Positions 1 through 64,000 of a DNA stretch of 64,000 nt are shown in pieces. A program made the position numbers and the translations under genes. The stretch lies in NCBI RefSeq assembly GCF_005503535.1, contig NZ_SCNN01000001.1, positions 558,001 to 622,000 of the forward strand. Reading direction: 5' to 3'. Positions within the stretch are counted from its first letter, which is position 1. Each line of letters begins with the position of its first letter. The notes beneath the pieces were generated by a model. The model did not search any database and was not told the origin of the DNA. It worked only from the letters and a program-made list of their open reading frames with translations. This stretch comes from Mesorhizobium comanense. Lineage in GTDB: Bacteria > Pseudomonadota > Alphaproteobacteria > Rhizobiales > Rhizobiaceae.

Positions 1-1269
1 GTCGCGCCCGGAGCCATCGGAGGCGGGCTGGGTCACCGCCTCGCCGAAGGCTTCGGCGGGAAGCTGGGCGCGCAGCGGCTCGAGCAGCGCCAGCTCTTGC
101 GGCGCCGGCAGCCCTTCGGCGCGAAAGTCCGATTTCTCGAAGCAGGATTGCGAACGCTCGTAGGAGCCGTAGAAGAAGTTGCGCCGCGTCCATTCGAAAT
201 CGAAGCAGAGCGCTATCGCCTGCCTGACCCTTGGGTCGCGAAACTGTTCGCGCCGCTGGTTGACCGCGGTGGCCTGCATGGTTGGCCGCTTCTCGGCCGG
301 GAATTCGTGCTTCGCCACCTTGCCGGCGGTCAGTGCAGGGAAGTCGTAGGCGGTTGCCCAGACGCGCGACACGAATTCCTCCCGGTAAGTGATCTCGCCC
401 TTCTTGAAGGCCTCGAAACCGGCGTTGCGGTTCTGGTAGAATTCGATGCGGATGGTGTCGAAATTGTTCTGGCCGCGATTGACCGGAAGGTCTCGGCCCC
501 AATAGTCCGCCACCCGATCATATTCGATCCAGGAGCCGGCCGAGAAGCGGCCGACCTTGTAGGCGCCTGAGCCGAGCGGCGCATTCAATTGCGAGCTGTC
601 GAATGGATTGGCCGTATAGAAAGCCTTCGACAGGATCGGAAATTCCACGACGTTGAGCACGGTGCGGGCCGACTGCTTGCCGGAGAAGGTAAGCTGCAGC
701 GTATGATCGTCGACGGCAACGGCGTCGACCATGTGCGTCAACGACAGGGACAGGTCGGGATGGCCCTTGTCCTTGTAGAGCTTGAAAGTGAAGGCCGCAT
801 CCTGCGCCGTCAGCGGCGAGCCGTCGTGGAAGCGCGCTTCGGGCCTGAGCGAGAAGGTGAAGGTGTTGCGGTCGTCCGACAGCGTCACGCCATCTGCGAT
901 CTGGCCGTAGACGGCGTCAGGCTCGTCGAGCGCCCGCACCATCAGCCCGTCGAAACACATCTCCATGCGCGGCGGCGCGTCGCCCTTGTCGACGAAGGCG
1001 TTCAGTGTATTGAAGGTCTGCGTATTCTGGTTGTAACCCCAGTTAGGCGGCGCGAAATTGAAGGTGCCGCCGATCGGCGCGTCGACATTCACATAGTCGA
1101 AATGCGTGAAATCAGGCTTGTATTTGAGGTCGCCGAAGGCCGACAGACCGTGCAGTTTCGTGCCGGTGGCGATCTCGGCGAAAGCTTTGCCCGGCAGCAG
1201 GGCGGCGGCCGCAGCGGCGCCGCCAAGCACCAGGAAATCGCGACGAGGAAGCACCGACTGCCGCCCCAT
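1..1269 (-). CDS. YejA-like extracellular peptide-binding protein, C-terminus cut by window edge
   Basis: Periplasmic substrate-binding protein (SBP) of an ABC importer, family 5 (peptides/nickel). About 423 N-terminal residues are present and the gene runs off the left edge. The N-terminus has a Tat-like signal (PRRDFLVLGG followed by an Ala-rich stretch ending AFA). YejA-type features follow: FGDLKYKPDFTHFDYVNVDAP near residue 45, a RFHDGSPLTAQDAAFTF segment and GSGAYKVGRF. The ATG overlaps the stop of the upstream SBP gene by one base (TGATG), so the two are co-transcribed. In rhizobia such genes precede yejBEF, the permease and ATPase genes of a peptide transporter; those would lie outside the window. 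The ligand is inferred only at class level. Confidence 0.88.
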   Translation of the reverse strand, partial: MGRQSVLPRRDFLVLGGAAAAAALLPGKAFAEIATGTKLHGLSAFGDLKYKPDFTHFDYVNVDAPIGGTFNFAPPNWGYNQNTQTFNTLNAFVDKGDAPPRMEMCFDGLMVRALDEPDAVYGQIADGVTLSDDRNTFTFSLRPEARFHDGSPLTAQDAAFTFKLYKDKGHPDLSLSLTHMVDAVAVDDHTLQLTFSGKQSARTVLNVVEFPILSKAFYTANPFDSSQLNAPLGSGAYKVGRFSAGSWIEYDRVADYWGRDLPVNRGQNNFDTIRIEFYQNRNAGFEAFKKGEITYREEFVSRVWATAYDFPALTAGKVAKHEFPAEKRPTMQATAVNQRREQFRDPRVRQAIALCFDFEWTRRNFFYGSYERSQSCFEKSDFRAEGLPAPQELALLEPLRAQLPAEAFGEAVTQPASDGSGRD

Positions 1270-3146
1270 CAATTGAGGCCCTTGTACTTGGCGGACAGCG
1301 CCTTTTCCTTCGTCGTATCGATCCACCAGGAATCGATGTCGGCGCCCCTGTAGCTCGGTTGCTTGTCGGGAATGCCGAACTTGTTCCAGTAGGCCAGCCA
1401 CACCACCGCCCGGTAATATTGCGGCACCGCATAGTAGTTCCACAAGAGCACCCGATCGAGCGCATGCGTGGCGGCGACGAGGTCGTCGCGGTCGGTGGCG
1501 AAGATGATGCGGTCGACGAGCGCGTCCACGACAGGGTTCTTGATGCCGGAATAGTTGCGCGATCCGGGCGAGTCGGCTGCCTTCGCGCTCCAGAAGTCGC
1601 GCTGCTCGTTCCCCGGGGATTCCGACTGCTGAAGGATGCTTATGATGACATCGTAGTCGAAATTGTTGCGGCGGTTGATGTACTGGCTGGGATCGATGAT
1701 CCGCAGTGTCGCGTCGACACCGATCTTGCGCAAATTGGCGATGTAGGGACTTGAGATCACCTGGTCGGTGTCGGAAGTGCCGAGGATCTCGAACTTGAAC
1801 GGCTCGCCCGTCTTGCCGTTCACCATCTTGCCGCCCTTGATCACCCAGCCCGCCTGGGCGAACAGGTCGACAGCCTGCTTCAGATACTTCCGTTCCGCCT
1901 GCGGCGAATCATAGACCGGCAGCTTGAATTCCTGCGTGAACAGTTCGGCTGGCAGCTGGTCGCGGTATTTATCGAGGATTTCAAGCTCCTTGCCTTGCGG
2001 CAGTGCGCTCGACGCCAGTTCGGTTCCCTCGAAATAGCTCTGTGTGCGCGTGTTCGAATTGTAGAACAGCGTCCGGTTCATGCTCTCGAAATCGAAGGGA
2101 AGCGTGAGCGCCTCGCGCACGAGACGATCCTGGAATTGCGGCCGCCGCTGGTTGAGCATAAAGGCCTGCATGGGTTCCGGCGATGTGGTCTTGAAAACCT
2201 GCTTGATGACGTCGCCCGCGCTCGCGGCGGGAAAATTATAGGCCGTGTTCCAGCGTCTCGAGCTGTTTTCCGGCTTGATGTCGTCGAAGCCGCCCTTGGT
2301 GAAGGCCTGCCAGGCAGCGTTATCGTCGAGGATGTAGGTGAAACGCTGGGTGTCGAAGTTCTCGCGGCCGATCTTGACCGGCAGCTTGGCGCCCCAATAG
2401 TCCGGCACGCGTTGCCAGACGATCTCCGAGCCCGGTTTGAAACTGGCTATCTTGTATGCTGCCGAGCCCAGTGGTGGTTCGAGCGTCGATTTGGTGATGT
2501 CGCGCTTTTTGCCGTTGGCGTCGGTGCCTTCCCACCAGTGCTTCGGCAACACGACAAGGTCGCCCAGGATCTTCGGCAGTTCGCGGTTGCCCTTCTGGTT
2601 GAAATGGAACTCGACCTCGCGGTCCGAGACGGCCATAGCTTCGGTCACGTTCTCGAAATAGCGGCTGTACATCGGGCTGTTGGCCTTCAGCACATGAAAC
2701 GACCAGATCACGTCTTCGACGGTAATCGGCTGGCCGTCATGCCATTTGGCACGTGGGTCGAGCCTGTACGTCGCGGACGAATAGTCGGCCGGATATTTGT
2801 AGGCATCGGCAATCAGCGGGTGGCTGACGCTGCCCTCGTCGGTCGCCTGATCCATGAGCGTATCGTAGAGCAGCCCGCCGCCGAATTCGACCAAGCCCGC
2901 GGCCGGCGATCCCTGTACGATGAACGGGTTGAAGCTGTCGAAGGTGCCGACCACTACGTTGTTGTAGGTGCCGCCCTTGGGCGCGTTCGGGTTGACGTAG
3001 TCGTAGTGCTGGAAGTTGTCGCCATATTTGGACTCGCCGATCAGCGAGGAGGTGGTGCGCCATTCATCTGCCCGGCTCGCCTGCAGTCCCGCCGCCAGCA
3101 GGGCCGCCGCCAGCAGCGGCTTGAGAAGCGTTCGGCCAACCGTCAT
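1269..3146 (-). CDS. YejA-like extracellular peptide-binding protein (second paralogue)
   Basis: Family 5 SBP of about 625 residues with a Sec signal peptide (TLLKPLLAAALLAAG ... ASRADEW). It should deliver peptides in the periplasm to an ABC permease. YejA-type motifs are YGDNFQHYDYVNPNAPKGG near the mature N-terminus, FNPFIVQGSPAAG, AKWHDGQPITVEDVIWSF and GSAAYKIASF. The chosen ATG follows an AGAGGAG ribosome-binding site at a good distance; a longer reading frame upstream has no signal peptide at its start and is not used. This is the first gene of a minus-strand operon with the next SBP paralogue, overlapping it by one base. Two different SBPs probably share one permease, giving a wider ligand range (inference). 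Confidence 0.9.
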   Translation of the reverse strand: MTVGRTLLKPLLAAALLAAGLQASRADEWRTTSSLIGESKYGDNFQHYDYVNPNAPKGGTYNNVVVGTFDSFNPFIVQGSPAAGLVEFGGGLLYDTLMDQATDEGSVSHPLIADAYKYPADYSSATYRLDPRAKWHDGQPITVEDVIWSFHVLKANSPMYSRYFENVTEAMAVSDREVEFHFNQKGNRELPKILGDLVVLPKHWWEGTDANGKKRDITKSTLEPPLGSAAYKIASFKPGSEIVWQRVPDYWGAKLPVKIGRENFDTQRFTYILDDNAAWQAFTKGGFDDIKPENSSRRWNTAYNFPAASAGDVIKQVFKTTSPEPMQAFMLNQRRPQFQDRLVREALTLPFDFESMNRTLFYNSNTRTQSYFEGTELASSALPQGKELEILDKYRDQLPAELFTQEFKLPVYDSPQAERKYLKQAVDLFAQAGWVIKGGKMVNGKTGEPFKFEILGTSDTDQVISSPYIANLRKIGVDATLRIIDPSQYINRRNNFDYDVIISILQQSESPGNEQRDFWSAKAADSPGSRNYSGIKNPVVDALVDRIIFATDRDDLVAATHALDRVLLWNYYAVPQYYRAVVWLAYWNKFGIPDKQPSYRGADIDSWWIDTTKEKALSAKYKGLN

Positions 3147-3262
3147 GCATTCTCCTCTTCGCGATGCGCGCGGATCATCCAGAAGCGCGATCCTAGATGA
3201 TTTGGCGCCCGTGAAAACCGCAATGCGCCGGCTTTGTCGCCGCAACATGCGTTTTTTCCAAC

Positions 3263-3290
3263 AAAAAAGCCGGGCAGAACCCGGCTTTTT
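3263..3290 (-). terminator. Rho-independent terminator of the cytochrome c gene
   Basis: A GC-rich stem GCCGGG/CCCGGC (3269-3274 with 3280-3285) has a 5-base loop and is flanked by A6 on the left and T5 on the right. Read on the minus strand it is a hairpin followed by a run of U, about 30 bases after the cytochrome c stop codon. The symmetric A/T flanks could also let it work on the plus strand, but no plus-strand gene ends here. Confidence 0.85.
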
Positions 3291-3315
3291 CAAGATTGTG
3301 GAGATTACAAATTTT

Positions 3316-3984
3316 TCACTGGGCGGGCGCCGGCGCTGGAGCGGCGGGCTTGGCCGGTGCGGCAGCGTCAGCCGGCTTCGCTGGTGCTGCTCCGTCAGCC
3401 GGTTTCGCGGGTGCGGAGGCGTCGGCGGCAGCACCTGGCGTCGGCAGAGGCTTGGGATTGTCCGACAGCGTGCGCAGATAGGCGATGACGTTGGCACGGT
3501 CCTCGTCCTTGGGCAGGCCGGCGAAGCCCATGGCGGTGCCCTTCACGAACTTCTTCGGCGAGGTGATGAAGTGGTTGATGTTGTCATAGGTCCACTTCTC
3601 GGTGCCGCCCTTGGAAAATTCCTTCATGCCGGCCGAATAGGCGAAGCCTTCATGCTCGGCGACGGGACGATCGACGAGATCCCAGAGATCCGGGCCGACC
3701 TTGTTGGGGCCGCCCTTTTCGCCGGAATGGCAGGCCTGGCACTTCTTGAATACGGCCGCACCAGCCTCGGCATTGGCAGTCTGCAGGAGATCGGCGATCG
3801 GCTTGGCTTCGGCGGCGGGCGCTGCCGCGCCGCCTTCGGCGGGCTCAGCGGCCTCGATGGCGAAGCCGGGCTTTTCCGGGGCCGGCGAGGCAAACAGCGC
3901 GTCCGACACCAGGCCGACCGAGAAAACGACGAAAACGGTTCCGAGCAATCCGGCGAGCAGTTTGTTGACTTCGTTGGAATCCAT
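3316..3984 (-). CDS. cycM: Membrane-anchored cytochrome c, CycM type
   Basis: Class I c-type cytochrome of 222 residues. The N-terminal hydrophobic segment (residues about 8-31, LLAGLLGTVFVVFSVGLV) resembles an uncleaved membrane anchor. The single haem site is CQACH at residues 82-86, with downstream GPDLWDLVDR and a GTAMGFAG segment that supplies the axial Met. It should carry electrons to a terminal oxidase on the periplasmic face, as CycM does in Bradyrhizobium. The C-terminus is a low-complexity tail of APAKPAD-like repeats, absent from the core fold. It stands alone upstream of a strong terminator and is divergent from kdsB, a common rhizobial arrangement. Confidence 0.88.
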   Translation of the reverse strand: MDSNEVNKLLAGLLGTVFVVFSVGLVSDALFASPAPEKPGFAIEAAEPAEGGAAAPAAEAKPIADLLQTANAEAGAAVFKKCQACHSGEKGGPNKVGPDLWDLVDRPVAEHEGFAYSAGMKEFSKGGTEKWTYDNINHFITSPKKFVKGTAMGFAGLPKDEDRANVIAYLRTLSDNPKPLPTPGAAADASAPAKPADGAAPAKPADAAAPAKPAAPAPAPAQ

Positions 3985-4177
3985 TCGCCCCTTGCTCCCT
4001 TTTCCGGCGGACTGATCCGTCCACTCCGTCCGTCGGTATCGAGACCTGCCCTCCAGAGCCGGTCAAATCGGGCGGAAACTAGGTCTTTTGCTCGGGCGTT
4101 GCAACACCTATAAGGGCGCTTCCAGTGAGACCTTTTGCCACTTTTCCCCTCCTCTTTCGCAACGCCTTGCCAGACCG

Positions 4178-4906
4178 ATGTCCACCCTGATCCTGATCCC
4201 GGCCCGCATGGCCTCGACCCGCCTCCCGGGCAAACCCCTGGCCGACATCTCCGGCGCGCCGATGATCGTCCATGTCGCCCGCCGTGCCGCCGAGGCGGAC
4301 CTTGGCCGGGTTGTGGTGGCGACCGACACGCAAAGCGTGGCGCAAGCGGTGCGAGCGTATGGTTTCGAGGCCGTCATGACCCGCGTCGACCATGAATCGG
4401 GGTCCGACCGCATCCACGAGGCCCTCCTGGCGCTCGATCCCCGTGGCCAGGTCGAGACCATCGTCAATGTGCAGGGCGACCTGCCGACCATCGATCCCGC
4501 GATCATCGCCGCTTCGCTACGGCCGTTCGAGGACATCGGGGTCGATATCGCCACGCTTGGCGTCGAGATCGTCCGCGACGAGGAAAAGACCAATCCCAAC
4601 GTCGTCAAGATCGTCGGCTCGCCGTTGTCGGCCACCAGGCTGCGGGCGCTCTATTTCACCCGCGCCACCGCGCCGTGGGGCGAGGGGGCGCTTTACCACC
4701 ATGTCGGCCTCTACGCCTATCGCCGCGCGGCGCTCGAGCGCTTCGTCGCCCTGAAACCGTCGCCGCTCGAACGCCGCGAACGGCTGGAGCAGTTGCGGGC
4801 GCTGGAGGCCGGCATGCGCATCGATGCCGAGATCGTCCAGTCGCTGCCGCTTGGCGTCGACACGCCGCAAGACCTGGAGCGCGCCAGGGAAATCCTTTCA
4901 AACTGA
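4178..4906 (+). CDS. kdsB: 3-deoxy-manno-octulosonate cytidylyltransferase
   Basis: Activates KDO as CMP-KDO for lipopolysaccharide inner-core synthesis in the cytoplasm. The 242 residues match the usual KdsB length. The N-terminus [19 protein letters not shown] is the nucleotide-binding signature, followed by [11 protein letters not shown] and NVQGDLPTI, the family motifs around the metal- and substrate-binding Asp. The ATG at 4178 is chosen because it places the ILIPARMAS strand at the very start; the longer frame upstream adds 30 unrelated residues. pheA follows 9 bases downstream, so the two are probably co-transcribed. Confidence 0.95.
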
Positions 4907-4915
4907 GACATCAGC

Positions 4916-5779
4916 ATGCCTGACAAGACCAACAGAATATCCTTCCAGGGCGAGCCCGGCGCCAATTCCGACACGGCCTGCCGCAACGTCTATCCTTCGA
5001 TGGAGCCGTTGCCGTGCCCGACCTTCGAGGACGCGTTCAACGCGGTCGAGACCGGCAAGGCCGATCTCGCCATGATTCCGATCGAGAACACGATCGCCGG
5101 ACGTGTCGCCGACATCCACCATCTGCTGCCTGAGTCGCGGATGCACATCGTCGGCGAATATTTCCTGCCGATCCATTTTCAGCTGATGGTGCTGCCCGGC
5201 GTCAAGCGCGATGAAATCAAGACCGTGCACACGCACATCCATGCGCTTGGCCAGTGCCGCAAATACATCCGCAAGAATGGCTGGAAGGGTGTGGTTGCCG
5301 GAGATACGGCGGGTGCCGCCAAGATGGTCTCCGAGGTCAAGGATCGCAGCATGGCGGCGCTGTCGCCCGCGCTGGCCGCGACGCTCTATGGGCTCGATAT
5401 TATCGAGGAGAACGTCGAGGATACCGATTCCAACGTCACTCGTTTCGTTGTCCTGACCAAGAGCAAGCAGTGGGCGGAACGTCCGTCAACGGACGTCAAG
5501 ATGATGACCACCTTCATCTTCCGCGTTCGCAACGTGCCGGCCGCGCTCTACAAGGCCATGGGCGGCTTCGCCACCAACGGCATCAACATGACCAAGCTGG
5601 AGAGCTACCAATTGGGCGCCTTCACCGCGACGCTGTTCTACGCCGACATCGAGGGCCATCCCGATGACCCCCTGGTCAAGCTGGCGCTCGACGAACTGCG
5701 CTTCTTCTCACGGGAAGTGCGCATTCTTGGCGTCTATCCGGCCAGCCAGTCGCGCGAGCAGTGGAAGGTCGCGGATTAG
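4916..5779 (+). CDS. pheA: Prephenate dehydratase
   Basis: Monofunctional enzyme converting prephenate to phenylpyruvate in phenylalanine synthesis; 287 residues. The catalytic domain begins RISFQGEPGANSD and contains IPIENTIAGRV and the DSNVTRFVVL motif whose Thr-Arg-Phe is catalytic. A C-terminal ACT domain follows (about residues 195-275, GGFATNGINMTKLESYQ), including the ESYQ element linked to feedback inhibition by Phe. There is no chorismate mutase domain, as expected in alphaproteobacteria. It lies just after kdsB and converges on the Dabb-domain gene. Confidence 0.95.
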   Translation: MPDKTNRISFQGEPGANSDTACRNVYPSMEPLPCPTFEDAFNAVETGKADLAMIPIENTIAGRVADIHHLLPESRMHIVGEYFLPIHFQLMVLPGVKRDEIKTVHTHIHALGQCRKYIRKNGWKGVVAGDTAGAAKMVSEVKDRSMAALSPALAATLYGLDIIEENVEDTDSNVTRFVVLTKSKQWAERPSTDVKMMTTFIFRVRNVPAALYKAMGGFATNGINMTKLESYQLGAFTATLFYADIEGHPDDPLVKLALDELRFFSREVRILGVYPASQSREQWKVAD

Positions 5780-5815
5780 CGCCGGCCTAAATTCAGCTGA
5801 AACCCACCTGAACTT

Positions 5816-6118
5816 TCAGCCGAATCCCAGCGGTACATAGTCGATCTCCATGAATTTCTCGACTTCGGGCACCCAGCGGTCCCGCACGAAGGCGACGTGG
5901 TCCGGATGGTCGTTGTACTTGGTGTAGGCGGCCTGGTCGGCGAACTCCATGGAGAAGCCGAACTGGTAGTCGTTCTTCGGGCTTACCTGGCGCAATTGCT
6001 CGAAATGGGTGACGCCCTTGATCGCGGAAAGGATCTTGCGCGCATCGTGCAGGAAGCGTTTCGTCTCCAGCGAATGCTGCGCATGCTTCAGTGTGAACAC
6101 GACGGTGTGGCGGATCAT
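5816..6118 (-). CDS. Dabb (stress-responsive alpha-beta barrel) domain protein
   Basis: Small 100-residue protein matching the Dabb ferredoxin-like fold: it starts MIRHTVVFTLKH and has a conserved central NDYQFGFSMEFADQAAYTKYNDHPDHVAFV, where the paired His of HPDH is typical. Members form dimeric barrels; many have no known substrate. The ATG follows an AGGAG sequence that overlaps the end of nudC, so it is the last gene of the minus-strand operon HIT-nudC-Dabb. The function here is unknown. Confidence 0.85.
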   Translation of the reverse strand: MIRHTVVFTLKHAQHSLETKRFLHDARKILSAIKGVTHFEQLRQVSPKNDYQFGFSMEFADQAAYTKYNDHPDHVAFVRDRWVPEVEKFMEIDYVPLGFG

Positions 6119-6127
6119 TTCCTGCTC

Positions 6128-7069
6128 CTATTCGCTGTCGACCCAGGCACGGATGAGGTGATGCGCGATAGCCCCCTTTGGCGGTGTGATCAAGCCATCG
6201 GCGTGCTCACGGGTCAGCATCAGTCGCACCTCGTCGCGGAAGAACCAGCGGCAGTCTTCCAGCTCGTTGAGATCCGCCTGGATGTCTTCGTTGAGCGGCT
6301 CGCCGAAGCAGCCGATCATTAGCGAATAGGGAAACGGCCAGGGCTGGCTGGCATGGTAGACGACGCGGCCGAGCCGGATGCCGGCTTCCTCCAGCGTTTC
6401 GCGCCGCACCGCCGCCTCGATCGTCTCGCCGGGCTCGATGAAGCCTGCCAGCGCCGAATACATGCCCGGCGCGAAATGCCGGCCGCGCCCGAGCAGGCAT
6501 TTCTCCCGTGTCGCCGTCAGCATGATCGCCACCGGGTCGGTGCGCGGAAAATGCTCGGTGCCGCAATTGGGGCAATGCCGCTTGTAGCCGCCGGCGCGCA
6601 TCTGCGATTGCGTGCCGCATTTGCTGCAGAAGCGGTGGCTGGCATGCCAGGCAAGCAGCGCCGCCCCTTGCGCCATGGCACCGGCCGCCGCCTCGTCGAT
6701 AAGGCCTTGCATGTAGACCGAACGGTAGTCGATCGCCTTGGCGGTTTCCGGCAATTGCTCGGCATCGACGCCGGCCACAACCGCCAGCACCGGCCCCTGT
6801 TCGGAAAAACCGAGCAGCACGCTCTGCTCGAAGGACGGCTTGAAAGGGGCGCTCTCGGCGATATCGTACCAGGGGTCGAAAGCGCCGTCGGCGAGCTTCA
6901 GGTAGAGCCGCCCGCCATTCATCAGAAGCAACCGCGTCGTTGGATCGGCCAGCGCCTTGTCGACTGAATCGTCAGCCCGGTTCTCGGATTGTCGGTCGAT
7001 CCTGTTGCCGGCAAAACCGACGAACTGGCTCGGCTCGCGCAGCGGCGCGTCAAACAGGCGGAAGCTCAT
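6128..7069 (-). CDS. nudC: NADH pyrophosphatase / RNA deNADding Nudix hydrolase NudC
   Basis: Hydrolyses NAD(H) to NMN(H) and AMP, and in the family also removes NAD caps from RNA. A zinc ribbon (CSKCG ... CPNCG) precedes a full Nudix box, GFIEPGETIEAAVRRETLEEAG, and the downstream SQPWPFPYSLMIGC segment is diagnostic for NudC. The start at 7069 gives 313 residues and places FRLFDAPLREP at the N-terminus, like rhizobial homologues; an ATG at 7096 and a GTG at 7111 are in frame upstream. No start has a strong ribosome-binding site, so the N-terminus is uncertain. It follows the HIT gene closely. Confidence 0.9.
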   Translation of the reverse strand: MSFRLFDAPLREPSQFVGFAGNRIDRQSENRADDSVDKALADPTTRLLLMNGGRLYLKLADGAFDPWYDIAESAPFKPSFEQSVLLGFSEQGPVLAVVAGVDAEQLPETAKAIDYRSVYMQGLIDEAAAGAMAQGAALLAWHASHRFCSKCGTQSQMRAGGYKRHCPNCGTEHFPRTDPVAIMLTATREKCLLGRGRHFAPGMYSALAGFIEPGETIEAAVRRETLEEAGIRLGRVVYHASQPWPFPYSLMIGCFGEPLNEDIQADLNELEDCRWFFRDEVRLMLTREHADGLITPPKGAIAHHLIRAWVDSE

Positions 7070-7120
7070 GCGGTCTCTGGTGCTTTGGATGGACATGTTC
7101 GGGATGGACACGGCGAAGGC

Positions 7121-7540
7121 TTATAGCGCCGCCCGGATCGTTTCGGCAAACCGGTAGAGGTCGGATCGCTGATAGGGCTCGCGCAGGCCATGGCCCCATA
7201 CGGGGCCGGGCCAGCCGGGATCGTGCTCGGAGCGGGCGATGACATGGATGTGCAACTGACGCACGATGTTGCCCAGCGCCCCGGTATTGATCTTGGTACA
7301 GCCGGTAACCTTCTTCAGCGCCTGCGCCACCATATTGGTCTCGAAGGTCAGCATGGCCTGGTCGAGCGGCGTCATGTCGTGGATCTCTTCAGCGCCCGGC
7401 CGTTGCGGCACCAGAAGCAGCCATGGCCAGCGGCGATCGTTCATTACCCGCAATTCACACAGCCCAAGCCACATCAATTGCTCGCTGTCCGCCTCCAGCC
7501 GGGCATCCAGCGTGAATCCGGCCTTCAGGCCCGGCAGCAT
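7121..7540 (-). CDS. HIT family protein
   Basis: Histidine-triad superfamily protein, probable nucleotide hydrolase or transferase, 139 residues. The core is INTGALGNIVRQLHIHVIARSEHD, i.e. H-x-H-x-x-A rather than the classical H-x-H-x-H, followed by PGPVWG, a variant common in rhizobial homologues. The ATG at 7540 is preceded by AAGGAAA at good spacing; an upstream extension to 7609 is basic, polar and unlike the family. It is the first gene of the operon HIT-nudC-Dabb, divergent from the SRP RNA gene. The substrate cannot be told from sequence. Confidence 0.85.
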   Translation of the reverse strand: MLPGLKAGFTLDARLEADSEQLMWLGLCELRVMNDRRWPWLLLVPQRPGAEEIHDMTPLDQAMLTFETNMVAQALKKVTGCTKINTGALGNIVRQLHIHVIARSEHDPGWPGPVWGHGLREPYQRSDLYRFAETIRAAL

Positions 7541-7684
7541 CGGCGTTTCCTTGCTTTTCTTGGTTTCCTCAAACTCATGAACGCTAGAGCGGCAATGCCG
7601 GGGCTGCAAGCGAATCTCGTGCCTTGCGATGCCGATTTGCCCGGCGCACTTGCATTTCGTCGCGCAATTGCCGATATGGACGGC

Positions 7685-7780
7685 GGGAGGTTGGTGGTGG
7701 ACGATCCACTCGCCAACCGGGTCAGGTCCGGAAGGAAGCAGCCCTAACGAGCCCGGAACGGGTCATTGTTCCAGCCTCCC
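7685..7780 (+). ncRNA. ffs: Small signal recognition particle RNA (4.5S type)
   Basis: The conserved apical domain GGTCAGGTCCGGAAGGAAG followed by CAGCCC (about 7730-7745) is the Ffh-binding SRP RNA signature, with the GGAA tetraloop and asymmetric loop. The ends pair: GGGAGG at 7685-7690 with CCTCCC at 7775-7780, closing a hairpin of about 96 nt. Its location just upstream of dnaX is the usual alphaproteobacterial one. The exact mature ends are estimated from the pairing. Confidence 0.95.
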
Positions 7781-7886
7781 ACCTCATTGGCCACCCCGCG
7801 ACATTGACGGCGCATTGCTGCGCGGGCGAGACTATGCGCAGGAATGGGCCGCTTTCGGGCGCGGTCTTTGGGAGCTTTACGGGCGA

Positions 7887-9719
7887 ATGAGCGAAGCCGG
7901 GAATTCGGGACCAAAAAGCCTGGAGCCAAAAGGTCCGGAGAATGGCAAGACCGCCGCCTATCGCGTTCTGGCGCGCAAATACCGTCCTTCGAATTTTTCC
8001 GAGCTGGTCGGCCAGGAGCCGATGGTGCGCACCCTCACCAACGCCTTTGCCTCCGGCCGCATCGCCCAGGCCTGGATGCTGACCGGCGTGCGCGGTGTCG
8101 GCAAGACGACCACGGCGCGCATTCTGGCGCGTGCGCTGAACTACAAGACATCAACGGTCGATCAGCCTTCGGTCGATCTCTCCGTGCCGGGCGAGCACTG
8201 CCAGGCGATCATGGAAGGCCGCCATGTCGATGTCATCGAGATGGATGCCGCCTCGCACACCGGCATCGACGACATCAGGGACATCATCGAGCGTGTCCGT
8301 TACGCGCCGGTCTCCGCGCGCTACAAGGTCTATATCATCGACGAAGTGCACATGCTGTCGACGCAGGCCTTCAACGGCCTGCTGAAGACGCTGGAAGAGC
8401 CGCCGCCGCATGTAAAGTTCATCTTCGCCACCACCGAGATCCGCAAGGTTCCGATCACCGTCCTGTCGCGCTGTCAGCGTTTCGACCTGAGGCGCATCGA
8501 TGCCGGCGCGCTGGTCGCGCATCTTTCGGCCATCGCCGGCAAGGAAGGCATTTCGGTCGACGACGACGCGCTGGCGATGATCGCGCGCGCCGCCGAAGGC
8601 TCGGCGCGTGATTCGCTGTCCATTCTCGATCAGGCGATCGCCCACGGCGCCGGCTCGGTCAGCGCCGAAGCGGTGCGCGCCATGCTGGGCCTCGCCGACC
8701 GCGCCCGCATCGTCGATCTGTTCGAGCATGTCATGAAGGGCGACGTGGCGGCGGCACTCGCCGAATTCCGCACCCAGTACGACACCGGCGCCGATCCGGC
8801 CGCCGTGCTGACCGATCTTGCCGAATTCAATCATCTCGTCACCCGGCTGCGCTTCGTGCCGACCGCCATGGACGATGCGTCGCTGTCGCAGGACGAGCGC
8901 CAGCGCGGTGCCGATTTCGCGGCCAGGCTGTCGGTGCGCGTGCTGTCGCGGACCTGGCAGATGCTGCTCAAGGGTATTCCCGAGGTACAATCCTCCAACC
9001 GTCCTGTCAGTGCCGCCGAAATGGTGCTGATCCGGCTGGCGCACGCCGCCGACCTGCCGACGCTGGACGAGGCGCTGCGGTCGCTCGAAGGCGCAGCGCC
9101 GGTTCAAGGCGGTGCGCCGCGCCCCAACGGGACGCCGACCGGGCCTGGCGGTGGCAACGGCGCCAGCGCGGTGGCGCAGACGCGCATGCCCACCGGATCG
9201 GGCGGTGCACAGACCATGCGCCTTGTCGAGGCTACATCAGCCCCGGCCGCCTTCGTCGCGCCGCCGCAGCCGGCGGCTGAAGTGCAGCAGGTCCCTCTGA
9301 AATCGCTGGCGGACATTGTGGCGCTGGCCGACGCCCAGCGCGACATCGCCTTCAAGGTTCTGGTCAAGCGCTGCATCCGCCCCGTGCGCATCGAACCGGG
9401 CCGTATCGACGTCAGCCTGACCGACGACGCGCCCAAGATGCTGCTCAACGAGCTGACGACCAAGCTGCGCGCCTGGACCGGCCGCAGCTGGCTGGTGTCG
9501 TTGTCGAAGGAAGAGGGCGGCCAGACGCTGGCCGAGATGGAATCGACCAAGCGCGAGAACGCCTTCCTCGATGCCAAGAGCGACCCGACCGTTGCCGCCA
9601 TCCTGGCGCGCTTTCCCGGCGCCAAGATCATTGATGTGCGCATTCCCGACGCGCCGGAGGCAGATGCGGCCGAAGCCGAAGTGCCGGTCGAGCCGCCAGC
9701 CGACGACGACGAACCCTGA
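7887..9719 (+). CDS. dnaX: DNA polymerase III subunit gamma/tau
   Basis: Clamp-loader ATPase of the replicative polymerase, 610 residues. AAA+ motifs are visible: GVRGVGKTT Walker A (residues 67-75, Lys73), IIDEVHMLS Walker B, and the sensor region [21 protein letters not shown]. The C-terminal region after about residue 400 is Ala/Pro/Gly-rich and ends acidic, as in tau. The Cys4 zinc module between Walker A and B is largely missing: only one Cys ([10 protein letters not shown]) remains. The ATG at 7887 is chosen because the frame upstream runs through the SRP RNA. ybaB follows after 31 bases, as in most bacteria. I see no clear slippery site for a gamma form. Confidence 0.95.
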
Positions 9720-9750
9720 CATCCAGCACCAATCCGCAAAGGATCCCACC

Positions 9751-10074
9751 ATGAAAGATCTTCTCGGCCTGATGGGCAAGGCGAAGGAAATGCAGGCCAA
9801 GTTCCAGGCCATGCAGGACGAGATCGCCACGGTTGAAGCCGTGGGGCAGGCCGGCGGTGGGCTGGTCAACGTGACGCTGAGCGGAAAGTTCGACATGAAG
9901 TCGCTCAAGATCGACCCGTCGCTGTTCAAGGAGGACGATGTCGAGATTCTCGAGGACCTGCTGCTTGCCGCCCACAACGACGCCAAGGCCAAGGTCGAGC
10001 AGATCATGCAGGAGAAGACCAAGGCGCTGACAGCAGGCCTGCCGATTCCTCCGGGAATGAAGCTGCCGTTCTAG
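9751..10074 (+). CDS. ybaB: YbaB/EbfC family nucleoid-associated protein
   Basis: Small DNA-binding protein of 107 residues that forms tweezer-like dimers. The N-terminal helix [25 protein letters not shown] is typical, followed by [21 protein letters not shown] and an acidic/helical C-terminus ending [12 protein letters not shown], the conserved family tail. The ATG follows AAAGGA. It is located between dnaX and recR, the classical context, although here two extra genes (a hypothetical and a hydrolase) separate it from recR. Confidence 0.95.
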
Positions 10075-10094
10075 CCCCCAGTGGCAACGCGCCC

Positions 10095-10502
10095 ATGATC
10101 GATGAACCGTCTGAAAGATTGATCGAGCAGCGTATTCGCAACAGGATCTACGAGATCCTGGAAATCCTGGCCGATTGTGACGCCGGCGTCGATATCGTCG
10201 GCATCAAGGGCTACTTCAATCTGTTCGAGGACTTTGTGCACCGCCCGTCGATCGAGGCCGGCTCCTCCGCGCTTTCGAAAGAGGAACGGGAGATCGTGCT
10301 GGAGATCGCCGAGTTCCTTGAGGCGGCCTCCGAGACCAATCCCGATTTCACCAAGGCCGAGTTCATCGACAGCGACTGGCCGGGCAAGATCGGCCCGACG
10401 GCAAGGGCCGCGCGCGCTGTTTTCCTCAGGCGCGGCCTGTTCTCAGAGAAAGTCGAAGAGACCGAGCCCGGTCAGCCGGTCGCGATCGCCGCCGGGCGGT
10501 AG
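10095..10502 (+). CDS. Hypothetical acidic protein
   Basis: A 135-residue reading frame, 20 bases after ybaB and in the same direction, so probably in the dnaX operon. It is acidic and mostly helical in character (RIRNRIYEILEILADCD, KEEREIVLEIAEFLEAASE), without signal peptide or membrane segment. A GIKGYFNLFEDFVHRP stretch and a Trp-Pro-Gly (DSDWPGKIGPTARAAR) stand out. I do not recognise a family. Codon usage matches the neighbours, and the frame is intact with no competing gene. Confidence 0.75.
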   Translation: MIDEPSERLIEQRIRNRIYEILEILADCDAGVDIVGIKGYFNLFEDFVHRPSIEAGSSALSKEEREIVLEIAEFLEAASETNPDFTKAEFIDSDWPGKIGPTARAARAVFLRRGLFSEKVEETEPGQPVAIAAGR

Positions 10503-10723
10503 GACTGTTCCAGGAAGAACCGGACCGGTTTCCGCAATTACGGCGAAACAAAGAGAGAGCCATCATCGCCTTTGTGAGACGATGGCGCGATCTATCTGGA
10601 AAGTCACGATTTGTGTCTATTCGGTAACAGTTCATCACTAATAACGTTTTAGCCATCATTTTGCCCGAAAGTGTCTCATTCTTGCCGCAACCTGGGGCGG
10701 GCATGAAGTGAGAGGGTAGCCTG

Positions 10724-11722
10724 TTGATCGTCACACGATGGAAGATGCCGCTGTTGCTCGGCGTCGTTACGTCTCCCTTGTTCCTGGCCGCCTGCAGCCA
10801 GACGACCTCGCATGGTATGTCGGTCTCCAGCCTGACCGATGCCATCACGCCGAGTTTCCTCACCTCGCGCGCCTCCAGCCACACGCCGAAGGACCGGGAA
10901 TGCCTGGAACGGGCGATGTTCTTCGAATCCAACCGCTCGAGCCGCGACGGCATGATCGCCGTCGGCACGGTGGTGATGAACCGTCTGCGTTCCGGCAATC
11001 ATGGCACCACCATTTGCCAGGTGGTGGGTGAGCCGGGCCAGTTTGCGCCCGGCGTCATGACCCGGCCGATGAATTCTCGCGCCATGCCCGATGTCGAGGA
11101 AGCCGCCGACGCCGTGCTCAGGGGCGAGCGCAAGGCCAAGCTCAAGAACACCATGTATTTCCACACCGCCGGTTTGCGTTTCCCCTACAAGAACATGCAC
11201 TACACGATGGTTGCGGGAGGCAATGCCTTCTACGAGAAGCGCGGCCGCAACTGGCAGCCGCTGCCGGATGAGCCGATGGTCGCCGTCGCTTCCGCCGGAT
11301 CGGAGATCGTCAAGCCGGCCGCACCGGTCATGATGGTTGCCTCCGCGGCGCCCCTGCGCCCAGCCAAGCCCGCTGCCCGCAATGTTGCGGGACAACAGGT
11401 CTTCATGACCGCCGCAGCCGAGCCGGCACCCGCGCCGGCCAGGACGAAGGTCGTCCCTGTACAGGATACCTATGCGACGGCCTCCCTGGCGCCGCCAGCC
11501 AAATCCGGTCGCGTCCAGGCAAAGCAGACGCTGGTTGCAATGCAGGAGCCGATGGAAGAGCCCGATGCCGCCCGCTTTGGCGGAACCTTGAACACGAAGG
11601 TCATCTCGTCGGTCCAGGGTCAGCCGCAGGAAGCGGCGATGGGCTTCCAGTCTACGCCTGAGAACACGGATGCCATCGGCGCCATGATCGTCAGCCAGGG
11701 CCGCCCGCTCGAGGCCAACTGA
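10724..11722 (+). CDS. SleB-type cell wall hydrolase, predicted lipoprotein
   Basis: 332 residues with a lipoprotein signal: a basic start, hydrophobic MPLLLGVVTSPLF and lipobox LAAC, so it is probably lipid-anchored in the periplasm. Residues about 60-165 match the Hydrolase_2 (SleB) fold: ECLERAMFFESNRSSRDGMIAVG begins with the catalytic Glu region, and VVMNRL and KNMHYTMVAGGNAFY follow. The long Ala/Pro-rich C-terminal part is low complexity. The TTG at 10724 is supported by GAGAGGG at 7 bases; a later in-frame ATG at 10745 has no ribosome-binding site and would lose the charged signal start. It lies upstream of recR, separated from the dnaX operon by about 220 bases. Confidence 0.85.
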   Translation: MIVTRWKMPLLLGVVTSPLFLAACSQTTSHGMSVSSLTDAITPSFLTSRASSHTPKDRECLERAMFFESNRSSRDGMIAVGTVVMNRLRSGNHGTTICQVVGEPGQFAPGVMTRPMNSRAMPDVEEAADAVLRGERKAKLKNTMYFHTAGLRFPYKNMHYTMVAGGNAFYEKRGRNWQPLPDEPMVAVASAGSEIVKPAAPVMMVASAAPLRPAKPAARNVAGQQVFMTAAAEPAPAPARTKVVPVQDTYATASLAPPAKSGRVQAKQTLVAMQEPMEEPDAARFGGTLNTKVISSVQGQPQEAAMGFQSTPENTDAIGAMIVSQGRPLEAN

Positions 11723-11812
11723 TCCGTTCCCAACGATCCGCCATGGCAGCATGGTGGCTCGTGACTGGACGGAAGATGTTCCAAAGCGCTCTGAAAAATC
11801 CTAGATCAGGCG

Positions 11813-12418
11813 ATGTCCAAGCGAATCGCCGGCCCCGAGATCGAACGCCTGATCCAGCTCCTGGCCAAGGTGCCGGGGCTCGGGCCGCGTTCGGCCAGGC
11901 GCGCGGCGCTGCATCTGATCAAGAAAAAGGAACAACTGCTGTCGCCGCTGGCGGCCGCGATGGGAGAGGCCGCCGACAAGGTGCGCATCTGCTCCACCTG
12001 CGGCAATGTCGACACATCGGATCCTTGCATGATCTGCACCGACCCACGCCGCGATGCCGCGACACTGATCGTCGTCGAGGACGTCTCCGACCTCTGGGCG
12101 CTGGAGCGGGCGGCGGCGATGAACGTGCGCTACCATGTGCTGGGCGGCACGCTGTCGCCGCTCGACGGCATCGGTCCCGACCAGCTCAACATCCGCTCGC
12201 TGATCGACCGTGTCGCCGGCGGCGAGGTCAAGGAGATCATCCTGGCCGTCAACGCCACCGTCGAGGGCCAGACCACGGCGCACTACCTCACCGATCAACT
12301 GTCCGGTTTCGAAGTCAAGGTGACGCGCCTTGCGCATGGCGTGCCGGTGGGCGGCGAACTCGACTATCTCGATGAAGGCACGTTGGCAGCGGCGCTGCGC
12401 TCGCGGACGGCATTTTGA
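11813..12418 (+). CDS. recR: Recombination mediator RecR
   Basis: Acts with RecO/RecF in loading RecA during gap repair; 201 residues, the usual length. Helix-hairpin-helix at the start ([20 protein letters not shown]), a zinc finger CSTCG ... CMICTD, and a Toprim domain ([34 protein letters not shown]). The ATG gives the canonical N-terminus [17 protein letters not shown]. Its position downstream of dnaX and ybaB is conserved in bacteria. Confidence 0.97.
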
Positions 12419-12443
12419 CAAGATTGGCGGGAAGGGTGCGGTC

Positions 12444-13730
12444 ATGAGCGGTTTTTTCCGAGCGATTGCACTCCGTGTGAAGGAACGCAAACTTCAACAA
12501 ATGGCGGCAGCAATTTTTCTTGCCGCCTTGGCGATTTTGGCATTCGCCGCTCCTTCCCGCGCCGCCAAGGTCGACGATCAGTTCCAGGCCTGGCTGCAGA
12601 CCGATCTCTGGCCCGAGGCCAAGGCGAAGGGCATATCCAAAACGACCTTCGACGCGGCCTTCAAAGGCATCAAGCCCAATCTGAAGCTGCCGGACCTGGT
12701 CATGCCCGGCGAGAAGCCGAAGACGCCGCAGAAGCAGCACCAGGCCGAGTTCGGCTCGCCCGGCGCCTATTTCGCCGAGAAGACCATCGGGGCCGTAACA
12801 GCCGGCGGTCGCACACGCGAAGCGGCCAACGCCAGGACACTTGCCGCGATTGAAAAGCGTTACGGCGTGCCGGGCGAGATTGTTCTGGCGATCTGGGGCC
12901 GCGAGACCGGCTTTGGCGCGGCGAAAATGCCTTACGATGCCTTCGAGGTGCTGGGCACCAAGGCCTTCATGTCGACCAAAAAGGACTTCTTCCGCACCGA
13001 ACTGCTGGCGGCGCTGGAAATCGTCCAGCGCGGCCTGGCTCCGGTCGGCGCCATGAAATCCTCCTGGGCCGGCGCGCTCGGCCAGCCGCAATTCATGCCG
13101 ACGTCGTTCCTTAAGCACGCGGTCGCCTTCGACGGTGGCGGCCGGCCCGACATCTGGAACTCTACCCCCGACGTGCTCGCCTCGATCGCCAACTATCTCG
13201 TCCACTATGGCTGGGTGAGGGGGCGTGGCTGGGGCTTCGAGGTGACCGTGCCGCAGAGCGTGTCCTGTTCTCTAGAGGGACCGGACCAGGGCAAGACGAT
13301 CTCGCAATGGGCGGCAATGGGAATAAAGCGCGTCGGCGGCAAAGCGTTTCCGGCGAGCGAATTGAAGGCGGAAGGCTTCCTGCTGATGCCGGCCGGACGC
13401 AGCGGTCCAGCCTTCATCGCCACGCCCAATTTCTACGTGCTGAAAGAATACAACACCAGCGACCTCTACGCGCTGTTCATCGGTCATGGCGCCGACCGCA
13501 TCGCCCATGGCGATGCGAATTTTTCCGGCAAATGGGGTCCGGTCGGCGATCTCCACCGCTCCGATATCGCCGCCTTGCAGCGGACGCTGGAAGCCAAGGG
13601 CTATGATGTCGGCAGCGCCGACGGACTGCCCGGCTTCAAGACACGCCGCTCGATCGGCAAATGGCAGGAGAAGAACGGTCAGGCCGCGACCTGCTTTCCC
13701 GATGCCGGCCTCGTCGCCACGCTGAAATAG
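12444..13730 (+). CDS. MltB-family lytic murein transglycosylase
   Basis: Cleaves peptidoglycan glycan strands with anhydro-MurNAc formation in the periplasm; 428 residues. A signal peptide (MAAAIFLAALAILAFAAPSRAA) lies at residues 20-41. The MltB domain has the catalytic Glu in IWGRETGFG (Glu154) and GALGQPQFMPTSF plus NYLVHYGWVRGRGWG. A C-terminal peptidoglycan-binding domain (about residues 365-425, DIAALQRTLEAKGYDVGSADG) follows. Start 12444 is 25 bases after recR; an alternative ATG at 12501 would begin right at the hydrophobic segment. Probably co-transcribed with recR. Confidence 0.92.
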   Translation: MSGFFRAIALRVKERKLQQMAAAIFLAALAILAFAAPSRAAKVDDQFQAWLQTDLWPEAKAKGISKTTFDAAFKGIKPNLKLPDLVMPGEKPKTPQKQHQAEFGSPGAYFAEKTIGAVTAGGRTREAANARTLAAIEKRYGVPGEIVLAIWGRETGFGAAKMPYDAFEVLGTKAFMSTKKDFFRTELLAALEIVQRGLAPVGAMKSSWAGALGQPQFMPTSFLKHAVAFDGGGRPDIWNSTPDVLASIANYLVHYGWVRGRGWGFEVTVPQSVSCSLEGPDQGKTISQWAAMGIKRVGGKAFPASELKAEGFLLMPAGRSGPAFIATPNFYVLKEYNTSDLYALFIGHGADRIAHGDANFSGKWGPVGDLHRSDIAALQRTLEAKGYDVGSADGLPGFKTRRSIGKWQEKNGQAATCFPDAGLVATLK

Positions 13731-13867
13731 CGCTGCACCCAGCCAGGATTTTCCCGATCGGCGGCCTTGATCGGCATGCCCGTGCGTCGACTGGCAACCG
13801 GCCCGCCTGCTCACATAAGCCATCGCCGAAATGCTCGTTGCCGGCTGCGGGGCCGCCGGATATGCTG

Positions 13868-13906
13868 TTGACCAATTGGACAAAAACCACGACGCTACGT
13901 GGTCAA
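13868..13906. promoter_or_regulatory. Nested inverted repeats upstream of the peptide transporter operon
   Basis: In the 254-base gap before the transporter operon, TTGACCA (13868-13874) is repeated inverted as TGGTCAA (13900-13906). Inside the right arm sits CCACG-6-CGTGG, and the left arm overlaps the palindrome CCAATTGG (13872-13879). This could be an operator, for instance for a GntR-type regulator, or an RNA hairpin. No regulator gene is adjacent. The rest of the gap shows nothing I can name. Confidence 0.3.
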
Positions 13907-13984
13907 TGGGCCCTTGCCGGCCTTGAAAAGAATACTGCAATCCTGAGCCGGGAACTCAGGTCAACAAAACAGGGAACGATCACC

Positions 13985-15628
13985 ATGATGATGGAAAAGC
14001 TTGCTCTACGATCCCGCATGTTGCTTGCGGGTGCAGCCATGTCCGCCTTGCTTCTGGCCGGCGCGCCGGCAGGCGCGGTCACGCCCGCCGACACGCTGGT
14101 CGAAGGTTTTGCGATCGACGACATCATCTCCATGGATCCGGGCGAGGCGTTCGAGTTGTCGACAGCCGAGGTCACCGGCAACACCTATGATCTGCTGGTC
14201 CGGCTCGATCTCAGCGACACCTCCAAGGTCAAGGCCGACCTCGCCGAAAGCTGGAAGGTTTCCGACGATGGCCTGACCTACACCTTCAAGCTCAAGCCCG
14301 GCCTCAAATTCGCCTCGGGCAATCCGATCACCGCGGCGGATGTCGCCTATTCCTTCGAGCGGGTCGTCAAATTGGACAAGTCGCCGGCCTTCATCATCGA
14401 ACAGTTCGGCATCAGCGGCGACAATGTCGCCGAAAAGGCCAAGGCGGTTGACGACACCACCTTCCAGTTCACCGTGGACAAGGCCTATGCGCCAAGCTTC
14501 GTGCTGAACTGCCTCTCCGCCACGGTCGCCTCGGTGGTCGATTCCAAGCTGGTCAAGGAACACGTCGTCAAGGCAGAGCCCACCGCCGACTACAAATGGG
14601 ACAATGATTTCGGCAATGCCTGGCTCAAGACCGGCTATGCCGGCTCGGGTGCCTACAAGCTGCGGGAATGGCGCGCCAACGAGGCGGTGGTCATGGAACG
14701 CAACGACAATTATTACGGCGAGAAGGCCAAGCTCGCCCGCGTCATCTACCGCAACATGAAGGAAAGCTCTGCCCAACGCCTGGCGCTCGAAGCCGGCGAC
14801 ATCGACGTTGCCCGCAACCTCGAGCCGAACGACCTCGACGCCATCGCCAAGAACGCCGACCTCACGACCACCAGCGCGCCGAAGGGCACGGTCTATTACA
14901 TCAGCCTCAACCAGAAGAACCCGAACCTCGCCAAGCCCGAGGTCCGTCAGGCCTTCAAATACCTGGTCGACTATGATGCCTTGAGCACCACCATCCTCAA
15001 GGGCATCGGCGAGATCCACCAGACCTTCCTGCCCAAGGGCGTGCTGGGCGAACTGGACGAGAATCCGTTCAAGCTCGACGTCGCCAAGGCCAAGGAATTG
15101 CTGGCCAAGGCCGGCCTGCCCGACGGCTTCAGCGTCACCATGGATGTGCGCACCGGCCAGCCGACCACCGGCATGGCGGAATCGATCCAGCAGACGCTCG
15201 GACAGGCCGGCATCAAGCTGGAGATCATCCCCGGCGACGGCAAGCAGACACTGACCAAATACCGCGCCCGCAACCACGACATCTATATCGGCCAGTGGGG
15301 CCAGGACTATTTCGATCCGAACTCCAATGCCCAGACCTTCGCCTCGAACCCCGACAATTCGGATGCGGGCAAATCCAAGACGCTCGCCTGGCGCAATGCC
15401 TGGGACATTCCGGACCTGACCAAGGAAACGGAAGCGGCGCTGCTGGAAAAGGATTCGGGCAAGCGCGCCGACATGTACAAGGATCTCGAGAAGAAGATCC
15501 TCGACACCAGCCCCTTCGTCCTCATCCATCAGCAGCTGGAAGTCGCCGGCCTGCGCAAGAACCTCAAGGGCTTCGCCCTCGGTCCGAGCTTCGACACCAA
15601 TTTCGTCGGGCCGGTCTCGAAGGAATAG
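13985..15628 (+). CDS. Dipeptide/oligopeptide ABC transporter, substrate-binding protein
   Basis: Family 5 SBP of 547 residues with a signal peptide (residues about 1-33, LLAGAAMSALLLAGAPAGAV). It has the family signature region AESWKVSDDGLTYTFKLKPGLKFASGNPITAADVAYSFERV and a C-terminal half with RQAFKYLVDYDAL and TFLPKGVLG. It binds peptides or similar ligands in the periplasm for the permeases that follow. Three consecutive ATGs (13985, 13988, 13991) are possible starts; AGGGA lies upstream. First gene of a five-gene operon. The ligand cannot be fixed from sequence. Confidence 0.93.
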   Translation: MMMEKLALRSRMLLAGAAMSALLLAGAPAGAVTPADTLVEGFAIDDIISMDPGEAFELSTAEVTGNTYDLLVRLDLSDTSKVKADLAESWKVSDDGLTYTFKLKPGLKFASGNPITAADVAYSFERVVKLDKSPAFIIEQFGISGDNVAEKAKAVDDTTFQFTVDKAYAPSFVLNCLSATVASVVDSKLVKEHVVKAEPTADYKWDNDFGNAWLKTGYAGSGAYKLREWRANEAVVMERNDNYYGEKAKLARVIYRNMKESSAQRLALEAGDIDVARNLEPNDLDAIAKNADLTTTSAPKGTVYYISLNQKNPNLAKPEVRQAFKYLVDYDALSTTILKGIGEIHQTFLPKGVLGELDENPFKLDVAKAKELLAKAGLPDGFSVTMDVRTGQPTTGMAESIQQTLGQAGIKLEIIPGDGKQTLTKYRARNHDIYIGQWGQDYFDPNSNAQTFASNPDNSDAGKSKTLAWRNAWDIPDLTKETEAALLEKDSGKRADMYKDLEKKILDTSPFVLIHQQLEVAGLRKNLKGFALGPSFDTNFVGPVSKE

Positions 15629-15646
15629 CATCGGCGGACGCCGCGC

Positions 15647-16714
15647 GTGAGCGTAGCTGACAATCAGGTGGCGGCAGGGCGCGGCAGCGCCCGTGCCGTT
15701 GCCATCCTTTCCGCGATCGGCCGCTTCCTGGTGATCGCGGTCACGACCTATCTTGGTCTGCTCGCGGTCACCTTCTTCATCGGACGGGTCATTCCGATCG
15801 ACCCGGTGCTGGCGGTGCTTGGCGACCGGGCTCCCACCGCGGTCGTGGAACGCACACGCCGCGAAATGGGGCTCGACCTGCCATGGATCGAGCAGTTCTA
15901 CATCTATGTCAAAAACGCCCTGAGCGGTGATTTCGGCACCTCGGTGCTGACCACCAATCCTGTCATGACCGACATTCGCCGCGTCTTTCCAGCGACCATC
16001 GAACTGGCGACGCTGGGTACCATCATGGGGGCGGTCATCGGTGTGCCGCTGGGCGTGCTCGCCGCGGTCAAACGCGGCAGTCTCATCGACCAGATCGCGC
16101 GCATCGTCGGCCTGATCGGCTATTCCGTGCCGATCTTCTGGCTCGGCCTGCTGGGCCTGGTCCTGTTCTACGCCAAGCTGCAATGGGTCGCCTTCCCGGC
16201 GCGGCTCGACGTCGTCTATGAATACACCTTCACGCCGATCACCGGCTTCTACCTGCTCGACGCCGCCATGCAGGGCCAGTGGGATGTCTTCTGGGACGCC
16301 TGGCGCCACATCGTGCTGCCGGCGTCGCTGCTCGGCTATCTTTCGCTCGCCTATATCAGCCGCATGACGCGCTCCTTCATGCTCAACGAGCTGTCGCAGG
16401 AGTACATCGTTGCCGCGCGCGCCAAGGGCCTGTCGGAGCGGCGCATCATCTGGGGTCACGCGCTGCGCAATGCCGCGGTGCCGATGGTCACCGTGATCGC
16501 CCTTTCCTATGCCAATCTGCTCGAAGGCTCGGTGCTGACCGAGACCGTCTTCTCCTGGCCGGGCATCGGGCTCTACATCACCAATTCACTGCAGAATGCC
16601 GACATGAACGCGGTGCTGGGCGGCACCATCGCCATCGGGTCGGTGTTCATCGGCATCAACCTCTTGTCCGATCTTTTGTACCGGTTGCTCGACCCGAGGA
16701 CGAAATCGACATGA
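15647..16714 (+). CDS. Dipeptide/oligopeptide ABC transporter permease, DppB type
   Basis: Inner-membrane permease of 355 residues. The N-terminal segment AIGRFLVIAVTTYLGLLAVTFFIGRVIPIDPV is typical of DppB/OppB, with RREMGLDLPWIEQFYIYV following. The coupling (EAA) loop is EYIVAARAKGLSERRIIWGHALRNA and the end is LLYRLLDPR. The GTG start lies 18 bases after the SBP stop. Its own stop overlaps the next start (ATGA). It forms the transmembrane heterodimer with the DppC-type protein. Confidence 0.94.
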   Translation: MSVADNQVAAGRGSARAVAILSAIGRFLVIAVTTYLGLLAVTFFIGRVIPIDPVLAVLGDRAPTAVVERTRREMGLDLPWIEQFYIYVKNALSGDFGTSVLTTNPVMTDIRRVFPATIELATLGTIMGAVIGVPLGVLAAVKRGSLIDQIARIVGLIGYSVPIFWLGLLGLVLFYAKLQWVAFPARLDVVYEYTFTPITGFYLLDAAMQGQWDVFWDAWRHIVLPASLLGYLSLAYISRMTRSFMLNELSQEYIVAARAKGLSERRIIWGHALRNAAVPMVTVIALSYANLLEGSVLTETVFSWPGIGLYITNSLQNADMNAVLGGTIAIGSVFIGINLLSDLLYRLLDPRTKST

Positions 16715-17631
16715 GCGCCGGCGCCGTCCAGAGCCGTCGCGACTGGCTGCTCAGCGAGCGGCCGGCCTCGCGCGTCCAGGCAAGGCTTGGCCGCGCCTAT
16801 GTCGCCTGGCGGCGCTTCACGGCCAACCGGCTGGCTTTCGTCGGCTTGCTCATCATCCTCGCGCTGGTGGTGGTTGCCGCTCTTGCCGACGTGCTGGCGC
16901 CCTATTCTCCGACTATCGGCGACCTCAAGAATGCGCGCCTCATGGCGCCTGGCGCCGCGCACTGGTTCGGCACCGACGACCTTGGCCGCGATATCTATTC
17001 GCGCATCGTCTACGGCTCGCGCTGGACGCTTTATGTCGTCATCCTCGTCGCCATCATCGCCGCCCCCATCGGGCTACTGGTCGGCACAGTTGCCGGCTAC
17101 GCCGGAGGCTGGACCGATGCCATCCTGATGCGGATCACCGATATCTTCCTCGCTTTTCCCAAGCTGGTGCTGGCGCTGGCCTTCGTCGCCGCCCTTGGCC
17201 CCGGCATTGAGAATGCGGTGATCGCCATCGCCATCACCTCCTGGCCGCCTTACGCCCGCATTGCCCGCGCCGAAACGCTGACCGTGCGCAACTCCGACTA
17301 CATCAAGGCGGTGCAATTGATGGGCGCTTCGCCCTTCCGCATCGTGCTGCGCCACATCATGCCGCTCTGCATCTCCTCGCTGATCATCCGGGTAACTCTC
17401 GACATGGCCGGCATCATCCTCACCGCCGCCGGCCTTGGCTTTCTCGGGCTCGGCGCGCAGCCGCCGCTGCCCGAATGGGGCGCCATGATCGCGTCGGGCC
17501 GCCGCTTCATCCTTGATCAATGGTGGGTAGCCGGAGCGCCTGGCGCCGCGATCCTGATCGTCAGTCTGGGTTTCAACCTGCTTGGCGACGGCCTGCGCGA
17601 CGCGCTCGATCCCCGGAGCGGCGACCAATGA
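16711..17631 (+). CDS. Dipeptide/oligopeptide ABC transporter permease, DppC type
   Basis: 306-residue inner-membrane permease. Typical elements are the N-terminal AWRRFTANRLAFVGLLIILALVVVAALADVLAPYSP, HWFGTDDLGRDIYSRIVYGSR, and the EAA loop DYIKAVQLMGASPFRIVLRHIMP. It ends GDGLRDALDPRS. The ATG overlaps the DppB-type stop by 4 bases (ATGA), indicating translational coupling. It pairs with the preceding permease. Confidence 0.94.
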   Translation: MSAGAVQSRRDWLLSERPASRVQARLGRAYVAWRRFTANRLAFVGLLIILALVVVAALADVLAPYSPTIGDLKNARLMAPGAAHWFGTDDLGRDIYSRIVYGSRWTLYVVILVAIIAAPIGLLVGTVAGYAGGWTDAILMRITDIFLAFPKLVLALAFVAALGPGIENAVIAIAITSWPPYARIARAETLTVRNSDYIKAVQLMGASPFRIVLRHIMPLCISSLIIRVTLDMAGIILTAAGLGFLGLGAQPPLPEWGAMIASGRRFILDQWWVAGAPGAAILIVSLGFNLLGDGLRDALDPRSGDQ

Positions 17632-17641
17632 GCGGCGACCG

Positions 17642-18475
17642 ATGAGCACGCTTCTTGACGTACAGGATTTGCGCGTCACCTTCCCGACCCGCATCGGGCT
17701 GGTCGAGGCCGTGCGCGGCGTCTCCTTCTCGCTCGGCCGCGAGCGGCTGGGCATCGTCGGCGAGAGCGGCTCGGGCAAGTCGCAGACCGGCCGCGCCATC
17801 ATGGGCCTGACGCCGCCACAGGCGAGGATATCGGCGACAAAGTTGACTTTCGACGGCATCGACCTGCTCGCCGCCTCGCCGCGCGAACGCCGGGCACTGC
17901 GCGGCAACCGCATCGCCATGATCCTGCAGGACCCCAAATACTCGCTCGATCCGGTGATGAGCATCGGGCGCCAGATCGTCGAGACTTTGCGCACGCATGA
18001 GAAGGTCTCGAAGGCGCAAGCCCGCGAGCGGGCGCTCGCCATGCTGGAAGCGGTGCAGATCCGCGACCCCAAACGCGTCTTCGACCTGCACCCGCACGAA
18101 GTCTCCGGCGGCATGGGCCAGCGCGCCATGATCGCCATGATGCTGATCGCCGGACCGGAAATGATGATCGCAGACGAGCCGACCTCGGCGCTCGATGTGA
18201 CGGTGCAACTCGAAGTGCTGGGCATTCTCGACCGGCTGGTCAGCCAGCGCGGCATGGGGCTGATCTTCATCTCGCACGATCTGCGCCTGGTCTCTTCTTT
18301 CTGCGACCGGGTGCTCGTCATGTATGCCGGCAAGGTGGTCGAGCAGCTCAAGGCTTCCGAGCTCAGCCAGGCGCAGCACCCCTACACGCGCGGCCTGCTC
18401 AATTGCATGCCCAGGATCGATGCCGACCGGCATCCGCTGCCGGTGCTGGACCGCAAGCCGGAGTGGGCGGCATGA
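17642..18475 (+). CDS. Dipeptide/oligopeptide ABC transporter ATP-binding protein, DppD type
   Basis: 277-residue ATPase. Walker A GESGSGKSQ, Q-loop in MILQDPKYSLDPVM, signature VSGGMGQRAMIA, Walker B MMIADEPTSALD and switch His in IFISHDLRLV. At 277 residues it is shorter than many DppD proteins, which often have a Cys-rich C-terminal tail; here it ends soon after YTRGLLNCMPRID. The start at 17642 follows the permease stop by 10 bases. The signature Ser-Gly-Gly-Met is a common variant in the DppD partner. Confidence 0.93.
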   Translation: MSTLLDVQDLRVTFPTRIGLVEAVRGVSFSLGRERLGIVGESGSGKSQTGRAIMGLTPPQARISATKLTFDGIDLLAASPRERRALRGNRIAMILQDPKYSLDPVMSIGRQIVETLRTHEKVSKAQARERALAMLEAVQIRDPKRVFDLHPHEVSGGMGQRAMIAMMLIAGPEMMIADEPTSALDVTVQLEVLGILDRLVSQRGMGLIFISHDLRLVSSFCDRVLVMYAGKVVEQLKASELSQAQHPYTRGLLNCMPRIDADRHPLPVLDRKPEWAA

Positions 18476-19221
18476 CATCAGCGATATCAGTCGACAGGCT
18501 GGAAGTGATCTTCGACCGCTTTCGCGCGTTGAAGGGTGTCAGCCTCGATGTCGAGCCCGGCGAATCCTTCGGGCTGGTCGGCGAGAGCGGTTCCGGCAAG
18601 TCGACGCTGCTCAGGGCGATCGTCGGCCTCGCACCGGTTGCCTCGGGCAGCATCGCCGTCAATGGCAAGACGCTCGGGCCGCGCCGCGACAAGGCGTTCT
18701 ACCGGGAAGTGCAGATGGTCTTCCAGGACCCCTACGGCTCGCTGCATCCGCGCCAGACCGTCGATCGCCTCCTGCAGGAGCCGCTTGCCATTCACGGTTT
18801 CGCCGACAGCGAAAAACGCATCGAGCGGGCGCTGGACGAGGTCGGCCTCGGCAAGGGCTTCCGCTTCCGCTACGCGCATCAACTGTCGGGCGGCCAGCGC
18901 CAGCGCGTGGCGATCGCGCGGGCACTGATCCTCGAGCCCTCGATCCTGCTGCTCGACGAACCGACCTCGGCGCTCGATGCCTCGGTCCAGGCCGAAGTGC
19001 TGAACCTCCTGGAAGAGGTGCGCCGCCGCCGCAAGCTCACCTTCCTGATGGTCAGCCACGACCTCGCCATCATCACCCACATGTGCGGGCGGCTGATGGT
19101 GATGCAAGGCGGCGAAGCGGTGGAGAATCTGGCAGCGAACGACCTCGTCGAGCGCCGCGTGACCAAGGATTATACGCGCAACCTGCTCAAGGCGAGCGAG
19201 GGGTTTGTGAGAACCACTTGA
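18472..19221 (+). CDS. Dipeptide/oligopeptide ABC transporter ATP-binding protein, DppF type
   Basis: 249-residue ATPase that pairs with the preceding one to energise transport. Walker A GESGSGKST, Q-loop MVFQDPYGSLHPRQTVD, canonical signature LSGGQRQRVAIA, Walker B LLLDEPTSALDASVQAE and MVSHDLAI. The ATG overlaps the upstream stop (ATGA). It completes a full five-gene peptide importer (SBP, two permeases, two ATPases). No terminator is evident before the small gene that follows. Confidence 0.93.
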   Translation: MTSAISVDRLEVIFDRFRALKGVSLDVEPGESFGLVGESGSGKSTLLRAIVGLAPVASGSIAVNGKTLGPRRDKAFYREVQMVFQDPYGSLHPRQTVDRLLQEPLAIHGFADSEKRIERALDEVGLGKGFRFRYAHQLSGGQRQRVAIARALILEPSILLLDEPTSALDASVQAEVLNLLEEVRRRRKLTFLMVSHDLAIITHMCGRLMVMQGGEAVENLAANDLVERRVTKDYTRNLLKASEGFVRTT

Positions 19222-19272
19222 ATACCGTTCTCTTTCTCGTGCGCAGAACCAACCAATTTTCAGAGGATTCCC

Positions 19273-19587
19273 ATGGAGAACTGGGCGTTTTCAGATCCAC
19301 CCAATGTCGCGGTGTTTGTGGATCGGGGCATAGTTACCCGAGGCGATTGGATCGCATATGTCTCGCATGACGATGACGACGGCAGCTGGCAATTTCACAA
19401 TAGCGGGGCAGGCCCTGTGGACGATGGTGATATAATGGTCGTCAGCTTGCAAAACGTTGTGAAGCGGGATGAAAGCATTTCAGCTTTGGCCGACTTGCCG
19501 GAAGGCTGGCATGCTTGGCGCAACTCAAAATCATCGCCTTGGCAACGCGCCAAATCACGCCCTGCACCCTCCAACGACAACGAGTGA
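19273..19587 (+). CDS. Small DUF2185-like protein
   Basis: 104-residue acidic soluble protein. The central pattern AYVSHDDDDGSWQFH, then VVSLQNVVKRDESISALADLPEGWHAWR, resembles the DUF2185 domain, some members of which were classed as immunity proteins of toxin systems; here no toxin gene is adjacent. No signal peptide. It follows the transporter by 51 bases and converges on the RND pump gene with only 12 bases between them. Local base composition is lower in GC than its neighbours, which may mean recent acquisition. The role is unknown. Confidence 0.7.
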   Translation: MENWAFSDPPNVAVFVDRGIVTRGDWIAYVSHDDDDGSWQFHNSGAGPVDDGDIMVVSLQNVVKRDESISALADLPEGWHAWRNSKSSPWQRAKSRPAPSNDNE

Positions 19588-19599
19588 TGCCGCAGGCAC

Positions 19600-22500
19600 C
19601 TAAGTCGAACTTTGCGCCAGTTCGCCTTTCTCTGCGACGGATAGTTCGCCACCTTCCTTCGGTTCCTTGATCCTGAACCACGTCACATAAAGCGCAGGCA
19701 GGAACAGCAGCGTGATCGCCGTGCCGGCGATGATGCCGCCCATCATGGCGTAGGCCATCGGCCCCCAGAACACTTCTCGCGCGATCGGGATCAGCGCCAG
19801 ACTGGCGGCCGCCGCCGTCAGCGCGATCGGCCGCATGCGGTGTTCGGTGGCCTCGATGACCGCTATCCAACGGTCCTTGCCCTCGCGCACGAGATCCTCG
19901 ATCTGCACGATCAGGATCACCGAATTGCGGATCAGGATGCCGATCAGCGCCAGTACGCCGAGGATGGCGACGAAGCCGAGCGGCGCGCCGCTCGGCACCA
20001 GGGCCGCCACCACGCCGATCAGGCCGAGCGGAGCAACCGCCACCACCAGGAACAGCCGCTGGAAGCTCTGCAACTGCACCATCAGGATGGTCGCCATGAC
20101 GAACAGCATCAGCGGCACCACGGCGGCGATCGGCCCCTGGCTCTTGCCGCTTTCCTCCACCGAACCGGCCGTCTCGATGGAATAGCCCGGCGGCAACTTG
20201 GCGATGAAGGCCTCGACCGACGGTTTCAGCTCGTTGACGACGGTGGCAGGCAGCACGTCGCCGACCAGCCCGGCGCGTACTGTGATGGTCGGGATGCGGT
20301 CGCGCCGCCACACCGTGGGCTGTTCGAGGTCGTAGCGGAAATTGGCGACCGCGGCGAGCGGGATCGCCTCGCCGGTGCTGGTCGGGAGCTGCATGTTCTG
20401 CAGCGTCTCGATCGAGCCGCGCTCGGCATCGCGCGAGCGCGCCACGACGTTGATGAGATAGGTCGCGTCGCGCACCTGCGTGATCGTCGCGCCGCCCACC
20501 GTGCTGTTCAGTGCGCTGGCGATGTCGGAGGACGTGATGCCGAGCTGGCGCGCCTTGTCCTGCAGCACGTCTACCCTGAGCACCCGCTGCGGCTCGTTCC
20601 AGTCGAAGGTCGGCGCGGCAAGCTTCGGATTGGCCGAGATGATGCCGGCGAATTGCTGCGCCAGTTCCCGCACGGTCTGAATGTCGGGACCGCCGACGCG
20701 GTACTGCACGGGGCGGCCGACCGGCGGCCCGAGCTCGAGCGGCTTGACGAAGGCGTCGGTGCCGACGAATTCTTCGCGCAGCAGCTTCTCCAGCGCCGGC
20801 TTCACCCGGTTGCGCGCCTCTATGCTCTTGGTGACGATGACGGTCTGGCCGAAATAGGGATTGGCCGGCTGCACGTCATAGGCCAGCACGAAGCGAACCG
20901 CGCCCTGGCCTATGTAGGACGAGAAGTGGTCGATGTCGGGATTGCCGACCAGCGCGCGCTGCTCGAAGCGCTCCATCTGGTCGCGCGTTTCGGCAATCGA
21001 GGAATTCTGCGGCAGGTTCCAGTCGACGATCAGTTCCGGCCGGTCGGAAGGCGGGAAGAACTGCTGCTGGACGAGGCCGAAGCCGGCGATCGAGGCGGCG
21101 AAGAGGAGCACCGTCACGATGATCGTCAGCCAATGGCGGCGCACGGACAGGACCAGTATGCGCCGGAACAGCGCGGTGAAGCGTCCCGGCTGGTCGTGAT
21201 GCTTGGTCTTCATCGTCGCCGGCAGGATGGTGACGCCGAGCAGCGGCGCGAACAGCACCGCCACGATCCACGACACCAGCAGCGAGACGGCGATGACGAC
21301 GAACAGCGTGAATGTGTATTCGCCGGCAGCGCTCGAGTTGAGGCCGATCGGAATGAAGCCGGCCACCGTCACCAGCGTGCCGGTCAGCATCGGGAAGGCG
21401 GTCGATGTGTAGACATAGGTTGCCGCCTTGCGCAGGCTGTCGCCGACCTCCAGCCGCGCCACCATCATCTCCACCGCGATCATCGCATCGTCGACGAGAA
21501 GACCGAGCGCGATGATCAGTGCGCCAAGCGAAATGCGCTGCAGCGAGATGCCGAGATATTCCATGACCGTGAAGGTGATGGCCAATACAAGCGGGATCGA
21601 CAGCGCCACCACGAAACCGGCGCGCATGCCGAGGCTGATGAACGACACCGCCAGGACGATGGCGACGGCCTCGAACAGCGCGCGCGTGAAGCCCGAGACG
21701 GCCTCTTCGACGATGACGGGCTGGTCGGCGACCAGATGCACGCCGACACCGACCGGCAGGTCGGCAAGCACCTTGTTCATCTCGTCGTGCAGGGCTTCGC
21801 CGAACTGCAGGAGGTTGGCGTTGGGCTTCATGCCGATGGCGAGCCCGATCGCGTCCTGGCCGTTGAAACGGAACAGCGCCGTCGGCGGATCCGCATAGCC
21901 GCGCGTGATCGTCGCCACGTCGCTCAGCCTGAAGAAGCGGTCGTTGACGCGCAGGTTGATGGCGCGCAGGCTTTCCTCTGATGTGAACTGGCCGCCGACC
22001 CGCACGCTGATGCGTTCGGGTCCGGACTGGATGACGCCCGAAGGCGTGATGGCATTCTGCGCCTGCAGGCTGGCGACGATCTGCTGCTGGTTGAGGCCGA
22101 GAGCCGCGATCTGGCGCGTCGAGAATTCGAGATAGATCGCCTCGTCCTGCGCGCCGACCAGATCGACCTTGCCGGCGTTGGGCACCGTCAGGATCTTGGT
22201 GCGGACATCCTCGACATAGTCACGCAATTGGCGTGGCGTCAGCCCGTCTGAGGTGAAGGCATAGATGTTGCCGTAGACATCGCCGAAGCGGTCGTTGAAG
22301 AACGGCCCCTGGACGCCTTGCGGAAACTGCGCCTTGATGTCGTTGACCATATTGCGCACCTGAAGCCAGTTGGGCACGACGTCGCGCGCCTTGGTGGTGT
22401 CCTTCAGGTTGACGAAGATGACGGTCTGGCCGGCTGTCGTGACCGATTTGGTGTAGTCCAGGCTGTCGAGTTCCTCGAGCTTCTTCTCGATGCGGTCGGT

Positions 22501-22698
22501 AACCTGTTGCACGGTCTCCTTCACCGAGGCGCCGGGCCAGTTGGCCTGGATGATCATCGTCTTGATGGTGAAGGCCGGGTCTTCTTCGCGGCCGAGATTG
22601 AGGTAGGAGAACACGCCGGCCACCACGAAGACCAGCATGAAATACCAGACCATGGAGCGGTGGTTGAGCGCCCAGTCGGAGAGATTGAAGCCTTTCAT
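19600..22698 (-). CDS. RND family efflux pump, inner-membrane transporter
   Basis: 1032-residue proton-driven exporter of the AcrB/MexB superfamily. Starts MKGFNLSDWALNHRSMVWYFMLVFVVAGVFSYLNLGREEDPAF, the typical first membrane helix of the group close to TriC and the DUF-like HAE pumps; further landmarks are GLLVDDAMIAVEMMV in the helix that carries the proton-relay acidic residues, PERISVRVGG in a periplasmic loop and a second duplicated half with ILIRNSVILI. The start ATG overlaps the stop of the upstream adaptor gene by 4 bases. It is the last gene of an adaptor-adaptor-pump operon; no outer-membrane factor gene is present in the window. Confidence 0.93.
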   Translation of the reverse strand: MKGFNLSDWALNHRSMVWYFMLVFVVAGVFSYLNLGREEDPAFTIKTMIIQANWPGASVKETVQQVTDRIEKKLEELDSLDYTKSVTTAGQTVIFVNLKDTTKARDVVPNWLQVRNMVNDIKAQFPQGVQGPFFNDRFGDVYGNIYAFTSDGLTPRQLRDYVEDVRTKILTVPNAGKVDLVGAQDEAIYLEFSTRQIAALGLNQQQIVASLQAQNAITPSGVIQSGPERISVRVGGQFTSEESLRAINLRVNDRFFRLSDVATITRGYADPPTALFRFNGQDAIGLAIGMKPNANLLQFGEALHDEMNKVLADLPVGVGVHLVADQPVIVEEAVSGFTRALFEAVAIVLAVSFISLGMRAGFVVALSIPLVLAITFTVMEYLGISLQRISLGALIIALGLLVDDAMIAVEMMVARLEVGDSLRKAATYVYTSTAFPMLTGTLVTVAGFIPIGLNSSAAGEYTFTLFVVIAVSLLVSWIVAVLFAPLLGVTILPATMKTKHHDQPGRFTALFRRILVLSVRRHWLTIIVTVLLFAASIAGFGLVQQQFFPPSDRPELIVDWNLPQNSSIAETRDQMERFEQRALVGNPDIDHFSSYIGQGAVRFVLAYDVQPANPYFGQTVIVTKSIEARNRVKPALEKLLREEFVGTDAFVKPLELGPPVGRPVQYRVGGPDIQTVRELAQQFAGIISANPKLAAPTFDWNEPQRVLRVDVLQDKARQLGITSSDIASALNSTVGGATITQVRDATYLINVVARSRDAERGSIETLQNMQLPTSTGEAIPLAAVANFRYDLEQPTVWRRDRIPTITVRAGLVGDVLPATVVNELKPSVEAFIAKLPPGYSIETAGSVEESGKSQGPIAAVVPLMLFVMATILMVQLQSFQRLFLVVAVAPLGLIGVVAALVPSGAPLGFVAILGVLALIGILIRNSVILIVQIEDLVREGKDRWIAVIEATEHRMRPIALTAAAASLALIPIAREVFWGPMAYAMMGGIIAGTAITLLFLPALYVTWFRIKEPKEGGELSVAEKGELAQSST

Positions 22699-23774
22699 GA
22701 GGCCCCTCCCTCGGGCACTTTCACCTTCTGTCCCTCACTCAGGCTGTGGACGCCCGCGGTGACGACGCGCATGCCGGCCTCCAGCCCCTGCGCCACCGTG
22801 AAAGTGCCGCCATTCTTCGCCGCGACAGTGATGTCGCGCGTGCTTACGCTCGATGTCTGCGGATCGACGATCCACACCTTGGCCGAGCCGTCCTTTTCGA
22901 GCAGTGCGGACATCGGCAGTTCGATCGTGGGCGTGACCTTGGTCATGCGGGTGGCTGTCACCGTCGAGCCCAGCCTGAAGGCCTGCGGCGGATCGGTCAG
23001 GGTCAGCTTCACGCGGCGTGTGCGGGTCGAGCCTTCGGCTTGCGGCGCGATCTCGCGCAGCTTGGCCTCGGTCTGGATCGTTGGTAGCGATTGCAGGATG
23101 ACCTCGAACGGCGTGCCGACCGGGAGATCGTCGGTCAGCTGGTCTGGAATGTCGACCACCGCTTCGCGCAGGTCCGAGCGCGCCACGGTGACGACCGTCT
23201 GGCCAGCCGAGACCGTTTGCCCGACCTCGGCGCCGACAGCGGTGACGACGCCGTCGAAATCGGAAAACAGCCTGGCATAGCCCAATTGCTCCTGCGACTT
23301 GGCCAGTGAAGCCTTTGCTCGCTCGACGCTGGCTTCGGCTGCCTTGCGTGCCTGTTGTGCGGCGTCGAATGTCGATTGCGGCGTGTTGGCCGAGGCAAGC
23401 AACTGGCGTTGCCGCTCCTCGCTGGCGGCGGCATTGGCGAACTGGGCCTCCGCGTTGGAGAGCTCCGCCTTGGCTGCCTGGACGGCCAGCTCCAGCGCGG
23501 TCGGATCGAGTGCCGCGATCGTCGTGCCCTTGCTGACGAGATCGCCGACCTTGACGTCGCGCGAGACGACACGGCCGAGCAGCCTGAAGGCAAGGTCGGC
23601 GCTGACCTGTGGCTCGACGGATCCGGCAAAGCCGAAGGTCTGGGTGGTACGCGGCTCGACCACGACCGAAAGCACCGGGCGGATGATCTCCGGCGGCTTT
23701 TCGTCCGACTTCGAACAGGCGGCAAGCGCGCCAAGAGCGGCAAGGCCAAGCAGCATCGAGGGCAGCCGGTTCAT
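22695..23774 (-). CDS. RND efflux periplasmic adaptor (membrane fusion protein), second
   Basis: 359-residue lipoprotein of the HlyD/AcrA adaptor family. Signal with lipobox LAAC (MLLGLAALGALAACS). Domains in order: barrel-sandwich half (FRLLGRVVSRDVKVGDLVSKGTTIAALD), a coiled-coil hairpin rich in Ala/Glu/Gln (residues about 90-165), the second lipoyl half (FSDFDGVVTAVGAEVGQTVSAGQTVVTVA) and a beta-barrel. It links the pump to an outer-membrane channel. It overlaps both neighbours by 4 bases, so three genes are translationally coupled. It differs clearly from the first adaptor and is not a recent duplicate. Confidence 0.92.
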   Translation of the reverse strand: MNRLPSMLLGLAALGALAACSKSDEKPPEIIRPVLSVVVEPRTTQTFGFAGSVEPQVSADLAFRLLGRVVSRDVKVGDLVSKGTTIAALDPTALELAVQAAKAELSNAEAQFANAAASEERQRQLLASANTPQSTFDAAQQARKAAEASVERAKASLAKSQEQLGYARLFSDFDGVVTAVGAEVGQTVSAGQTVVTVARSDLREAVVDIPDQLTDDLPVGTPFEVILQSLPTIQTEAKLREIAPQAEGSTRTRRVKLTLTDPPQAFRLGSTVTATRMTKVTPTIELPMSALLEKDGSAKVWIVDPQTSSVSTRDITVAAKNGGTFTVAQGLEAGMRVVTAGVHSLSEGQKVKVPEGGAS

Positions 23775-24904
23775 TGCGCCGCTCCCGATATCTCGACCGT
23801 CTGGCCGGGGCTGAGCAATTGCCCGCCCGCGGTGACCACGCTCTGCCCCTCGTTCAGCCCCTTGGCGATGACGACGGTGCCGGAATCGAAAGCCAGCACC
23901 TCGACCGGCGCCGTCGTCACCGCCTTTGTCGAGGGATCGACGACCCAGACCGCCGGCTTGCCGGCGCTGGATGTCAGCGCCTGCCAGGGCAGCAGGATGG
24001 CCTTCGCCGGCTTGGCGCTGACCGAGCCGATGACGGCCGCCCCCAGCGGCATGCCGGCGGGCGTGTCGGGAATGCCGACCTTGACCCGTATCGAACCGGA
24101 GGCCTGGTCGACCGCCGGCGAGATTTCGCGCACCTTGCCCGTCGCCCTGACCTGCGGATCCGACAACAGCGTGATCGTCACCGCCGGCGACGCCGGCGTC
24201 TTGGCGACAAGCGTTTCCTGCACGTTGAACACCGCGTCGCGGTCGCCGTCCTCGGCGACGGTGAAGACGGTCTGCGCGGCCTGCACCACCTGTCCAGCTT
24301 CGACCTGGCGGGCAGTGATGACGCCCGGGGCACCTGCCGTAAGCTCCGTGAAGGACAGGTTCTGCTGTGCGTTGGCGAGCGCGCTCTGCGCGGCATCGAC
24401 GCTGCCTTGCGCCACTTTCAGCGCCTGGTCGGCCGAATCATAGTCGCGCCTTGTGGTAAAGCCTTGCGCGAGCAGCGTCTTCTGCCGCTCGAAAGTGGCC
24501 GCGGCCTGGGTCAGTTGCGCCTGCGCGGCATCGAGATCGGCCTGTGCCGAGCGCAGATCGGATTCCTGTTCCTGCGGGTCGATCCTGGCAAGCACAGCGC
24601 CCTTGTCGACATGCTGGCCGATATCGACGAGCCGCTCGGCGACGCGGCCGCCGACCCGGAACGAGAGATTGTTCAGCGTGCGCGCCGCGATCACCCCGGT
24701 CAGCGAGGTTCGCGGGGCATAGTCGGCCACCGCCACCGTTTCGGTGCGCACCATGATCGGCAGTTTCTTGGCCACGGCTTCCTGCTTCTGGCAACCGGCC
24801 AGCAGCAACAGCGCCACACAGGCGCACATTGCGATCGGAAAGGGCAAAAGGCGGGAGGTTCTGACGGATGGCGGCGAGACGGACGATGTCGCGTACCTGC
24901 TCAT
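23771..24904 (-). CDS. RND efflux periplasmic adaptor (membrane fusion protein), first
   Basis: 377-residue HlyD/AcrA-type adaptor. A long N-terminus leads to the lipoprotein signal CACVALLLLAGC. Lipoyl halves are SFRVGGRVAERLVDIGQHVDKGAVLARIDPQEQ and LTAGAPGVITARQVEAGQVVQAAQTVFTVAEDGDRDAVFNV; an Ala/Gln-rich coiled-coil hairpin lies between them. The start is not certain: a Met near residue 26 (MCACV) would still leave the lipobox. It is the first gene of the efflux operon, divergent from gabT across a 241-base gap with two palindromes. Confidence 0.9.
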   Translation of the reverse strand: MSRYATSSVSPPSVRTSRLLPFPIAMCACVALLLLAGCQKQEAVAKKLPIMVRTETVAVADYAPRTSLTGVIAARTLNNLSFRVGGRVAERLVDIGQHVDKGAVLARIDPQEQESDLRSAQADLDAAQAQLTQAAATFERQKTLLAQGFTTRRDYDSADQALKVAQGSVDAAQSALANAQQNLSFTELTAGAPGVITARQVEAGQVVQAAQTVFTVAEDGDRDAVFNVQETLVAKTPASPAVTITLLSDPQVRATGKVREISPAVDQASGSIRVKVGIPDTPAGMPLGAAVIGSVSAKPAKAILLPWQALTSSAGKPAVWVVDPSTKAVTTAPVEVLAFDSGTVVIAKGLNEGQSVVTAGGQLLSPGQTVEISGAAQ

Positions 24905-24951
24905 GGACTCCCCCAGCCGCGGGCTTCTCGCTGGTCGCGATGCCTCGCGAA

Positions 24952-25004
24952 TATCCTGAGGATAATCGATCCCGGGAAAAAGGAAACCGTTCTCGTACGC
25001 GTAC
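24952..25004. promoter_or_regulatory. Two short palindromes between the efflux operon and gabT
   Basis: TATCC-TGA-GGATA (24952-24964) and the perfect 10-base palindrome GTACGCGTAC (24995-25004) lie 48-100 bases upstream of the first adaptor gene, in the divergent gap with gabT. Such sites are often operators for TetR- or MarR-type repressors of RND pumps, but no regulator gene is adjacent. The rest of the 241-base gap shows no gene. Confidence 0.35.
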
Positions 25005-25145
25005 CGCCCGACTGGTTAAGGCGGGATCGCCGTCAGGCCCAATCGACCCGGCGATGGTGCCGGCTTGAGGAAAATCTGAAATAAGGCCAGAAGGGCACTC
25101 AATACCGTCAAACCAGAACGGGCGCCGGCCCGAAGAGGGATTACC

Positions 25146-26423
25146 ATGAAGAATTCAGCCATTTCCGAACGCAAGAACCAGTCGATCTCACGCGGCGTCG
25201 GCATGACCACGCAGATTTATGCCGACCGGGCTGAAAATTCGGAAATCTGGGATGTCGAAGGCCGCCGCTACATCGACTTCTCCTCGGGCATCGCCGTCGT
25301 CAACACCGGCCACCGCCACCCCAAGGTGATCGAGGCGGTCAAGGCGCAGCTCGACCGCTTCACACACACCTGCCACCAGGTCGTGCCTTATGAAAGCTAT
25401 GTGCGGCTGGCAGAACGGCTCAACGCCATGCTGCCGGGCAAGTTCGAGAAGAAGACCATCTTCGTCACCACCGGCGCCGAAGCCGTCGAGAACGCCATCA
25501 AGATCGCCCGCAACGCCACTGGCCGCCAGGCCGTGATCGCATTCGGCGGCGGTTTCCACGGCCGCACCTTCATGGGCATGGCGCTGACCGGCAAGGTCGT
25601 CCCCTACAAGGTCGGCTTCGGCGCCATGCCGGGCGACGTCTACCACGTGCCGTTCCCGGTTTCCCTGCACGGTGTCTCTGTCGCCGATTCGCTTGCCGCG
25701 CTCGACAAGCTGTTCAAGGCCGATGTCGATCCGGCCCGCGTCGCCGCCATCATCATCGAGCCGGTCCAGGGCGAGGGTGGCTTCTACGACGCGCCGCGTG
25801 AACTTCTCACCGCGCTGCGCAAGCTCTGCGACCAGCACGGCATGCTGCTCATCGCCGACGAGGTGCAGACCGGCTTTGCCCGCACGGGCAAGATGTTCGC
25901 CATGGACCACCATGAGGTGGCCGCCGACATCACCACCATGGCCAAGAGCCTGGCCGGCGGCTTCCCGCTGTCGGCTGTCACCGGCCGCGCCGAGATCATG
26001 GATGCGCCTGGTCCCGGCGGGCTCGGCGGCACCTATGGCGGCAGCCCGATCGGCGTCGCCGCCGCGCATGCCGTTCTCGACGTGATCGAAGACGAAAAGC
26101 TGTGCGACCGCGCCAACACGCTCGGCGCGCGGCTGAAGCAGCGCCTGGAGTCGATTCGCGATGACGTGCCCGAGATCGTCGACATCCGCGGCCTCGGCTT
26201 CATGAACGCCGTCGAGTTCAACGACGTCAAGAAGGGCCTGCCGTCGGCCGAGATCGCCAATGCCATCCGCTTGAAGGCGCTCGACAAGGGCCTGATCCTG
26301 CTGACCTGCGGCGTCTACGGCAACGTCATCCGCTTCCTGGCGCCGATCACCATCCAGGACGGGGTCATGAACGAGGCGCTCGACATTCTGGAAAGCTCGA
26401 TCCGCGAAGTCTGCGCTGCCTGA
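25146..26423 (+). CDS. gabT: 4-aminobutyrate--2-oxoglutarate aminotransferase
   Basis: Class III PLP-dependent aminotransferase of 425 residues that moves the amino group of GABA to 2-oxoglutarate, giving succinate semialdehyde. Landmarks: WDVEGRRYIDFSSGIAVVNTGHRHP, TTGAEAVENAIKIAR, FGGGFHGRT, IIEPVQGEGGF, the LLIADEVQTGFARTG cofactor-binding segment and the PLP Lys267 in TMAKSLAGGFPLS. The GabT-type N-terminus argues for GABA, but related omega-amino acids cannot be excluded. No succinate semialdehyde dehydrogenase gene is adjacent. Confidence 0.9.
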   Translation: MKNSAISERKNQSISRGVGMTTQIYADRAENSEIWDVEGRRYIDFSSGIAVVNTGHRHPKVIEAVKAQLDRFTHTCHQVVPYESYVRLAERLNAMLPGKFEKKTIFVTTGAEAVENAIKIARNATGRQAVIAFGGGFHGRTFMGMALTGKVVPYKVGFGAMPGDVYHVPFPVSLHGVSVADSLAALDKLFKADVDPARVAAIIIEPVQGEGGFYDAPRELLTALRKLCDQHGMLLIADEVQTGFARTGKMFAMDHHEVAADITTMAKSLAGGFPLSAVTGRAEIMDAPGPGGLGGTYGGSPIGVAAAHAVLDVIEDEKLCDRANTLGARLKQRLESIRDDVPEIVDIRGLGFMNAVEFNDVKKGLPSAEIANAIRLKALDKGLILLTCGVYGNVIRFLAPITIQDGVMNEALDILESSIREVCAA

Positions 26424-26440
26424 TTGGACGTCGCCCAATT

Positions 26441-26478
26441 TTCCTGACGACCTGGCCTCAAACGGGTGCCGTCAGGAA
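26441..26478. terminator. Inverted repeat between convergent gabT and parE
   Basis: TTCCTGACG (26441-26449) and CGTCAGGAA (26470-26478) form a 9-base-pair stem with a 20-base loop, flanked by AATTTT on the left and TTTGG on the right. It lies between the gabT stop and overlaps the parE stop codon, so it could terminate both transcripts. The loop is long, so this is only a moderate terminator candidate. Confidence 0.45.
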
Positions 26479-26798
26479 TTTGGATTCTGTAGCCAGGCGG
26501 GAATGTCCCGCTTGGCGTGCAGCACCCGCCACACATCGATATGGTCGAGCTGCTCCAGATAGAAGACCAGATATGGATAGCGCTCGAGTTGCACGCTGCG
26601 CAGACTCGGCAATCCAATTTCGTAGGCAAATCGAAGAGAGCCAAATCCCGGATGGCTTGCTATTAACTTGTAGGCGTTTTGAAGTTCCTCAACGTAGCCC
26701 AATGCCACATGCGAACCAACTTCGCGCACATAGTAGTCAACAGCGTCCTCAATATCCCGTAGAGCAAGACTTCGAGGAATAATCGCCTTTGTGGCCAC
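26472..26798 (-). CDS. parE: ParE/RelE-family toxin
   Basis: 108-residue toxin of the RelE/ParE fold. Starts MATKAIIPRSLALRDIEDAVDYYV; the core SHPGFGSLRFAYEIGLPSLRSVQLERYPYLVFYLEQLDHIDVWRVLHAKRDIPAWL carries the family's Arg residues and the VxRVLHxxRDI ending. The family includes gyrase inhibitors (ParE) and ribosome-dependent RNases (RelE); its pairing with a ParD-type antitoxin favours ParE. The gene begins 5 bases after the antitoxin stop. Confidence 0.9.
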   Translation of the reverse strand: MATKAIIPRSLALRDIEDAVDYYVREVGSHVALGYVEELQNAYKLIASHPGFGSLRFAYEIGLPSLRSVQLERYPYLVFYLEQLDHIDVWRVLHAKRDIPAWLQNPNS

Positions 26799-26803
26799 TT
26801 GAA

Positions 26804-27034
26804 TTATTGGCCCTGCGCTCGTTTTCGCAGTGCGGCGAAATAATCATCATCAACGGGAGTACCCGGCGCTGATGATGCGCCCTCAAGAAGCAATCCGCGC
26901 AGAAGTTGACGATCCTGATCGCGGCGGATCAGTTCACGCACATATTCACTGCTCGTGCCATAGCCGCGATCCGCCACTTGCTGATCGACAAAATGCTTCA
27001 AGCTTTCGGGCAGTGAGATATTCATGGTGCTCAT
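26804..27034 (-). CDS. parD: ParD-family antitoxin
   Basis: 76-residue ribbon-helix-helix protein. N-terminal MNISLPESLKHFVDQQVADRGYGTSSEYVRELIRRDQD is the ParD DNA-binding and dimerisation region; the C-terminal part (about residues 50-76) should bind and neutralise the toxin. An antitoxin-first order with 5 bases between genes is normal for parDE, and the protein is expected to repress its own operon. It ends the gap with the FAD reductase gene. Confidence 0.9.
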   Translation of the reverse strand: MSTMNISLPESLKHFVDQQVADRGYGTSSEYVRELIRRDQDRQLLRGLLLEGASSAPGTPVDDDYFAALRKRAQGQ

Positions 27035-27071
27035 TCAGGCATTTTATGGCTTATGGCAAAAATTGGCAAGC

Positions 27072-28325
27072 CTACGCTCTGGCTTTGGCTGGCTCCATGG
27101 TCTGAAAAGCCGCTAGCGCGGCTTTCAGCCCATCCGGTCCCGCCGCCACCGTCTGCGGTGTCGGTGAGAAGCCGGCGCCGAGCATCTTGCGGCCAAGCAT
27201 GTGATCTCCAGGGCGGTTGACCGATTCGATGCCGAGCAGCCGGTCGCCGGCATAATGGTAGATCGAGAACTTGTTGTCCGGCAGGTCGCCGACCACGACA
27301 TGGCTGTCGCCGCCTGATGTCAGCCCGACCATCTGCAGCTTCATGTCGCCGATGTCGGACCAGAACCACGGCACCGCCGAATAGGCGTCCGCGTGACCGG
27401 TAATCGTGCGGGCGGCGAGGCGTGCCTGGTCGGTGGCGTTCTGCACCGATTCCAGTCGCACGTCGGCGCCGGTGAACCAGTGCCGGTAGGAGGCGGCGTC
27501 GCCGATGGCGAGAATGTCGGGCACCGAACTGCGCATCTGGTGATCGACACGGATCCCGTTGGCGATATCGAGGCCGGCTGTTTGCGCCAGTTCGACATTC
27601 GGCACGGCGCCGATGCCGACGATGACCATGCGCGCCGGCAACCGCTCGCCCGATGAGGTGATTGCAGCGACGACATGGCCGCCTTCGCCTTCGAGCCTTG
27701 CGATCGAGGTGCCGGTCAGGATGCGCACGCCGGTCGCTTCGAGCCTTTGACGGACATGGCTCGCAACCACCGGCGCGACGGCGCGGCCGAGCAGCCTGTC
27801 GACCGCCTCGACGACCGTGACTGTGCGGCCGGCCGCACGCAGCGTCGCGGCTACCTCCAGCCCGATGAAGCCGCCACCAAGGATGACGACATCTTCGCTG
27901 TGCGCGCTGAGTTCACGGATCCGCCGTGCGTCGGCCAGCGAGCGCAGCGACAACACGCCGGAGAGAGCGGCGCCCGGCAGCGGCAGGGCGCGGGGGCGCG
28001 AGCCGGTCGCCAGGATCAGGTGGTCGAAGGCAAGCGTGCCGCCTCCCGATATCTCCAGGCGGCGGCCTGCGGTATCGATGCGGTCGATGCGGATGCCCGG
28101 CCGGTAGTCGATCGCGCTGCCGCTGTAAAAGGCTTCACCGCGCAGCGGTTGCGGCTTGGCCTCGGCATCCTTGATGAACGTCTTCGACAGCGGCGGCTTG
28201 TGGTAGGGGAGTTCGGCTTCGTCGCCAACGAGGATCACCGGCCCCTCGAAGCCGTCCTCGCGCAGGCTTGCCGCCGCCTGCACGCCCGCGTGACCCGCGC
28301 CGATAATGACCACACCGTTCTTCAT
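27072..28325 (-). CDS. FAD-dependent NAD(P)H reductase, ferredoxin/rubredoxin reductase family
   Basis: 417-residue flavoprotein. N-terminal FAD site VVIIGAGHAGVQAAASLRE, then LPYHKPPLSKTF, LATGSRPR, a second GxGxxG for NAD(P)H (VVILGGGFIGLEVAATLR) and IGDAASYRHW that binds FAD near the C-terminus. Close in pattern to reductases that serve oxygenase ferredoxins (rhodocoxin or putidaredoxin type). No ferredoxin or oxygenase gene is adjacent, so the partner is unknown. The ATG at 28325 begins right at the FAD motif and follows GGATGGAAA; a longer frame upstream enters the palindromic repeat. Confidence 0.9.
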   Translation of the reverse strand: MKNGVVIIGAGHAGVQAAASLREDGFEGPVILVGDEAELPYHKPPLSKTFIKDAEAKPQPLRGEAFYSGSAIDYRPGIRIDRIDTAGRRLEISGGGTLAFDHLILATGSRPRALPLPGAALSGVLSLRSLADARRIRELSAHSEDVVILGGGFIGLEVAATLRAAGRTVTVVEAVDRLLGRAVAPVVASHVRQRLEATGVRILTGTSIARLEGEGGHVVAAITSSGERLPARMVIVGIGAVPNVELAQTAGLDIANGIRVDHQMRSSVPDILAIGDAASYRHWFTGADVRLESVQNATDQARLAARTITGHADAYSAVPWFWSDIGDMKLQMVGLTSGGDSHVVVGDLPDNKFSIYHYAGDRLLGIESVNRPGDHMLGRKMLGAGFSPTPQTVAAGPDGLKAALAAFQTMEPAKARA

Positions 28326-28350
28326 TGCGTTTCCATCCCGATTCCATCCT

Positions 28351-28401
28351 GGAGCATGATGCCGAAAAGTGTGAAGCGGCTTTCCGACGACATCATGCTC
28401 C
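28351..28401. repeat. Palindromic intergenic repeat, copy A
   Basis: Ends are a perfect 11-base inverted repeat, GGAGCATGATG (28351-28361) and CATCATGCTCC (28391-28401). The interior contains CCGAAAAGTGTGAAGCGGC, also seen in variant form in copies B and C. It is the same family as the widespread rhizobial intergenic palindromes. It lies just upstream of the FAD reductase start. Confidence 0.85.
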
Positions 28402-28410
28402 ATCTCTTTG

Positions 28411-28466
28411 ATTTAGAGGCGGATTCAGATTTCAGGTCGAACAGACCTGAAATCATCCGACTCTAG
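28411..28466. repeat. Second palindromic unit next to repeat copy A
   Basis: Arms GATTTCAGGTC (28428-28438) and GACCTGAAATC (28444-28454) match perfectly with a 5-base loop. The outer parts TTTAGAGGCGGAT and ATCCGACTCTAG extend the pairing with one mismatch and a 3-base bulge. With copy A it makes a mosaic of two palindromes, as in rhizobial intergenic mosaic elements. Confidence 0.7.
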
Positions 28467-28598
28467 GGCGTTCCACCAAGTGGCGATTGTCTGTCGCCGC
28501 CGCAAGCGAGCTTTGCGGGTCGCACCCGGAATGGCGCCTGTCAATCGGCCAACGCGGAGGCAATCCGTTATGGCTGGATCGCTTAAAGTTGACCATCC

Positions 28599-28621
28599 TA
28601 GTTTAGAATAATTCTAAACTA
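28599..28621. promoter_or_regulatory. ICE-type palindrome, probable Irr-binding site
   Basis: Perfect 23-base palindrome with half-site TAGTTTAGAAT and its reverse complement around a central A. The TTTAGAA/TTCTAAA core is the pattern of the iron control element bound by the rhizobial iron response regulator Irr. It lies 249 bases upstream of the first imelysin gene and 274 upstream of the divergent FAD reductase; a TTGACC (28589-28594) sits just left of it as a possible -35. Binding by Irr is inferred. Confidence 0.8.
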
Positions 28622-28869
28622 TTGTTTCAATTGGCTTTTCCGGTCGATTTTCATTGACTTCCAACCGCGCCGAAGCTTTATGGGAGCCTGCGCGTTGGCG
28701 CATCCCTTTGATGTCTGGGCCTTGAACCCGTTCGATTGGAGGCATTTTGGTGTCTTTCTTCCGCGAACCGCGCGATGGCGCGGCAAGTCTAGCGCCTTAT
28801 GGCATCGACGCCTGGCGCCTGCCGCCGCGCGCGCCGTATTTAGAATTCCCGAGAAACTGGAGAGCGATA

Positions 28870-30159
28870 ATGACAGCACGATATGGCGGCCGGCTCGCCG
28901 CGATCGGCGCCACGGCCCTGCTGACGGCGGCGGTGTTTGTGCTCCCCGCCAAGGCTGAAACCGATGCCAAGGCGGTCATCAAGACCTATGCCGATATCGG
29001 GCTGGCCAAATATGAGGATTCGCTGACCACGGCGCAGGCGCTGGACAAGGCGGTCGACGCGCTGCTGGCGAACCCGTCGGCCGAGATGCTGAATGCTGCC
29101 CGTGACGCCTGGAAGGCGGCGCGCGTACCCTACCAGCAGACCGAGGTCTACCGCTTTGGCAACAAGATCGTCGACGACTGGGAAGGCAAGGTGAATTCCT
29201 GGCCGCTGGACGAAGGCCTGATCGACTACGTCGCCAAGAGCTACGGCACTGAATCGGACACGAATTCGCTCTATACGGCCAATGTGATCGCCAACAAGGA
29301 GATCGAGATCAACGGCAAGAAGGTCGATGCCTCCAAGCTGTCGCCGGAATTCCTGTCCGGCACGCTGCAGGAGGCCGGCGGCATCGAGGCCAATGTCGCC
29401 ACCGGCTATCATGCCATCGAATTCCTGCTCTGGGGCCAGGACCTGCACGGTACCGGCCCGGGCGCAGGCGAGCGTCCCTATACCGATTATGATCTCAAGA
29501 ATTGCACCGGCGGCAATTGCGACCGCCGCGCCGAATATCTGAAGTCGGCCACCACCCTTCTGGTTTCGGACCTGCAGGAAATGGTCGGCAACTGGAAGGA
29601 AGACGGCGCCGCGCGCAAGAACCTCGTCGATGGCGAGCCGAACACCGCCATCTCCGTCATCTTCACCGGCATGGGCTCGCTGTCCTACGGCGAACTGGCG
29701 GGCGAGCGCATGAAGCTCGGCCTCCTGCTGCATGATCCGGAAGAGGAACAGGACTGCTTTTCCGACAACACCTACAACTCGCACCTCTATGACGCCGTTG
29801 GCATCCGTGCCGCCTATCTCGCCGATTACACGCGCCCCGACGGCACCGTGATTTCCGGACCTTCGGTGCACGACATGGTGAAGGCGGTGGACCCGGCGAT
29901 CGACAAGGAACTGTCGGACAAGCTCGACGTCACCGTCGCCAAGATGGAAGCGATCAAGGCGCGGGCTGAGGCGGGCGAAGCCTATGACCAGCAGATCGCC
30001 GAGGGCAACACAGAGGGCAATGCCACCGTGCAGGCGGCGATCGACGCGCTGGTCGACCAGACCAAGTCGATCGAACGCGCTGTCGGTTCGCTGAAGCTCA
30101 ACGCCATCGCCTTCGAGGGCTCCGACAGCCTTGATGCGCCCGACAAGGTCTTCAAATAA
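28870..30159 (+). CDS. Imelysin-family periplasmic iron protein (IrpA-like)
   Basis: 429-residue protein of the imelysin/M75 family, associated with iron uptake. The signal peptide (LAAIGATALLTAAVFVLPAKAE) places it in the periplasm. The conserved GxHxxE motif is complete: GYHAIEFLLWGQDL with His181 and Glu184. Other family features are PYQQTEVYRFGN, WPLDEGLIDYV and SVIFTGMGSLSYGELAGERMKLG. The ATG at 28870 follows GGAGAG; a longer frame upstream lacks a signal peptide at its start. First gene of the iron operon downstream of the ICE palindrome. Not expected to be a peptidase. Confidence 0.92.
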   Translation: MTARYGGRLAAIGATALLTAAVFVLPAKAETDAKAVIKTYADIGLAKYEDSLTTAQALDKAVDALLANPSAEMLNAARDAWKAARVPYQQTEVYRFGNKIVDDWEGKVNSWPLDEGLIDYVAKSYGTESDTNSLYTANVIANKEIEINGKKVDASKLSPEFLSGTLQEAGGIEANVATGYHAIEFLLWGQDLHGTGPGAGERPYTDYDLKNCTGGNCDRRAEYLKSATTLLVSDLQEMVGNWKEDGAARKNLVDGEPNTAISVIFTGMGSLSYGELAGERMKLGLLLHDPEEEQDCFSDNTYNSHLYDAVGIRAAYLADYTRPDGTVISGPSVHDMVKAVDPAIDKELSDKLDVTVAKMEAIKARAEAGEAYDQQIAEGNTEGNATVQAAIDALVDQTKSIERAVGSLKLNAIAFEGSDSLDAPDKVFK

Positions 30160-30219
30160 CCATCGGGCCAACCACCAGCCAAACGGCGCCGGACCGGCGC
30201 CGTCAGCCAGAGCAATGAA

Positions 30220-30531
30220 ATGCTGATCTGCCATTGCAACATAATCACCGAGAGGGAGATCGAGCAGACGATCATCGGACTGCTGGACCAGGATCCCTGG
30301 CAACTTATCGTGCCGGCAAAGGTCTATCACTCGATGCAAAAGCGCGGTCGCTGTTGCGGCTGCTTCCCAAATGTGGTGGAAACGATCATTCGGGTCACCG
30401 AAAACTACCACGCCCGCTCGGAGGCGAGCGGCGTGGATATCGTTTCACATCTGGATCGCGTCAGAGGCCTGCGCGTCCAATACGGGAGCAGAACCCATGA
30501 AAGGCGAAAAGCAGATCATCGAGCGGCTTAA
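30220..30531 (+). CDS. bfd: Bacterioferritin-associated ferredoxin-like [2Fe-2S] protein
   Basis: 103-residue protein with an N-terminal BFD-like domain: [18 protein letters not shown] gives Cys4 and Cys6, and [14 protein letters not shown] gives Cys45 and Cys48 for the [2Fe-2S] cluster. Bfd proteins reduce bacterioferritin to release stored iron. The C-terminal part (residues about 60-103) is longer than in classical 64-residue Bfd, and its last 35 bases overlap the start of bfr in another frame. Its place directly before bfr supports the role; redox function is inferred from the family. Confidence 0.88.
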
Positions 30532-30982
30532 CGAGGCTCTTTTCCTGGAGCTCGGCGCCGTCAACCAGTACTGGGTGCATTACCGTCTCCTGGAGGATTG
30601 GGGATACGCCAAGCTGGCCAAGAAGGAGCGTGCGGAATCGATCGAGGAGATGCAGCATGCCGACAAGCTCGTCGCCCGCATCATCTTCCTCGAGGGCCAT
30701 CCAAATCTTCAGTCCGTGGCGCCGCTGCGCATCGGCCAGAATGTCAAGGAAGTGCTCGAATCCGATCTCGCCGGCGAATATGACGCGCGTACCGCCTACA
30801 AGCGCTCGCGCGAAATCTGCAACGAAGCCGGCGACTACGTGACGATGAAGCTGTTCGAGGAATTGCTGGCCGATGAGGAAGGCCATATCGACTTCCTCGA
30901 GACGCAGCTCGACCTGCTCGCCTCGATCGGCGAGGAAAAATACGGCCTGCTCAACGCCGCGTCGGCGGACGAGGCGGAGTAA
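30497..30982 (+). CDS. bfr: Bacterioferritin
   Basis: 161-residue iron-storage subunit that assembles into a haem-containing 24-mer in the cytoplasm. Ferroxidase ligands are all present: Glu18, Glu51, His54, Glu94, Glu127 and His130; Met52 in EEMQHAD is the haem ligand. The ATG overlaps the end of bfd by 35 bases, so translation is probably coupled. Bacterioferritin normally lies with bfd alone; here both are inside an imelysin/dihaem oxidoreductase operon. Confidence 0.96.
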
Positions 30983-30994
30983 GGACATGCGGGA

Positions 30995-32596
30995 ATGCGG
31001 CGCGCCATAGAACTCTTGCGCCGCCCGTGGCGGGCCGCCGGCCCGCCGCTCCTGCCCGGAAGACCGGCCAGACCGGCGGGCCGGCGTTGCGCCATTCTCG
31101 TGCTGGCGCTCACATCCTCCGCGCTGGCCGGCGAGCTTGAACCAGCGGGCCTTGCCACCACCCGTGCCGACCTCAATGCGAAGGATCAGGCGCGCGTCAC
31201 CGCCGTCACCAGACCGGCCACGGATTTCTCCAGAGCCGAGCCCTTCGAGCGGATGCAGGGCGGCGCCGGCACGTCGCAAAAAGCCGTCAGCCGAGATTCC
31301 TTTTCGCAATCCTCGGCCAACCTCACCTTCGAACAGGAAGGCACCTTCAAGCTCGGCAACGCGCTGTTTCGCAAGAACTGGGTGTCGTCACCGTCGTCGA
31401 CACAGGCTTCGGACGGGCTTGGTCCGCTGTTCAACGAACGTGCCTGCCAGAACTGCCATCTCAAGGACGGCCGCGGCCGCCCGCCGCAAGGCGATGCCGG
31501 CACCACCTCGATGTTCCTGCGGCTGGCGCGCGATGCCGCCACCGCCGAGGAAAAAGCCGCTGTGGCGAGCCGCCAGGTGCTCAATTTCCCCGATCCGGTC
31601 TACGGCGCGCAATTGCAGGAACTGGCCGTGCCTGGTCTCGAGGGCGAAGGCAGGATGCGTATCGACTATCAGGAGCGTAAGGTAGAGCTGACGGATGGCA
31701 CTGTGGTCTTCCTGCGCAAGCCGGCCTATTCGGTTGCCGATCTCGGCTACGGACCGCTCGATGCGCGCACCACACTGTCGCCGCGCCTGACGCCGCCGAT
31801 GATCGGCCTCGGCCTGATCGAGCAGGTCGCGCCGGCCGATATCCTGGCCCTTGCCGACCCGGACGACCGCGATGGCGACGGCATTTCGGGTAAACCCAAC
31901 ATCGTGCGCGACAGCTTGAGCGGGAAATTGACGCTCGGCCGTTTCGGCTGGAAGGCGCAGACCGCCTCGATCCGGCAGCAGGCCGCGGACGCCTTCGCCG
32001 GCGACATCGGCATCTCGACGCCGGAAGAGCCGAAGCATTGGGGCGACTGCACCGCCGCGCAGACAGACTGTCTTGCCATGCCCAACGGCGTACAGGAGCG
32101 CCTCGGCCCGGCAGAGGCGCCCGCGCCGGTGTTGGATCTCGTCACCTTCTATTCCCAGAACCTCGCCGTTCCGGCCCGCCGCGATTTCGACAAGCCTGAT
32201 GTTCTGGCCGGCAAGAAGGTCTTTTACGAAATCGGCTGCGTTGCGTGCCACACGCCGAAATTCGTCACCCGCCGCGACGCACCCGACAAGGCGCAGGCCT
32301 TCCAACTGATCTGGCCCTATTCCGATTTCCTGCTGCACGACATGGGGCCTGGTCTGGCCGACGGCCAGTCCGTGGGTGACGCTACCGGCGTGGAGTGGCG
32401 CACCCCGCCGCTGTGGGGCATCGGGCTGACCGAAGCCGTGAACGGCAATTCCTTCTATCTGCACGACGGCCGCGCGCGCTCGCTGGTCGAGGCGATCCTG
32501 TGGCATGGCGGCGAGGCGCAAAAGGCGCGCGACCGCTTTGCCGCCGCCGACGCCGGCGAACGCGATGCGCTGGTCAAATTCCTGGAGTCCCTATGA
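30995..32596 (+). CDS. Dihaem c-type oxidoreductase (DUF1111 family)
   Basis: 533-residue periplasmic protein of the di-haem oxidoreductase (formerly 'thiol oxidoreductase') family found beside imelysins. The N-terminus is very basic (RRPWRAAGPPLLPGRPARPAGRR) before the hydrophobic CAILVLALTSSALAG. Two haem c sites: CQNCH (residues 151-155, in GLGPLFNERACQNCH) and CVACH (415-419). The conserved ending GNSFYLHDGRARSLVEAILWHGGEA is the family signature. It starts 12 bases after bfr and its stop overlaps the next ATG (ATGA). It may oxidise or reduce iron at the envelope; the substrate is unproven. Confidence 0.92.
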   Translation: MRRAIELLRRPWRAAGPPLLPGRPARPAGRRCAILVLALTSSALAGELEPAGLATTRADLNAKDQARVTAVTRPATDFSRAEPFERMQGGAGTSQKAVSRDSFSQSSANLTFEQEGTFKLGNALFRKNWVSSPSSTQASDGLGPLFNERACQNCHLKDGRGRPPQGDAGTTSMFLRLARDAATAEEKAAVASRQVLNFPDPVYGAQLQELAVPGLEGEGRMRIDYQERKVELTDGTVVFLRKPAYSVADLGYGPLDARTTLSPRLTPPMIGLGLIEQVAPADILALADPDDRDGDGISGKPNIVRDSLSGKLTLGRFGWKAQTASIRQQAADAFAGDIGISTPEEPKHWGDCTAAQTDCLAMPNGVQERLGPAEAPAPVLDLVTFYSQNLAVPARRDFDKPDVLAGKKVFYEIGCVACHTPKFVTRRDAPDKAQAFQLIWPYSDFLLHDMGPGLADGQSVGDATGVEWRTPPLWGIGLTEAVNGNSFYLHDGRARSLVEAILWHGGEAQKARDRFAAADAGERDALVKFLESL

Positions 32597-33675
32597 TGCC
32601 GAAGCGTTCCTCGCTGTTTCTCGCCCTTCCGCTGGTGCTGCTCGGCGTCTTGCCCGCCTCGGCATCGGTGAAGGCCTCCGATATCATCCAGCGTGCGGTC
32701 GAGGGCTTCGTCCGGCCGGCCTATGCGGGCCTGCACGAACATGCGCAGGCCCTGGCAAAAGCGCTGCACAAGCTCTGCGAGGCGCCTTCGCAAGCAGCGC
32801 TCGAGGCGGCGCGGGTTGAATTCTCCGCTGCTGTCTACGCCTGGTCGTCAGCCGAGATCATCGGCTTCGGGCCGATCAAGGAAAACAACAGGCTGGAACG
32901 GATGCTGTACTGGCCGGATCGCAAGGGCCTCGGCTTGAAGCAGGTGCAGGCCGTGTTGTCCGCCAAGGACCCTTCTGCCACCGATCCGGCGCAACTGGCG
33001 GGCAAGAGCATTGCCATGCAGGGGCTGGGCGCGCTGGAATTCGTCCTTTACGGCGATGGCGCCGAGGCGCTGGCTGCCAAGGACGATCCCTACCGCTGCG
33101 CCTATGGTGCGGCGGTTGCGGGCAACATCGAAACCATCGCCAGCGAGGTTGCCGATGCCTGGAACAAGCCGGACGGCTTTGCCGCGCTCTGGGCAAACCC
33201 CGGGCCGCAGAACCCCCTCTATCGCGACGGCAACGAGGCCGTGACCGAACTGGTCGGTGTCCTGATCAACGAGTTGGAGATGGTCCGTGATGTCCGCCTC
33301 AAAGGCTTTCTTGGCACAAAGCCGGACGGCGACAAGCCGAAGTTGACGATCTACTGGCGCTCGCAAAACACCACCAATGCGCTGGCCGGAAATCTTGCCG
33401 GCATCGACGCCTTGTTTCAGGTCTCGAAACTTGGTGATGCCCTGCCCGAAGAGGCGCGCTGGATGGCAGAGTCGATCCACATCCAGCTCACGAACGGGGT
33501 CTCGACCGCCAAATCCGTCCAGGGTCCGATCGACAAGGCGCTTGCCGATCCGGCGCTGCGCCAGAAACTGGAGCATTTCAGGCTGATCACCTCCAGCCTG
33601 TCCACCCTGATCGGCACCAGGCTGACCCAAGAATTCGGCCTGACCGCCGGGTTCTCCTCGCTGGATGGGGACTGA
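32593..33675 (+). CDS. Second imelysin-family protein, motif His absent
   Basis: 360-residue imelysin-like protein with a signal peptide (SLFLALPLVLLGVLPASA). The fold is recognisable from AAVYAWSSAEIIGFGPI and the EFVLYG region, but the GxHxxE motif reads GLGALE (residues 144-149): the His is replaced by Gly146 while Glu149 stays. It overlaps the dihaem protein stop (ATGA). Probably a periplasmic partner that differs from the first imelysin in metal binding (inference). The closest types are the smaller imelysins that accompany DUF1111 and DUF1513 proteins. Confidence 0.88.
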   Translation: MMPKRSSLFLALPLVLLGVLPASASVKASDIIQRAVEGFVRPAYAGLHEHAQALAKALHKLCEAPSQAALEAARVEFSAAVYAWSSAEIIGFGPIKENNRLERMLYWPDRKGLGLKQVQAVLSAKDPSATDPAQLAGKSIAMQGLGALEFVLYGDGAEALAAKDDPYRCAYGAAVAGNIETIASEVADAWNKPDGFAALWANPGPQNPLYRDGNEAVTELVGVLINELEMVRDVRLKGFLGTKPDGDKPKLTIYWRSQNTTNALAGNLAGIDALFQVSKLGDALPEEARWMAESIHIQLTNGVSTAKSVQGPIDKALADPALRQKLEHFRLITSSLSTLIGTRLTQEFGLTAGFSSLDGD

Positions 33676-33678
33676 TCC

Positions 33679-34782
33679 TTGAGAACACCGCTCATCGACC
33701 GCCGCGATTTTCTGAGGGCCGCCGGCCTCGGCTTTGCCGCCGCCATGGCGCCGTCCGCCTGGGCGGACACGCTCGCGGCGGACGCTGTCTTCGCCACTGC
33801 TTTCGTCAAGCGTGACGGCAGCTACGGGGCGGCCGTCCTGTCGGAGGCCGGCAAGGTGCTGCATGCGGTCGACCTGCCTGACCGGGGGCACGACGTAACC
33901 TTCGACCCGATTTCCAAACGGTCGGTCGTCTTTGCCCGCCAGCCCGGCACATTCGCGGTCGTTTTCGATCATACCGGGCGAGAGGCGCCGCAGACCATTG
34001 CCAGCATCACCGGCCGTCATTTCTTCGGGCATGGCGTCTTTTCTCCCGACGGCGCGCTCCTCTATGCCACCGAGAACGACTTCGACAACGCCGCCGGCGT
34101 GGTCGGCGTCTATGATGCGCGGGCGAAATTTCGCCGGATCGGCGAATTCCCCACTTACGGCATGGGGCCGCACGAGTTGTTGCTGATGGCCGACGGCAGG
34201 ACCATTGCGGTCGCCAATGGCGGCATCGAGACCCATCCCGACTACGGCCGCGCCGAGCTCAACATCGCCACCATGCAGCCGTCCTATGTGCTGGTCGACC
34301 GCGTCACCGGCGACCTGATCGAAAAGCACGAACTGCCCCCGGCGCTCCATCAGCTGTCCATCCGCCACATGGACACCGACCAGACGGGCACGGTCTGGTT
34401 CGGCTGCCAGTACCGGGGTCCGGGCACGGATCGTCCGCTGCTCGTCGGGCGTGCAGTGCGCGGCAAGGAGTTGCAGCTCATCGAGATGCCGCCGGATGTG
34501 TTGTCCGGTTTCCGCAACTATATCGGTTCGGTCGCCGCGAACCCGGCCGCCGGCACGGTCGCCGTCTCGTCGCCGGAAGGCAATGTTTTCGTGATCGTCG
34601 ACGCCGGGAGCGGCAAGGTCGTTTCGGCCAGCACGCTGATCGAGGTCTGCGGTCTGGCGCCCGACGCTGCCGGCTTCATGGCGACGACCGGGGCCGGGAT
34701 TATCGTCGATGGCGCCGGCACGACACGGTCCGAGCCGGACTACGTCTGGGACAACCACATGCTGCGCATCGATCGGACCTGA
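33679..34782 (+). CDS. DUF1513 family beta-propeller-like protein, Tat-exported
   Basis: 367-residue protein with a twin-arginine signal (DRRDFLRAAGLGFAAAMAPSAWA), so it is exported folded. The body has repeated strand patterns (FDPISKRSVVFARQPG, FSPDGALLYATENDF, HELLLMADGRTIAVANGG) that suggest a beta-propeller, and DUF1513 family segments such as GRHFFGHGVFS. The start is TTG with GGGGAC at about 8 bases upstream, 3 bases after the imelysin stop. Last gene of the iron operon; this set is known from other proteobacteria, but the biochemical role is not established. Confidence 0.88.
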   Translation: MRTPLIDRRDFLRAAGLGFAAAMAPSAWADTLAADAVFATAFVKRDGSYGAAVLSEAGKVLHAVDLPDRGHDVTFDPISKRSVVFARQPGTFAVVFDHTGREAPQTIASITGRHFFGHGVFSPDGALLYATENDFDNAAGVVGVYDARAKFRRIGEFPTYGMGPHELLLMADGRTIAVANGGIETHPDYGRAELNIATMQPSYVLVDRVTGDLIEKHELPPALHQLSIRHMDTDQTGTVWFGCQYRGPGTDRPLLVGRAVRGKELQLIEMPPDVLSGFRNYIGSVAANPAAGTVAVSSPEGNVFVIVDAGSGKVVSASTLIEVCGLAPDAAGFMATTGAGIIVDGAGTTRSEPDYVWDNHMLRIDRT

Positions 34783-34880
34783 GTGACCGAAGCGAAGCCG
34801 CTTAACAAATTATGCACTATCCTCTTGCGGTGGCGCGCCGTGGCGGGCACAGGGAAAGTGTTTTTCGAACCGGTCTTTTT

Positions 34881-35558
34881 ATGAAACTGCTCGCCATCGA
34901 CTGTGCCGCCAGCCTCTGCGCTGCCTGCGTCTACGACGCGGCGGGCGGGCAGGAGCTTGGCCGTTCGGTGCTCGATCTCGGCAAGGGCCATGCCGAACAC
35001 CTGATGGCAGTCATCGCCGAGGCGCTGAAGGCAGGCGCTACGGGCTATGCCGGCCTCGGCGCCATTGCCGTCTCAGTCGGCCCGGGTTCCTTCACCGGCC
35101 TTCGTGTCGGCGTATCGACCGCGCGTGGCCTGGCGCTGGCGCTAAAAATTCCGGCGATCGGGGTAACGACGCTGGAGGCGCTGGCCGCCGAGGCGGCGAC
35201 GCAGTTCCCCGGCCGTTCCGTCCTGGCGGCGCTCGATGCCGGCCGGGAGGAAATTCATGCCGCTCTTTATGATAAAATGTCAGTTTTGACTTACGGTCCA
35301 GCGGTGACCACGCTTGCCGAAGCCGTAGCCATGGCGACGGACCATTCGTCGGTGCTGGCCGGCACCGCTGCGACGCTGATCGCCGGGCCGGCCGGTCGCG
35401 CCTTCGACATCGGGCCCCGGGCGGCCACCGCCGACATTCTCACCTACGCCCGTTTGGCCGCGGCCAAGGGGGTGAGCGACAAGCCGAAACCGCTTTATTT
35501 GCGCGGCGCGGACGCCAAGCCGCAGGCCGGATTTATTCTTTCGAGGCAAGAAAATTAG
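34881..35558 (+). CDS. tsaB: tRNA threonylcarbamoyladenosine biosynthesis protein TsaB
   Basis: 225-residue ASKHA-fold protein that with TsaD and TsaE makes t6A37 on ANN-decoding tRNAs. N-terminus MKLLAIDCAASLCAACVYD, then SVGPGSFTGLRVGVSTARGLALAL, the family signature. Start 34881 is chosen because it gives the canonical KLLAIDCA beginning. The rimI ATG directly follows the stop, so the two are co-transcribed. Confidence 0.95.
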   Translation: MKLLAIDCAASLCAACVYDAAGGQELGRSVLDLGKGHAEHLMAVIAEALKAGATGYAGLGAIAVSVGPGSFTGLRVGVSTARGLALALKIPAIGVTTLEALAAEAATQFPGRSVLAALDAGREEIHAALYDKMSVLTYGPAVTTLAEAVAMATDHSSVLAGTAATLIAGPAGRAFDIGPRAATADILTYARLAAAKGVSDKPKPLYLRGADAKPQAGFILSRQEN

Positions 35559-36053
35559 ATGCGCATACCTTTTCTGCAATCACGGCGCCGGGATTACGCG
35601 CTCGAACCGCTCAGGATCACCGACAGTCCGGCAGTCTCGGTGCTGCATCGCGAGGATTTCGTCCGCCCATGGACCGACGGCGAGTTCGCGGCCCTGCTCG
35701 AACAGGACACCGTGTTCGGCTATGCCGCGCGCGAAACCGGGCAGGGCTCCAAGCCGCCTGTCGGCTTTGTGCTGGCCCGGCTGGCCGCCGGCGAGGGGGA
35801 AATCCTCACCGTTGCCGTGGCGCGGTCGCACCGCCGCCAGGGATTGGGCTGGCAACTGATGGATGCGGTGCTGCGCGAACTCCATGCGCAGCGCGCCGAA
35901 GCCCTGTTCCTCGAGGTCGACGAGACCAATGCCGCAGCGATAGGCCTCTATCGCCGGCTGGGTTTCCGGGAGGTCGGCAAGCGCCCGGATTACTACAGGT
36001 CACCCGATCGCGGTCCGACGGGCGCGCTTGTCATGCGCCGCGATCTTCGCTAG
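35559..36053 (+). CDS. rimI: Ribosomal-protein alanine N-acetyltransferase RimI
   Basis: 164-residue GNAT acetyltransferase. The acetyl-CoA binding motif is LTVAVARSHRRQGLGWQLMDAVL (R/Q-x-x-G-x-G), followed by LFLEVDETNAAAIGLYRRLGFREVGKRPDYY, typical of RimI. The ATG touches the tsaB stop with no gap. The family acetylates the N-terminus of S18; other substrates are possible. Upstream of the acyltransferase and miaB, as in other rhizobia. Confidence 0.92.
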   Translation: MRIPFLQSRRRDYALEPLRITDSPAVSVLHREDFVRPWTDGEFAALLEQDTVFGYAARETGQGSKPPVGFVLARLAAGEGEILTVAVARSHRRQGLGWQLMDAVLRELHAQRAEALFLEVDETNAAAIGLYRRLGFREVGKRPDYYRSPDRGPTGALVMRRDLR

Positions 36054-36083
36054 CCAAGCGCCGGGGTTAGGGCCAAGGACAGC

Positions 36084-36884
36084 ATGATCGCAAAAATCAG
36101 GATCTTCCTGGCGCTGGGCCTCGTCGCTGCCGGCACGCTGGTTCTGGTGCCGCTGCAGCTCCTGTCGATGAAAACCGGCTGGTGGCCGGAAACCGTTATC
36201 CTCAAGATCTGGCACAGGTTGATCCTGCGCGCGCTTGGCATGCGCGTCCATGTCAAAGGCGCGTTGTCCGACAAACGGCCGCTGCTGGTGGCGTCGAACC
36301 ACATCTCCTGGACCGACATCATGGTGCTCGGCTCCTTTGCCGACGTGAAGTTCATCGCCAGGGCCGACATGGAAGGCTGGCCGCTGATCGGCATGCTGTC
36401 GAAGCTGCAGCGCACCGTCTTCATCGAACGCGAACGCAAGCGCACTTCGGGTGACCAGGCGAGCGAGATCGCCAACCGCATGTCCAGGGGCGACGCGATG
36501 GTGCTGTTCGCGGAGGGGTCGACCGGCGACGGCAATGCTGTCCTGCCCTTCAAGAGCACGCTGTTCGGGGCCGCCTCCATGGCGATCTCGGAAGGAGCCG
36601 CGCAGGAGGTGTTCATCCAGCCGGTGGCCATCGCCTATACGCGCCTGCATGGCGTGCCGCTTGGCCGCCGCCACCGGCCGATCGCGGCCTGGATCGGCGA
36701 CGAGGACCTGATGCCCCATCTCAAGGTGCTGATGGCCGGGGGCGCGCTCGACGTCGAGGTGCATTTCGGCGAGCCGATCGCCTTTTCCAAGGGCTCCAAC
36801 CGCAAGGAGACCGCCCGGTTGATGGAAAGCCGGGTGCGCGAAATGATGGAGGCGGCTCTCGCCGATCCCATGCCGAGCCGCTAG
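36084..36884 (+). CDS. olsA: 1-acyl-glycerol-3-phosphate / lyso-ornithine lipid acyltransferase (PlsC family)
   Basis: 266-residue membrane-associated acyltransferase. A hydrophobic N-terminus (IFLALGLVAAGTLVLVPLQLL) is followed by the catalytic NHISWTD motif (His73-x4-Asp78), RADMEGWPLIGML, and EGSTGDG, the glycerophosphate/acceptor-binding motif. PlsC and OlsA share this architecture; the place immediately before miaB is where the ornithine-lipid gene olsA lies in Sinorhizobium, as I recall it, which favours OlsA. Enzyme choice between phosphatidic acid and ornithine lipid cannot be proved from sequence. Confidence 0.85.
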   Translation: MIAKIRIFLALGLVAAGTLVLVPLQLLSMKTGWWPETVILKIWHRLILRALGMRVHVKGALSDKRPLLVASNHISWTDIMVLGSFADVKFIARADMEGWPLIGMLSKLQRTVFIERERKRTSGDQASEIANRMSRGDAMVLFAEGSTGDGNAVLPFKSTLFGAASMAISEGAAQEVFIQPVAIAYTRLHGVPLGRRHRPIAAWIGDEDLMPHLKVLMAGGALDVEVHFGEPIAFSKGSNRKETARLMESRVREMMEAALADPMPSR

Positions 36885-36947
36885 CCCGGCAGGCTCTGGC
36901 CGAGAATCGTCTGTTTTTTGTCACGGAAAGGCGTTAGAAGCCGCCGG

Positions 36948-38369
36948 ATGGACTTGAACACGATCGAAAACGACGACATCGGCACGGTGGCCGGGCAGCC
37001 TGCCATGCACCCTGGGGCAGAGAAAAAGGTCTTCATCAAGACCTATGGCTGCCAGATGAACGTCTACGATTCACAGCGCATGAGCGATGCGCTGGCCGCC
37101 GACGGCTATACCGCGACCGACACGATCGGCGACGCCGATCTGGTCCTGCTCAACACCTGTCATATCAGGGAAAAGGCCGCCGAGAAGGTCTATTCCGAGC
37201 TCGGCCGCATCCGCGACATGAAGGCTGAACGCGCCGGTAGCGGCCGCGAGATGCTCATCGGCGTCACTGGCTGCGTGGCTCAGGCCGAGGGCGCCGAGAT
37301 CATCAGGCGTTCACCCGCCGTCGACCTGGTGGTCGGGCCGCAGACCTACCACCGCTTGCCGGACGTGCTGGCGAAGGTCCGTGGCGGCGAGAAGATCGTC
37401 GAGACCGAATACGCCATCGAGGACAAGTTCGAACACCTGCCGCAGCCCAAGCGCGCCGAAGTGATCAAGCGCGGCGTCACCGCCTTCCTCACCGTGCAGG
37501 AGGGCTGCGACAAGTTCTGCACCTTCTGCGTCGTGCCCTACACCAGGGGCTCCGAAGTCTCGCGGCCGGTGGCGCAGATCGTCGCCGAAGCCGAACGCCT
37601 GGCGGATGCCGGCGTGCGCGAGGTGACGCTGCTTGGCCAGAACGTCAATGCCTGGCACGGCCAGGGCGAGACCAAAGGGGGCGGGACTGAGGAATGGGGC
37701 CTTGGCCGCTTGCTGTTCAGGCTGGCCGAAATCCCCGGGCTGGCGCGGCTGCGCTACACCACCAGCCATCCCCGCGACATGGACGACGAACTCATTGCCG
37801 CCCACCGCGACTTGCCGTCGCTGATGCCCTATCTGCATCTTCCGGTTCAGTCCGGTTCCGACCGCATTCTGAAGGCAATGAACCGCAGGCACACGGCCAG
37901 GGACTACCTTGGCCTGCTCGACCGCATCCGGGCCGCTCGGCCCGATATCGCGCTGTCGGGCGATTTCATCGTCGGCTTCCCCGGCGAGACCGAGGCCGAT
38001 TTCGAGGCGACCATGGATCTGGTGCGCCAGGTGAATTACGCCTCGGCCTTTTCGTTCAAATATTCGCCGCGCCCCGGCACACCGGGCGCGGACATGCCCG
38101 ATCACGTGCCGGAGGCGGTCAAGGACGAGCGCTTGCAACGTCTGCAGGCATTGCTCTTGAAACAACAGCAGGATTTCGGCTCGAGCCTGGTCGGCCGCAT
38201 CATCGATACGCTGATCGAGAAGCCGGGCCGCCAGACTGGCCAGAAGGTTGGCCGGTCGCCGTGGCTGCAGCCGGTTATTGTTGATGAAAAGGCCGGCGAA
38301 ATCGGTGACATTATCAAGGTGCGAATCACAGGGACGGGCTACAACAGCCTGTTCGCCGAATTGGTCTGA
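36948..38369 (+). CDS. miaB: tRNA-2-methylthio-N6-dimethylallyladenosine synthase MiaB
   Basis: 473-residue radical SAM methylthiotransferase acting on A37 of tRNA. N-terminal MTTase domain [26 protein letters not shown] and TGCVAQ supply the auxiliary cluster cysteines; the radical SAM triad is GCDKFCTFC (Cys187, 191, 194); a C-terminal TRAM domain covers the last 60 residues ([12 protein letters not shown] ... [15 protein letters not shown]). The ATG at 36948 is preferred over the upstream in-frame TTG at 36918. The stop codon lies at the left edge of palindromic repeat copy B. Confidence 0.96.
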
Positions 38370-38416
38370 TGCATGTCGCTCAAAAGTGCCCGCGGTTTTG
38401 GGGCAACGACATGCAT
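38369..38416. repeat. Palindromic intergenic repeat, copy B
   Basis: ATGCATGTCG (38369-38378) and CGACATGCAT (38407-38416) are a perfect 10-base inverted repeat; the interior has CAAAAGTGCCCGCGGTTTTG. It begins at the last base of the miaB stop codon and sits 32 bases upstream of phoH. Same family as copies A and C, with different arm sequence. Confidence 0.8.
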
Positions 38417-38448
38417 AACCATAAGCCTCGGCAGATGAGGAGAGACGG

Positions 38449-39498
38449 TTGAGCGCAGCTGAGCTGAAGAATCTGCCCCCGGTACCGGCATCCGGGGCTT
38501 CTGACATGGCGCACATCGTTCTGACTTTCGACAACAACAAGCTTGCCAGCGCCCTTTACGGCCAGTTCGACGAGAACCTCGCCAGGCTGGAGCAGAAGCT
38601 TGGCGTCGACATCCGGTCGCGCGGCAACCAGCTGACCATCAAGGGGTCGGCATCTGCCGCCGAACAGGCGCGCCGCGCCTTGGACAATCTCTACGGCATC
38701 CTGCAGAAGGGCGTGGATATCGGCCAGTCCGACGTCGACGGCGCCATTCGCATGGCTGTCGCCGCTGATGACCAGCTGACGCTGCCGACGCTGGAGCGCA
38801 AGGGCAAGGTTTCTGCTGCCCAGATCGCGACCCGCAAGAAGACCATCTATGCCCGCTCGCTGACCCAGGATGCCTATATGCGGGCGCTGGAGCGCTCGGA
38901 GCTGGTGTTCGGCATCGGTCCGGCCGGTACCGGCAAGACCTATCTTGCCGTGGCTCATGCCGCGATGCTGCTCGAACGCGGCATGGTCGAGCGCATCGTG
39001 CTGTCGCGGCCAGCCGTCGAGGCCGGCGAGCGGCTCGGCTTCCTGCCGGGCGACATGAAGGAGAAGGTCGATCCCTATCTGCGGCCGCTCTATGACGCGC
39101 TCTACGACATGATGCCGGCCGACAAGGTCGAGCGCGCCATCGCGGCGGAAGTGATCGAGATCGCGCCGCTCGCCTTCATGCGCGGCCGCACGCTGGCGCA
39201 TGCCGCCGTCATTCTCGACGAGGCGCAGAACACCACGCCGATGCAGATGAAGATGTTCCTCACCCGCCTGGGCGAGAATTCTCGCATGATCGTCACAGGC
39301 GATCCGACACAGATCGACCTGCCGCAGAACACCAAGTCCGGCCTGGTCGAGGCGCTGAGAATCCTGGACGGCGTCACTGGCATGGTGACGGTGCGCTTCA
39401 ATGAGGGCGATGTCGTCAGGCATCCGCTGGTTGCTGAGATCGTCAAGGCCTATGACCGTGACGGCAAGCTCGCGCGCGGCCTGGGGACTGAAAGCTGA
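38449..39498 (+). CDS. phoH: PhoH family ATPase
   Basis: 349-residue PhoH-like protein, cytoplasmic. An N-terminal KH-like segment (LEQKLGVDIRSRGNQLTIKGSA) precedes the P-loop GPAGTGKT (residues 157-164), LSRPAVEAGERLGFLPGDMKEKVDPYLRPLYDAL and the Walker B VILDEAQNTTPMQMKMFLTR. Likely an RNA-linked ATPase/helicase working with YbeY. The TTG start is supported by GAGGAGAGA at the right spacing; no nearer ATG exists. First gene of phoH-ybeY-corC. Confidence 0.94.
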   Translation: MSAAELKNLPPVPASGASDMAHIVLTFDNNKLASALYGQFDENLARLEQKLGVDIRSRGNQLTIKGSASAAEQARRALDNLYGILQKGVDIGQSDVDGAIRMAVAADDQLTLPTLERKGKVSAAQIATRKKTIYARSLTQDAYMRALERSELVFGIGPAGTGKTYLAVAHAAMLLERGMVERIVLSRPAVEAGERLGFLPGDMKEKVDPYLRPLYDALYDMMPADKVERAIAAEVIEIAPLAFMRGRTLAHAAVILDEAQNTTPMQMKMFLTRLGENSRMIVTGDPTQIDLPQNTKSGLVEALRILDGVTGMVTVRFNEGDVVRHPLVAEIVKAYDRDGKLARGLGTES

Positions 39499-39515
39499 TT
39501 TGACCATGCCATTCC

Positions 39516-40019
39516 ATGACTGAGCAGGGCAGGCCGAGCGGGTCGGCGACGCTGCCCGTCGACGTCGATCTGATGGTCGAAGCGGGAAACTGGCCCGAAG
39601 AGGCGTCGCTTTTGCGCCTTGTCGAGGCCGCGGTTGGCGCCGCCTTCGCTGAAATCGGCGCGCAGGGACATTCCGAGCTCAGCGTCGTCTTTTCCGACGA
39701 CGCCCATATCCGCACGCTGAACGCCGGCTGGCGCGGCAAGGACAAACCCACCAACGTCCTGTCTTTCCCGGCCTTTGCCTATGCCAAGGCTGGTCCGCTG
39801 CCACCCATGCTGGGCGACATCGTGCTTGCCGCCGAGACCGTGGCGCGCGAGGCGGCACTGGAAGACAAGCCGCTGGACAACCATATCTCCCATCTCGTCA
39901 TCCATGGCCTGCTGCATCTCCTGGGCCATGATCACGAGACCGACGCCGAGGCCGAAGAGATGGAAGCCATCGAGCGCGCCGCGCTGGCAAGGCTTGCCAT
40001 TCCCGATCCCTACGCGTAA
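39516..40019 (+). CDS. ybeY: rRNA maturation endoribonuclease YbeY
   Basis: 167-residue metal-dependent RNase needed for 16S rRNA 3'-end processing and ribosome quality control; the S. meliloti orthologue also affects small-RNA regulation. The zinc motif [12 protein letters not shown] places His130, His134 and His140. Upstream [27 protein letters not shown] is the other conserved block. The ATG starts 17 bases after phoH. Confidence 0.96.
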
Positions 40020-40046
40020 CTAAAAAGATCAATTGACCGGACGACG

Positions 40047-41141
40047 ATGACCGACAAACCAGAAACTGCCGCCCGCCCCGACGCCGGCAGTACGCCCAAG
40101 GCTTCCGATACGTCGGAAGAGGGATCAAGTCCGAGTACCATTACTGCCGGTGCCAACAGCGCCGGCAGCGCCGCAGCCGAGCCCTCGCCTGCCGGACCTT
40201 CCTTGTTCAACCGCGTGCTTGGTCTCTTCCGGCAGCGCAATGGAACCAGCCTGCGTGAGGAAATCGCCGGCGCGCTTGCCGAGACGACGACCGACGCCGA
40301 ATCCTTCTCGCCTGGCGAACGCGCCATGCTCAACAACATCCTGCGGCTGCGCGAAGTGCGCGTCGAGGACGTCATGGTGCCGCGCGCCGACATCGAGGCC
40401 GTGGAGATCGCCACGACACTGGGCGACCTGCTCGGCCTGTTCGAACAATCCGGCCATTCGCGCATGCCGGTCTATTCCGAGACGCTCGACGATCCGCGCG
40501 GCATGGTCCATATCCGCGACGTGCTGGCCCACATCACCAAGCTTGCACGTGTCAAGAAGGGCCGCGCGACCAGGAAGACGCCGGCCGCCACCCAGCTCGA
40601 TCTCGCGCAGGTCGACCTGGCGCGCACCATCGGCGATCTCAATCTGATCCGTCAGGTCCTGTTCGTGCCGCCATCGATGCTTGCTTCCGACCTGATGGGC
40701 CGCATGCAGACCACGCGCACGCAGATGGCGCTGGTTATCGACGAATATGGCGGCACGGATGGCCTCGTCTCGCTGGAAGACATCGTCGAGATGGTCGTCG
40801 GCGACATCGAGGACGAGCACGATGATGACGAGCCGATGATCACCCAGGCGGGTGATGGCGTGTTCATCGTCGACGGCAAGGCCGAGATCGACGAGGTGGC
40901 CAGGATGATCGGCGAGGATTTCGCCGCCGGCGAACATGGCGAATATGTCGACACCATCGGCGGCATGATCTTCAACACGCTCGGCCGCGTGCCGGCGCGC
41001 GGCGAGGTCGTGCAGGCAATCCCCGGCTTCGAATTCCATGTGCTCGATGCCGATCCGCGCCGCGTCAAGCGCGTGCGCATCGTGCAGAGCCAGAAGGGTG
41101 AACGCCGCCGGCGCGCCACGGCCCGCACCGAACAGGCCTGA
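40047..41141 (+). CDS. corC: CorC/HlyC-type CBS-domain protein (hemolysin family)
   Basis: 364-residue cytoplasmic CorC-type protein: a disordered N-terminus (about residues 1-60), then MVPRADIEAVEIATTLGDLLGLFEQSGHSRMPVYSETLDDPRGMVHIRDV (first CBS), a second CBS with ALVIDEYGGTDGLVSLEDIVEMVVGDIEDEHDD, and a C-terminal CorC_HlyC transporter-associated domain (FIVDGKAEIDEVARM ... RRVKRVRIV). No membrane domain, as in E. coli CorC. Linked to magnesium/cobalt handling and next to ybeY and lnt in most proteobacteria. Confidence 0.93.
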   Translation: MTDKPETAARPDAGSTPKASDTSEEGSSPSTITAGANSAGSAAAEPSPAGPSLFNRVLGLFRQRNGTSLREEIAGALAETTTDAESFSPGERAMLNNILRLREVRVEDVMVPRADIEAVEIATTLGDLLGLFEQSGHSRMPVYSETLDDPRGMVHIRDVLAHITKLARVKKGRATRKTPAATQLDLAQVDLARTIGDLNLIRQVLFVPPSMLASDLMGRMQTTRTQMALVIDEYGGTDGLVSLEDIVEMVVGDIEDEHDDDEPMITQAGDGVFIVDGKAEIDEVARMIGEDFAAGEHGEYVDTIGGMIFNTLGRVPARGEVVQAIPGFEFHVLDADPRRVKRVRIVQSQKGERRRRATARTEQA

Positions 41142-41151
41142 AGACCCCGCC

Positions 41152-41622
41152 ATGACGATCGAGGATCCGTTCAAGCATTCGGTCCTCGGCTCGGGCATCT
41201 TCTACAGGAACCCGCGCGCCGCGCTGGACTGGCTGGAGGCAGCCTTCGGTTTCGAGCGCAGCATGGTGGTCAGTGACGCCGACGGGAAGCTGGTCCATTC
41301 CGAGATGCGGTTCGGCGATAGCTACATCATTGTCGATTCCGAATGGACCGATCATATCGCGAGCCCCGCATCGATAGGGGGCAAGAACACGCAGTCGGTC
41401 TATGTCAGGCTCAAGGATGCTCTCGATGAACATTGCACGCGGGCGAGGGCGGCGGGCGCCGAGATAATCCAGGAGCCGGCGGACCAGTTCTACGGTGAAC
41501 GCCAATACCGGGCGCGCGATCCCGAGGGCCATGTGTGGACCTTCACACAGCCCATCCGGTCCGTCGCCCGTGAAGAGGCGGAGCGGCTGGGCGGCCTCAA
41601 GATCGAGGGTTGGCACCGGTAG
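41152..41622 (+). CDS. VOC superfamily (glyoxalase-like) protein
   Basis: 156-residue protein with the vicinal oxygen chelate fold: IFYRNPRAALDWLEAAFGFERSM, then ADQFYGERQYRARDPEGHVWTFTQP, the typical C-terminal block of the PhnB/YdhR-like group with the metal-site Glu/His region. Expected to be a dimeric metalloprotein or ligand-binding protein; the substrate is unknown. It lies 10 bases after corC, inside an otherwise conserved corC-lnt neighbourhood, so it is an accessory insertion. Confidence 0.88.
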   Translation: MTIEDPFKHSVLGSGIFYRNPRAALDWLEAAFGFERSMVVSDADGKLVHSEMRFGDSYIIVDSEWTDHIASPASIGGKNTQSVYVRLKDALDEHCTRARAAGAEIIQEPADQFYGERQYRARDPEGHVWTFTQPIRSVAREEAERLGGLKIEGWHR

Positions 41623-41650
41623 GAGGCGTCTCCGCCATTGCCTTTGCCAG

Positions 41651-42076
41651 CTAGTCTGTCGCGGCTTGCGTTGCGAACAATCTGCCGAATAGAACACCGG
41701 CGATCGCCGATACGGCTACGCTCGGTATCGCTGCCATCGCCAGAACGCCCCTCAGGTCGAAGTAACTGTGGCGTGCGTCGGGTGGCGGCGCCGACAAGAA
41801 CGCCACCGCACTCCACAACGCAACGTTAAGGGCGGCGCAACCGGCAAAGCCGGCTGCCCATGCCCATCCGGCGCGCGGCTTGAGGGAGAAAACCCACGCG
41901 AAAACACCCAGAACGAGCAATCCCGGACCGTGACTTACACCGAAGAACAACAAGAAATCCGAGATACCGCCTTTCCAGGGCTGAACCAGCACGGCCAGAA
42001 GGATTGCGCTGGGGACGCAAACCATGGTCATGCCGAGCAAACCGCGCAGAATCGTATGTGGCTTCAATCGCGTCAT
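41651..42076 (-). CDS. Hypothetical small membrane protein
   Basis: About 141 residues with four likely membrane helices: GLLGMTMVCVPSAILLAVLV, DFLLFFGVSHGPGLLVLGVFAWVF, WAAGFAGCAALNVALWSAVAFL and VLAMAAIPSVAVSAIAGVLFG. I do not recognise a family. The ATG at 42076 is preceded closely by AGGAG; a longer frame to 42235 is possible. It is on the minus strand between the VOC gene and lnt, with lower GC than the flanks, so it may be a late insertion. Expression is not shown by the sequence. Confidence 0.6.
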   Translation of the reverse strand: MTRLKPHTILRGLLGMTMVCVPSAILLAVLVQPWKGGISDFLLFFGVSHGPGLLVLGVFAWVFSLKPRAGWAWAAGFAGCAALNVALWSAVAFLSAPPPDARHSYFDLRGVLAMAAIPSVAVSAIAGVLFGRLFATQAATD

Positions 42077-42233
42077 GCTCCTGCGATGATCGACCATCAT
42101 GGCATTGCCGTCGGCAACCGCAAGGGCGGTGGTCGAACTCAAGCTTTTGCCGGTGCTTTGATTGGCGGCGTTTGGAGCGCGCGGCGCGGCCTGATAAATC
42201 TTGGTTCCTGATTCGCGCGACTCGGAAATACGC

Positions 42234-43826
42234 ATGGAGCGCCTTGCCGGCCGGATAATTCTGCTTTGGGGTTGGCGGCGCGCGCTCGTGGCGTTCCTCG
42301 CCGGTGCGCTGGCGGTGCTTGGTCAGGCGCCCTACGATTTCTTCGCCGCCTGTTTCATCTCCTTTCCGCTTCTGGTCTGGCTGCTCGACGGGGCGACCGG
42401 AGAGGCCTCGGGCAGCCTGTTCAGGCGCCTGCGGCCGGCTTTCGCCGTCGGCTGGTGGTTCGGCTTCGGTTATTTCCTCGCCGGCCTCTGGTGGATCGGG
42501 TCGGCGCTGCTGGTCGAGGCCGACAGCTTCGCCTGGGCGCTCCCCTTCGCCGTCGTCGGCATCCCCTTCGCGCTCGCCTTTTTCTACGGCTTCGCCACGA
42601 TGGTCGCCAGGCTGCTCTGGAGCAGCGATATCGGCCGCATCGCCGCCCTTGCCTTCGGCTTCGGGCTGACGGAGTGGCTGCGCGGCTTCCTGTTCACCGG
42701 TTTTCCCTGGAATGCCATCGGCTATGCGGCGATGCCCGTGCCGCTGCTGATGCAGAGCGTCTCGGTGACCGGCATGATCGGCATGAATGTGCTTGCCGTG
42801 TTTCTCTTCGCGCTGCCGGCCCTGCTGGCGGCGCGCCGGCATCTTCGCCTGGGCGCGGCGTTGTTTGTGCTGCTCGCGGCGGCTCATGTCGGCTTCGGCT
42901 ATGTCAGGCTCGCGGCTCCCGAAAAGCCGGCGGCGCACAGCCTCGACGTGCGCATCGTCCAGCCGGCGGTCGACCTGTCGGAAAAATGGGATGCTTCGGT
43001 GCGCGACCGCATCTTCGCGACCTTGCTGGGCCTGTCAGGCAAGGCGCCGGACCCCGGCCACGAAAAGCCGCAACTGATCCTGTGGCCGGAAACCTCGGTC
43101 CCCTTCCTTTTCACCGAGCGGCCCGATGCGCTGACGGCGCTGGGCGACATGCTGACGGACGGCCAGATGCTGATCGCCGGCGCCGTGCGCGAGGAGGGCG
43201 GCTCGGCCTCGAGCGCCGACAGCCGTTATTACAATTCCGTGGTGGCCATCAATGACAAGGGCGAAATCGCCGACGCCGTCGACAAGGTCCATCTGGTGCC
43301 GTTCGGCGAATACCTGCCCTTCGCCGACCTGTTCAACCGTTTCGGCATCGCGCAGCTTGTCGCCGGACCGGTGACGTTCGCCGCCGGCAACGAGCGCCAT
43401 GCGATCACGCTTCCGGGCGGCATTCGTGCCCTGCCATTTATCTGTTATGAGGTGATCTTTCCCGACCTGGTGGCGGTTGACGCTACGTCAGCGCAGCTTA
43501 TTGTGAACGTTACCAATGACGCGTGGTTCGGCGATACGCCCGGACCGTACCAGCATTTCAGGCAGGCTCAGATTCGCGCTGTGGAGAACGGATTGCCCTT
43601 GCTGCGGGCGGCCAACAACGGCATCTCGGCCGTTGTCGACCCACACGGGCGCATTGTCGATGCGCTGGCGATCGACGCGCGCGCGGCCATCGATGTGAAG
43701 GTGCCCCTTTCCGGACAGGCGGTCGTTTCGCCTGACCAGCGACGCATTAACGGAATGCTGATCATGTTGCTGTTTGCACTGGTCGGGGCGCTTTTGAATG
43801 TAAGGCAACGGCTACGGGTGAATTGA
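42234..43826 (+). CDS. lnt: Apolipoprotein N-acyltransferase
   Basis: 530-residue inner-membrane enzyme that adds the third acyl chain to lipoproteins; the rhizobial orthologue is also called actA for its acid-tolerance role. Six or more hydrophobic helices cover the first 200 residues ([14 protein letters not shown] ...), then a nitrilase-like domain with the catalytic triad: Glu in [11 protein letters not shown], Lys in [14 protein letters not shown] and Cys in [14 protein letters not shown] 42234 follows GGAAA; a TTG at 42201 would add a short tail. The stop overlaps the promoter of the XRE regulator. Confidence 0.95.
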
Positions 43827-43852
43827 CAGTCGGCACATTAGAAACTCATACT
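43823..43852 (+). promoter_or_regulatory. Predicted sigma-70 promoter of the XRE regulator gene
   Basis: TTGACA (43823-43828) and CATACT (43847-43852) with an 18-base spacer. The -35 overlaps the lnt stop codon. The transcript would start near 43860, just before the hairpin at 43875 and about 105 bases upstream of the regulator ATG. Confidence 0.55.
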
Positions 43853-43874
43853 GTACCGCCTGAAAATTTCTCGA

Positions 43875-43919
43875 AGCCGGTGGATCGTTCTGTTGGGGCA
43901 GTCGCCCCCGGCTGTTTTT
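43875..43919 (+). terminator. Terminator-like hairpin before the XRE regulator
   Basis: Nested stems AGCCGG/CCGGCT and GGGGC/GCCCC (43895-43908) followed by G and T5 (43915-43919). It could end the lnt transcript, or act as an attenuator because it lies downstream of the predicted regulator promoter. A second small hairpin, GCCGAA-AAAA-TTCGGC (43940-43955), sits right before the GAGGA ribosome-binding site. Confidence 0.55.
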
Positions 43920-43964
43920 GGGCGGGAAAAAATCACAAAGCCGAAAAAATTCGGCGAGGAAAAA

Positions 43965-44384
43965 ATGACAGAAGAAAACAAAAAGAAGCCCAATCCCATC
44001 GACATCCACGTTGGAAGCCGGGTCCGGCTTCGCCGCAATATGCTCGGAATGAGCCAGGAAAAGCTGGGTGAGAATCTCGGCATCACGTTCCAGCAGATCC
44101 AGAAATATGAAAAAGGCACCAACCGCGTCGGCGCCAGCCGCCTGCAGGCGATTGCCTCCATCCTGGGCGTCCCCGTAGCGTTCTTTTTCGAGGATGCGCC
44201 CGGCCAGGAGGCCGCCGCCAGCCGTGGCTTTGCCGAGGATGCCTCCATGGCCTTCGCGGTCGAATTCTGCGGCAGTCCCGAAGGGCTCCAGCTCAACCGC
44301 GCCTTCGTCAAGATCGCCGACGTCAAGGTGCGTCGCAGGATCATCGACCTGGTGAAGTCGCTGGCCGCGGACGATCTCGACTGA
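43965..44384 (+). CDS. phrR: XRE-family transcriptional regulator, PhrR-like
   Basis: 139-residue DNA-binding protein. Helix-turn-helix in HVGSRVRLRRNMLGMSQEKLGENLGITFQQIQKYEKGTNRVG, then LQAIASILGVPVAFFFEDAP; the C-terminal half (KVRRRIIDLVKSLAADD) may mediate dimerisation. It lies downstream of lnt (actA), the place where the low-pH-induced regulator phrR is found in Sinorhizobium, and upstream of metK. The ATG follows GAGGA at 5 bases. Targets are unknown. Confidence 0.85.
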   Translation: MTEENKKKPNPIDIHVGSRVRLRRNMLGMSQEKLGENLGITFQQIQKYEKGTNRVGASRLQAIASILGVPVAFFFEDAPGQEAAASRGFAEDASMAFAVEFCGSPEGLQLNRAFVKIADVKVRRRIIDLVKSLAADDLD

Positions 44385-44471
44385 TCCGTCAAACGCTCCC
44401 GACTGGCGGCATCCTGCCGCCGGTGGCACAAGATACCGACATCGACAGTCGTGCCAGAATGGCGGCAACGC

Positions 44472-44500
44472 TTGACGAGCGGCGCTCCGCCCCGCTAACA
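44472..44500 (+). promoter_or_regulatory. Predicted sigma-70 promoter of metK
   Basis: TTGACG (44472-44477) and CTAACA (44495-44500) with a 17-base spacer; predicted start near 44507, only about 47 bases upstream of the metK GTG. Confidence 0.5.
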
Positions 44501-44514
44501 CGTGGCGCGCCAAA

Positions 44515-44537
44515 ATCGGCAGCCTGCCGATCGTTTT
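44515..44537 (+). promoter_or_regulatory. Hairpin with T-run in the metK leader
   Basis: ATCGGC/GCCGAT stem (44515-44520 with 44526-44531), loop AGCCT, followed by CG and T5 (44533-44537), ending a few bases before the AGAGGGG ribosome-binding site. The shape is that of an intrinsic terminator or a hairpin that hides the ribosome-binding site. It does not match the SAM-II or SAM/SAH riboswitch consensus as far as I can see. Confidence 0.4.
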
Positions 44538-44553
44538 TCAAGAGGGGACACCC

Positions 44554-45819
44554 GTGACGCGGCAGAACTACTTCTTTACCTCGGAATCCGTGGCCGAGGG
44601 CCATCCCGACAAAGTCTGTGACCGGATCTCCGACGAGATTGTCGATCTGGTCTACCGTGAAGCCAAGAAGACTGGCATGGATCCGTGGAAGGTCCGTGTC
44701 GCCTGCGAGACCTTGGCGACCACCAACCGCGTCGTCATCGCCGGCGAGGTGCGCGTCCCCGAGACCCTGTTGAAGAAGGACAAGGCCGGCAACATCCTCA
44801 AGGATGCCGCGGGCCACCCGGTCGTCAATCCGGCGAAATTCAAGTCCGTCGCCCGCAAGGCGATCCGTGAAATCGGCTACGAGCAGGCCGGCTTCCACTG
44901 GAAGACGGCCAAGATAGAGGTTCTCCTGCACGGCCAGTCGCCCGACATCGGCCAGGGCGTCGACAACGCCGCCGACCGTCAGGGCGAGGAAGGTGCCGGC
45001 GACCAGGGCATCATGTTCGGCTATGCCTGCCGCGAGACGCCGGACCTGATGCCGGCGCCGATCTACTACAGCCACAAGATCCTTGAACTTCTGGCAGCCG
45101 CCCGTCACGAAAACAACGGCGAGGCCGGCAGGCTCGGGCCTGACGCCAAGAGCCAGGTCACTGTCCGCTACATCGACGGCAAGGCCGCCGAAGCGACGCA
45201 GATCGTCCTGTCGACGCAGCATCTCGACGCGACGTGGGACTCCAAGAAGGTCCGCAAGGTCGTGGAGCCCTATATCCGCGAGGCCCTGGGCGACCTCAAG
45301 ATCGCGGATGATTGCATGTGGTACATCAACCCGACCGGCAAGTTCGTCATCGGCGGACCGGACGGCGACGCGGGTCTCACCGGCCGCAAGATCATCGTTG
45401 ACACCTATGGCGGCGCGGCACCGCATGGCGGCGGCGCCTTCTCCGGCAAGGACACGACCAAGGTCGACCGGTCGGCCGCCTATGCCGCGCGCTACCTGGC
45501 CAAGAATGTCGTGGCCGCGAAACTCGCCGACCGCTGCACGATCCAGCTTTCCTACGCCATCGGCGTCGCCCAACCGCTGTCGATCTATGTCGACCTGCAC
45601 GGCACCGGCAAGGTCGACGAAGCCAAGCTCGAGGACGCGCTGCGCACCGTGATGGACCTGTCGCCATCCGGCATCCGCCGCCACCTCGACCTCAACAAGC
45701 CGATCTACGCCAAGACATCGTCCTATGGCCATTTCGGCCGCAAGGCCGGCCGCGACGGGTCTTTCTCCTGGGAGAAGACCGATCTCGCCAAGGCGCTCAA
45801 GGATGCCGTCGCGGCCTGA
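44554..45819 (+). CDS. metK: S-adenosylmethionine synthetase
   Basis: 421 residues; makes SAM from methionine and ATP as a tetramer. N-terminus [28 protein letters not shown] carries the ATP-binding His and Asp; [12 protein letters not shown]-like block here is [15 protein letters not shown]; the phosphate-binding signature [19 protein letters not shown] is complete. The start is GTG with AGAGGGG at 6 bases. The protein is longer than E. coli MetK (384), as in other alphaproteobacteria, through insertions near residues 70-95. trmB follows after 27 bases. Confidence 0.97.
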
Positions 45820-45846
45820 CGGCGGCGACGTGGCCTGCGCCGGGAG

Positions 45847-46548
45847 ATGAACGCCGAAGAGAGGCCGAGCCGGACGACCGAAGCCTTCTTCGGCCGTCGG
45901 CGCGGCAAGCCCGTCCGTCCGCAGCAGGCAGCGGCGTTGGAAAGCGGGCTCGGCGCCTTCGGCCTCGACCTGACAGCCGCGGCCCCGGCCGACCTGCGGT
46001 CCCTGTTTAAGGCTGGCGTGTCGGCTGTTCGCCTGGAGATCGGCTTCGGCGGCGGTGAACATCTTCTGCACCGCGCAGCCGAAACGCCGGCGACCGGCTT
46101 TATCGGCGTCGAACCCTTCGTCAACGGCATGGCCAAGATGATGGCCGCGGTGGCGCGGACGCCGCTGGCCAATCTGCGTGTCTTCGATGACGATGCGACA
46201 CGGCTGCTCGACTGGCTGCCGCCGGCCTCGCTCGACGGCATCGACCTGCTCTATCCCGATCCCTGGCCGAAGAAGAAGCACTGGAAGCGGCGTTTCGTCA
46301 GCCCGGTCAATCTCGAACGCTTCGCGCGCGTGCTGAAGCCCGGTTCGAAATTCCGGTTCGCGTCCGATATCGACACTTATGTGAACTGGACCTTGCTTCA
46401 CTGCCGGGCCCATGGCGCCTTCGTTTGGCAGGCCTCGCAGGCCGCCGACTGGCATCACCCTTACGAGGGATGGCCGGGCACGCGATACGAAGCCAAGGCA
46501 GTTCGCGAAGGCCGCCGGCCAGCCTATCTGACGTTCGTCAGGTCATAG
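45847..46548 (+). CDS. trmB: tRNA (guanine-N7-)-methyltransferase
   Basis: 233-residue SAM-dependent enzyme that makes m7G46 in tRNA. The SAM-binding region is [17 protein letters not shown], then [10 protein letters not shown] and the family signature [19 protein letters not shown]. Placing it next to metK is conserved in rhizobia. The ATG begins 27 bases after metK, so it is probably co-transcribed. Confidence 0.95.
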
Positions 46549-46585
46549 GCCTGGCCGCATCGCTTCGGGAGCCTGACCTGAAACG

Positions 46586-46750
46586 TCAGAAACGGCCGAT
46601 TCGGTTGAAGACGACCGGATCCATGCCGAGTTTGCGCAGGTCGTCGGCGCGCGGCTTGCGCCCGGCTTCCACGGCTCGCGATGCGGCAACGGCGCTGCCG
46701 AATGTGGTGAAAATGTCGCCTATGGCGGAAAAAACCCTGCGGCCAGTCAT
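46586..46750 (-). CDS. Small conserved hypothetical protein (54 residues)
   Basis: 54-residue protein, MTGRRVFSAIGDIFTTFG then AVAASRAVEAGRKPRADDLRKLGMDP. The start is well supported by AAAGGA at 7 bases, and the longer frame upstream is not. The pattern (short amphipathic N-terminus, basic ending with LGMDPVVFNRIG) resembles small proteins recurring in rhizobial genomes, but I know no function. It lies alone on the minus strand between trmB and the rimP leader. Confidence 0.65.
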   Translation of the reverse strand: MTGRRVFSAIGDIFTTFGSAVAASRAVEAGRKPRADDLRKLGMDPVVFNRIGRF

Positions 46751-46903
46751 GATGTATCCTTTCGCGCGCCACCGCGCGCCGGTCGTGTTCGCTTGATGGT
46801 CCGGACGTAGGAATGCGCGGCCGCCTGTCACAGGGGTGCCGGCGCATGGCCGCCATGCGCCGGGCACAACCCTGACGCCGCCCGTCGCGTTTGGACTGCG
46901 GGC

Positions 46904-46931
46904 TTGAAACGCGTGACCGGATCGTTTATAT
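46904..46931 (+). promoter_or_regulatory. Predicted sigma-70 promoter of the rimP-nusA-infB operon
   Basis: TTGAAA (46904-46909) and TTATAT (46926-46931), spacer 16. Predicted start near 46938, about 155 bases before the rimP ATG. Confidence 0.55.
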
Positions 46932-46959
46932 CAGCCTCAAATTCTTGGTCGGTATGACG

Positions 46960-46991
46960 AAGAGTGGGTCCACCCGGTCCCGCTCTTTTTT
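46960..46991 (+). terminator. Terminator/attenuator hairpin in the rimP-nusA leader
   Basis: AAGAGTGGG (46960-46968) pairs with CCCGCTCTT (46979-46987), nine base pairs including one G-T wobble, around a 10-base loop, followed by TTTT at 46988-46991 (six T in a row counting the stem end) and then ATT. It sits about 20 bases after the predicted start, so most transcripts could end here unless the hairpin is prevented. Confidence 0.65.
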
Positions 46992-47003
46992 ATTACCTGC
47001 CGG

Positions 47004-47053
47004 GTGCATCGGACCGAAAAGTGCGAAGCGGTTTTCGGATGATTCCGATGCAC
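47004..47053. repeat. Palindromic intergenic repeat, copy C
   Basis: GTGCATCGGA (47004-47013) and TCCGATGCAC (47044-47053) are a perfect 10-base inverted repeat; the interior CCGAAAAGTGCGAAGCGG and GTTTTCGG closely matches copy A. It lies in the leader of rimP, between the attenuator-like hairpin and the start codon. Confidence 0.82.
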
Positions 47054-47091
47054 AAACCAAAGAACATTGCGAAGCGCACGACAGGTATTTG

Positions 47092-47739
47092 ATGACTGCA
47101 ACGGCAAGCGAAGGTGACGACCGCATCATCCGCGAAAGCGGCATCGATGCGCGCATCGCGCTGATCATCCAGCCGGTGCTGCGCGGCATCGGCTTCCGCC
47201 TTGTGCGCGTGCGGCTGTCCGGCCAGAACGGGCTGACGCTGCAGATCATGGCCGAGCGCGAGGACGGCACCATGACCGTCGAGGATTGCGAAGAGGTCAG
47301 CCGCGCGGTGTCGCCGGCGCTCGACGTCGACGATCCGATCGAAAAGGCCTATCACCTCGAAGTCTCTTCCCCCGGCATCGACCGGCCGCTGGTCCGCAAG
47401 TCGGATTTCACCACGTGGACGGGGCATCTGGTCAAGATGGAGACGTCCGTCGTCGTTGCCGACCGCAAGCGCTTCAAGGGCAAGATCGCCGAAGCCGGCG
47501 AGGCCGACGTGCTGATCGAGCGCGACAAGGCGGCCTATGGCGAGGAGCCTACGGTTCGCGTGCCTTACGACACGATCTCCGAGGCGCGCCTGATCCTGAC
47601 CGACGACCTCATCCGCGACGCGCTGTCGAAGGACAACCGGGCACGCAAGGAAGCCAAGAAACGCCGCGGCGAACCGGACGATGACGTGCCCGAGGGTGCG
47701 GAAGCGGACGCTACGGAAGAGCACGAACAGGAAATTTGA
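47092..47739 (+). CDS. rimP: Ribosome maturation factor RimP
   Basis: 215-residue factor for 30S subunit assembly. Conserved blocks: [38 protein letters not shown] and [20 protein letters not shown]; a C-terminal acidic/basic tail follows. The ATG at 47092 is chosen because the frame upstream passes through the palindromic repeat. First gene of the nusA-infB operon. Confidence 0.95.
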
Positions 47740-47788
47740 TTGAGCTGCCGGCTGCAAAGATCCGGCAAACAGGCTCGGGAGAAAGAAC

Positions 47789-49384
47789 ATGGTTGTAAGC
47801 GCCAACAGACTTGAACTGCTGCAGATCGCCGATGCGGTCGCCCGTGAAAAGTCGATCGACAAGTCGATCGTCATCGCCGCCATGGCTGATGCGATCCAGA
47901 AGGCGGCGCGCTCGCGTTATGGCCAGGAAACCAACATCCGGGCCGACATCAACGCCAACACCGGCGAGATGAAGCTGCAGCGGCTGATGGAAGTGGTCGA
48001 GAAGGTCGATGACTACGCCACGCAGATCGCCATTTCATCGGCCCGCGAGCGCAACCCCGACGCCCAGCTCGGCGACTTCATCGCCGAACAGCTGCCGCCG
48101 ATGGATTTCGGCCGTATCGCCGCCCAGTCGGCCAAGCAGGTCATCGTGCAGAAGGTGCGCGAGGCCGAGCGCGACCGCCAGTATGACGAATACAAGGACC
48201 GCATCGGCGAGATCGTCAACGGCACCGTCAAGCGCGTCGAATACGGCAACGTCATCGTCGATCTCGGCCGTGGCGAGGCGATCATCCGCCGCGACGAGCT
48301 GATCCCGCGCGAAAACTACAAGTACGGCGACCGCGTCCGCGCCTATGTCTATGACGTGCGCCGCGAGCAGCGCGGTCCGCAGATATTCCTGTCGCGTACC
48401 CATCCGCAGTTCATGGCCAAGCTCTTCACGATGGAAGTGCCGGAGATTTACGACGGCATCATCGAGATCAAGTCGGTCGCACGCGACCCTGGCTCGCGCG
48501 CCAAGATCGCCGTCATTTCGCGCGACTCTTCGATCGATCCCGTCGGCGCCTGCGTGGGTATGCGCGGCAGCCGCGTCCAGGCCGTCGTCGGCGAACTGCA
48601 GGGCGAGAAGATCGACATCATTCCGTGGTCGCCTTCGGCCGCTTCCTTCATCGTCAACGCGCTGCAGCCGGCGGAAGTCGCCAAGGTGGTGCTCGACGAA
48701 GATGCGGAACGCATCGAGGTGGTGGTTCCCGACGACCAGCTGTCGCTGGCCATCGGCCGCCGCGGCCAGAACGTGCGTCTCGCCTCGCAGCTGACCGGCT
48801 GGGATATCGACATTCTGACCGAGGCCGAGGAATCCGAGCGTCGCCAGAAGGAATTCGTCGAGCGCTCGTCGCTGTTCATGGAAGCGCTCGACGTCGACGA
48901 GATGGTCGGCCAGGTGCTGGCCTCCGAAGGCTTCACCAACGTCGAGGAAGTTGCCTATGTCGATGCGAGCGAGATCGCTTCGATCGACGGCTTCGATGAT
49001 GACACCGCATCGGAAATCCAGACCCGTGCGCGTGAGTACCTGGAGAAGATCGAGGCCGAGCACGACGCCAAGCGCAAGGCGCTCGGCGTCAAGGACGAGC
49101 TGCGTGAAATCCCCGGCATCACCACCGCAATGATGGTGACGCTCGGCGAGGATGGCGTGAAGACGATCGAGGATTTCGCCGGCTACGCCGCCGACGACCT
49201 GACCGGCTGGAAGGAACGCAAGGACGGCGAAACCAAGAACTATCCGGGCGTGCTGGCCAGTCACGGTGTTTCGCGTGCCGATGCCGAGCAGATGGTGCTG
49301 GCCGCCCGCCTGAAGGCCGGCTGGATTTCCGAGGAAGAGCTTGCAGCCGAAGAAGCTTCGGCCGACGAAGCCGTCGGTGCGTGA
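47789..49384 (+). CDS. nusA: Transcription termination/antitermination factor NusA
   Basis: 531 residues. N-terminal RNA polymerase-binding domain, S1 domain ([36 protein letters not shown]), KH domains ([26 protein letters not shown] and [24 protein letters not shown]), then two acidic C-terminal repeats with helix-hairpin-helix character. Position between rimP and ylxR is universal in this group. May regulate its own operon by acting at the leader hairpin (inference). Confidence 0.97.
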
Positions 49385-49422
49385 GGTGAAACCGCATCGC
49401 ACAGAACCCGCCCTTGGACGAG

Positions 49423-50069
49423 ATGAACGATCGCACCTGCATCGTCACCCGCAGGCAGGCCGAACCGGATGAACTGATCCGGTTCGTCGTCGGCCCGGAT
49501 TCGGCCGTCGTTCCCGATCTCAAGAGAAATCTGCCCGGCCGTGGTTGCTGGGTGAGCGCCGACCGCCTACATATCGACAAGGCGGCGGCGAAGAACCTTT
49601 TCGCCCGAGCCTTCAAGGCACAGGTCGTGGTGCCGCCCGATCTCGGCGGCATGGTCGACGGGCTGCTCGTCAAATCCGCGCTGGGCATGCTGGGGCTCGC
49701 CCGCAAGGCGGGTGTCATCGCACTGGGAGCCACCAAGGTCGAGAGCGCGGTGCGCGGCGGCCTGGCGCTTTTCGTGCTTCACGCAACCGAAGCGTCCGAC
49801 GACGGGGTGCGCAAGATCAGCCAGGCGCGGCGGGCCACCGTCCACATCGGCGGTCCTTCCATCCTTGCCTACAAACTTTTCTCCGAGGCCGAGTTGAGCT
49901 TGGCATTGGGGGGTACAAATGTGATACATGCTGCCGTCCTCGCGGGAGACGCGGGTAAGGCGGTTGAAAAGCGCATCGTTGCGCTCGACCGATATCGGGG
50001 CGGCACCCCGGACGATCTGGCAATGCTTGCGGCCGTTGCTGACGAAGATGAGACCGCAGAGGATATGGA

Positions 50070-50073
<4 letters not shown>
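49423..50073 (+). CDS. YlxR/L7Ae-domain RNA-binding protein
   Basis: 216 residues. N-terminal YlxR (DUF448) domain, [42 protein letters not shown], and a C-terminal L7Ae-like domain, [36 protein letters not shown], in one polypeptide; in many Gram-positives these are separate genes (ylxR, ylxQ). The ATG at 49423 is chosen; a TTG at 49414 is also possible. The stop overlaps infB by 4 bases (ATGA). Confidence 0.92.
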
Positions 50074-52661
<2,588 letters not shown>

Positions 52662-52683
52662 GTTCGAGTGATTTATCGGTGTC

Positions 52684-52709
52684 GGGCGGTGGTCGAAAGA
52701 CCGCCGTCC
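52684..52709 (+). other. Strong hairpin between infB and rbfA
   Basis: GGGCGGTGGTC (52684-52694), GAAA tetraloop, GACCGCCGTCC (52699-52709): 11 pairs including two G-U wobbles. No T-run follows. Likely an mRNA processing or stability element in the infB-rbfA gap of 126 bases. Confidence 0.6.
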
Positions 52710-52787
52710 TCAGCCCGTTGAGAATGACTGTTTGAGACATGCGGCACGGTCCTATCCCGCGCCTCACGCTTTCAGGATTTGAGAAAA

Positions 52788-53198
52788 ATGCCCCGTTCCA
52801 CCACATCCGGCCCATCCCAGCGCATGCTGCGCGTCGGCGAGCAGGTGCGCCATGCGCTCTCCGAAACACTACAGCGCGGCGAAATCATCGATCCGCTGAT
52901 TGAAAGCTCGGTCGTTTCGGTCTCGGAAGTGCGCATGTCGCCCGATCTGAAGATCGCCACCGCCTTTGTCTCGCCGCTCGGCGCAAAGGATGCCGATGCC
53001 GTCATCGAAGCGCTGAACAAGCACGCGAAATTCATCCGTGGCCGTGTCTCCGGCGCGCTCAGGCAGATGAAGTACATGCCGGAATTCCGCTTCCGGCAGG
53101 ACACGTCCTTCGACAATTTCGCCAGGATCAACGACCTCCTGAAGTCGCCCGAAGTAGCGCGCGATCTCGATGGCGACGACAACAAGGAAGAAGAATAA
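52788..53198 (+). CDS. rbfA: Ribosome-binding factor A
   Basis: 136-residue KH-fold factor for late 30S assembly. Conserved [45 protein letters not shown] and [21 protein letters not shown]. The ATG at 52788 has AGGA at a suitable distance; TTG 52779 is in frame upstream but less likely. The stop TAA overlaps the truB ATG by one base. Confidence 0.95.
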
Positions 53199-54211
53199 TG
53201 GCGCGCCGCGGCAAGAAGAAGGGCAGGCCGGTCTCCGGCTGGGTGGTGCTGGACAAGCCGGTCGGCATGGGTTCGACCGAAGCCGTCTCCAAGATCAAAT
53301 GGCTGTTCCAGGCGGAGAAGGCCGGCCACGCCGGCACGCTCGATCCGCTGGCGTCCGGCATGCTGCCGATCGCGCTGGGCGAGGCGACCAAGACCGTGCC
53401 TTACGTGCAGGATGGCGCCAAGATCTATCGCTTCACCGTCGCCTGGGGGCAGGAGCGTTCGACCGACGACCTCGAGGGACCGGTGACGAAGGAGTCCGAC
53501 CGGCGTCCCGCGGAGGCCGAGGTCAAGGCGCTGCTGCCGAAATACACCGGCGTCATCATGCAGACGCCGCCGCAATTCTCGGCCATCAAGATCGCGGGCG
53601 AGCGCGCCTACGATCTCGCCCGTGAGGGTGAGACGGTCGACATTCCCGCGCGAGAGATAGAGATCGGGCGTCTCGATATCGTCGAGCACGGTGCCGACCA
53701 TACGGTTTTCGAGGTCGAATGCGGCAAGGGCACCTATGTGCGCTCGCTGGCCCGCGACATGGGCCGCGACCTCGGCTGTTTCGGCCATATATCGGAATTG
53801 CGCCGCGTCGAGGTCGAGCCGTTCACTGCGGAGGACTTCGTCACCATCGCCGAACTGGAAGCGGCGCGCTTCGGTGCGCCTGGCCAAGACAAGCTGGAAC
53901 GCGAAGGCAAGCCGGAACGCGAAGACAGGCCGGAACCTGCCGACGACGCCGATGCGATTGAAGTGCCGGTGGACTTCGGGGCGATCGATGCGCTTGTCGT
54001 CGATACGTCGGCCGCCCTCGATTGCCTTCCGCAGGTCGCCATTAGCGACGATGCGGCGACAAAGATCCGCCTCGGCAATCCGGTCATCATCCGCGGCCGC
54101 GACGCGCCGGTGGAAGCGGAAGAAGCCTGTGCCACCGCGCGCGGCAAGCTGGTTGCCATCGGCGCCATCGAACAGGGCATGTTCAAGCCCAAGCGGGTCT
54201 TTGCCGGCTGA
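53198..54211 (+). CDS. truB: tRNA pseudouridine(55) synthase
   Basis: 337 residues; makes pseudouridine 55 in the T loop. Start [17 protein letters not shown], catalytic Asp49 in [18 protein letters not shown] and the [21 protein letters not shown] block. A charged insert ([24 protein letters not shown]) precedes the C-terminal PUA-like part. One-base overlap with rbfA indicates coupling. Confidence 0.96.
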
Positions 54212-54257
54212 CCGCTCTCGCTTAGTCTAGTTTGGCGGACCTGGGTTCGAGGGGCAG

Positions 54258-55352
54258 ATGGCAAAGGCCGAGGCAGTGAAAAAGCGGGCGCCGGTGAAAA
54301 CGCGGCGGCCGCCGGTGGGGGCGTCGCCGGGCACGCTGATCGCCGATCCCGCCGCGCGGCGTTCGGAACTGCGGCTGACCCTGATCTCGCCGCAGAAGTT
54401 CAAGACGATCGACAACGCCAGCATCGACGACGTCGAGGCCAATTGCCGCAAATGGCCCGTCATCTGGCTCGACTGTACCGGCCTTGCCAATATCGCGCTG
54501 ATCGAGCAGATCGGCCGCATCTTCAGCCTGCACCCGCTGGCGCTCGAGGACGTCGTCAACACCGGCCAGCGGCCGAAGGTCGATTTCTTCGAGGATCACG
54601 CCTTCGTCGTCGTGCGCATGATCGACGATGTCACCTCCCACCGCTACGAACAGATCGCCCTGTTCCTCGGCGAGAACTTCGTCGTCACTTTCCAGGAGCG
54701 CGAAGGCGATCCCTTCGACCCGGTGCGCAAGCGCATCGAGAGCTCGGCTCCCAACCGGCTGCGCACCCGCGGCGCCGACTATCTGGCCTATGCGCTGATA
54801 GACGCCATCGTCGACAGCTATTTCCCGCCGATCGAGACGGCCGGCGAACTGGTCGACAGCATCGAGGACGAGATGCTGCACTCTCCGCACAAGCATCAGA
54901 TGCGGCAACTGCACGAGTTGCGGCGAGACGCCAACGTGCTGAAAGGCGTGCTGTGGCCGATGCGCGATGCGCTGGCGACGCTTATCCGCAACGACGTGCC
55001 CTATGTCAGGGCCGAAACCAAGGTCTTCCTCAACGATACGCTCGACCACTCGCTCAGGCTGATCGAACTCGTCGAGACCCAGCGCGACATGCTGACCGGC
55101 CTGATCGAAATGCATCTGTCGCTGAGCCAGGCGCGCACCAACGACGTGATCAGCTACCTCACCATCGTCTCGGTCATCTTCATGCCGCTGACCTTTCTTG
55201 TCGGTGTCTGGGGAATGAACTTCGACCACGAATCCTCGCCGTGGAACATGCCGGAGCTGAAAGCCTACTACGGCTATCCGGCATCGCTCTTGTTCATGGC
55301 AGCCGTCGCGGTCGGGCTGATTGCCTTCTTCAAATGGAAGAAATGGCTTTGA
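54258..55352 (+). CDS. corA: CorA-family Mg2+/divalent-cation transporter
   Basis: 364 residues. A basic N-terminus, cytoplasmic domain (LALEDVVNTGQRPKVDFFEDHAFVVVRMID) and long helix, then two C-terminal helices with the signature GMNF in FLVGVWGMNFDHESSP. It ends with KWKKWL. Pentameric channel for Mg2+ (or other divalent ions). It separates truB from rpsO, which are adjacent in many relatives, so it is probably an insertion. No magnesium riboswitch is visible upstream. Confidence 0.93.
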   Translation: MAKAEAVKKRAPVKTRRPPVGASPGTLIADPAARRSELRLTLISPQKFKTIDNASIDDVEANCRKWPVIWLDCTGLANIALIEQIGRIFSLHPLALEDVVNTGQRPKVDFFEDHAFVVVRMIDDVTSHRYEQIALFLGENFVVTFQEREGDPFDPVRKRIESSAPNRLRTRGADYLAYALIDAIVDSYFPPIETAGELVDSIEDEMLHSPHKHQMRQLHELRRDANVLKGVLWPMRDALATLIRNDVPYVRAETKVFLNDTLDHSLRLIELVETQRDMLTGLIEMHLSLSQARTNDVISYLTIVSVIFMPLTFLVGVWGMNFDHESSPWNMPELKAYYGYPASLLFMAAVAVGLIAFFKWKKWL

Positions 55353-55535
55353 CGGGGCCAAATCTTGCCGTTCCCGCGTGAAAAGCCGGCTTGGTGAATT
55401 GGGCTGGTGTTTTGCGGGGAATTGCACTATATGCGCCGCAGCATAGCGCCTAGACGCTTTGCTTGCACCGGCCCCTGCTGGACGACATCCCGGCTGAGGG
55501 CGACCCGTTTCCTCGAACAGATAAGGAAAAGCACG

Positions 55536-55805
55536 ATGTCGATTACTGCCGAGCGCAAGAAGGAATTGATGACTGAATTCGCCACCGCCAAGGGCGACAC
55601 CGGTTCTCCGGAAGTCCAGGTGGCCATCCTTTCCGAGCGCATCAAGAACCTGACCGACCACTTCAAGGACCACAAGAAGGATAACCATTCCCGCCGTGGT
55701 CTGCTCGCTCTCGTGTCCCAGCGCCGCAGCCTGCTTGATTATCTCAAGCGCAAGGACGACGCGCGCTACCAGACACTGATCGAGAAGCTCGGTCTGCGCC
55801 GCTGA
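55536..55805 (+). CDS. rpsO: 30S ribosomal protein S15
   Basis: 89 residues, the family length. [36 protein letters not shown], then [34 protein letters not shown], binding 16S rRNA at h20/h22. The ATG follows AAGGAAA. The 180-base upstream gap contains TATATG near 55430 as a possible -10, with no clear -35. Confidence 0.97.
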
Positions 55806-55811
55806 CGAATT

Positions 55812-55881
55812 GACCGGCGGGCTCCTTCACGGAGTCCGCCGGTCGCGCATTCGGAACCCGGACCAATCCGGTCCCGAATGC
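55812..55881 (+). other. Two tandem hairpins between rpsO and pnp
   Basis: First hairpin: GACCGGCGG (55812-55820) pairs with CCGCCGGTC (55836-55844), extended by inner CTCC/GGAG. Second: GCATTCGG (55847-55854) with CCGAATGC (55874-55881), with inner CCGGA/TCCGG. Neither is followed by a T-run. The place matches the rpsO-pnp region of E. coli, where RNase III and PNPase control pnp expression. Confidence 0.6.
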
Positions 55882-56214
55882 AGGAATGGAGCACCGCGCA
55901 CCCTGTCTGGGTGCCGGACGGACGCTCCGAAAAGTTGAATTTGCGCATGACGCGTTCCGCAAGCCGTGGTTTTCGGGGTCGTGCGCAGGCCGGTCGGTCG
56001 ATCGGCATATCCGGTTTCGAGCGTGCAGAGGGCCACTCGAAGCCGCCCATGGACGGTCATGGGGCAGGATTGCAGGACGCTCGTTTGGCCACCGCGCCGA
56101 TCACAGCCGAGCTTCCCGTTGTCTTGCCCGTGGCTGCCCGAGAAAGGAAGCCAGAGGAAGGGGTACCCGCGCACGCTGAGACGGCGCGGCCCTTGCTCAT
56201 ACAAAGGACAAGAC
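55882..56214. other. Long rpsO-pnp spacer without a gene
   Basis: After the two hairpins about 330 bases remain before pnp. Reading frames here on both strands have no recognisable product or good ribosome-binding site except the AAAGGA just upstream of the pnp ATG. It is probably a pnp leader. Confidence 0.5.
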
Positions 56215-58362
56215 ATGTTCAATCACCACAAAGTGGAAATCGAATGGGGCGGTCGTCCGCTCATCCTCGAAACCGGCAAGATCGCGCGCCAGGCTGACGG
56301 CGCCGTGCTCGCCACCTACGGCGAGACCGTGGTGCTCGCCACCGTCGTTTCGATGAAGGAGCCCAAGCCCGGCCTCGATTTCTTTCCGCTGACCGTCAAC
56401 TACCAGGAAAAGACCTATGCCGCCGGCAAGATCCCGGGCGGCTACTTCAAGCGCGAAGGCCGTCCGAGCGAGAAGGAAACGCTGGTTTCGCGCCTCATCG
56501 ACCGTCCGATCCGTCCGCTCTTCGCCGACGGCTACAAGAACGACACGCAGATCGTCGTCACTGTCGTCCAGCACGACCTGGAGAATGATCCGGACATCCT
56601 GTCGATCGTCGCCACCTCGGCTGCCCTGACGCTGTCGGGCGTTCCGTTCATGGGCCCGATCGGCGGCGCGCGCGTCGGCTACATCAACGGCGAATACGTG
56701 CTCAACCCGCATATCGACGAGATGCAGGAATCCAAGCTCGATCTCGTCGTCGCCGGCACCACCGACGCCGTGCTGATGGTCGAGTCCGAGGCCAAGGAAC
56801 TTTCCGAAGAGCTGATGCTCGGCGCCGTGATGTTCGGCCAGAAGGGTTTCCAGCCGGTCATCGACGCCATCATCAAGCTGGCCGAAGTCGCCGCCAAGGA
56901 CCCGCGCGACTTCACCGCGCCGGATCATTCCGAACTCGAAGGCGAGATGCTGAAGATCGTCGGCGATGAACTGCGCGACGCCTACAAGAACGTCGACAAG
57001 CAGAAGCGCTACGCTGCCGTCGATGCCGTCAAGGCCAAGGTCAAGGCGGCCTTCGCGCCGGCCGAGGGCGAGGAGGCCAAGTACGCTTCCGAGCAGATCG
57101 GTTCGGTGTTCAAGGAACTGCAGGCCAAGGTCGTGCGCTGGAACATCCTCGACACCGGCTCGCGCATCGATGGTCGTGACCTGAAGACGGTCCGCAAGAT
57201 CGTGTCGGAAGTCGGCGTTCTGCCGCGCACCCACGGTTCGGCGCTGTTCACCCGAGGCGAGACGCAGGCTCTGGTCGTCGCCACGCTCGGCACCGGCGAG
57301 GACGAGCAGTATGTCGACTCGCTGACCGGCATGTACAAGGAGAAGTTCCTCCTTCATTACAACTTCCCTCCCTACTCCGTCGGTGAGACCGGCCGCATGG
57401 GTTCGCCGGGCCGCCGCGAAATCGGCCATGGCAAGCTCGCCTGGCGCGCCATCCGTCCGATGCTGCCCTCCGCAGACCAGTTCCCTTACACGCTGCGCGT
57501 CGTCTCCGAGATCACCGAGTCCAACGGTTCGTCCTCGATGGCCACCGTCTGCGGCACCTCGCTGGCGCTGATGGATGCCGGCGTGCCGCTGGCCAAGCCC
57601 GTCGCCGGCATCGCCATGGGCCTGATCAAGGAAGGCGAGCGCTTCGCCGTGCTCTCCGACATCCTGGGTGACGAGGATCATCTCGGCGACATGGACTTCA
57701 AAGTCGCCGGCACCGCCAATGGCGTCACCTCGCTTCAGATGGACATCAAGATCGATGGCATCACCGAGGAGATCATGCAGATCGCGCTTGGCCAGGCCAA
57801 GGATGGCCGCCTGCACATCCTGGATGAGATGGCCCATGCATTGTCCGGCGCCCGCGCCGAGCTCGGCGAGTTCGCGCCGCGCATCGAGGTCATGCACATC
57901 CCGACCGACAAGATCCGCGACGTCATCGGTTCCGGCGGCAAGGTGATCCGCGAGATCGTCGAGAAGACCGGCGCCAAGATCAACATCGAGGATGACGGCA
58001 CGGTCAAGATCGCTTCGTCGAACGCCAAGGAAATCGAGGCGGCCAAGAAGTGGATCCACACCATCGTCGCCGAGCCGGAAGTCGGCGAGATCTACGAAGG
58101 CACGGTCGTCAAGACCGCCGACTTCGGCGCTTTCGTCAACTTCTTCGGCCCGCGTGACGGCCTCGTCCACATCTCGCAGCTGGCCAACGATCGCGTTGCC
58201 AAGACCTCCGATGTCGTCAAGGAAGGCGACAAGGTCTGGGTCAAGCTGATGGGCTTCGACGAGCGTGGCAAGGTCCGCCTGTCGATGAAGGTCGTCGACC
58301 AGGCCACCGGCAAGGAAATCGCCCGCGAGAAGAAGGCCGAAGGCGAAGAAAACGCCGCCTGA
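56215..58362 (+). CDS. pnp: Polyribonucleotide nucleotidyltransferase (PNPase)
   Basis: 715-residue 3'-5' phosphorolytic exoribonuclease. Two RNase PH domains ([49 protein letters not shown]), [23 protein letters not shown], then a KH domain ([26 protein letters not shown]) and an S1 domain ([30 protein letters not shown]). ATG 56215 follows AAAGGA; longer frames run through the leader. A terminator follows. Confidence 0.97.
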
Positions 58363-58381
58363 TCGGCCCGACATGAAATCG

Positions 58382-58416
58382 AAACGGGCGCGGCTTATGT
58401 CGCGCCCGTTTTGTTT
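58382..58416 (+). terminator. Rho-independent terminator of pnp
   Basis: ACGGGCGCG (58384-58392) and CGCGCCCGT (58401-58409) form a 9-pair stem with an 8-base loop, followed by TTTTGTTT. Confidence 0.9.
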
Positions 58417-58428
58417 GGAGACCAGGCA

Positions 58429-59439
58429 ATGTCCGCTGAGGCGCTGAAGACGCTCTTCCACCCATTCGAGGCCGAGGCACTCTCCTCGCCGCGAAAGGGC
58501 GAGCGGGTCCTTTTCCTCGGCGCCGAACCAGGCCTGCGCCTGCCGCATGGTTTCGAGGCCGCGCTCCATCTGGTGCAAGGCTTCAGGCCGTATTTCCGCG
58601 CCTTGCAGACGACGGGATTTGCCGTCACCCCACAACCCGAAGGCAATGCTTTTGATGCCGGTCTCGTGCTTGCCGGTCGCCATCGGGGCCAGAACGAATT
58701 GCGCGTTGCCGAGGCCCTCGAGCGGGTGGTGCCGGGCGGATTGATCGTCGTTGCCGGCGGCAAGGATGACGGCATCGCCAGCCTGCGCAAGCGCATCGAC
58801 GAGCTTGTGCCGCTCGATGGCCATCTGCCGAAATACCATGGCACGGCCTTCTGGTTTCGGCGGCCCGCCGATGCGGACGCCGCGGAAAAACTGCGTGCCG
58901 CCAATCCTGGTTTGCTGGTCGATAGCCGCTTTCAAACCGCGCCCGGCATGTTCTCCTTCGACAAGGTCGATGCCGGTTCAAGACTGCTTGTCGACAACCT
59001 GCCCGGCGAGCTGCGCGGCAGCTTTGCCGATTTCTGCGCGGGCTGGGGTTATCTGGCGGGCGAGGTTGCCAGGCGCTTTCCCGACCTGTCGGGTCTCGAC
59101 CTCTACGAAGCGGACTTCGCCTCGCTGGAAGCGGCAAGGGGCAATTTGGGTGGCACAGCGGCCACGGGCTTCTTCTGGATCGACCTGCTGGCCGAAGCGG
59201 TGGAACGCCGCTACGACGCGGTCGTCATGAATCCGCCCTTCCATCGCGGCCGCGCTGCCGAACCGGAAATTGGCGCAGCCATGGTCCGCGTTGCCGCCAA
59301 GGCTCTCAAACCCGGGGGCCGGCTGTTCATGGTTGCCAACCGTCAGCTGCCTTATGAGGCGGCGCTTTCCGCGGTCTTCTCAAGCCACACGGAAATTGCC
59401 CGTGACGGCATGTTCAAGGTGTTCGCCGCGCGGCGCTGA
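58429..59439 (+). CDS. RsmC-like class I SAM-dependent methyltransferase
   Basis: 336 residues. An N-terminal half without the SAM site (residues about 1-170) and a C-terminal methyltransferase domain (FCAGWGYLAGEVARRFPDLSGLDLYEADFASLEAAR ... VVMNPPFHRGRAAEP), the layout of RsmC/RlmG; NPPFH marks an exocyclic-amine methyltransferase, probably of guanine in rRNA. The ATG at 58429 has GGAG upstream and follows the pnp terminator. Confidence 0.88.
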   Translation: MSAEALKTLFHPFEAEALSSPRKGERVLFLGAEPGLRLPHGFEAALHLVQGFRPYFRALQTTGFAVTPQPEGNAFDAGLVLAGRHRGQNELRVAEALERVVPGGLIVVAGGKDDGIASLRKRIDELVPLDGHLPKYHGTAFWFRRPADADAAEKLRAANPGLLVDSRFQTAPGMFSFDKVDAGSRLLVDNLPGELRGSFADFCAGWGYLAGEVARRFPDLSGLDLYEADFASLEAARGNLGGTAATGFFWIDLLAEAVERRYDAVVMNPPFHRGRAAEPEIGAAMVRVAAKALKPGGRLFMVANRQLPYEAALSAVFSSHTEIARDGMFKVFAARR

Positions 59440-59456
59440 TCGAGCGGGACGCCCTA

Positions 59457-61001
59457 TCAATGCAAATTGGCGACGAGCCGCATGTCCTCGGTGGCAGGTG
59501 CCTCGCCAAGCCTGATCTTGAGCGGCGCCGGGCGGCCGAACAGGTAGCCCTGCACGACTTCGCAGCCGGCGGCCCTTAGCAGCGTTGCCTGGCTCTCTGT
59601 CTCGACACCTTCGGCAATAATGCTGACGCCGAGCGCCCGCGAGAGCCCGACAATGGTCGAGACGACGGCGCCGGAGCTGGAGTCGGTATCGATGCGGCTG
59701 ACGAAGGAGCGGTCGATCTTCAGCTTGCCGAACGAGAAATCGATGAGGTAGCTGAGGTTCGAATAGCCGGTGCCGAAATCATCGACGGCGACCGAGATGC
59801 CCATCTCGGCAAGCTCCTTCAGGATGGCGGCGGCACGGTCGCGGTCCTGCATCATGGCCGTCTCCGTCACTTCCAGCTCCAGCCGTGATGGCTTGATGCC
59901 GGTGGTCCGCATCGTGTCGCGGACAATGCCGACGAAGTCCTTGGTCATGAACTGGACCGGCGAGATGTTGACGGCGACGAAGCAGTCGTCCGGCAAATGG
60001 CGGGCGTCGCTGCAGGCCTTGCGCAGCACCCATTCACCGATCGGGTTGATCATGCCGGTTTCCTCGGCGATCTGGATGAATTCCATGGGCGGGATCATGC
60101 CGCGCTCGGGATGTTTCCAGCGGATCAGGGCCTCGTAGCCGACGACGCGGCCGGTCGGCAGGTCGAGCTGCGGCTGATAATGGAGGTCGAAGTCGCCCCG
60201 TTCGAAAGCGGTGTGGAGCTCGGATTCGACCCATTGGCGATGTTCGGCCACGCGGCCCATCTCGCTGTCGAACACCGACCAGTTGCCAACCCCGCCCGCA
60301 CGCGCATTCTGCAATGCCAGATTGGAACGGCGCAGGATGAGGACGGGATCGATGCCGTCCTTTGGCATCGCCACGATGCCCACCGAAAGGCTGACCGATT
60401 GCTGGTGGCTGCTGAGTTCATAAGGCTCCATCATCTCATCGATGAGCCTCTCCACCATGCCTTCCATCGTTCCATGGATCTGGTGGTCCGGCAGCAGCAC
60501 CGCGAACTCGCCGGCGCCTATCCGCCCGATCAAGGCGCGCTCGGGCACGCAGGCCTGCAGGCGCTTGGTGAAGGCGCGGATGAGTTCGTCGCCCTGGCTG
60601 TAGCCGATCGCGTCGTTGATCTGCTTGAACCGGTCGATGTCGATATCGATCAGGAACACCGGTTCCCCGGTGCGGCTTGTCGCGCACGCGGCCTCGGCGA
60701 TCTTGCCGACCATCGCCGGGCGCGCCAGCAGTCCCGTCAGCTTGTCGAAATGGGTTTCCTTGAAGACGAAATCGGCGGATTCATCGACGCCGGCGAAGAA
60801 GGACATTGCCGCCACCGAAGCCGCCAACGCGCAAAGCGCGGCCAGGATCGCGACCATCATGTCGGCCGGTATGCCGGCAAACCCGGCTCCGAGACCCTGT
60901 TTGAGACCCCAGAGACCGAGCACGAAACTGCCAATGCCCGAACTTGCTATCGTGAGCAGTCGGAACACCGGTGTTCGCTTCGGATTGCTGACGGCAGGCA
61001 T
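59457..61001 (-). CDS. GGDEF-EAL protein with degenerate GGDEF site
   Basis: 514 residues with two N-terminal membrane helices (LLTIASSGIGSFVLGLWGL and DMMVAILAALCALAASVAAMSFF), a GGDEF-like domain and an EAL domain. The GGDEF motif reads GAGEF (residues 162-166), likely inactive as cyclase, perhaps still a GTP sensor. The EAL domain is intact: YEALIRW (290-292), NISPVQF, ELEVTETAMM, DDFGTGYSNLSYL, KLKIDRSFV and IIAEGVE, so cyclic-di-GMP phosphodiesterase activity is expected. It is convergent with the methyltransferase gene. Confidence 0.92.
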   Translation of the reverse strand: MPAVSNPKRTPVFRLLTIASSGIGSFVLGLWGLKQGLGAGFAGIPADMMVAILAALCALAASVAAMSFFAGVDESADFVFKETHFDKLTGLLARPAMVGKIAEAACATSRTGEPVFLIDIDIDRFKQINDAIGYSQGDELIRAFTKRLQACVPERALIGRIGAGEFAVLLPDHQIHGTMEGMVERLIDEMMEPYELSSHQQSVSLSVGIVAMPKDGIDPVLILRRSNLALQNARAGGVGNWSVFDSEMGRVAEHRQWVESELHTAFERGDFDLHYQPQLDLPTGRVVGYEALIRWKHPERGMIPPMEFIQIAEETGMINPIGEWVLRKACSDARHLPDDCFVAVNISPVQFMTKDFVGIVRDTMRTTGIKPSRLELEVTETAMMQDRDRAAAILKELAEMGISVAVDDFGTGYSNLSYLIDFSFGKLKIDRSFVSRIDTDSSSGAVVSTIVGLSRALGVSIIAEGVETESQATLLRAAGCEVVQGYLFGRPAPLKIRLGEAPATEDMRLVANLH

Positions 61002-61031
61002 GTAAGGGTCCCCAGATTGCGGGACTCTATA

Positions 61032-61060
61032 GCGGAAATCTTCTTAAAATGAGTTTCCGC
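61032..61060. promoter_or_regulatory. Inverted repeat upstream of the GGDEF-EAL gene
   Basis: GCGGAAA (61032-61038) and TTTCCGC (61054-61060) with a 15-base AT-rich spacer, 31-59 bases upstream of the start. Could be an operator; function unknown. Confidence 0.35.
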
Positions 61061-61147
61061 GAATGCATCCAATTTTACTGGAGAGGATAATTTCTTTACT
61101 GCAAAGTACCTGCCGCCCTATGCCCGAAGCGGGGCGAGGCCACCTCC

Positions 61148-61960
61148 TCAGTCGCGAGCCCCATCGGTCTGCTTCAACTCTTCGAGCGCCGGCATCGAGA
61201 CGATGTGATAGCCGGAATCGACGTAGTGGATCTCACCGGTGACGCCCGAGGCAAGGTCCGAGAGCAGATAAAGCGCCGAGCCGCCGACCTCGTCGATGGT
61301 CACTGTGCGGCGCAGCGGCGAGTTGCGCTGCTGGTAGGAGAACATGTGGCGGGCGTCCGAAATACCGGCGCCGGCAAGGGTGCGCACCGGTCCCGCCGAA
61401 ATGCCGTTCACCCGGATGCCGCGCGGGCCGTAGTCGTTGGCAAGGTAGCGCACGCTGGCTTCCAGGCCGGCCTTGGCGACGCCCATGACATTGTAGTTCG
61501 GCATGACGCGCACGGAACCGGCATAGGTCAGCGTGACCATGGAGCCGCCCTCCTTCATCAGGGGCGCCGCATTGCGGGCGACCTCAGTGAAGGAATAGCA
61601 GGAGATCACCATGGTGCGGACGAAATTGTCCCGGCTGGTGTCGGCGTAGAGGCCCCTCAGCTCGTTCTTGTCGGAAAATCCGATGGCATGGACGACGAAG
61701 TCCAGCCCGCCCCAGGCCTTGCCCAGCGTTTCGAACGTGGCGGCCACGGAAGCGCTGTCCTCGACATCGCAGGGAACGACCAGCGAGGCGCCGAGCTTGT
61801 CGGCGAGCGGCTTGACCCGCCGGCCGAAGGCCTCGCCTTGATAGCTGAAAGCCAGTTCCGCCCCGTGTTCGGACAATTTCCGGGCGATGCCCCACGCAAT
61901 GGAATGGTCGTTGGCAACACCCATGACAAGCCCGCGCTTGCCCTTCATCAATCCGTCCAT
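61148..61960 (-). CDS. fabI: Enoyl-ACP reductase (NADH)
   Basis: 270-residue short-chain dehydrogenase-type enoyl-ACP reductase that completes each fatty-acid elongation cycle. GLVMGVANDHSIAWGIARKL binds NADH; the Tyr and Lys of YNVMGVAKAG (Tyr-x6-Lys) are catalytic, and ISAGPVRTLAGAGI follows. The ATG at 61960 has AAGGA 9 bases upstream; TTG 61969 is in frame but too close to that site. Last gene of fabA-fabB-fabI. Confidence 0.94.
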   Translation of the reverse strand: MDGLMKGKRGLVMGVANDHSIAWGIARKLSEHGAELAFSYQGEAFGRRVKPLADKLGASLVVPCDVEDSASVAATFETLGKAWGGLDFVVHAIGFSDKNELRGLYADTSRDNFVRTMVISCYSFTEVARNAAPLMKEGGSMVTLTYAGSVRVMPNYNVMGVAKAGLEASVRYLANDYGPRGIRVNGISAGPVRTLAGAGISDARHMFSYQQRNSPLRRTVTIDEVGGSALYLLSDLASGVTGEIHYVDSGYHIVSMPALEELKQTDGARD

Positions 61961-61990
61961 GGCCGGCAATCCTTGTTGAAAAAATTGGCC

Positions 61991-63211
61991 TTATGCGGAA
62001 TAGCGCTGGAAAACGAGCGTGGCGTTGGTGCCGCCGAAACCGAAGGAATTCGACAGCACCGTGTCGATCTTGGCGTTGTCGATGCGCTTGCGCACGATCG
62101 GCATGCCTTCGAACTCGGGGTCGAGCGTCTCGATATGGGCGCTTTCGCCAATGAAACCGCCCTGCATCATCAGGATCGAGTAGATGGATTCCTGTACGCC
62201 CGCCGCGCCCAGCGAGTGGCCGGTCAGCGACTTGGTCGAGGTGATGAACGGCATCTTCTCGCCGAAGACTTCGCGAATGGCGCCCATTTCCTTGGAGTCA
62301 CCCACCGGCGTGGACGTGCCGTGGGTGTTGATATAGTCGACCGGCGTGGAAACCGTGGACAGCGCCTGGCGCATGCAGCGGATGGCGCCTTCGCCCGAAG
62401 GCGCCACCATGTCGTAGCCGTCCGACGTCGCGCCGTAGCCGACGATCTCGGCGTAGATCTTGGCGCCGCGCGCCTTGGCGTGCTCCAGCTCTTCCAGCAC
62501 CAGCACGCCGGCGCCTCCGGCAATGACGAAGCCGTCGCGGTTGGCATCGTAGGCGCGCGAAGCGGTCGATGCCTTGTCATTGTACTTAGACGACATGGCG
62601 CCCATGGCGTCGAACAGGTCCGACATCGTCCAGTCGAGATCCTCATGGCCACCGGCGAACACGATGTCCTGTTTGCCCCACTGGATCAGTTCATAACCAT
62701 TGCCGATGCAATGCGCCGAGGTCGAGCAGGCCGAGGAGATCGAATAGTTGACGCCGTGGATCTTGAACCAGGTGGCAAGCGTCGCCGAAGCGGTCGAGGA
62801 CATTGCCTTCGGCACGGCGAACGGGCCGATGCGCTTGGGGCTGTTGTTCTTCAACGTGGTTTCAGCCGCTTCCACGATGGTGCGGGTGGACGGGCCGCCG
62901 GAGCCCATGACGATGCCCGTGCGCTCATTGGTGACGTCGCTTTCGCCAAGGCCGGCATCGGCGATCGCCTGGTCCATGGCGACATGGTTCCACGCGGCGC
63001 CCTGCGAGAGGAAGCGCATGGCACGGCGGTCGATCATCGGCGTCGGGTCGAGCGTCGGCGCGCCCCAGACCTGGCAGCGGAAGCCATGCTCGGCGAAGGA
63101 ATCCGAAAAGCTGATGCCCGATCTGGCGTCGTGCAGCGAGGCCTGCACCTCGTTGGCGTTGTTGCCGATCGACGACACGATGCCGAGGCCTGTGACTACG
63201 ACACGTCTCAT
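61991..63211 (-). CDS. fabB: Beta-ketoacyl-ACP synthase I
   Basis: 406-residue condensing enzyme; FabB with FabA makes unsaturated fatty acids. Cys in [10 protein letters not shown], His in [11 protein letters not shown] and His in [13 protein letters not shown] form the catalytic triad. N-terminus [18 protein letters not shown]. The ATG at 63211 has AAGGAG at good spacing; an upstream TTG is not needed. Confidence 0.95.
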
Positions 63212-63260
63212 TCGCAACTCCTTCCAGGAATACTGGCCAACGGGCCGGCCGGGGCTGCGG

Positions 63261-63779
63261 TCAAGCGACCGCCGACTGCTTGGACAGACCGACCTTCAGG
63301 TCCGTCGCCGCATATATGGGCTCGCCATCGGCCTTCATCCAGCCATCGGCGATGCCCAGCACCAGGCGACCGCGCATCACGCGCTTGAAATCCACGCCAT
63401 ATTCGACCTTCTTGACCGATGGCGTCACCATGCCTTTGAATTTGACCTCGCCGGTCGACAGCGCCATGCCCTTGCCGGGTTCGCCGAGCCAGCCGAGGTA
63501 GAATCCGGTCAACTGCCACAAGGCGTCGAGGCCGAGACATCCCGGCATGATCGGGTTGCCGATGAAATGGCAGGCAAAGAACCACAGGTCCGGCTTGATA
63601 TCGAATTCGGCGCGAATGAAGCCCTTGTCGAAGGCGCCGCCGGTCTCGCTGATCTCGGTGATCCGGTCGAACATCAGCATCGGCGGGTAGGGCAGCTGGG
63701 CATTGCCCTCGCCGAACAGTTCGCCGCGGGCGCAGGCCAGCAATTCGTCGTAGTCGTAGCTGGATTTCGAACCCGCCAT
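63261..63779 (-). CDS. fabA: 3-hydroxydecanoyl-ACP dehydratase/isomerase
   Basis: 172 residues, exactly the E. coli length. [25 protein letters not shown] and [21 protein letters not shown] carry the active His and the conserved Cys-Leu-Gly-Leu-Asp. It dehydrates 3-hydroxydecanoyl-ACP and isomerises the trans-2 to cis-3 bond. The ATG at 63779 is preceded by GGAAAGA. First gene of the fab operon, overlapping no other gene. Confidence 0.96.
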
Positions 63780-64000
63780 CAATCTTTCCCCATATCGTCC
63801 CGGGCGGTAGCGCGCCCTTGTCGTTGGTGTCCTAACACAATCTGTTTCAGGCCGGAAACCGGCGTTTGCGCTTAACCCGCCAGCCTGCCGGGGTCAATGC
63901 GCGCTATTGATCGCATTCCGACGACAGAATATATGTCAGCAGGGGTCCGGTTTCGGCAGACATTCATCTTTTTGCCATTCTGGGCGTGTCTTGAGGCGGA
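63780..64000. other. Upstream region of fabA to window end
   Basis: 221 bases with no supported gene. A short palindrome GCCGG-AAA-CCGGC lies at 63851-63863. A plus-strand frame from about 63933 stays open to the edge but resembles nothing. In other rhizobia the iron regulator irr lies near fabA, beyond this edge at most. Confidence 0.5.

Follow-up and report, generated by a model that had tools for sequence, protein, structure and literature searches.

An iron operon of Mesorhizobium comanense that joins imelysins to bfd-bfr and carries a covarying hairpin in its leader

PA4370-type iron operons encode a GxHxxE imelysin, a DUF1111 dihaem protein with two CxxCH motifs, a second imelysin of the GxxxxE type and, presumably, a DUF1513 protein. 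They are controlled by Fur, and the word bacterioferritin does not occur in the paper that describes them. EfeUOB also has an imelysin domain and a peroxidase partner outside the cytoplasm, together with the permease EfeU (PMC3143127). In rhizobia, bfr and mbfA stand as storage and export genes alone, carry an Irr box of the type found here and are repressed by Irr at low iron (PMC7540006, PMC7762939), a sign opposite to that in Rhodobacter; the global iron regulators listed in a review are two DNA-binding proteins, Irr and RirA (PMC7762939). In Rhodobacter sphaeroides, the operon hemP-irpA-bfd-bfr-RSP_1545-RSP_1544-RSP_1543 (PMC4618611, PMC3413700, PMC4176601, PMC4344238) contains an imelysin gene, bfd, bfr, a gene for a two-haem "thiol oxidoreductase" and two more genes, and it is iron regulated, with hemP in first position and IscR acting via Iron-Rhodo-boxes (PMC4618611). 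Its irpA, bfd and bfr genes are upregulated in iron limitation in one study (PMC3413700), and irpA and bfd in another (PMC4176601).

The operon described here lies in a 64,000-nt stretch of the M. comanense genome (the window). Unlike the R. sphaeroides operon, it begins with an Irr box, has a hairpin in its leader and has no hemP that we noticed in the leader by eye. It shares the two imelysin types and the dihaem protein with the PA4370-type operon, but has an Irr box where that operon has Fur, and it differs from the rhizobial mbfA and bfr genes in that bfr is joined to imelysins. In contrast to EfeUOB, none of the six operon proteins matches a permease family in profile searches, and the operon alone is therefore not a complete uptake route. 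Because a matching order with strongly suggested cotranscription has been published for R. sphaeroides (PMC4618611), the operon is not new; it is an iron operon of known kind and ordinary as such. What looks novel is the leader element.

Gene order and encoded proteins

The initial annotation had listed six genes on one strand with tight spacing, in the order imelysin-bfd-bfr-dihaem-imelysin-DUF1513, and this is borne out by profile matches and coordinates (Table 1). The run spans positions 28870 to 34782 on the + strand with intergenic gaps of at most 60 nt; the junctions are, in order, 60 nt, an overlap (bfd/bfr), 12 nt, a 4-nt overlap and 3 nt. Simple scans find one promoter-like site across the run, inside imelysin 2 (1.4 expected), and four terminator-like sites (5.0 expected), of which those on the + strand are all intragenic; they give no hint of a separate bfd-bfr transcript. 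Joint transcription, also proposed earlier, is strongly suggested by differential RNA sequencing (dRNA-seq) for the identical order in R. sphaeroides (PMC4618611). Two further proposals of the initial annotation, storage of iron in step with its entry and a ferric/ferrous switch by the dihaem protein, are conjectural.

Table 1. Features of the operon and its leader (window positions)
Feature	Position	Strand	Evidence or remark
Ferredoxin-type FAD reductase, divergent	27072-28322	-	Pyr_redox_2 and Reductase_C; candidate Bfd reductase
Possible -35 of P1, TTGACC	28589-28594	+	TAAAGTTGAC mostly kept in genus; 7 nt upstream of Irr box
Irr box (ICE), TTTAGAATAATTCTAAA	28602-28618		perfect inverted repeat
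Likely P2: TTGACT, 17 nt, TTTATG	28654-28682	+	TTGAC kept, GCTTTATGG mostly kept in 35 genus sequences
Leader RNA element, 38 nt	28705-28742	+	inner hairpin and possible outer helix
Inner hairpin	GGG 28717-28719, loop CCUUGAA 28720-28726, CCC 28727-28729	+	
Possible outer helix	28705-28712 with 28735-28742	+	3' arm contains Shine-Dalgarno GGAGG, 28738-28742
Leader reading frame (GTG)	28750-28869	+	directly after element; same frame as imelysin 1 in own genome
Imelysin 1 (GxHxxE type)	28870-30159	+	PF09375, 300 bits; PDB 7xrx chain, 411 bits; GYHAIE at residue 179
Bfd, divergent	30220-30531	+	Fer2_BFD, 14 bits, below cut-off; C4, C6, C45, C48
Bacterioferritin (bfr)	30497-30982	+	TIGR00754, 180 bits (cut-off 125.6); PDB 9gzu and 3fvb chains, 283 bits
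Dihaem oxidoreductase (DHOR, DUF1111)	30995-32596	+	PF06537, 316 bits; CxxCH at residues 151 and 415
Imelysin 2 (GxxxxE type)	32593-33675	+	PF09375, 173 bits; GLGALE at residue 144
DUF1513 protein	33679-34782	+	PF07433, 371 bits

The bacterioferritin has all of the ferroxidase ligands (E18, E51, H54, E94, E127 and H130) and the haem methionine M52, and the two imelysins form a pair of types, with GYHAIE (GxHxxE) in the first and GLGALE (GxxxxE) in the second. The bfd product falls short of the curated Fer2_BFD cut-off of 26 bits, so we call it Bfd-like, or a divergent Bfd, rather than a clear member of the profile. Its CxC and CxxC cluster ligands are present in 19 of 19 aligned sequences, that of the window included, some of which have an additional C46. 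The divergent ferredoxin reductase adjoins the operon in all 8 wide loci of the same genus. As a general operon partner it was rejected, since the other 112 loci gave only 3 distant matches and none that is adjacent.

The Irr box and transcriptional control

Even with as many as 3 mismatches allowed, the window contains no match other than this Irr box (0.21 expected), which lies 251 nt from the imelysin 1 ATG. All 14 half-site letters are kept in 34 of the 35 genus loci and 13 in the remaining one. At 21 of 74 loci, imelysin 1 is preceded by an Irr-box-like site with at least 11 of the 14 letters, where shuffles lead one to expect 0.7. There are 6 places with up to 2 mismatches in the M. comanense genome (reversed control, 2), and four of the best 5 are at imelysin 1, mbfA (a perfect box), nfuA and a cysteine desulfurase gene directly before sufB. 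An IrrA gene is found just beyond the end of the window (NF045678, 223 bits; cut-off, 150).

The box would overlap P1 and would lie ~79 nt upstream of the predicted P2 start; judged from these positions, it could mediate repression through the P1 overlap or activation from upstream of P2. Haem-sensing Irr probably sets transcription at this box, in either sense. We expect the capture genes and the storage and release genes to be induced jointly when iron is short, which is the pattern of R. sphaeroides. In that case Bfd would free iron from the store, and the periplasmic proteins would help to import more.

The sign could also be the reverse, with Irr repressing the whole operon at low iron, iron inducing it and the imelysins and dihaem protein serving in excess or detoxification. 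The repression of rhizobial bfr and mbfA by Irr (PMC7762939, PMC7540006), the company of mbfA, nfuA and the cysteine desulfurase/sufB locus among the Irr boxes of this genome and the conserved TTGAC 7 nt upstream of the box are all consistent with such storage-type control. Against it stand the second conserved promoter-like pair, which is downstream of the box, and the induction of the R. sphaeroides counterpart by iron limitation (PMC3413700, PMC4176601). On balance, we regard storage-type control as possible but doubtful.

A covarying hairpin at the ribosome-binding site

Between the likely P2 and the first reading frame is a 38-nt element whose inner stem is strongly covarying. Its closing pair is paired in 105 of 109 sequences through six pair types, with 47 double changes, and none of 500 shuffles comes up to it on any of three measures (share of sequences paired, double changes and covariation score). 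The outer stem, which may hold the Shine-Dalgarno sequence, is weakly supported: 78% of its cells are paired versus 75% in shuffles, and it has 8 double changes, compared with 11 to 16 in three of the slid registers. RNAalifold predicts the inner hairpin only and no outer helix, and the window leader folds no more stably than shuffles (z of -0.57 for 88 nt and 0.82 for 271 nt). Rfam gives no matches in window positions 28000 to 35000 at an E value of 0.1 or in 10 loci at an E value of 1.

A start codon follows GGAGG by 3 to 8 nt in 35 of 35 genus loci. The leader frame that begins there is fused in frame with imelysin 1 in 22 of these and separate in 13. Three other explanations of the leader were set aside. 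By eye, the frame of a leader peptide, FDVWALNPFDWR, is often open, but its starts are unconserved, some copies have stops and the changes track the stem better than they do the codons. A mini-ORF, ATG-TCN-GGG-CCT-TGA, is disfavoured, being broken in several copies (by eye), and an H-type pseudoknot, in which CCUU of the loop would pair with GGAG, was dropped on paper.

Of 297 genomes in the order, 104 have the hairpin core with GGAG, at 123 sites (reversed pattern, 6), and the exact pattern is absent from the other 193. Since GGG, CCC, GGAG and most loop letters were preset in the search pattern, free evidence comes only from the flanks, the company of genes and the distance to the start; moreover, the genomes are related and so do not count as independent. 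Among 189 genomes from outside the order, the pattern is present in 3 (reversed pattern, 2). Within the order, 81 of 93 loci are upstream of iron, Fe-S or cysteine genes, 7 are before CRDEC only (a companion gene whose function is not known) and 5 are without assignment. The marked genes encode ferric-iron binding proteins, SufA, SufB, NfuA, Bfd-Bfr and imelysin, and the start codon lies 6 to 9 nt past GGAG at 118 of 142 sites. The M. comanense genome has three significant sites by the element model, at this operon, sufA and sufB. For the binding proteins, a weak NCBIfam naming as phosphonate or thiamine binding protein was overruled by a full-length match of the representative to PDB FbpA chains (1q35, 359 bits), which indicates the ferric-iron type; a 60-residue piece of a second type also matches iron-binding chains. 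We did not find the element described as an RNA control in the open-licence literature.

Since FbpA-type, SufA, SufB, NfuA, Bfd and imelysin genes have this hairpin at their start codons in many genomes of the order, a common factor probably adjusts their translation. Such a factor (a protein, small RNA or metabolite) would probably tune translation with iron or Fe-S status, through a hairpin beside the Shine-Dalgarno sequence and an outer stem in which that sequence may be held.

The same inverted repeat might instead be a protein-binding palindrome in DNA, an operator for RirA or an IscR-like repressor, with no RNA element at all. The marked genes (those for the ferric-iron binding protein, imelysin, bfd-bfr and suf) do overlap the IscR/Iron-Rhodo-box regulon of R. 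sphaeroides, in which the box is a 19-bp palindrome with one site within the imelysin-bfd-bfr operon (PMC4618611). However, the loop CCTTGAA is asymmetrical, the closing pair varies through its six types without fixed letters and the sites fall on the ribosome-binding site at a regular distance from the start. TTGAC within 150 nt upstream of the core is present at 11 of 12 imelysin, 41 of 45 FbpA, 6 of 6 Bfd and 10 of 16 CRDEC loci, but it is rare at SufA (2 of 34) and SufB (1 of 11) sites, and the sufA site of the M. comanense genome lies behind a sufS-like gene (by eye). A DNA operator is thus an unlikely explanation.

The bfd-bfr slot and the meaning of the leader element

The conserved periplasmic core of the operon has four genes, those for imelysin 1, the dihaem protein, imelysin 2 and DUF1513, and bfd-bfr is an insertion into the slot behind imelysin 1. 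The joining of periplasmic imelysin and dihaem proteins with bfd-bfr, proposed earlier from this sequence, holds across the genus as one tight run behind a single leader headed by an Irr box. Among 37 same-genus genomes searched, 35 loci were tallied (a fragmented genome was left out, and 30 of the loci extend only as far as the dihaem gene start); bfd-bfr lies between imelysin 1 and the dihaem gene in 33 and bfr is broken in 2, so the arrangement is no assembly artefact. One further locus outside the tally is complete. The two genomes that lost bfr keep the remaining operon, and their bfd genes differ from each other by few changes (3 silent and 5 replacement codon differences).

Beyond the genus, the earlier statement that bfd-bfr is normally a separate pair is true for most of the order: among 73 surveyed loci that contain imelysin 1 together with the dihaem gene, 57 have neither bfd nor bfr in the fetched stretch, which was at most 19.5 kb long, while in 6 the slot holds the two genes. 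In the class sample, the slot is occupied by bfd-bfr in 0 of 35 loci. In five further loci a divergent bfr-bfd pair lies no more than 10 kb away from imelysin 1, and the dihaem-protein tree implies at least 4 gains or losses of bfd-bfr. Seven bfd-bfr loci that lack an imelysin in the fetched stretch behind the pair carry a hairpin of their own, and genomes G375 and G447 have one at imelysin and one at bfd-bfr; that each bears its own copy in these two genomes, where they are apart, would, if the element is functional, be a reason for them to belong together. That bfd-bfr is a mere passenger, placed by chance linkage without functional coupling, would fit the many core loci that lack it, the empty slot in the class sample and the two genomes that dropped bfr, but it is very unlikely given the repeated gains or losses, the nearby divergent pairs and the separate hairpins.

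The reading that we favour, with modest confidence, is an iron operon of known kind in which Irr probably governs transcription and the leader hairpin would tune translation by iron or Fe-S status. The genes with their order and conservation, the Irr box, the hairpin with its covarying inner stem and the genes that it accompanies are observed directly, whereas the action of Irr here and its sign, translational control by the hairpin and iron as the signal are inferred.

In animals, the iron-responsive element (IRE) is a short hairpin in the leaders of iron-gene mRNAs, with the apical loop CAGUGN. The element here would work in a like manner, a comparison that makes no claim of membership; its loop is CCUUGAA versus CAGUGN, and binding by aconitase is hypothetical here.

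A broader proposal, more tentative and in our estimate somewhat short of even, is that Hyphomicrobiales, to which rhizobia, methylotrophs and brucellae belong, have an RNA-level iron/Fe-S regulon in which a CCUUGAA hairpin over the ribosome-binding site is read by one trans-acting sensor, as a layer beneath Irr. It would cover the mRNAs for the ferric-iron binding protein, suf, nfuA, bfd-bfr and imelysin, and the sensor might be a small RNA or an RNA-binding Fe-S protein, aconitase for example. Such a regulon, if it exists, would correspond in function, among bacteria, to the IRE/IRP system. A functional leader element would mean post-transcriptional iron control common to uptake, Fe-S assembly and storage genes.

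Gene content and the variable bfd-bfr slot

The six genes and the gene order that the initial annotation had read here, imelysin 1, bfd, bfr, a dihaem (DUF1111) gene, imelysin 2, and DUF1513, were confirmed in place, and five are clearly named by Pfam. The bfd product scores 14 bits against a cut-off of 26 for the Pfam profile Fer2_BFD, which is below threshold; the Bfd pattern CxC...CxxC (C4, C6, C45, and C48) is kept in all 19 aligned sequences, 11 of which, including the window copy, have an extra C46. The window Bfr has a complete ferroxidase ligand set and the haem methionine. Intergenic gaps are 60 nt or less, with overlap or near-contact at three of the five junctions, and a simple scan detected no terminator between the six genes. 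The proposal that these genes are jointly expressed stands. The divergent reductase adjoins the operon in all eight wide same-genus loci and is a candidate electron donor for Bfd. A toxin-antitoxin-like pair was recognized from reading alone.

Positions of the operon and neighboring features in the window
Feature	Position	Strand
ParE-like toxin and antitoxin-like gene pair	26472-27034	-
Divergent ferredoxin-type FAD reductase	27072-28322	-
Irr box, TTTAGAATAATTCTAAA	28602-28618	
Second TTGAC box	28654	
Leader element	28705-28742	+
Element core (reverse complement GGGTTCAAGGCCC)	28717-28729	
Six-gene operon	28870-34782	+
irrA (NF045678)	starts just beyond 64000	

Eight named Mesorhizobium loci are 74-88% identical to the window locus over stretches of 1.2-5.3 kb, which makes Mesorhizobium the probable genus. 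The gene-neighborhood survey of the genus (37 genomes searched, 35 loci tallied, 30 of which end at the dihaem gene start) bore out the arrangement, with bfd and bfr occupying the interval from imelysin 1 to the dihaem gene (the slot) at 33 of 35 loci. At the other two, bfd is present and bfr is deleted: L077 (genome G064) and L078 (genome G123) have an internal bfr deletion and an intact bfd, i.e., Bfd without Bfr, and no Bfr match at an E value of 0.001 was obtained in either genome. Across the order Hyphomicrobiales, dihaem matches were obtained for 90 of 150 genomes; 80 loci were fetched from 79 other genomes, with 10 genomes of mostly weak or partial matches excluded. Imelysin 1 was not seen in 7 of the 80. 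Of the remaining 73, 57 show the core with neither bfd nor bfr in the locus, like the P. aeruginosa imelysin operon as the available text of PMC3143127 presents it; 6 have bfd-bfr and 3 have bfd alone in the slot, and upstream placements are divergent bfr-bfd (5), same-strand bfd-bfr (1), and bfd (1). Matches were also obtained for 51 of the 192 genomes in the class sample, and 33 of the 35 loci fetched have the core without bfd-bfr (imelysin 1 was not seen in 2). When the state of the slot (bfd-only counted in) is mapped onto a 75-protein dihaem tree, it needs 6 changes, at least 4 of these being forced by well-supported branches, and therefore the bfd-bfr insertion has been repeatedly gained or lost. 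Seven loci from other families (L051, L054, L057, L065, L076, L106, and L109) carry a porin-like or multicopper-oxidase-like gene in the slot, identified by eye, which makes the slot a variable site of the operon.

A counterpart is already published. The available text of PMC4618611 gives the R. sphaeroides order hemP-irpA-bfd-bfr, then RSP_1545, whose product is probably a thiol oxidoreductase carrying two haem sites, and finally RSP_1544-1543, with co-transcription strongly suggested by the authors' dRNA-seq data and IscR working via Iron-Rhodo-boxes. Excerpts of two further reports show induction of irpA (4.05-fold), bfd (2.71-fold), and bfr (1.99-fold) in the wild type under iron limitation (PMC3413700), with irpA and bfd again up (PMC4176601). 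Novelty therefore does not lie in the operon itself.

Irr box and putative promoters

The Irr box is a perfect inverted repeat and the sole window match when up to 3 mismatches are allowed. Its half-site letters are kept 14/14 in 34 of 35 genus loci and 13/14 in the other. In the 7.36-Mb genome to which the window contig (G000:C11) belongs, the pattern with up to 2 mismatches occurs at 6 places and its reversed form at 2. The five best sites are found at imelysin 1, mbfA, nfuA, a NifS-type cysteine desulfurase gene directly before sufB, and an MFS/TetR-like locus identified by eye. Irr-box-like sites (at least 11/14) occur in the 400 nt preceding imelysin 1 at 21 of 74 loci, versus 0.7 expected from shuffles, where loci without imelysin 1 or with short upstream sequence were excluded; four of the 21 belong to the genus. 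The irrA gene lies about 29 kb downstream of the operon, which its product may control. It adjoins a fabA-like gene (by eye) on the same contig, and one Fur-family protein besides IrrA was found.

Two TTGAC boxes are conserved. The first ends 7 nt 5' of the Irr box, and the second is followed after 17 nt by TTTATG (TTTAAG in some species). If the first box belongs to the promoter in use, Irr would be a repressor; if the second does, Irr would stand at an activator-like distance.

A leader hairpin shared with other iron and Fe-S genes

The leader element, with the core GGG-CCTTGAA-CCC, then GGAG and a start codon, is more conserved than the flanking leader in the genus alignment, recurs in other families upstream of imelysin genes, and is found once (L199) before a stand-alone bfd-bfr. 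The pattern GGGCCTTKMACCCN{2,14}GGAG occurs in 104 of 297 order genomes at 123 distinct sites (126 rows), versus 6 for the reversed pattern. In the class sample outside the order, it was found in 3 of 189 genomes, which is chance level (reversed pattern, 2 in all 192). The bare 13-mer core has two copies in the window's genome, each at the start region of an iron or Fe-S gene. Its reverse complement resembles a tRNA T-arm. Outside the order, the core precedes mnmA at L321, L325, and L353 (Hyphomonadaceae, Hyphomonas, and Henriciella) and a SufA-type gene at L364 (an Arenimonas MAG labelled gammaproteobacterium, possibly contaminated). The element had no match in Rfam 15, neither its sequence nor combined terms were found by full-text search of open-licence papers, and the text examined of the 104-motif paper (PMC2864571) contains no matching motif.

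We classified 173 loci, 93 from the order (L199 together with 92 of the 123 pattern sites) and 80 named ones among the matches listed from at least 120 stretches in 257 Gb.

Genes behind the element among the 173 listed loci (classes are blastp clusters; counts from related genomes are non-independent)
Gene class	Loci	TTGAC within 150 nt upstream of core
Ferric-iron-type binding protein	45	41/45
SufA	34	2/34
CRDEC (unknown function, named after motif)	16, plus 3 with imelysin	10/16
Imelysin	12	11/12
SufB	11	1/11
NfuA	9	5/9
Bfd	6	6/6
MnmA	3	
CysE	2	
Monothiol glutaredoxin	1	
No cluster, before hand resolution of six	31	

The six resolved loci are Bfd (L244 and L279), CRDEC with imelysin (L265), CRDEC (L273), SufA (L329), and SufB (L366), the last two being cut-off genes assigned by eye. 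After this step, no gene class is assigned to 5 of 93 order loci and 20 of 80 listed named loci; of the latter, 15 have titles from groups outside the order, which is chance level for 257 Gb. Cluster identity was checked on one representative for most clusters. SufB, MnmA, CysE, and Grx4 representatives exceed NCBIfam equivalog cut-offs, and that of SufA exceeds a subfamily cut-off (the SufA of the window's genome an equivalog cut-off too); the binding protein matches PDB FbpA chains over its length (359 bits), and Pfam Nfu_N and NifU support the NfuA of the window's genome. CRDEC and L272 Bfd representatives had no NCBIfam match, and in Pfam CRDEC matches AcnX alone (E, 0.09). CRDEC, the sole class seen at 7 of 88 assigned order loci, lies between hairpin and imelysin or 3' of the binding protein gene (L192, L213, L041, L083, L068, L056, L361, L377, and others).

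The rarity of TTGAC at SufA and SufB sites is more in keeping with an RNA feature than with a promoter site. The closing pair of GGG/CCC is formed in 105 of 109 distinct sequences, with six pair types and 47 double changes, and the next pair outward in 82. For these two pairs, the paired share, double changes, and covariation score were matched by 0 of 500 shuffles and by no slid register; the pair-type count is unremarkable (reached in 172 of 500). Two pairs further out are formed in 46 and 37 of 109. The GGG/CCC pairs, most loop letters, and GGAG are fixed by the search pattern and carry no evidential value. A possible outer helix including the Shine-Dalgarno sequence has 78% of cells paired versus 75% in shuffles (45 distinct sequences of common spacing); only 2 of 500 shuffles reach its 8 double changes, but sliding the register by +1 to +3 gives 11-16. 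This helix is often present in single-sequence folds and absent from the alignment fold. Mean GGAG pairing probability is 0.45-0.91 by gene class, values without a shuffled control.

An element model trained on 94 sequences, which include a near-identical M. jarvisii copy and exclude the window copy, gives the latter 37.2 bits. In the same genome, sufA (a training-set member) scores 33.8 bits and sufB 24.9 bits (E, 0.0019), the next match having an E value of 0.88. Model matches at E values of 0.01 or less occur in 16 of 80 order dihaem loci.

Implications for iron control

The operon most likely serves iron intake and holding. Imelysin and dihaem proteins would handle iron outside the cytoplasm, Bfr would store it, and Bfd would release it. 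Irr would set transcription, and the hairpin would act on translation of the leader frame, which runs into imelysin 1 or stops nearby (22 fused and 13 separate among 35 genus loci). That storage rate is matched to iron entry and that the dihaem protein is a redox switch are guesses. We lean somewhat toward an Irr-headed iron operon whose shared leader hairpin adjusts translation. An RNA-level iron/Fe-S regulon, in which one trans-acting sensor recognizes the CCUUGAA hairpin on many mRNAs, is a tentative proposal, with the balance slightly against it. Both judgments are kept lower because the outer stem is weak compared with slid registers. The operon by itself is already published in another order, and the shared hairpin appears to be the new part: a single RNA motif common to binding-protein, suf, nfu, bfd, and imelysin mRNAs would be unexpected to specialists in rhizobial iron control.
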